IMG/VR virus record: IMGVR_UViG_3300009550_000069
Location: 1 to 22,147 of that record
Direction: 5' to 3' (one strand)
DNA: 22,147 nt
Source of the DNA: a virus
Position 1 is the first letter of the stretch; each line of letters begins with the position of its first letter. Shown one piece after another: positions 1 to 22,147 of this stretch. Made by a program: the position numbers and the translations under genes. Under the pieces are notes generated by a model that was not told the origin of the DNA, did no database searches, and saw only the letters and a program-made list of their open reading frames with translations.

Positions 1-238
1 AAATGTCTTTACCTGTAACTTGTTTGATATCTTTACATTCATGAACTGTGTTGGGAAAGTTTTGTAAGTATGTGTCAACATGTATTTGTTGAAACTCATT
101 CATATACTTTACATCACCACCAGCAAGTTTATATGCACATGATGAACCACCACCGCCTGCAAAGAAAGTAATATAGTTGAAATCTTTTCTTGAAGAGTTC
201 TTATGTAAATCGTCTATTGTATATTGAAAATAACTCAT
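1..238 (-). CDS. DNA (cytosine-5-)-methyltransferase, N-terminal 79 residues (runs off window)
   Basis: The visible reading frame starts at ATG 236-238 and stays open to the window edge. It would methylate C5 of cytosine in DNA using S-adenosylmethionine. Residues 26-33 read FAGGGGSS, the glycine-rich AdoMet-binding motif I of C5 methylases. It is followed at the usual distance by an acidic residue (E48) and by the pattern DTYLQNFPNT (residues 55-64), typical of the second and third strands of the Rossmann-like fold. The catalytic PCQ motif and the target-recognition domain lie outside the window, so specificity and activity cannot be judged. The start codon overlaps the stop of the upstream 2OG oxygenase as ATGA, suggesting translational coupling. 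Possible roles are protection from host restriction or DNA modification together with the oxygenase; both are inferences. Confidence 0.85.
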   Translation of the reverse strand, partial: MSYFQYTIDDLHKNSSRKDFNYITFFAGGGGSSCAYKLAGGDVKYMNEFQQIHVDTYLQNFPNTVHECKDIKQVTGKDI

Positions 239-990
239 AACATTAAATTAGGAAATGGTATTGCTTGATATTGTTGACCATCTAAACTCCACTCAAATTC
301 ATTTGTTGTTTCTCCATAATATAACGACTCTGGAAATATGTCAAATGCAATAGTTACTCTTGGTTTATCTTCTGTCCAAGGAGACGATGCATGTTCGAAT
401 CCACTTGCAGAATATATCAACATATCATTATAATCTTGATGTACTATCCACTCATCCTTTGGTTGTTCTGGCCCTATCCTATAACTAGTAGTAGATGGCT
501 CTACATTTGCACAATAAAATCCATGGTAGATATTTGGATGCATAACATCTATGTGTTTATGAAAAGGTATGTGGTCATATCCTTTATCACCTTCTTTTTT
601 TGTATACACATTGAACCATCCATGTATATAATAATCTTCTTGTATTTCTAATACTTGAGGATTACTGTAAAATAGTTTGTTAATTGCATAGTAAATATCA
701 CCAAAAGGTCTTAGACCAAATGTAAATGGATTGTAAGTTTTATAGTGTTGAGTATCTTTTGTATCTAAATGAAACTGGTGATGTTGTTCCATCTTTTCAT
801 CTGCATCACCATCTTTGGCTGCACGAACATATGCACGAAGGTTTTCACTAAATTGATTTGGTGTTGAAGTTCCATCTTCACTATGTGAAAAGAATGGATG
901 ATTTTCATTTTCAATACACCAATCAGTAATGAACTTATAATCTATTCCACAATTCTTTTGTATTATAAAATCAGAATTCTTTAGTTCCAT
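235..990 (-). CDS. 2OG-Fe(II) oxygenase-like protein (251 aa)
   Basis: This is probably a non-heme iron, 2-oxoglutarate-dependent dioxygenase with a double-stranded beta-helix fold, resembling the phage-rich 2OG-FeII_Oxy_5 type. The C-terminal half carries a plausible iron triad, H144/H146 with D148 in FHKHID and distal H200 in FEHASSPW, followed by R211 in PRVTIAFD as the 2-oxoglutarate carboxylate ligand. The N-terminal 100 residues are not recognised. The start ATG (988-990) is preceded by a GAGG Shine-Dalgarno sequence and overlaps the end of the small membrane-protein gene by 20 nt. The stop overlaps the methyltransferase start (ATGA), so the two are likely co-translated. The substrate is unknown: protein, small molecule or modified DNA base are all possible. 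Confidence 0.72.
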   Translation of the reverse strand: MELKNSDFIIQKNCGIDYKFITDWCIENENHPFFSHSEDGTSTPNQFSENLRAYVRAAKDGDADEKMEQHHQFHLDTKDTQHYKTYNPFTFGLRPFGDIYYAINKLFYSNPQVLEIQEDYYIHGWFNVYTKKEGDKGYDHIPFHKHIDVMHPNIYHGFYCANVEPSTTSYRIGPEQPKDEWIVHQDYNDMLIYSASGFEHASSPWTEDKPRVTIAFDIFPESLYYGETTNEFEWSLDGQQYQAIPFPNLML

Positions 991-1159
991 ACCTATCCTC
1001 GTATTCTAATTTAACAATAACTTCATCGTTTTTTCTTACACCATTATTATAAAGATGTGTATACATTGCATCTGCACCTTTTTTAATACCAGTCTTTTGA
1101 CCCATCCAGAATGCACCGAAAATTGTAACAGTCCATAGAAAAAATGCAGTTATTTCCAT
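971..1159 (-). CDS. small single-pass membrane protein (62 aa)
   Basis: No family is recognised. The first 20 residues form one hydrophobic segment (AFFLWTVTIFGAFWMG), followed by a short basic stretch and a charged C-terminal tail, as in a single-pass membrane protein. The start ATG (1157-1159) has a good Shine-Dalgarno sequence (GGAG, 5 nt spacing) inside the end of the clamp-loader gene, which it overlaps by 10 nt. Its 3' end overlaps the oxygenase gene by 20 nt. It occupies the position where T4-like phages normally carry gene 62, but it is far too short and too hydrophobic to be gp62. Confidence 0.7.
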   Translation of the reverse strand: MEITAFFLWTVTIFGAFWMGQKTGIKKGADAMYTHLYNNGVRKNDEVIVKLEYEDRYGTKEF

Positions 1160-2082
1160 CTACACTCCATCATCAACTCTGTTAGAGCTGCAACTAGATT
1201 AACTTCTTGGTCAACTACAAATGCAGATTTGTAACTATAGTCTGCAATGATAATAACTGCTTGTGGTATACTTTGTGGTTCAAGTACATCATACAAATTA
1301 TCATATATCTTTCTGAAAAGTTTTACTGGGTCATTGTCTACATTTTGTGCAACCCACTTTCTCATATCAGTAAATCGTTTTGCTTTGACATGACCTAATA
1401 ATTCTTGAAGACTTTCCTCTGCAACATTAGATAAGATACCTACATCTATACTACCACTAACTGCATATCTTTGTAATTCATTGATGGTTCTACGAAAATC
1501 TGGAAAATGTTTCATTACAAGTTCTTGTAGAACTTCTGTATTATATTTAATACCTTCATCATCAAGTATCATCATAAGTCTTGCCATGAATACAGATGCA
1601 AGTCTTGGTCGTTCACTAGGTGGTATCTTGAAATCAATAACAGTACATCTTGAATGCAAAGGTGCAATCAATCTGTTCTTGTAATTACATGTAAAGATAA
1701 ATCTACAGTTTTTATGAAACTCTTCTATGAATCCACGAAGAGCTGGTTGAGTTGATTGTGGATTTAGATAATCTGCTTCATCTAGAATAACTACCTTGTT
1801 ACCACCACTCAAAGAAACTGTAGATGCAAAGTTTTTGATTTTGGTTCTAAGGACATCGATTCCAGATTCTTCTGAACCATTGATTAAGATATAATCACAA
1901 TTATGCATTTCACATAATGCTTTTGCAATTGTAGTTTTACCAGTACCAGCAGTACCAGTTAGAATCATGTTTGGTATCTCATCTTTGATATCAAAGAATG
2001 TTTTCTTAATATCAGCTGGAAGAACACAATCCTCTATGTTCTTAGGTCGATACTTTTCAACCCATAAAAATTCATCACTCAT
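1150..2082 (-). CDS. 44: sliding-clamp loader ATPase subunit (T4 gp44 homologue, 310 aa)
   Basis: This is an AAA+ ATPase of the RFC small-subunit type that opens the gp45 clamp and loads it onto primer-template DNA for the phage polymerase. Visible motifs are the VEKYRPK box near residue 8, Walker A GTAGTGKT (43-50), Walker B ending in DEAD (101-104) and the SRC arginine-finger motif (144-146). The length is close to T4 gp44 (319 aa). It lies downstream of the clamp gene, as in T4, separated by a 123-nt gap holding two inverted repeats. The Shine-Dalgarno sequence is weak (GGTGA). A partner gp62 gene is not found immediately downstream, unlike T4, so the second loader subunit must be elsewhere or diverged. 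Confidence 0.95.
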   Translation of the reverse strand: MSDEFLWVEKYRPKNIEDCVLPADIKKTFFDIKDEIPNMILTGTAGTGKTTIAKALCEMHNCDYILINGSEESGIDVLRTKIKNFASTVSLSGGNKVVILDEADYLNPQSTQPALRGFIEEFHKNCRFIFTCNYKNRLIAPLHSRCTVIDFKIPPSERPRLASVFMARLMMILDDEGIKYNTEVLQELVMKHFPDFRRTINELQRYAVSGSIDVGILSNVAEESLQELLGHVKAKRFTDMRKWVAQNVDNDPVKLFRKIYDNLYDVLEPQSIPQAVIIIADYSYKSAFVVDQEVNLVAALTELMMECRWK

Positions 2083-2110
2083 ATATTCACCACTTCATTA
2101 TAAAGAAGAC

Positions 2111-2130
2111 TCATAATCCCACCATTATGA
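2111..2130 (-). promoter_or_regulatory. 7-bp hairpin with GGTGGG loop upstream of gene 44
   Basis: This is a perfect 7-bp inverted repeat (TCATAAT / ATTATGA) around a 6-nt loop that reads GGTGGG on the transcribed minus strand. It begins about 30 nt before the gp44 start codon. The loop looks like a ribosome-binding sequence and the 3' arm contains an ATG that opens an 11-codon reading frame ending in the gp44 start (ATGA overlap). It may be a translational control element. This is inference from symmetry only. Confidence 0.4.
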
Positions 2131-2135
2131 ATCGA

Positions 2136-2165
2136 GTTCAACCCCAAGAGAGAGAACAGTTGAAC
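2136..2165 (-). repeat. inverted repeat GTTCAAC / GTTGAAC between genes 45 and 44
   Basis: Seven-bp arms at 2136-2142 and 2159-2165 are separated by 16 nt. The arms are perfect complements, so this could be an RNA stem-loop or a DNA operator. It lies in the same gap as the hairpin at 2111-2130. A late-promoter-like GATAAATA (7 of 8 matches to TATAAATA) sits just upstream at 2200-2207 and overlaps the stop codon of gp45. Confidence 0.35.
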
Positions 2166-2205
2166 ACCCTCAGATACCAATGTCAAGTACCTACAAAAGT
2201 ATTTA

Positions 2206-2877
2206 TCACGAACCAAATACTGAATCTGGTTCTAGTGCAATAAAATATTCTACACCTTTGTTTTTTGCAACGAAGTGTGCAAGTCCTTTAGAAGAAACAT
2301 ACACTGTATATTCGTCTTTGACAATCTTAATGTTTTCCATTTTAAAATTCATGGAATAAGTTTGTCCATCACCATCTGTAATTACTTCTGTAAATTGATT
2401 ACTAGATGGATTCTTTTTATCTCTAACAGATAATGATACTACAGTTCCATTACTTTCCAATACTAGGTCTGGAAGAGATAATACTGAACTAGCTTTCTGT
2501 AATTTAGAAAGTAAATCAGTAGTAAGTTCAAATACAATCTCTGGATTAGGCATTGTAATGTCCTTCTCTGGTGGTGCAATAATCATTGATGATTCTGCAT
2601 AGTTGTATGTTGCACTTGCACCATTACCACTAATATTAACAGAATTATCACCAAACTCAAACTCTGCATCTGTACCTAACAACGAAATTGTTGCAAGGAA
2701 CTCTGGAAGGTCATATACAGAAAACTCACTTGTAAAGTTATCTGATATTGTTGCTTTACCAAAGATATTTTTCATTGGTGAAATCGTTTTGATTTCACTT
2801 CCTGTTTGTACTGTAATACCATTATTGATACTACTAAAGTTCTGTAGAACTTCAAATGTACTGTCACTTATTTTCAT
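2206..2877 (-). CDS. 45: DNA polymerase sliding clamp (T4 gp45 homologue, 223 aa)
   Basis: This is the ring-forming processivity factor that tethers the replicative polymerase to DNA. In T4-like phages it also acts as the mobile activator of late transcription through contact with gp55/gp33. The length nearly equals T4 gp45 (228 aa). The same landmarks are visible: an N-terminal MKIS..T...L.NF..IN.GI pattern, the ATISD and YDL..FL segments near residues 42-62, and the C-terminal YFIALEPDS motif. The start ATG (2875-2877) has a GGAG Shine-Dalgarno sequence. It lies 12 nt after the DUF3310-like gene, so both are probably transcribed from the promoter at 3181-3208. Gene 44 follows after a structured gap. 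Confidence 0.93.
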   Translation of the reverse strand: MKISDSTFEVLQNFSSINNGITVQTGSEIKTISPMKNIFGKATISDNFTSEFSVYDLPEFLATISLLGTDAEFEFGDNSVNISGNGASATYNYAESSMIIAPPEKDITMPNPEIVFELTTDLLSKLQKASSVLSLPDLVLESNGTVVSLSVRDKKNPSSNQFTEVITDGDGQTYSMNFKMENIKIVKDEYTVYVSSKGLAHFVAKNKGVEYFIALEPDSVFGS

Positions 2878-2889
2878 AATATACTCCGA

Positions 2890-3177
2890 TTAGCTCTCAT
2901 TATTGTCCACTGTATCATGCACATAGAGAGCCATAAGTGCATAGTGTAAAACTTTCATTAAGTCTGCACGATTGTATCCATTCTTTTTACCATACCTTTG
3001 TGCATACTTTAAGATGTTACCCATGCAGAAACCTTCTCCATGTCCACCATCTATAATAAATTCTGTTGCTTGATATTTGTTTTGAGAGTAATGTTGTTCA
3101 TAAGTTTTATCAACATACTCTTTAAATTGTTTTATCAACTCATCTTCGTTGTATTTGTAATTTATTTCACTCACCAT
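2890..3177 (-). CDS. DUF3310-like small phage protein (95 aa)
   Basis: The C-terminal half has the pattern FCMGNILKYAQRY..K....ADLMKVLHYA, characteristic of the DUF3310 family, often loosely labelled nucleotide kinase in phage genomes. No P-loop is visible, so that label is not supported here. The protein is the first gene of the clamp operon. Its ATG (3175-3177) sits only 3 nt after the -10 box of a strong promoter and has no Shine-Dalgarno sequence. Initiation may therefore be leaderless, possibly at the GTG that is codon 2. The function is unknown. Confidence 0.75.
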   Translation of the reverse strand: MVSEINYKYNEDELIKQFKEYVDKTYEQHYSQNKYQATEFIIDGGHGEGFCMGNILKYAQRYGKKNGYNRADLMKVLHYALMALYVHDTVDNNES

Positions 3178-3180
3178 ATA

Positions 3181-3208
3181 ATTATCTCATAGAATTCATA
3201 TTTGTCAA
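3181..3208 (-). promoter_or_regulatory. sigma70-type promoter for the clamp operon
   Basis: On the minus strand this reads TTGACA, a 16-nt spacer, then GATAAT: a perfect -35 and a 5-of-6 -10 hexamer. It fills the short gap between the 102-aa gene and the DUF3310-like gene exactly. The ATG follows 3 nt after the -10 box, so the transcript has essentially no leader. It lacks the GGTACA box of the other promoter class in this window. Confidence 0.68.
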
Positions 3209-3517
3209 CTACCATTTTTCTAAATTAACTCCTCTAGTATTGAATGTTCCCATTGCTCTAGATTCTCTGTAATCAAATGGAACACTTACACTAAATGGGT
3301 CTGACATTCCAGTACCAACCCACTCAGCTGTATTATAAATTGTAGATGGGTTTACATGGTCTAGATATTTGTCAACCCACATATCATTCTTTTCACACCA
3401 CTCTTCAATCTCTTCATATGTTCCATATACAAGTGTTCCCATCTTATAGGAACTACCATCTGCATGTAGTACTTTTGCAATTTCTTGGTGAGATATGCAA
3501 TTAGATTGTTCAACCAT
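3209..3517 (-). CDS. hypothetical protein (102 aa)
   Basis: No family is recognised. It is a soluble, mildly acidic protein with several Trp and Tyr residues, no hydrophobic segment and no metal-binding cysteine pattern. Its ATG (3515-3517) lies just inside the neighbourhood of the 29-residue micro-ORF stop (3510-3512), giving a small overlap and likely translational coupling. An AAGGA sequence abuts the start codon, too close to be an ideal Shine-Dalgarno site. It ends right at the promoter of the clamp operon. Confidence 0.7.
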   Translation of the reverse strand: MVEQSNCISHQEIAKVLHADGSSYKMGTLVYGTYEEIEEWCEKNDMWVDKYLDHVNPSTIYNTAEWVGTGMSDPFSVSVPFDYRESRAMGTFNTRGVNLEKW

Positions 3518-3599
3518 TCCTTCTATCCTGTGCTTGTTTCTTTTTCAACTCTAGTTCTTTTTTACTAGGTATTTTTTGTTGTGCTTGTTTCTGACTCAT
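3510..3599 (-). CDS. micro-ORF, lysine/glutamine-rich peptide (29 aa)
   Basis: This short frame begins with MSQKQAQQKIPSK and consists almost entirely of Lys, Gln, Glu and Arg, so it would be a basic helical peptide. Its ATG overlaps the stop codon of the SleB hydrolase as ATGA, and its stop overlaps the start of the 102-aa gene. It thus fills an otherwise empty 78-nt gap in a tightly packed operon. That fit is the main evidence for coding. No homologue is recognised and the function is unknown. Confidence 0.5.
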   Translation of the reverse strand: MSQKQAQQKIPSKKELELKKKQAQDRRNG

Positions 3600-4159
3600 T
3601 TGTAAAATATATGTTCGTTAATAGTTACAGTTTCATTTAGTGAATCTGCCCAGTAAGGATTTACATATACAGAATGATAATGTGTTGCACCCTCTGTAAT
3701 GTCTCCATATGCACCTTGTATAATATTTCTTGCAAGGGTCAAACATTGTACCCAAGTTTTTGAATCCTCTGGGTCGTCTGACTTACCATCACAAAACCAA
3801 CTGAATTGACATTGATGTCTAACAGGCATCATATTACCTTTCCAGTTTTCTTTCCACTTTGCTTGATAGACAACACCACAAATATCAGATGGATAATTCA
3901 TGTGTTGAGTTCTATTAATAACCACTTGAGAAACTGCAATCTTACCTGCTACTGGTTGATTACCAGCCTCAAAGTACATGTTCTGTGCAAGACAATATGC
4001 CTCATTGTTTGCATCTGAAGCTTCTATCTTGTTTATGAAAAATACTAAACTTGCAACTATTACCATCATCATAATATGAAATGGTATAAAAAGTCTTGAT
4101 GCACTAGACCAAGGTCTAGACCACATTATCATTTCTACTATATGTTTTATTCTACCCAT
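3596..4159 (-). CDS. SleB-type cell-wall hydrolase with N-terminal membrane anchor (187 aa)
   Basis: This is probably a peptidoglycan-cleaving enzyme of the SleB/Hydrolase_2 family, acting on the cell wall during lysis or as a muralytic enzyme. The family pattern is clear: NMYFEAGNQPVAGKIAVSQV (conserved Glu in YFEA), then VINRT, the CQFSWFCDG block, GATHYH, and a C-terminal HIFYK. An N-terminal segment rich in Ile, Val, Met and Phe (about residues 25-43) followed by charged residues looks like a signal-anchor rather than a cleaved signal peptide. I place the start at ATG 4157-4159 because GTGGGG upstream serves as its Shine-Dalgarno sequence; an in-frame GTG at 4169-4171 lies inside that site. 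It overlaps the 68-aa gene by 13 nt. No holin was recognised beside it. Confidence 0.87.
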   Translation of the reverse strand: MGRIKHIVEMIMWSRPWSSASRLFIPFHIMMMVIVASLVFFINKIEASDANNEAYCLAQNMYFEAGNQPVAGKIAVSQVVINRTQHMNYPSDICGVVYQAKWKENWKGNMMPVRHQCQFSWFCDGKSDDPEDSKTWVQCLTLARNIIQGAYGDITEGATHYHSVYVNPYWADSLNETVTINEHIFYK

Positions 4160-4353
4160 GTGTATCCCCACTTTAATAAATCTTCTTGTTCTTTTATTGC
4201 TATATCAATATCTACTTTTTTAACTGATATCATTGCTTCTTTCCTATTTGTCACTTCAACATAATCATCTTTGATATCGAATGTAACTGAATGACCTTCA
4301 TAGGTTAGTGTTCCTTTGAATACCATTCTTGGATGGTCTATACACTTATTCAT
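4147..4353 (-). CDS. hypothetical protein (68 aa)
   Basis: No family is recognised. The N-terminal half alternates hydrophobic and polar residues (MVFKGTLTYEGHSVTFDIKD), suggesting a small beta-sheet, and the rest appears helical. There is no membrane segment or cysteine motif. The start is ATG 4351-4353, just 3 nt after the ParB-like gene stop. The 3' end overlaps the hydrolase start by 13 nt, so it is part of the same operon. Confidence 0.65.
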   Translation of the reverse strand: MNKCIDHPRMVFKGTLTYEGHSVTFDIKDDYVEVTNRKEAMISVKKVDIDIAIKEQEDLLKWGYTWVE

Positions 4354-4356
4354 AAT

Positions 4357-5589
4357 CTATCCCCCTTGAATTGGATTTATTCTAGTAAAAGGTAAAGTTT
4401 CTAATTCTACATTAACTTTATATTCATCTGAACTGATTTTGTTTATACCTTTAATCTGTCTTAAAACTTCTGCTTGATAAGTCTCTTCCCATGTATCTTT
4501 ATTCTGTTGACTTTCATGGTATACAAAAATCCTAATACTTTCTAACCTATCTTTTTTCTTCTCAGATGCATTATCTAAAATATTGTTTAGAAACTTATCT
4601 AATTTAAAATAACCACTACTCATTGACCAAGAGTCAGATTTATCTGTTCTATGTCTTCTTTCTTTTTTCTCTAACCAGTCTTTATCTGGGCCTTCTTTAT
4701 AATCAATGATTATGTGATTACTTGGAATTCCTTTTTTATCTTTAATATCTTTATCTGCTTGATAGATAAGACTTCTTGTAATTTTTCTTCTCTCATATCC
4801 CCACTTTTGCATTTCTTCGTAAATAACATCTGAATCAGTTGAGATACCTTTATTTAAATGTTGGTCAACAATCCATGTAATTGCTTCCTTATCATCCATT
4901 GGTTTGCTTTTTTTCTTGATTTGAGGATTTAATCTACGACAAACTGTTTCTAACTCTTCATATGTAAGTTGACTCCAGACTTTTTTTGGAATCAATTGAT
5001 AAGGAATTGAAAAAACTATTCCACTGTCTTTTGCAGCTAGAGTTGTATGATTTCCTTGAAATAACGCATGGTCACCTTCTCCATCCATATCTTCAAGAAG
5101 AATAATTGGTGTCCAAGTACTCATATCACCTTTAAGTGAATGTATAGTATCTTGAAGGTCTTTTTTATGTGATACATCTATTGGTTTACTTCTAATTTGA
5201 AACCTTCTGAGCTTTATTAAAATAGACATAACAATATGTTCATCTTGTAAAAACTCTTGATTCTTTATCCTATCAGTTAAATCATCCATCTTGGCAATGT
5301 CTCCATGTACCTTACAATATTTCCCACCACCATTACTTTCATTGTACCACTCTTCATGGTTTTTTGCATCAAATGATTTTAACCATAAATGTTCACCAGT
5401 TGCCATATCTTCATTAGTTCCATTCTTCAAATCTTCTGCATTCCAGTCATACTTATCCATATCTGATTTTAATTGTTCACTTTCAGAACTATGATAGTAG
5501 ATGTCACCTTTACCATCTTGTGAAGTCCAACCACCATAATAAAAAGGTGGCTCTGGTTTGTCTATTGTTATCTTATATAATTTTGCCAT
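4357..5589 (-). CDS. ParB-like domain protein (410 aa)
   Basis: The central region (about residues 132-205) resembles the ParB/sulfiredoxin fold. It has RSKPIDVSHKKDL followed by WTPIILLEDMDG and the GNHTTLAAKDSG segment, which corresponds to the GxHR/GNH-A motif that binds nucleotide in ParB-like proteins. A lysine-rich helical region follows (PQIKKKSKPMDDKEAI) that could include a DNA-binding helix. The N-terminal 110 residues are acidic, rich in Trp, Tyr and Gly, and unrecognised. Similar stand-alone proteins in phages have no settled role; DNA binding or nuclease activity is a guess. The gene starts at ATG 5587-5589 and is preceded by a 110-nt leader without an obvious Shine-Dalgarno sequence close to the ATG. 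Confidence 0.55.
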   Translation of the reverse strand: MAKLYKITIDKPEPPFYYGGWTSQDGKGDIYYHSSESEQLKSDMDKYDWNAEDLKNGTNEDMATGEHLWLKSFDAKNHEEWYNESNGGGKYCKVHGDIAKMDDLTDRIKNQEFLQDEHIVMSILIKLRRFQIRSKPIDVSHKKDLQDTIHSLKGDMSTWTPIILLEDMDGEGDHALFQGNHTTLAAKDSGIVFSIPYQLIPKKVWSQLTYEELETVCRRLNPQIKKKSKPMDDKEAITWIVDQHLNKGISTDSDVIYEEMQKWGYERRKITRSLIYQADKDIKDKKGIPSNHIIIDYKEGPDKDWLEKKERRHRTDKSDSWSMSSGYFKLDKFLNNILDNASEKKKDRLESIRIFVYHESQQNKDTWEETYQAEVLRQIKGINKISSDEYKVNVELETLPFTRINPIQGG

Positions 5590-5603
5590 AAATAAATCCT
5601 AAA

Positions 5604-5628
5604 AAACTGGCGGGATGAGAAACAGTTT
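5604..5628 (-). terminator. weak terminator- or attenuator-like hairpin before the ParB-like gene
   Basis: On the minus strand AAACTG pairs with CAGTTT around a 13-nt loop and runs directly into a stretch of six T (5601-5606). The stem is only 6 bp and the loop is long, so termination would be inefficient. It lies 15 nt before the ParB-like start codon, inside the long leader that begins near a TATAAT at 5705-5710. It could reduce read-through from the small genes upstream. Confidence 0.3.
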
Positions 5629-5705
5629 CAACACAAATGCGTGTTATAGTAGTGTTCACTTTGTTGTTTTCGTTTCCCTGTCCCTGCCCGAGCATATTGC
5701 CCCTA

Positions 5706-5792
5706 TTATAATCCAATTGCTATTAGACCTAAAATAATAAACTCATCTATTATCATAAGTCCAATAAAGATTTTTGTCAAGATGATTTTCAT
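5706..5792 (-). CDS. micro-ORF, hydrophobic membrane peptide (28 aa)
   Basis: This frame encodes a peptide made almost wholly of Ile, Leu, Phe and Met, with a Lys at each of positions 2 and 7 and an Asp-Glu pair in the middle (starts MKIILTKIFIGLMI). It would insert in the membrane. The start ATG (5790-5792) follows a perfect AGGAGG Shine-Dalgarno sequence located inside the end of the 91-aa gene, a strong argument for translation. It begins 2 nt beyond that gene's stop. No homologue is recognised; small membrane peptides in phages include lysis and regulatory factors, but nothing here proves either. Confidence 0.6.
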   Translation of the reverse strand: MKIILTKIFIGLMIIDEFIILGLIAIGL

Positions 5793-5793
5793 T

Positions 5794-6069
5794 TTAAGCT
5801 CCTCCTCTCGTAAAGAGGTCAATCAATTTATCACCTGTTCTCCTAGAACCAAAGGTTCTAATAAGAACTCCATTTTTTGTTCTCTCAATGAGACCACTGT
5901 TGTATTCTGTATCTGTTACACTACCATCTTCAAAGTCTTCCTTAGACTCTTCTGTCTCATACCACATGGATGCAAGTCGATGTATGTGTATTGCTTTGGG
6001 TTGTTTTGCCCACTCTTCTGCTTCTAAAAGCAATCTTTGTCTTTCAACAACTTCGTCATATTCACTCAT
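5794..6069 (-). CDS. hypothetical protein (91 aa)
   Basis: No family is recognised. It has an acidic, probably helical N-terminal half (EYDEVVERQRLLLEAEEWAK) and a basic C-terminus ending in FTRGGA. No membrane segment or metal site is visible. The ATG (6067-6069) overlaps the stop of the Zn-ribbon gene by 4 nt (ATGA), and its last codons carry the Shine-Dalgarno sequence of the 28-aa micro-ORF. It belongs to the operon downstream of the CobS-like gene. Confidence 0.68.
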   Translation of the reverse strand: MSEYDEVVERQRLLLEAEEWAKQPKAIHIHRLASMWYETEESKEDFEDGSVTDTEYNSGLIERTKNGVLIRTFGSRRTGDKLIDLFTRGGA

Positions 6070-6260
6070 GACTCATAACTCCTTATCCTTGCTGGGATAA
6101 CTTTGTTCCAGTTACAATCATCACAAACTCTGTCATTGATATCTTCAAGAACTGGTTGTGGATTGTTACCATATCCCTCATAAGTCCCTGTGCATAAAGC
6201 ACAGGGTTGAGGAGAACTAGACGACTCTAGTGAGGTCTTACTATATGTCGAGTTCGTCAT
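6066..6260 (-). CDS. small zinc-ribbon-like protein (64 aa)
   Basis: Two CxxC pairs are visible, CALC and CDDC, about 30 residues apart, with the signature TYEGYGNNPQP between them and CNWNKVIPARI after them. This arrangement is common in short uncharacterised phage proteins and suggests a structural zinc site. A GTG at 6285-6287 would add 9 residues. I choose ATG 6258-6260 because a GAGGAG Shine-Dalgarno sequence sits 7 nt upstream, inside the CobS-like gene, which it overlaps by 20 nt. The function is unknown; nucleic-acid binding is plausible. Confidence 0.72.
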   Translation of the reverse strand: MTNSTYSKTSLESSSSPQPCALCTGTYEGYGNNPQPVLEDINDRVCDDCNWNKVIPARIRSYES

Positions 6261-7416
6261 TTCCATTCTCCTCGTTAACTTGTTCACCTAAAGGATTCAC
6301 ACCTTCATCAACCTTAGTGTAAAGGTCAAGGAAAGATGCTTTGGTGTCTTCATCGAACCTTGCAAGACACACCTCAATAGACTTCAACTTGTCGTTGAAC
6401 ATTGAGAATGCTTTTGCAATGTGAACCAACCTTCTAGTTGAAATCACTTCGTCAACTGCACCCTCGTAAAAAGACTTTCTGATTACATCAGCCCAGTCAA
6501 CAAGTTTGTTTGCAAACTCATCATCGTTGACACCAAGAATTGCAAAGTCACCCTTGACAATTTTTTTCTCAGTAACCACTGGTGGGTATTCTTGTTCAAG
6601 ACAAATTGCAAACCTTTCAAGGAATGCTTCGTTCAAGATGTTAGTACCAATGAACCTACCATCCTCAGAACCTTTACCTTTAGTGTTTGCAGTTGCAACC
6701 ACTGTAAATCCAGGCTCTGGTTTGACAAACTCACCAGTCTTCTTGATTAGATAACCACCACCTTCTAGGATGGATTGTAAACACATAATCTTGTTAGATG
6801 CAAGGTCAACCTCATCAAGAAGTAACACTGCACCTTTTCTCATTGCTTTGAGAACAGGGCCTTCTTTGAAGACAATGTTACCATTGATTAGAGTATTTGA
6901 ACCAATCAAATCATCCTCATCTGTCTCGATGGTGATGTTAACTCTGAATAACTCCTTCTTGAGTTTTGCACAAATTTGTTCGACCATCAAAGTCTTACCA
7001 TTACCACTCAAACCAGTAATGAATACTGGAAAGAAGATACCAGACTTGAGGATTGACTTAAGGTCTTTGAAGTGACCAAAAGGAACATAGTTATCCATAA
7101 CCGATGGGATAACTGAAATATTCTCATCGAGAACATTCATACCAACATTTGCAACTGGTACTGGAACTGTCTCGACAGTTTGAACAGCTTGCACTGTAGG
7201 TGCAACTGGTTCTGCATAATTTTCTGAAACTACAGACTTAATTGAATAAGTACCATAACCAGCTTTGAATTGTGGTTTTCTAATCAACCACGATGGGAAA
7301 GGAATATTTGCATTGTCACAAATTTTCCTAACTGTCGATTTTGAAAACTCGACTTGATTTGGATATTGTTCTGCACAGGCATCCAAGAACCTATAATGAT
7401 TAGCATTCAAATTCAT
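6241..7416 (-). CDS. cobS: CobS/MoxR-like AAA+ ATPase (391 aa)
   Basis: This is an AAA+ ATPase of the MoxR/CobS group. Motifs seen are Walker A GLSGNGKT (135-142), Walker B LLLDEVD (198-204), sensor 1 ATAN (241-244) and LERF (267-270), the usual site of the arginine finger. The first 60 residues form a small helical domain, followed by a Val/Pro/Thr-rich linker (65-95). In cobaltochelatase CobS works with the VWA protein CobT. Marine phages carry cobS homologues whose biochemical role is not settled. Here the CobT-like VWA protein is encoded directly upstream, supporting a chaperone-like ATPase/VWA pair rather than stand-alone cobalamin synthesis; no CobN or cobalamin gene is present. It has its own promoter (7458-7487) and a GAGG Shine-Dalgarno sequence before ATG 7414-7416. 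Confidence 0.85.
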   Translation of the reverse strand: MNLNANHYRFLDACAEQYPNQVEFSKSTVRKICDNANIPFPSWLIRKPQFKAGYGTYSIKSVVSENYAEPVAPTVQAVQTVETVPVPVANVGMNVLDENISVIPSVMDNYVPFGHFKDLKSILKSGIFFPVFITGLSGNGKTLMVEQICAKLKKELFRVNITIETDEDDLIGSNTLINGNIVFKEGPVLKAMRKGAVLLLDEVDLASNKIMCLQSILEGGGYLIKKTGEFVKPEPGFTVVATANTKGKGSEDGRFIGTNILNEAFLERFAICLEQEYPPVVTEKKIVKGDFAILGVNDDEFANKLVDWADVIRKSFYEGAVDEVISTRRLVHIAKAFSMFNDKLKSIEVCLARFDEDTKASFLDLYTKVDEGVNPLGEQVNEENGNDELDI

Positions 7417-7457
7417 AATTTAACCTCACTTGTTTTTGAATAATTTTCCATAGTTGT

Positions 7458-7487
7458 ATTATACCAAAATGTGTACCCATCATGCAA
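7458..7487 (-). promoter_or_regulatory. GGTACA-class promoter of the CobS-like gene
   Basis: On the minus strand: TTGCAT, 4 nt, GGTACA (7472-7477), 8 nt, TATAAT (7458-7463). The -35 to -10 spacer is 18 nt. This is the same geometry as three other sites in the window. It overlaps the 3' end of the CobT-like gene and gives a leader of about 35 nt with a GAGG ribosome-binding site. Confidence 0.72.
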
Positions 7488-9777
7488 CCTTCTTAACGAA
7501 GTGTTGAAGAATTTTTCTTTGGGACATTTTGTTGTTACCCATTCTTTTCATTGCACCCTTCAATGCTTGTTTACTTGCACCAACTTGTACATCTAAAGTA
7601 TCATCTTCTGACACGATACCCATTTTCTTTTTGTTTAGAATGTAGAACTCATTGTATCCACTCTTATCAGTAGTCTCAACTTTGTATCCACCTTCTTTTC
7701 TGAATAACTTGTATCCTTCTGCTTTGACATCCCAGTCTTGGTATTCACCAGCAAACTTGTCAACAGCACCATCAAATTCTCTGTGTTTGTTAGGACAAAT
7801 AAAGAACCCAACTGTATCAACACCAGTAGTTTGTTCAATCCATTTCAGAAGATTGTCTGTACCTTTGTAGTCATTACCAGTTCTGTAAATGTAAGTGTTT
7901 TTAGTTCTTCTATCGTGGAAGTACTGGTCAGTACCATACCCCATGCAACCTAATCTGAAACTGTCACCATCTGTGAGAGTAACAAATTGTAGTTTGTCAA
8001 TTGAATAATTGTGTTTGAAGTCTGCAATGTAATCTCTCATAATCATTAGTGATTCATCGAGAGGTGTACCACCTAGACCATAGTTGTATGCATATCCATG
8101 ATTAGCATCAAATCTGTCACCCTTTTGGTGGTAGTATCTTCCACCACACATTGATTCAAGTTGTGCATTCATAACTACTGAAGCTTCAAAGAAATCTCTT
8201 TTGTTCATTTTGTCAGTGAATAGTTCTAGAAGTTTAAATCCAGACTTTAGATTAAAACCTTTTCTTTCATCATCGTAATCATACTCTCTGTCAGTATCTT
8301 CTCTCCATGCATCTGTAAATGCATATACTCTGTGAGGAATACCAACCCTTCTACAGAACATTGTAAGAACTATAGATTGTTCATATGTCTCTCTGATTGC
8401 ATCATACATAGAACCAGACCAATCAACCAACATAATCATACCATGATTTTTACCATCAGGCACGATAGTTGCTCTTTTGAAAATATCATCCTTGAGTAAG
8501 TACTGGTGGATTTTTGACATATCAATTTCACCAGTTTTTGCAGACATTGACTTCTTGTATGCATCTGCAGCTTTTCTCATATCGAATTCTTTTGCCATGT
8601 AGTTAATGACATTCTTATTGTGGTCAAAGAACTTTTGAGTATACTCTCTAGAGTTTGCAATAGTATCAACACCACCATACTCTTCAAGAACTTTGTTTAT
8701 TTCATTAGTAATATCTGAAATCATTTGTTTGTAAGGAATAGTAACATCAGCTGCTTTATGTTCCTTAGAATTGAAATCTAGATAACTAGGTTCTCTATCC
8801 CATCTATCAGTTTCTTTGTGAAGTTTGTCTTCATTGTTTCTGAAATTCTTATCAGTAACAGATTCGTTTGCAGTAGGTTCTGCATTACCACTTTCACCAC
8901 CCTCTTCACCAAACTCACCACCATTTAGGTTTTGAGATTTAGGAACTTCGATATCACCTTCACCAGTGGTTTCTTCATCACCTTCTTCACCATCTTCATC
9001 TGAATCTGAACCCTCTGCACCTTTTGTACCATCTTCTGATTCTTCCTCAGACTCTTCCTCTGATTCCATACCACCACCAATTGAATCTTCTGCATCACCC
9101 TCACCTTCTTGTTCATCGAAGTCTTGAGGGATTGCATCACCATCACCTTCTGCTGTCTCAACTGACATTGCAGAAGTATCTGTTTGTGGCTGTAATTCTT
9201 CTAACTTAGATAACTCATAAAGATAGTCTGCAACCTTGACTACCTTTTCCCAAGTATCCATTTTAGTATCAATTTGATTTACGATTTTTTGTTCTTCTTT
9301 AGAGAACTCAACCATAAGAGAATGACCAATCTTGAAGTAAAGATTAATTCTATCTATGAATGCAAGTTTATTTACATCATAACCTTTGACTCCAAAGAAG
9401 TCTAAGTCTAAGTGTAACTCTTTGTATGCATCATAGAAGATTCTTCTAAGACCAGCATATTTGTTTTTGATATGTTTCTCAATCCTAACATCTTCTAAGA
9501 CATTAAGATATCCTTTGTATGTTGCACCCTTTTCTGATACTGCATCATGCCATCCATCTGGTGGAGTAATAAGTGCATGACCAACCTCATGACCCATGAA
9601 TAAGTCATATAGTTGATTAGACATTTCGTCCTTAAGAATAGGACAAACTAACTTCCTATTCTTTGGTTCGAAATATGCAGTAGGGACTTTTTTATGTTCT
9701 ATAACTAAATCCTCTGTAGCAAGTAATCTTGCAAGAGAATCTTTTCTTGTTCTAAGTATTTGTGTATTTGACCTCAT
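7480..9777 (-). CDS. CobT-like protein: HExxH metallopeptidase-like domain plus VWA domain (765 aa)
   Basis: The N-terminal domain carries GHEVGHAL (HEVGH at 63-67), a zinc metallopeptidase signature, followed by NVLEDVRIE (92-100), whose Glu could be the third ligand. Residues 205-300 are an extremely acidic, Gly/Ser/Glu/Asp linker. The C-terminal part is a von Willebrand A domain with the MIDAS motif DWSGS (452-456) and a later TLTDGDS. CobT and the peptidase/VWA proteins that pair with MoxR ATPases share this order. With the CobS-like ATPase just downstream it probably forms a two-component remodelling machine; the target is unknown. The ATG (9775-9777) lies 6 nt after a TATAAT box and has no Shine-Dalgarno sequence, so a leaderless mRNA is likely. 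Confidence 0.82.
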   Translation of the reverse strand: MRSNTQILRTRKDSLARLLATEDLVIEHKKVPTAYFEPKNRKLVCPILKDEMSNQLYDLFMGHEVGHALITPPDGWHDAVSEKGATYKGYLNVLEDVRIEKHIKNKYAGLRRIFYDAYKELHLDLDFFGVKGYDVNKLAFIDRINLYFKIGHSLMVEFSKEEQKIVNQIDTKMDTWEKVVKVADYLYELSKLEELQPQTDTSAMSVETAEGDGDAIPQDFDEQEGEGDAEDSIGGGMESEEESEEESEDGTKGAEGSDSDEDGEEGDEETTGEGDIEVPKSQNLNGGEFGEEGGESGNAEPTANESVTDKNFRNNEDKLHKETDRWDREPSYLDFNSKEHKAADVTIPYKQMISDITNEINKVLEEYGGVDTIANSREYTQKFFDHNKNVINYMAKEFDMRKAADAYKKSMSAKTGEIDMSKIHQYLLKDDIFKRATIVPDGKNHGMIMLVDWSGSMYDAIRETYEQSIVLTMFCRRVGIPHRVYAFTDAWREDTDREYDYDDERKGFNLKSGFKLLELFTDKMNKRDFFEASVVMNAQLESMCGGRYYHQKGDRFDANHGYAYNYGLGGTPLDESLMIMRDYIADFKHNYSIDKLQFVTLTDGDSFRLGCMGYGTDQYFHDRRTKNTYIYRTGNDYKGTDNLLKWIEQTTGVDTVGFFICPNKHREFDGAVDKFAGEYQDWDVKAEGYKLFRKEGGYKVETTDKSGYNEFYILNKKKMGIVSEDDTLDVQVGASKQALKGAMKRMGNNKMSQRKILQHFVKKVA

Positions 9778-9783
9778 GTAGCT

Positions 9784-9813
9784 ATTATATAAAAAAGTGT
9801 ACCCCTGTGTCTA
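9784..9813 (-). promoter_or_regulatory. GGTACA-class promoter of the CobT-like gene
   Basis: On the minus strand: TAGACA (9808-9813), 4 nt, GGTACA (9798-9803), 8 nt, TATAAT (9784-9789), with an 18-nt spacer. The start codon follows 6 nt after the -10 hexamer, so transcription should begin at or next to the A of ATG. It sits between tRNA-Asp and the CobT-like gene. Confidence 0.74.
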
Positions 9814-9824
9814 CTACTTTATAT

Positions 9825-9899
9825 TGGCGGTCTGTAAGGGAATCGAACCCTTCTCTCCGCCGTGACAGGGCAGTGTTCTCACCGATGAACTAACAGACC
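9825..9899 (-). tRNA. trnD: tRNA-Asp (anticodon GTC)
   Basis: The minus strand folds into a complete cloverleaf. It has a 7-bp acceptor stem (GGTCTGT / ACAGACC), a D-arm stem GTTC/GAAC, an anticodon stem CTGCC/GGCGG with one G-T pair, loop CTGTCAC giving anticodon GTC, and a T-arm AAGGG-TTCGATT-CCCTT. The discriminator base is G, as expected for Asp, and the 3' CCA is encoded. It is preceded by a GGTACA-class promoter ending about 9 nt upstream. It probably supplements translation of GAC/GAU codons, which should be common in this acidic-protein-rich genome; that role is inference. Confidence 0.95.
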
Positions 9900-9908
9900 G
9901 AATTATGT

Positions 9909-9938
9909 ATTATATAGGAATGTGTACCTATGAGTCAA
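9909..9938 (-). promoter_or_regulatory. GGTACA-class promoter of tRNA-Asp
   Basis: On the minus strand: TTGACT (9933-9938), 4 nt, GGTACA (9923-9928), 8 nt, TATAAT (9909-9914), with an 18-nt spacer. The predicted start is within a few bases of the tRNA 5' end. The site overlaps the last codons of the 263-aa oxygenase gene. Confidence 0.74.
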
Positions 9939-10719
9939 TCTTTTCGATATTATAGGTTTTTGCCCACCACTTACGAATTGGATGAGAGTTGATACCAACA
10001 TTAACTTTTTCTGGGTCTGGATTTCTAATAAGACCTCTCCAGTTCACATCTGGAGTACCATGTGTACCATGAGATTGTAGTTCCATTTGTTCTGGTTGAG
10101 AAGTATACCATATTGGTGCAGTATATCTATCTTCTTCTCCATGTGCTGGATTCACACCATGAAAATGTTTCATACTTTCAAATATTACTGCTGTTCCTTG
10201 TTCTGGTTTTAAGAGAGTACCATCTTCAAAGAATGTTTCTCCACCTTCAAAGTTGTCATTAAGATACAAGATAGATGCATAGTCTGTAAAAGGAACTACA
10301 TTAATAACATCTTCTTCGTTGGTCATTCCTTCAAGTTCAGTTCCTTCTCTTGCATGTATTGGAACTTCATATAGTGGTTTTGCCATAACATCAATATGCA
10401 TTTCTTGACCTTTACCTTCTGGCCACCACATAATTTCAGTTTGTTCTGGATATGCCATTTCACCATAAACTTTCCAGATTTCAGATATTGCTTTATATTG
10501 ATATTCTGCTAGAATTCTTTTGACATGAATATTACGAATACTGACCATAGGTATCCTACGACCATTGTATTGTTCAGCTGCATCATCATGTGTAACTAAA
10601 TTAAAATTACTCTGGTGATACTTTATCAGCTTCTGACACTGTTCCTTTGTTAGACAATTCTTGATTGTTGCTACGATATTCTTTGGCAACTTGTACGAAT
10701 TGTTTTCTGATTCTTGCAT
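9928..10719 (-). CDS. 2OG-Fe(II) oxygenase (263 aa)
   Basis: This is a prolyl-4-hydroxylase-like dioxygenase. The double-stranded beta-helix core carries MHIDVM (H108, D110), the strand pair YLNDNFEGGETFF, the GTAVIF segment, distal H187 in HFHGVNPA and R198 in DRYTAPIWY, which would bind 2-oxoglutarate. The N-terminus (NIVATIKNCLTKEQCQKLIKY) matches the usual opening helix of such enzymes. The first part of the gene therefore seems genuinely coding although it overlaps the deformylase gene by 113 nt in another frame. The start ATG (10717-10719) has only a weak purine-rich upstream sequence. The substrate is unknown. Confidence 0.8.
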   Translation of the reverse strand: MQESENNSYKLPKNIVATIKNCLTKEQCQKLIKYHQSNFNLVTHDDAAEQYNGRRIPMVSIRNIHVKRILAEYQYKAISEIWKVYGEMAYPEQTEIMWWPEGKGQEMHIDVMAKPLYEVPIHAREGTELEGMTNEEDVINVVPFTDYASILYLNDNFEGGETFFEDGTLLKPEQGTAVIFESMKHFHGVNPAHGEEDRYTAPIWYTSQPEQMELQSHGTHGTPDVNWRGLIRNPDPEKVNVGINSHPIRKWWAKTYNIEKIDS

Positions 10720-11218
10720 ATTCTTTTTCTCTTTTCTGTTTCTTCTTTACTGCTCTTTCATATTTCAATCTAGATAAGTGGTCTGTAAACAGAATACCAT
10801 TTAAGTGGTCTAACTCGTGTTGAAAACATCTTGCAGTCATTCCACTAAATTCCATTTCTTTTATATCTCCAGTTTCATCTTGCCACCTTGCACGAACCCA
10901 AGATGGTCTTTTTATATTTGCAAATATACCTTCACATCCACCAGTGAGACATCCTTCTTCAACTAGTTCTGTTTCTTCTGATACTTCTAATATTTCTGGA
11001 TTTGCAAAAAACATAGACTGTTCTTTGTTTTGACCTTTCATTACAAATACACGATACTCATATCCTATTTGATTTGCAGCTAATCCAACTCCACCCTCTT
11101 CAAACATCTTATCAATCATTTCGTTTTTTAGTTCGATTGGGTCTGTTGGTGGATTATCGAAATCAAAGAAAGGCATAGTCTTTCTTAATATATCATTATC
11201 TTTGGAAAGCAATTTCAT
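10607..11218 (-). CDS. def: peptide deformylase (203 aa)
   Basis: This enzyme removes the formyl group from the N-terminal methionine of nascent proteins and needs a divalent metal. All three family motifs are present: GVGLAANQ (43-50), EEGCLTGG (88-94 region, metal ligand C90) and HELDH (134-138). The catalytic core ends near residue 150. A lysine/arginine-rich C-terminal extension follows, and its last 37 residues or so are encoded in the overlap with the next gene. The start ATG (11216-11218) has an excellent AGGAGG Shine-Dalgarno sequence and overlaps the preceding oxygenase gene by 23 nt. Marine T4-like phages often carry such genes, thought to keep host translation or photosystem protein maturation active. 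Confidence 0.93.
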   Translation of the reverse strand: MKLLSKDNDILRKTMPFFDFDNPPTDPIELKNEMIDKMFEEGGVGLAANQIGYEYRVFVMKGQNKEQSMFFANPEILEVSEETELVEEGCLTGGCEGIFANIKRPSWVRARWQDETGDIKEMEFSGMTARCFQHELDHLNGILFTDHLSRLKYERAVKKKQKREKEYARIRKQFVQVAKEYRSNNQELSNKGTVSEADKVSPE

Positions 11219-11858
11219 CCCTGCCTCCTAAGTCTTCGTACCAACCTGTCACAATCCACTTCTCATCTGTAAGTGGTGGATTACCTCTATGGATATGTGT
11301 AAAGTATGCAGGCCATATTAAGAAATCACCCTTTCTTGGTTTTATTCTTATACCTTGATGTAAGAACTCTAGTTCTCCACCCTCTTCTACATCGTTTAAA
11401 AATAATGCATATGCTAAAACTCTTCTAGGTAATGATGCGTTCCACTCACAATGCCAAACATGATATCCTTCGCCTGGAAGTGTTTTTTGTATTTTAGCTT
11501 CATGTGCAACTGGAGTACCAACATGTGGTACTTGTATAGTATATCGTCTGACTATTTCGTTATTTAAATATTTAAAAAAGTCATCAAACTCATGAGTTAA
11601 TGAAAGTTCTTCCCATTCATATTTGTTTATACCCACATGATTGTCTGACTTCTCAAGTGGATGAGCATCTTCTGATTCCTGTCTGTTTCTTGCATGTATA
11701 CCATTTCTATGACACCAGTTCCAATAATCAAAAAAATGTTGGATATGGTCTTCTTCAAAGAAGTTTCTAAAAACTCCAATAAAGCTTGCAATCTCTACTA
11801 TTCTTTGGTCTTCCTCTAATGGTTTGGTAAGTTCATTTTCACGATGTTTTAATTGCAT
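11196..11858 (-). CDS. 2OG-Fe(II) oxygenase, prolyl-4-hydroxylase-like (220 aa)
   Basis: The C-terminal half shows the beta-helix core: VWHCEWN (H136, E138 as first iron ligands), YALFLNDVEEGGELEF, KPRKGDFLIWPAYFTHIHRG (H188 the probable distal ligand) and K200 or a nearby residue for 2-oxoglutarate, ending in TGWYEDL. H-x-E in place of the commoner H-x-D is tolerated in some members. The start ATG (11856-11858) has an AGGAG Shine-Dalgarno sequence at good spacing and lies 8 nt after gene 46. It shares an operon with the deformylase. Substrate not predictable. Confidence 0.78.
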   Translation of the reverse strand: MQLKHRENELTKPLEEDQRIVEIASFIGVFRNFFEEDHIQHFFDYWNWCHRNGIHARNRQESEDAHPLEKSDNHVGINKYEWEELSLTHEFDDFFKYLNNEIVRRYTIQVPHVGTPVAHEAKIQKTLPGEGYHVWHCEWNASLPRRVLAYALFLNDVEEGGELEFLHQGIRIKPRKGDFLIWPAYFTHIHRGNPPLTDEKWIVTGWYEDLGGRDEIAFQR

Positions 11859-11866
11859 AATAACTC

Positions 11867-13582
11867 CTACTTACTATCTACTATTCTACTAAAATTCTTC
11901 ACTTTTTCAAATGTCATAGTATGTCTAAATTTTTCTCTTAATACATCACCTTTGTGAGATATGATAAAGGTATTTGTATCACCATCTAGAGTATGTAGTA
12001 TCTTTAAAAACTCCTCTGTTCCACCTTCATCTAATGAACTATCAAACACTTCATCTAATACTAAAAGGTTTGTATTTACACTATTTTTTAATTTTGCAAT
12101 AGCTCTCCATGTAAACAATAGTGCAAGGTCAATTCTCATCTTTTCACCTTCACTAAAGTTTGCATATGAGAATGCATCACGATATCTTGATTTAATAGAC
12201 TCATTGAATCCTTCATCAAGATTAAACTGTACAAAGAAGTCCATCGATGCAAGATACTTGTTGATTAACTTATTCATAATAGGTAAGTACTGTCTTATGA
12301 TTTTAGTTTTGATACCACTATCTTGTAATAAAGAACCAGCAATATCAAAGTAAGATTTTTGTTCTAATTGTGCTTTCTTTAGTGCATGTTTACTTTTTAA
12401 GACATGTTCTTCTCTTCCCAATTTAAAAGAGTCGTCTGTTACATTTTCAGTTCGTAACTTTTCTATCTCTGCATTTATTTTTGTGATGTATTGATTAGAC
12501 GCAGATATCTCATTCTGTTTTTGTGCAACTTGTCTGTTGATAGAGTCGACCTTGCTTTGAATCTTTTCGATTTCTTCGATTCGTTCATTAATTGATAGGA
12601 TGTTTTTGGTGATTTCCTCGATGCCTTTGTCAACTTCAAATACCTTTCCTGTTGTTTCTGATATCTTCTCTTGTTTAAAGTCATCTTCCATATCTCTGTG
12701 ACATGTGGGACATTCGTCATTATCCTCATAGAATTTTATCTCCTCTTGTCCTCTTCGTTTTGCATTTTCTAATTGTTTTTGCAATTCAAGAGTCTTGGTT
12801 AGTTTCTGTTTTACTGATTCACTATCCGAAGATTCATTCTGTAGAGACTCAACTTCTTTTAACAATAAATTACATTCTTCTTGTACATTGTTAATATTTG
12901 TTTGAGCTTGTTCAACACTTTCATTAAACTCATTAATCTTTTTCTTACGATTATCACCAAGAGACTTGATGTGTTTTTTGTGAGTATCGATTCTGTCCTC
13001 TGAAAGTCGGATTTCATATTCTAAATCCTTAAGTCCATTTTTCAATGCAGACATTCTTGTTTTCAATAAATTATTCATGATAGAAAAAATATTGATATCT
13101 AAAATATCTTCTATAATACCTCTCCTATCATTCTGATTCATTTGCATGAATGGTGTGAAAGTTGAACTACCTAAAATAACTACCTGTGTAAAAGTTTTGT
13201 AATTAAGTTTTAGGATTTGTTTCTCAAGTTGCTCTTGGTAATCCCTCATCTTTGCGTCTTGATTAATAATTCTATCATTTAAGAATATTTCAAACACATT
13301 TGGTTTTGCACCTCGAACAACTCGATACTGCTTTGACCCAATTGCAAACTCAACCTCGACAATCATCCCTCTTTGGTTGACCGAGTTGATGAGAGAGTTC
13401 TTGGATATCTTACGAAATCCTTTTCCAAATAATCCAAAACATAGTGCATCTAACATTGTAGATTTACCACTACCATTTTCTCCTAATATAAGAGTTGCTT
13501 TTCGATTACCTAAAAAGACTTCTGTAAACTGGTTTCCTGTGGAAAGTAAATTTTTCCATTTAACTGATTTAAATTTTATCAT
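11867..13582 (-). CDS. 46: recombination endonuclease ATPase subunit (T4 gp46 / Rad50 homologue, 571 aa)
   Basis: This is the SMC-like ATPase that, with gp47, resects DNA ends for recombination-dependent replication and degrades host DNA. Motifs seen: Walker A GENGSGKS (34-41), a long coiled coil either side of a zinc hook CPTC (291-294), the ABC signature FSEGEKMRIDLAL and Walker B LLVLDEVFDSSLDE near the C-terminus. The length matches T4 gp46 (560 aa). The start overlaps the gp47 stop by 4 nt (ATGA), as expected for subunits made in fixed ratio. Confidence 0.96.
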   Translation of the reverse strand: MIKFKSVKWKNLLSTGNQFTEVFLGNRKATLILGENGSGKSTMLDALCFGLFGKGFRKISKNSLINSVNQRGMIVEVEFAIGSKQYRVVRGAKPNVFEIFLNDRIINQDAKMRDYQEQLEKQILKLNYKTFTQVVILGSSTFTPFMQMNQNDRRGIIEDILDINIFSIMNNLLKTRMSALKNGLKDLEYEIRLSEDRIDTHKKHIKSLGDNRKKKINEFNESVEQAQTNINNVQEECNLLLKEVESLQNESSDSESVKQKLTKTLELQKQLENAKRRGQEEIKFYEDNDECPTCHRDMEDDFKQEKISETTGKVFEVDKGIEEITKNILSINERIEEIEKIQSKVDSINRQVAQKQNEISASNQYITKINAEIEKLRTENVTDDSFKLGREEHVLKSKHALKKAQLEQKSYFDIAGSLLQDSGIKTKIIRQYLPIMNKLINKYLASMDFFVQFNLDEGFNESIKSRYRDAFSYANFSEGEKMRIDLALLFTWRAIAKLKNSVNTNLLVLDEVFDSSLDEGGTEEFLKILHTLDGDTNTFIISHKGDVLREKFRHTMTFEKVKNFSRIVDSK

Positions 13583-14640
13583 GAAGCTTCGTCTAATGCC
13601 TCCATGTATAGAGACCTAATTAATACCTCAAGGTGTTCTTTGTCTTTAACACCTTCCATTCCTTCAATATGTTTTGTTAATATTGTAAGTGTGTCCTCTG
13701 CATCTGATGCCATTTCTTCATCTGACATTTCACCAAGATTTCCATGGTCTTCTACTACTTTAAAATCAATAACATCTGCTTTGTTTAATTTTTCAATGAA
13801 TAGGTCAAACCAATATGGATTCTCTTTACTGATTACAATAACTTTTATATTCATATCTTTTAGATGTGAAAAGTCCATTTCAAGAATTTCTTCTTGAGTT
13901 AACTTTGTATCATCGTAAAAGATTTTTTCAAACATACGAATAGGGTTTTTGATTTTTTTCATTTCCCTTGTATCAGTATCAAAGATATGAAATCCTTTTG
14001 TATCTCCATAATCTGACCAAGTAAATTCCATTTGAGACCCTAGATAAGTAATATTATCCATAGTTGAACCAGTATGAAAGTGACCACTGTATACATGTTC
14101 AAATCGTATAAAGGTTTCTTTTGATGTACCATGGGATGAATAATAGCCAGGCATCATAATTGCACCTTCGATTTCTAAATGACCCATTGCAATTTGACCA
14201 TTAGTAAACTGCAAGTGTTCCATAGTATCATCTAAATTGTTTTTGTGTATCCAAGGAATCAAACATATTTTTAATCCATCATAGTCTTTTGTTATAGCAT
14301 CTTTATAGATTGTAATATTATCATATTTTAAAAGTGCTTCACATGAATTTACTTCACTAGTATTTTTGTAATACAAATCGTGATTACCAAGAATTAAATC
14401 CATAGTCATACCATTTGCAATTAGTGGTTCTATAAAATGTTCTTTGTTTTTTTGTAGTGATAAAAAGTTAATACCAGTTCGTTTATCAAAGTAATCACCT
14501 AAGTGAACTACATGTTTGATATCGTTTTCTATACAATAAGGGAAGAATACTTCCTCGTAGAATTTTCTCATGTATTCATGAAAATGAACACTGTCGTTTC
14601 TGATACCAGCATGGGTATCATTCAATACTGCAAATTTCAT
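13579..14640 (-). CDS. 47: recombination endonuclease nuclease subunit (T4 gp47 / Mre11 homologue, 353 aa)
   Basis: This is a calcineurin-like metallophosphoesterase that supplies nuclease activity to the gp46/gp47 complex. Phosphoesterase motifs appear in order: NDTHAG (D8, H10), HLGDYFDKR (D49), LGNHD (86-88), MGHLE and the C-terminal SGHFHTGS. The length is close to T4 gp47 (339 aa). It lies 1 nt after the 80-aa membrane-protein gene and overlaps gene 46 by 4 nt. Confidence 0.95.
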   Translation of the reverse strand: MKFAVLNDTHAGIRNDSVHFHEYMRKFYEEVFFPYCIENDIKHVVHLGDYFDKRTGINFLSLQKNKEHFIEPLIANGMTMDLILGNHDLYYKNTSEVNSCEALLKYDNITIYKDAITKDYDGLKICLIPWIHKNNLDDTMEHLQFTNGQIAMGHLEIEGAIMMPGYYSSHGTSKETFIRFEHVYSGHFHTGSTMDNITYLGSQMEFTWSDYGDTKGFHIFDTDTREMKKIKNPIRMFEKIFYDDTKLTQEEILEMDFSHLKDMNIKVIVISKENPYWFDLFIEKLNKADVIDFKVVEDHGNLGEMSDEEMASDAEDTLTILTKHIEGMEGVKDKEHLEVLIRSLYMEALDEAS

Positions 14641-14641
14641 A

Positions 14642-14884
14642 TTATTTTCCGACCATTAGGTCTATTACAAAAAAGTTGAATAACATAAATGATATAGCTC
14701 CGAACTGTACAAGACTTGCAATTACTACAAACTGCAATGCTCTATCTGCCCACCACTTACCTTCTGTATCGTGCCATTCCTTTACTTGTTCTGGTGTTGC
14801 ATTATCAGGCACCCAACGAATTCCTTGTTGTTGTGCTGTCTTTTGGTCTGGTGTTGTAAAGTCAAACTCCATTTGGTCATTCAT
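14642..14884 (-). CDS. small membrane protein (80 aa)
   Basis: No family is recognised. The first 45 residues are polar (MNDQMEFDFTTPDQKTAQQQ onward, with several Trp). The last 30 are strongly hydrophobic (VVIASLVQFGAISFMLFNFF), long enough for one membrane segment or a tight hairpin. The start overlaps the gp55 stop as ATGA. Position between gp55 and gp47 suggests co-expression, but no role can be assigned. Confidence 0.7.
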   Translation of the reverse strand: MNDQMEFDFTTPDQKTAQQQGIRWVPDNATPEQVKEWHDTEGKWWADRALQFVVIASLVQFGAISFMLFNFFVIDLMVGK

Positions 14885-15435
14885 TTTTTATTTGAATTAA
14901 AATATTTTTCTACACCTACTGGTTTATTTTCTGTGGTTTTTTTCTTACCCCTAGGTTTGTAGTTAGGTTCTTCTAAATTGTTTTGTAGGAATTCAACATA
15001 CGAATTATCATAAACTGTATTATCTCCTTCCATACTTCCTACTGCATCTGTAAGGATACCACTATTCATGATTGCCTTATGTTTGATTGCAGCTTGTTTC
15101 TTTTCTTTCTGAATCCTTCTTAAAAATGCATAGTATATAATTTGGGTTATATAGGCAAATGCATTTTGAGATTTCTCTGGGTTAAAGTTGTTTATATATT
15201 GCAAACAGTTTTCTATACCATCACAAATCATTTCATCCCTGTATGAGTAATTAATGAAGTTTGGTTTGGTCGATAGTCTTGTTGCAATTTTGTAAATACA
15301 CTCACCAATGTATTCTGTTACTCTTGGTGGTTCTTTACCTTCTGCAATTGCTTTCTTAACTGCATTGTTATGTTCTGAAATTGCAGCTGTAAACTCTTTG
15401 TTGTTTACATAATGTTCTGGTTTTGCTTTACTCAT
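14881..15435 (-). CDS. 55: late-transcription sigma factor (T4 gp55 homologue, 184 aa)
   Basis: This is a divergent sigma-70-family subunit that directs host RNA polymerase to late promoters of the TATAAATA type. Alignment by eye with T4 gp55 shows MSKAKPEHYVNNKEF at the start, the segment RDEMICDGIENCLQYINNF (66-84) and AFAYITQIIYYAFLRRIQKE (92-111), the region 2-like core. The C-terminus carries a short hydrophobic patch (VEKYF, 175-179) where T4 gp55 has its clamp-binding tail. The ATG (15433-15435) is 6 nt after the -10 box of a strong promoter with no Shine-Dalgarno sequence, suggesting a leaderless mRNA. Confidence 0.92.
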   Translation of the reverse strand: MSKAKPEHYVNNKEFTAAISEHNNAVKKAIAEGKEPPRVTEYIGECIYKIATRLSTKPNFINYSYRDEMICDGIENCLQYINNFNPEKSQNAFAYITQIIYYAFLRRIQKEKKQAAIKHKAIMNSGILTDAVGSMEGDNTVYDNSYVEFLQNNLEEPNYKPRGKKKTTENKPVGVEKYFNSNKK

Positions 15436-15441
15436 ATATCT

Positions 15442-15470
15442 ATTATCTCATCATATTATTATTTGTCAAG
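15442..15470 (-). promoter_or_regulatory. strong sigma70-type promoter of gene 55
   Basis: On the minus strand: TTGACA (15465-15470), a 17-nt spacer, GATAAT (15442-15447), near-consensus for a host housekeeping polymerase. The start codon follows 6 nt after the -10 hexamer. The -35 hexamer lies inside one arm of the inverted repeat at 15463-15489, which could be an operator. Confidence 0.75.
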
Positions 15471-15489
15471 TAAAAAAAAGACTTGACAA
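15463..15489. repeat. perfect 9-bp inverted repeat over the gene 55 -35 box
   Basis: Arms TTGTCAAGT (15463-15471) and ACTTGACAA (15481-15489) flank a 9-nt A-rich loop. Each arm contains a TTGACA, one on each strand. Only the minus-strand copy has a good -10 at the right distance. The rest of the gap up to 15545 holds no gene that I can support. Confidence 0.65.
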
Positions 15490-15545
15490 GCTTTAATTCT
15501 CGTGTTACCCTAGATATGTATCGTAGGAAAGAAGAGAATATAGCA

Positions 15546-16013
15546 TTAGTGAACAATCTTCTTTTTATCAGTTTCATCCATTAATTCTAATTCATCAAGT
15601 AACATTTCTTCTTCTGGTATAACTTCTTTGGACATCTGATTCCTCACCATATCTGTTATATGTGCAAGTGCATCCTGTCCTTTATCTAGTTCTTGTTTAG
15701 GAGACATTACATCTAGTCCTACCTCGTCCCTAAGTTGTATCCAGTCTCTACATGCTTTATCATAGAATGTAATAAACTTATCATCCAAAGTAGTAGTATA
15801 CACAACCTCGGAGGCTGCAATAATTACTTTATTATCTTTAGTAAAAGGAACTAGTGGAGACAGTTTTATAACTGTTCCCTTCCCTAACATAGATGGAGTA
15901 AGACCAATATTGCATGGTAGTGTCATTTCTACTGTCCCTGTATCTTCTTGTATAGAAGTTATTGCAACAATATCTTCACCATTCCTTAGTTTTATATATC
16001 TGTATTGACTCAT
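15546..16013 (-). CDS. hypothetical protein with Sm/Lsm-like N-terminal strand pattern (155 aa)
   Basis: The N-terminus (YRYIKLRNGEDIVAITSIQE) followed by alternating beta segments (VEMTLPCNIGLTP, GTVIKLSPLVPF, KVIIAASEVVYT) recalls a small Sm-like beta-barrel found beside late-transcription genes in marine T4-like phages. The assignment rests on pattern only. The C-terminal third is acidic and helical (EEEMLLDELELMDETDKKK). The start overlaps the preceding small gene as ATGA. RNA or protein binding is possible; no catalytic motif is seen. Confidence 0.62.
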   Translation of the reverse strand: MSQYRYIKLRNGEDIVAITSIQEDTGTVEMTLPCNIGLTPSMLGKGTVIKLSPLVPFTKDNKVIIAASEVVYTTTLDDKFITFYDKACRDWIQLRDEVGLDVMSPKQELDKGQDALAHITDMVRNQMSKEVIPEEEMLLDELELMDETDKKKIVH

Positions 16014-16201
16014 AGTTTTATTGCCAGTACTATTAGTATAGCAACCAATAGTATGTTAGATGTGAAAATTAAAATTCCTAAAATAGTATGATACCATATC
16101 CAGCGAGTCTTATATGCATTATCAATTGTTACTTCAGCTGGGTCTGGATTTTTCCATGTGTCGTTTGGTTTCTGTTTCCATAAAATATCATACCACTTCA
16201 A
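16010..16201 (-). CDS. small C-terminally anchored membrane protein (63 aa)
   Basis: No family is recognised. The N-terminal 33 residues are polar and rich in Trp. The last 30 are hydrophobic (YHTILGILIFTSNILLVAIL), a single membrane segment at the C-terminus. No ATG exists in frame. The only workable start is TTG at 16199-16201, which overlaps the UvsW stop and has a GAGGT Shine-Dalgarno sequence at suitable spacing. Its stop overlaps the next start (ATGA). The chain of overlaps supports translation despite the rare start codon. Confidence 0.62.
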   Translation of the reverse strand: MKWYDILWKQKPNDTWKNPDPAEVTIDNAYKTRWIWYHTILGILIFTSNILLVAILIVLAIKL

Positions 16202-17631
16202 AACTTTACCTCATGTATTGTGTATTTAAAATTTTCTTTACTATATGTATTTATTCGTTCTTTAAAGTGTCTTAGAGTATAATTCTCTTTCTTCTTATAA
16301 CTTAAGTCGTCTGCAATATCGAAAAGAGTTGCATTTACTTTATCTTTACTTGTTCGTAAAACTCTACCTATAGATTGTAATACACGAATCTTCGATTTAC
16401 TAGGACTTGCAAATACTATATTATGTAAGTTCTTAATATTTATACCTGTAGAAAAAGTACCATATGATGCAATGATTACACATCCTTCTTCTCTTTCCAT
16501 CAACTCTCTTACCTTTTCCCTGTTGATTGTATCTGTTCCACCATATATGAAGAATGATTTGATACCAGCTTTCTGGAATGTTTCGTATATCTTCCTACCA
16601 TGTTTATCTACATATTGAAATAGTATTAGTGTATTACCTTTCTGACCTAGTGTAAGATTCTTTATAAATTGTGTTCTCTTTTCATTACCAGCAAGAAACT
16701 CCATTTCTCTAGGATAATCCATAGATACAACTTCTTTAGATACTTCTGGTGGATACTTTAATACTAAACATTGTATGTCTAACTCTGCAAGAATACCTTC
16801 ATCCATGAGGTCTGCACTTGTAGTCACATAATGAGTAGGGCCAAACAAACCTTCTAATACCAGTTTGTGGGTTTGAGTATCGTCCAGTGTACCTGTTAGA
16901 CCCCACCTATGTCCTATGTCTTTCATTTTCTCCATGATACCAGTAAGTACTTTTGCCTTGAATAAGTGTGCTTCGTCTCCAAACACTGCACCAAATCCAT
17001 CGTAAAACGATTTCGGCATTCTAGATAATGTTTGCCATGTTGTGACAACTATATCAGTATTACCTACTTTATCTCCACCATACATTTTATCAATAGGTTT
17101 ATCGTATCCATAGTCTGCAAAGTCTTTTGACATTTGTTCTACTAGTGATGTTGTAGGTACGATTACTAATACTTTCTTCTTATGCATTGATATAAAGTGT
17201 CTAGCAATACAGTATATAATTGCAGATTTACCACTTGCAGTTGGAGATACTAACAGTTGTCTTCTATACTTAATACCTCTTGATATTGCTTCTACTTGAT
17301 AATCTCTTAATGGGAATCCCATATTAAGACCATCGGTAAAGTCTGGATACTCAGTATCAGTTTCCCACATATAGCCTTCTATGTTGTAGTCTCTGTCTTT
17401 TGCAAATTGTTCTAGTGCATAATGTAGTCCAACATACAACTTACCTGTATGTTGTGCATATAATCTAATATTACCATCCCAATATTTGTTTTTAACAGAT
17501 GGCATAAACTTAGCCCCTGGCACTGGAAAAGTAAAATAATCAGATATCTCTCTTTTGATAGACTCTTCTGCATCTACCCTCAAGTGAGTATTATCGATTT
17601 TGGTTATCTGAATGTCGGCCCTGCTATCCAT
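16198..17631 (-). CDS. uvsW: UvsW-type DNA helicase (477 aa)
   Basis: This is a superfamily 2 helicase that in T4 unwinds R-loops and branched DNA, switching replication from origin-dependent to recombination-dependent. The N-terminal 90 residues match the T4 UvsW DNA-binding domain pattern (LRVDAEES, YFTFPVPGAKFMP, WDGNIRL). Helicase motifs follow: Walker A SPTASGKS (129-136), DEAH (219-222), LTGTLDD (245-251), then ASYGTFSTGINIKNL and QSIGRVLR in the second RecA-like domain. T4 UvsW has 503 residues. Its 5' end overlaps the upstream oxygenase by 28 nt and lacks a clear Shine-Dalgarno sequence. Confidence 0.95.
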   Translation of the reverse strand: MDSRADIQITKIDNTHLRVDAEESIKREISDYFTFPVPGAKFMPSVKNKYWDGNIRLYAQHTGKLYVGLHYALEQFAKDRDYNIEGYMWETDTEYPDFTDGLNMGFPLRDYQVEAISRGIKYRRQLLVSPTASGKSAIIYCIARHFISMHKKKVLVIVPTTSLVEQMSKDFADYGYDKPIDKMYGGDKVGNTDIVVTTWQTLSRMPKSFYDGFGAVFGDEAHLFKAKVLTGIMEKMKDIGHRWGLTGTLDDTQTHKLVLEGLFGPTHYVTTSADLMDEGILAELDIQCLVLKYPPEVSKEVVSMDYPREMEFLAGNEKRTQFIKNLTLGQKGNTLILFQYVDKHGRKIYETFQKAGIKSFFIYGGTDTINREKVRELMEREEGCVIIASYGTFSTGINIKNLHNIVFASPSKSKIRVLQSIGRVLRTSKDKVNATLFDIADDLSYKKKENYTLRHFKERINTYSKENFKYTIHEVKF

Positions 17632-18272
17632 CCTACTAAGGAATGTCTCCTACCATGTGTTACTGGTGATACTTTATGCCAAACGAAAGATGGAAATATG
17701 ATTATACTTCCTTGCTCTCTTGCACTTTGTGGCCCTCTAAATATCCACTTTTCTGGTTCTCCAGTTTGTGGATTCAATGCATATGGGTCACACCATTCAA
17801 AGTGTCCACCCTCATATTCATCTGGATGTGTAAGATTTACACTGTATGATAATTTTCTATACCCACCAACTCTTTCTTTTATATGTGGGTCATTTGCACA
17901 ATCTTCTTCATTATAAGGTTCAAAGTGTCCATCTGTATGCCATGTATAATGTTCATCTGGTGCTTTGTATATTGTAAACTGATATGTTTCGTGAAAGTCT
18001 AAATCAAACTTAAATACTTCTGCATTTACTTCTCTAACTACTGGAGTTATATGGTCAAATAAAGTTTTACCATCTGATAGGGTTGCATCCCTATCTATCC
18101 ACCCAACACCAGACTTACGAGTAAAATGTTCTTCATGTCCTTCTTTACCACCACCTATTTGACCAAACGATAACTCAGTTTGTCTTAGTCCTATTTCAAT
18201 AATTTCATTGCATATCTCTGGTGCAATAGCACGAGATTTAATTATACAATGTTCTGGAATAAATGATGGCAT
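17604..18272 (-). CDS. PKHD-type 2OG-Fe(II) hydroxylase (222 aa)
   Basis: The core shows a textbook prolyl-4-hydroxylase/PKHD pattern. YTWHTDGH holds iron ligands H112 and D114, followed by the segment EYEGGHFEW, then IIFPSFVWHKVSPV with distal ligand H199. R209 in HGRRHSLVGWIAGP would bind 2-oxoglutarate. Very similar proteins are common in T4-like cyanophages near uvsW. The gene lies 6 nt after uvsY, overlaps uvsW by 28 nt and is probably transcribed from the uvsY promoter. The substrate is unknown. Confidence 0.88.
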   Translation of the reverse strand: MPSFIPEHCIIKSRAIAPEICNEIIEIGLRQTELSFGQIGGGKEGHEEHFTRKSGVGWIDRDATLSDGKTLFDHITPVVREVNAEVFKFDLDFHETYQFTIYKAPDEHYTWHTDGHFEPYNEEDCANDPHIKERVGGYRKLSYSVNLTHPDEYEGGHFEWCDPYALNPQTGEPEKWIFRGPQSAREQGSIIIFPSFVWHKVSPVTHGRRHSLVGWIAGPTFR

Positions 18273-18278
18273 AATATA

Positions 18279-18725
18279 TTATCCTGCTGGATTAGTGAAT
18301 TTCAACCAATCGATTGCATTCTTTATTGATTGATGTCTCCATGTGATAATATTTAGTATGTCTTTCAAAGTGTCTACACACTCTGTAAGATACTCGACTT
18401 TTAGTTTTAAATCAGATAGGTCTTTATCTGCATTGAAGTAGTAATTGTAATCTTGTTTAATTACTCTATGACCTTCAAATGGGTCATATGACCATCCTAG
18501 TTCATCTATCTCTTCTTTAGATAACTTATCAGTATACCATAACCACTTCTTCTTAAGTAGTTGATTGTATTTAACCTCATAAGATTTAAGAGATAGTCTC
18601 TTTTCATTAAGTAGTTCTAGATATTTTGCATGTAAAGAAGGTGTTTGTAATGAAGCTTTATCTAAATCAATCTGGTCGATTACAGAATCATCCTTCCACA
18701 TTTGCTGGATTTGTTCTAATGTCAT
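18279..18725 (-). CDS. uvsY: recombination mediator UvsY (148 aa)
   Basis: UvsY helps load UvsX recombinase onto single-stranded DNA coated with gp32. The length (T4: 137 aa), the N-terminal MTLEQIQQMWKDD....IDLDKASLQTPSLHAKYLEL pattern (shown in part), the central acid/base-rich helix and the ADKDLSDLKLKVEYL segment match T4 UvsY by eye, including the ADKD motif. Location between structural genes and uvsW agrees with marine T4-like order. The ATG (18723-18725) follows a TATAAT box by 6 nt without a Shine-Dalgarno sequence, so the mRNA is probably leaderless. UvsX itself is not in the window. Confidence 0.82.
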   Translation of the reverse strand: MTLEQIQQMWKDDSVIDQIDLDKASLQTPSLHAKYLELLNEKRLSLKSYEVKYNQLLKKKWLWYTDKLSKEEIDELGWSYDPFEGHRVIKQDYNYYFNADKDLSDLKLKVEYLTECVDTLKDILNIITWRHQSIKNAIDWLKFTNPAG

Positions 18726-18731
18726 ACTATA

Positions 18732-18759
18732 ATTATACCACTAAACTGGTATTTGTCTA
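18732..18759 (-). promoter_or_regulatory. sigma70-type promoter of uvsY
   Basis: On the minus strand: TAGACA (18754-18759), a 16-nt spacer, TATAAT (18732-18737). It lies between the 27-aa micro-ORF stop and the uvsY ATG. It has no GGTACA box, so it groups with the gene 55 and clamp-operon promoters. Confidence 0.68.
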
Positions 18760-18843
18760 CTAAAATATCATTGCAAACAATAATACCAAAGGTATTTCCC
18801 ATGGTATGAAGATTAAACCTAATATTATTGTCCTATAATTCAT
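18760..18843 (-). CDS. micro-ORF, hydrophobic membrane peptide (27 aa)
   Basis: The frame encodes a peptide dominated by Ile, Leu, Phe and Met, with a central PWEIP turn (starts MNYRTIILGLIF). It would span or lie in the membrane. Its ATG overlaps the stop of the gp19-family gene as TAATG, a typical coupling arrangement, and it fills the gap before the uvsY promoter. No homologue is recognised. The 28-aa micro-ORF at 5706-5792 is similar in size and hydrophobicity but not in sequence. Confidence 0.52.
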   Translation of the reverse strand: MNYRTIILGLIFIPWEIPLVLLFAMIF

Positions 18844-19424
18844 TATGATGAGGCTGCAATTTCAAAAGTTGTGAACTGGAATGATGCAGTGCATGTTACA
18901 TATGTAATACCACCTGCTACAGTCGTATCCATTGTAATCTCACCTAATGATGTAGGAAATGCATCTTGTATTCTAATATATCTATTAGGATTATTTGCAG
19001 CTGTAGTAACTACAATAGTCATATCTGAAAATACTGCATCTGGGTCTCCAGAACCATCGTATGGTTCACCTGCTTTTCTATTTGCACCTACCAGACTTCT
19101 ATACTTATCTGGGTCTGTAGAACTAGTAATCTGAGACATCCATGTATACATCTCTGTCCAGTTTTCCATATTCTCATCTACAATAAAGTTTACAGTTACC
19201 TCACCATAGTTAATCTTATCGCCAGGAAATTTTACATTTGCACCATATCTAGTAGGTTGTTGAATTTCTGCTACTGTGATAGATGGTATGTTTACACCTG
19301 TTGCAAAGTACTTTGTATTAGGAAGTTTCTTTACTATTAATTCAAACTGAGTTGGTGCAAGATAAGATAAATTATCTGGAAGATTACCAGCCCATGTTGC
19401 AGTTGATATTTGTCTTGTTGTCAT
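18843..19424 (-). CDS. gp19-family tail tube-like structural protein (193 aa)
   Basis: This is a virion protein of the T4 gp19 tube-fold family. Supporting patterns are APTQFELIVKKLPNTKYF near the start, the conserved block VNIPSITVAEIQQPT, GDKINYGEVTVNFIVDE, WTEMYTWM, and the C-terminal AFPTSLGEITMDTT..VTCTASFQF, all seen in tube and tube-like proteins of marine T4-like phages. T4 gp19 has 163 residues. Its place just after gene 23 is where such phages often carry gene 3 (tail terminator). It could therefore be a tube-like tail completion protein instead of the main tube subunit. A perfect late promoter precedes its start with almost no leader. Confidence 0.75.
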   Translation of the reverse strand: MTTRQISTATWAGNLPDNLSYLAPTQFELIVKKLPNTKYFATGVNIPSITVAEIQQPTRYGANVKFPGDKINYGEVTVNFIVDENMENWTEMYTWMSQITSSTDPDKYRSLVGANRKAGEPYDGSGDPDAVFSDMTIVVTTAANNPNRYIRIQDAFPTSLGEITMDTTVAGGITYVTCTASFQFTTFEIAASS

Positions 19425-19429
19425 ACTAG

Positions 19430-19437
19430 TATTTATA
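19430..19437 (-). promoter_or_regulatory. T4-type late promoter (TATAAATA)
   Basis: The minus strand reads TATAAATA, the exact octamer recognised by gp55-programmed RNA polymerase. It is followed by 5 nt and then the ATG of the gp19-family gene. Initiation about 6 nt downstream would coincide with the start codon. A gp55 homologue is encoded in the same window. Confidence 0.68.
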
Positions 19438-19441
19438 ACAC

Positions 19442-19471
19442 TTGCACCATAGGTACATAATTTAGTATAAT
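19442..19471 (+). promoter_or_regulatory. GGTACA-class promoter pointing right into the gp23 intergenic region
   Basis: On the plus strand: TTGCAC (19442-19447), 4 nt, GGTACA (19452-19457), 8 nt, TATAAT (19466-19471), with an 18-nt spacer. It is the only member of this class on the plus strand. No plus-strand coding region follows; an intrinsic terminator does, about 130 nt later. Confidence 0.7.
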
Positions 19472-19477
19472 AGGTTT

Positions 19478-19611
19478 TTAATTAGTGAGGTAAAGGAGAA
19501 TGACATAGGGTAAAGTAACGGCGGATTAGTCTCTAGATGTCGAAAGAGACACGACCCCACCTTGGGTAGATATAGAAGGTTCGCAACCTTCCCCAGAGGT
19601 GGGTTTTTTTT
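19478..19611 (+). ncRNA. candidate structured small RNA (about 130 nt)
   Basis: The 5' end is predicted about 7 nt after TATAAT. The RNA contains a 6-bp hairpin GTCTCT/AGAGAC (19529-19534 with 19545-19550). Its 3' domain pairs CCCACCT (19556-19562) with AGGTGGG (19597-19603), extends by TGGG/CCCA, and stacks on an inner hairpin GAAGGTT-CGC-AACCTTC (19575-19591). It ends in eight T (19604-19611). No significant open frame exists; an AAAGGAG followed by ATG-ACA-TAG near 19490-19508 is too short to be a gene. It does not match an RNA family I recognise. Confidence 0.6.
19556..19611 (+). terminator. plus-strand intrinsic terminator of the small-RNA candidate
   Basis: A GC-rich branched stem (CCCACCT...AGGTGGG with an inner 7-bp hairpin) is followed by an uninterrupted run of eight T on the plus strand. 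On the minus strand no T run follows the stem, so it is directional. Confidence 0.72.
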
Positions 19612-19616
19612 GGCAT

Positions 19617-19645
19617 AAAAAAAGGGACTCCGAAGAGTCCCTTTT
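19617..19645. terminator. bidirectional terminator after gene 23
   Basis: The stem AAAAGGGACTC / GAGTCCCTTTT is 11 bp with tetraloop CGAA (TTCG on the minus strand, a very stable loop). Seven T follow on the minus strand and four T on the plus strand. It ends gp23 transcription and could also stop plus-strand transcripts. Confidence 0.85.
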
Positions 19646-19647
19646 AG

Positions 19648-19664
19648 AAAAGTCTACGACTTTT
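19648..19664 (-). terminator. second hairpin between the gp23 stop codon and the main terminator
   Basis: AAAAGTC and GACTTTT form a 7-bp stem with a 3-nt loop, placed directly after the gp23 stop. It is AT-rich and followed by only C-T on the minus strand, so it is probably an mRNA 3'-end stabiliser or accessory terminator. Confidence 0.45.
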
Positions 19665-19672
19665 AAAAAATC

Positions 19673-20983
19673 TTATAGAATGTTCTCTACTTCGATTTTT
19701 CTGTAGTAGAAGTTAGTTCCAGCAGATGCTAAACCATCACTTGGTGAACTACCTACGAAAGGATTAGAAATCATTCCATATCTAGTTTTGAAACCAATTT
19801 TTGGTTGGAAACTGTTTTCACCAACTGCACGAACCATTTGTAATGGAACATATGGGCAGTAGAAAACACCAGCATCAAATGCGTTTGAACCTCTATAACC
19901 AATAGTCATGTAACCTTCGTTGTTGTGTCCACTTACTGGGTCTAAAGTGTAGTATGGGTCAATATAGACTTTGTACTTACCATTTAGAGTACCAACGAAT
20001 GTGTTACCAGCATCGTCAACATTTAACTCAGTGTTAAGTGCTGGAGCGTAATCTAATACACCAGCCATTGACAATGCAGAAGCTACATCAGATGAGCAAA
20101 GGATAAAGTTACCTTTTCCTCTTCTTGACTCTCTAGCAATAGTGTTTGCATCTCTTTCAACTTGGAAGAGTAAACCTTTGAACTTCTCAACTGACCATCT
20201 ACCAGATGAATCAACATCTAAGTCGAATCTACCAGCATTAGCAACACCAGTTTGAGCACCAGCTTTTGCTTGAAGGTTAACAGTTCTTACAACTTCTCTG
20301 TTGATTTCCGCAAGGATTTCAGCAGATAGAATGTTTGCAAGTTCTGTTTCAGCATCAAGACCATGAATTGCTTTAAGGTCTTGTGCAAGTTCAATTGTGT
20401 ATTCTGCTTTAAGAGCTCTTGACTTAGCAGTTACAGTTGCTTTCTCAATTGTGAAAGCCATTGATGCAAATGGGTTACTCGCAGAGTCACCTTTTGCTTC
20501 AGCTGCAGCTGTTGTCATACCAGTACCAGTTGCATAAGCAGCTGCATCCCCAAATGGGTCTGTACCTGCTTGTGTTCCAGCACCAGCGAAATCTGTATCA
20601 GCTTCATCGAACAATGCTTCGGTCATTGCTAACCTTGAAGTATTGTCGTTATATCTGGCTTTCATACAGAAAACTAATCCTGTTGGGCCAGTCATTGGTT
20701 GCACACCACAGATGTCGTATGCAATTAGGTTTGGAAGAGACCTACGAACTAAAGAAATTAGAATTGGATTCCAATTATCGATACCTGTTCCACCGACTGC
20801 ACCACCAGCGTTGTTGATAGGTGCGTCCTCTGAAATGTATCCTCTTTCTTCGTTTAGGGCTCTTTCTTGGTTCTCAAGAACCACAGAAGTTACAGCTTTT
20901 TTGTATGGGTCAGTGATTTCTGGTAAATCTGGATGACTCAATACTGGCTGCCACTTCTCTTGTAAAGTTTCTGACATAAACAT
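19673..20983 (-). CDS. 23: major capsid protein (T4 gp23 homologue, 436 aa)
   Basis: This is the precursor of the capsid hexamer protein with the HK97-type fold. Landmarks shared with T4-like gp23 are LQEKWQPVL near the start, NAGGAVGGTGIDNWNPILISLVRR (shown in part) near residues 58-80, AYDICGVQPMTGPTGL, and the C-terminal YGMISNPF. A prohead-protease gp21 site of the type (I/L)-x-E is likely at ISE in GYISEDAP (about residue 53), removing the N-terminal peptide. T4 gp23 has 521 residues; this smaller size is usual for marine relatives. The true start may be ATG 20975-20977 (MSETLQEKW), two codons downstream of ATG 20981-20983, although AAGGGG upstream is better spaced for the first ATG. Confidence 0.96.
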   Translation of the reverse strand: MFMSETLQEKWQPVLSHPDLPEITDPYKKAVTSVVLENQERALNEERGYISEDAPINNAGGAVGGTGIDNWNPILISLVRRSLPNLIAYDICGVQPMTGPTGLVFCMKARYNDNTSRLAMTEALFDEADTDFAGAGTQAGTDPFGDAAAYATGTGMTTAAAEAKGDSASNPFASMAFTIEKATVTAKSRALKAEYTIELAQDLKAIHGLDAETELANILSAEILAEINREVVRTVNLQAKAGAQTGVANAGRFDLDVDSSGRWSVEKFKGLLFQVERDANTIARESRRGKGNFILCSSDVASALSMAGVLDYAPALNTELNVDDAGNTFVGTLNGKYKVYIDPYYTLDPVSGHNNEGYMTIGYRGSNAFDAGVFYCPYVPLQMVRAVGENSFQPKIGFKTRYGMISNPFVGSSPSDGLASAGTNFYYRKIEVENIL

Positions 20984-20984
20984 T

Positions 20985-20992
20985 TTTTTATA
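20985..20992 (-). promoter_or_regulatory. possible late promoter of gene 23 (TATAAAAA)
   Basis: The minus strand reads TATAAAAA, 7 of 8 matches to the late octamer. It ends 1 nt before the first gp23 ATG and 7 nt before the second. If used, transcription would start near the second ATG, as for the gp19-family gene. An alternative is co-transcription from gene 22; the AT-rich context makes chance matches likely. Confidence 0.3.
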
Positions 20993-21031
20993 TCCCCTTA
21001 TTTTTAAAAAGTGTTAATAATAACTTTTCCC

Positions 21032-22147
21032 TTACTTATTATATTTGTTAGGGTCAAGTTTTCCTATTGCGGCAGAATATGCAGCCATACTTGGGTCAAG
21101 GATTTTATCCTCAGTCGAAGTATTTTGTTCGCTATCACTAACCACTTGTTCATCTAACTGTAGTTTTTCTTTTGAATCACTAAAGTAAGACTCCTTAATT
21201 GTTTGAACATTAGACTCAAATTCTTCGTCTTGGTCTAAATCTTCAATCAATTTTGAAAGTTTCTCGACTTCACTTTCTGTCAAGTCTTTTGAAACTTCTG
21301 ATACCACCTTGTTTCGTACAAGTTCATCTCTCTCTTGAGATAAATCGATATTTTTAGAAACTTCTTCATTTAGTTTAGCTTCTACTTCTTCGATTTTACT
21401 TGCAAGTTCGTCAACGACATCTAATTTGTCATCTGGAACTTCAACATAATGGTCTTCAAATAAAGCTTTAAGTCCTTGTATAAAGTTTTCTGTTAACTCA
21501 GACTTAAGTCCTCTTTCGATTGCAAGTTCGTTATCTTTAACCCACTCTTCTGCAACATAACCTAAGAATGAATCAACCTTACCGATTAATTCTTCTTTAA
21601 GTTCGTTAGATGCTTCAACAACCTCGTCTCTCTTTTGAGATTCTAGGTCTTCTTTGATTTCACTAACTTTTGCATTTACAGCAGCTTCAAATACTACTTT
21701 TGCTTTGTTTCTGAATTCTTCTGAAAGGTCTTCACCACCAACTAGAGCATCGATGTCGCCTGACATATCGTAAGATTCTGATTTTTCATCTTCATCTTCG
21801 TCTTCGTCTTCTTCGTCATCGTCTTCGGAAGCTTCTTTCTTAGTAGCTTCGTCCATCTCCTCTTCGTCTTCATCTTCTTCGTCATCTTCTTTAGATGCTT
21901 CTAAGATTGCAGTTAAAGATTCTTTCACAACTTCTTCGTCCTCGGATTTGAAATGTTCAGCAATTTTCTTGAGAAGGTCAGCTTTTGTAGACTCTGATTT
22001 CTCATCATCTTCATCGTCTTCATCTTCGTCATCTTTCTTCTTCATCATTTCATTGACTAAGGACTGGATGTCTTCCTTATCAAAACCCTTAAGTTCCTCG
22101 ATAATTTTTCTAAGAGCTTCCATCTTAGTCATATCTTCGACTACGAC
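21032..22147 (-). CDS. 22: prohead core scaffold protein (T4 gp22 homologue, 5' end uncertain)
   Basis: This is the internal scaffold of the capsid precursor, degraded by the gp21 protease. The C-terminal two thirds match T4 gp22 in pattern: VFEAAVNAKVSEIKED, FLGYVAEEWVKDNELAIERG, then FIQGLKALFEDHYVEVPDD and SKDLTESEVEKLSKL. T4 gp22 has 269 residues. The first 130 residues here are an added, extremely acidic region with long Asp/Glu runs (about 33-48 and 78-117). The frame remains open to the window edge, so ATG 22130-22132 (no clear Shine-Dalgarno sequence) may not be the real start. It lies directly upstream of gene 23, as in T4. Confidence 0.88.
   Translation of the reverse strand, partial: VVVEDMTKMEALRKIIEELKGFDKEDIQSLVNEMMKKKDDEDEDDEDDEKSESTKADLLKKIAEHFKSEDEEVVKESLTAILEASKEDDEEDEDEEEMDEATKKEASEDDDEEDEDEDEDEKSESYDMSGDIDALVGGEDLSEEFRNKAKVVFEAAVNAKVSEIKEDLESQKRDEVVEASNELKEELIGKVDSFLGYVAEEWVKDNELAIERGLKSELTENFIQGLKALFEDHYVEVPDDKLDVVDELASKIEEVEAKLNEEVSKNIDLSQERDELVRNKVVSEVSKDLTESEVEKLSKLIEDLDQDEEFESNVQTIKESYFSDSKEKLQLDEQVVSDSEQNTSTEDKILDPSMAAYSAAIGKLDPNKYNK

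Follow-up and report, generated by a model that had tools for sequence, protein, structure and literature searches.

The gap between the tail tube and gp23 genes of an uncultured marine T4-like phage very probably encodes a member of a family of structured, plus-strand small RNAs, as judged from the comparison of related sequences. The two most conserved parts of this RNA, neither of which figured in the preliminary description of the locus, are a start-stop mini-ORF and a pseudoknot that follows it closely. Engagement of a ribosome is the best reading of the conserved mini-ORF and one that we consider reasonably probable on this comparative footing. The window, i.e., the whole stretch of viral DNA that was analysed, comprises positions 1-22,147 of IMG/VR record IMGVR_UViG_3300009550_000069. 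Across uncultured marine T4-like phage contigs in IMG/VR, the RNA was found in 18 distinct leader versions and at three genomic sites, which suggests that it acts by itself.

Position and boundaries of the RNA

The gap (19425-19672) is flanked by two minus-strand genes (Table 1), and the ORF listing contains no gene of at least 60 aa within it. It had been proposed to hold a plus-strand unit of about 130 nt running from promoter to terminator; all the named features are present, and the proposal is borne out by the recurrence of the promoter class and by covariation. The promoter includes GGTACA at 19452-19457, with a spacer of 18 nt between TTGCAC and TATAAT, and the likely start of transcription, placed from the promoter, lies near 19478. 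With its own promoter and terminator on one strand, the unit has the make-up of an intrinsically terminated small RNA gene, and its transcription is predicted. In L002, L031 and L278, a second hairpin replaces the eight-T tail. As also proposed, the RNA converges on gp23 and stops about 5 nt short of the end of the gp23 terminator, which belongs to the other strand; the predicted 3′ ends of the small RNA and the gp23 mRNA do not overlap. We take TATAAATA to be the T4-type late promoter of the tail tube gene.

Table 1 Features of the RNA locus and of the riboswitches found in related gaps
Feature	Position	Strand	Basis or detail
Tail tube gene	18843-19424	minus	PHROG tail tube match
TATAAATA	19430-19437	minus	direct reading; upstream of tail tube gene, divergent from RNA promoter
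Promoter	19442-19471	plus	direct reading; TTGCAC 19442-19447, TAGGTACA 19450-19457, TATAAT 19466-19471
Small RNA (about 134 nt)	19478-19611	plus	start inferred from promoter, end from T-run
Ribosome-binding region	19485-19498	plus	GTGAGG 19485-19490, AAGGAG 19493-19498
Mini-ORF AUG-ACA-UAG	19500-19508	plus	preceded by Shine-Dalgarno sequence
P1 pseudoknot helix CGGC/GUCG	19519-19522/19539-19542	plus	compensatory versions in relatives
P2 hairpin GUCUCU/AGAGAC	19529-19550	plus	nine sequence versions of helix
6-bp hairpin GTCTCT/AGAGAC (DNA of P2)	19529-19534/19545-19550	plus	direct sequence reading
GC-rich 3′ domain (P3, next row)	19556-19603	plus	direct sequence reading
P3 domain	19556-19603	plus	outer helix 19556-19562/19597-19603, inner helix 19563-19566/19592-19595, bulge 19567-19574, hairpin 19575-19591
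Eight T, intrinsic terminator tail	19604-19611	plus	direct sequence reading
gp23 terminator	19617-19641	minus	direct reading and fold; hairpin 19641-19624, T-run 19623-19617
gp23 gene	19673-20983	minus	Pfam Gp23 match
Glutamine riboswitch RF01739	L005 2640-2769 (+); L029 1086-1207 (+); L279 6085-6212 (-)	late strand	Rfam

The window sequence by itself is insufficient as proof, because its single-sequence fold is ordinary (only slightly better than shuffles, z -1.2) and because a generic sigma-70 scan of the window did not list the RNA promoter. Proof comes from comparison: the promoter class recurs within the window and in the genome of a related phage, and the helices covary across relatives.

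A promoter class shared with a tRNA and small genes

The motif TTGCAYNATAGGTACATA is found three times in the window against 0.2 expected by chance. The extra copies lie on the minus strand at 7470 and 9921, with 2-3 mismatches, and the one at 9921 is directly upstream of tRNA-Asp (9825-9899). The genome of the relative G001 (146 kb) carries a longer form of the motif ten times at up to three mismatches, nine of them on one strand, while a reversed-motif control gave 0 matches there; these copies are mostly upstream of short genes, several of which have GTGAGG as ribosome-binding site. The placement of copies before tRNA-Asp and small genes indicates that the RNA promoter belongs to a phage class that serves an RNA gene and small genes. 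This class is probably of an early type, given the kinds of gene downstream and the absence of a T4 late motif from it.

Two stretches behind promoters of this class were noted in passing. In L412 (1479-1790, minus strand; G001, about 125480-125790), some 300 nt without a long ORF separate the promoter from tRNA-Asp, whereas the window tRNA-Asp is directly behind its promoter. In L413 (84-420, plus strand; G001, about 136284-136620), the promoter is followed by a long gene-free stretch with a tRNA T-arm-like piece, ACAGGTTCGAATCCTGT; this stretch gave no tRNA, tmRNA or Rfam match and is possibly another RNA gene.

Family members and genomic sites

Homologous gaps were gathered via contigs encoding the tail tube protein (n = 40). 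By the search pattern used, and with near-identical contigs counted, the RNA is present in 14 of the 40 and the remaining 26 are without it; the gap behaves as a cassette site, with other gaps holding small ORFs or a glutamine riboswitch. A covariance model, R1, matched 14 loci, 11 of which were in its training set; the match to the window RNA spans 19485-19611, with 13 related loci besides. The G001 locus scores 72 bits from outside the training set and lies at a second site, flanked by a different pair of genes, where L087 and L185 also carry the RNA. Scanning with ATGAAACATNAGAACCCT, the conserved loop of the second terminator hairpin, brought in the divergent members L295, L303, L305 and L311, and a pattern built from these found a further member in G003; the gp23 proteins of G005, which holds L303, and of G003 are 75% and 69% identical to that of the window. 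A pattern of Shine-Dalgarno, ACGGC and GTCG applied to viral contigs returned mostly chance matches and was useful once filtered. Neither R1 nor the patterns gave a convincing match in eight isolate or single-cell phage records, one strict pattern covering only part of the family gave 0 matches in bacterial genome contigs, and a DNA similarity search with the gap and a divergent RNA in 50,697 phage records returned only terminator-hairpin or chance matches.

L010 has, upstream of 3001 on the minus strand, a near-empty gap of 96 nt between the gp23 and tail genes, in which a truncated promoter, TTGCACTATAGGTA, is joined directly to the gp23 terminator. Such a fusion indicates that the RNA cassette has been gained and lost. 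A protein of 85-93 aa (VYVVQKTKKTLG...YRVPLSMLE), whose gene often immediately precedes the RNA within one operon, was seen in L013, L029, L278, L289 and many marine phage contigs; it has no confident Pfam or PHROG match (alignment A5). It was rejected as an obligate partner, since most of its relatives that were examined have no RNA downstream.

The pseudoknot and the 3′ domain

The 6-bp hairpin of the preliminary description is present, but its loop can also pair with CGGC at 19519-19522. The strand just behind the mini-ORF would thereby pair with the loop of the P2 hairpin to form P1, and the two interleaved helices, each with compensatory versions, amount to an H-type pseudoknot. P1 occurs as ACGGC/GUCGA, ACGGC/GUCGU, ACAGC/GCUGU, ACAGG/CCUGU, ACAGG/CCUGA and ACAGG/UCUGU, and the versions of P2 include GUCUCU/AGAGAC, GUCCCC/GGGGAC, GACU/AGUC, CCCC/GGGG and GGACC/GGUCC. 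The G-U pairs of P1 (CGGC/GUCG and ACAGG/UCUGU) are compatible with the plus strand; an RNA from the minus strand would have A-C mismatches in their place. Two points weaken P1: it has only 4-5 pairs, and a classical H-type knot would have a longer last loop than the 2 nt of the window.

The 3′ domain, previously described as GC-rich and branched, is indeed GC-rich but consists of two stacked helices with a one-sided, 8-nt bulge. Its plan in the window lineage is an inner helix of three pairs, about eight mostly A/U bulge bases, a hairpin and then AG, while the outer helix occurs there in four versions of different sequence; L013/L002, L031 and L278 follow this plan with outer helices that differ. 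Pairing between the Shine-Dalgarno sequence and the P3 strand ACCU was considered and rejected, as by eye it is not kept in the L013/L002 types.

The preliminary description had named a lack of compensatory base changes in related sequences as one ground for refutation, and such changes were found in the P1, P2 and P3 helices. Standard pairs make up 93-100% within versions; in mixed helices, with each strand taken from a different version, they make up 53-76%. These percentages describe the data and carry no test of significance because the helices were registered by hand. Manual registration, checked against the sequences, was adopted because the MAFFT alignment across lineages misplaced P1 and P2. 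Preservation of the fold in related phages, despite widely differing sequence, argues for a real RNA family.

The start-stop mini-ORF

The earlier view that no coding frame explains the gap holds for genes of at least 60 aa, but it passed over AUG-ACA-UAG behind a Shine-Dalgarno sequence. In all 18 distinct leaders, an AUG is separated from a stop by one to four codons, and the distance from this stop to P1 is 8-10 nt, or 5 nt in two leaders (L003 and L031). The codons themselves vary among leaders and all three stop codons occur. A stricter position test was passed by 17 of the 18, the exception being L003, in which the AUG is further from GTGAGG. Of the shuffled versions of each leader, 0.8-7.7% pass this test; the product of these chances over nine groups, 4e-14, is indicative only, because the leaders are related, so that per-leader chances cannot be multiplied and the mini-ORF statistics overstate independence.

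The ribosome-binding region is retained in window-type members, and GTGAGGT is found upstream of many other genes in these phages. The routes to the mini-ORF differ among the leaders: besides the Shine-Dalgarno sequence, the AUG may overlap the stop codon of the upstream gene (TAATG in L303) or lie right behind the promoter (L295, L305 and L405), while the mini-ORF itself is kept throughout. Its retention despite changing access is the main argument for ribosome loading at this point. When a stop codon occupies the A site, the entry of mRNA into the ribosome lies near the position of the knot, and the spacing from stop to pseudoknot fits this geometry.

Comparison with known RNAs

The RNA had been said to match no known family, and with Rfam 15 no family reached the gathering threshold for the window RNA or the scanned relatives, the best sub-threshold matches falling mainly on the gp23 terminator. 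A one- or two-piece tmRNA was rejected, as ARAGORN and Rfam found no tRNA-like domain or tag ORF in the window. The two-piece tmRNA of Melnitz-like phages (PMC9004378) is likewise a phage RNA with a short reading frame, pseudoknots, a tie to the ribosome and an early promoter, from which the present RNA differs in having no tRNA-like domain. The stable RNAs rnaC and rnaD of T4 (species 1 and 2) are likewise small RNAs from a T4-like phage and, at 139 and 119 nt, are close in length to this one, but they lie in a tRNA cluster, contain tRNA-like sequence and are without the core of this RNA; the best model match in that region of T4 was 6.3 bits, and they were set aside.

The cyanophage RNA CfrI (S-PM2; cited in PMC12197685) resembles the window RNA, by description only, as a small RNA on the strand opposite a phage gene, at its 3′ end; it is described there as a psbA antisense RNA, whereas the window RNA is predicted to be free of overlap with the neighbouring mRNA. 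The glutamine riboswitch of marine phages (RF01739) is also a structured RNA in the gp23-tail gap of related phages, yet it is on the other strand, has a different fold, precedes a short ORF and is named by Rfam. In L005, L029 and L279, this short ORF comes next, just before the tail tube gene, and the L029 gap holds both the riboswitch cassette and the plus-strand RNA.

The lambda bar minigenes and axe-txe, with its two-codon minigene (PMC8708949), are also close to this RNA, and share with it a Shine-Dalgarno sequence, an AUG, about one codon and a stop; AUG-ACA-UAG behind AAGGAG is a very short ORF of just this type. In these systems, as here, the effect would be expected to come via the ribosome and not the peptide. 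Unlike them, the present mini-ORF is tied to a terminated small RNA that has a conserved pseudoknot; it has no downstream gene, and its second codon is not conserved. Very short ORFs acting through the ribosome (lambda bar, axe-txe) and phage small RNAs are thus already known; the open-access literature yielded no described family in which a free-standing RNA carries both a start-stop ORF and, at fixed spacing from it, a pseudoknot.

How the RNA may work

We infer from the comparisons above that the RNA is transcribed early in infection, that ribosomes occupy it and pause on it, and that host or phage is affected. Its 5′ end could serve as a ribosome-loading site, consisting of the phage Shine-Dalgarno sequence, an AUG and a near-immediate stop. 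A ribosome that initiated there would translate one to four more codons, arrive at the stop and meet the pseudoknot, which would leave the small RNA on or in front of ribosomes. A ribosome in this position could shield the RNA from nucleases, and the RNA, or the ribosome that it holds, would be brought into play early in infection. The 3′ domain would form a second structural unit that in the window also terminates transcription. To this mechanism as a whole, in which an RNA made from an early-type promoter takes a ribosome onto a minimal ORF and holds it against a pseudoknot during termination, we give an even chance on present sequence evidence. The candidate benefits to the phage are stability of the small RNA, capture of ribosomes, or a drain on tRNA or release factors, and we do not decide between them. 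More tentatively, and with greater doubt, the family could represent a new class of ribosome-capturing phage RNA, in which the pseudoknot holds the terminating ribosome, and the RNA would then either exert its action from there or, early in infection, take ribosomes away from host translation.

It is possible, if somewhat doubtful, that the RNA is a conventional trans-acting regulator that pairs with phage or host mRNAs, its mini-ORF and pseudoknot being merely a protection of the 5′ end from nucleases. The free-standing unit from promoter to terminator is what such a regulator would have, and for axe-txe it has been proposed that a ribosome bound at a minigene protects the RNA (PMC8708949). 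However, the conserved letters sit in structure (the loop GUCG and the bulge) and no long unpaired conserved seed was found in the RNA, and the spacing of mini-ORF and knot seems stricter than simple protection would need.

It is unlikely that the RNA is simply an inhibitory minigene, in which round after round of start-stop translation would deplete the host of peptidyl-tRNA, tRNA or release factors. The AUG, single codon and stop behind a good Shine-Dalgarno sequence recall the lambda bar minigenes, which are inhibitors of protein synthesis according to references listed in PMC8012679. Yet the second codon varies (ACA, GAC, GTA, GCA, AAU) although how toxic a minigene is reportedly depends on its last sense codon (PMC8708949), some of the ORFs have 3-5 codons, and the pseudoknot and P3 would go unexplained.

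A leader-type switch, in which translation of the mini-ORF would choose between pseudoknot and terminator and so control transcription beyond the unit, is very unlikely. The order of mini-ORF, knot and terminator is attenuator-like, but what lies downstream differs from site to site, and L002, L031 and L278 add a separate terminator. In the window, the convergent gp23 terminator follows, so read-through would yield only antisense RNA.

Local control of capsid or tail mRNA, which had been suggested from the position of the RNA, is not supported, and antisense action on either mRNA is highly improbable even though the RNA converges on gp23: the predicted 3′ ends are without overlap, most homologous gaps lack the RNA by the pattern used, and it also occurs at two other sites away from gp23. 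Least credible of all is chance, i.e., promoter-like and terminator-like sequences around a neutral spacer, which the ordinary single-sequence fold would allow but which is at odds with helices replaced yet complementary in several lineages, the mini-ORF in every distinct leader and the repeated promoter class.

Apart from tRNA, tmRNA and riboswitches, little is known of the RNA genes that marine T4-like phages carry. The present family, supported by covariation and absent from Rfam, has a defined anatomy of start codon, stop codon and pseudoknot at a kept spacing, and its covariance model can be used to seek family transcripts in ocean metatranscriptomes. If ribosomes are engaged, it would offer phages an RNA-only route to act on translation in marine bacteria.

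Other elements near the RNA

Hairpins whose 17-nt loop, ATGAAACATNAGAACCC, is conserved while their stems are freely exchanged are often found at gene ends, both in L002, L031, L036, L087, L185, L278, L295 and L303 and, without the RNA core, in L284, L287, L289, L293, L297 and L302; the conserved loop is perhaps a binding site or a processing signal. Downstream of the gene for the 85-93 aa protein in L357 and L390, a repeated hairpin-like element, GTGTCTAAGGGNG...AAGACAC, follows the promoter-like TTGACTTT and is perhaps another small RNA.
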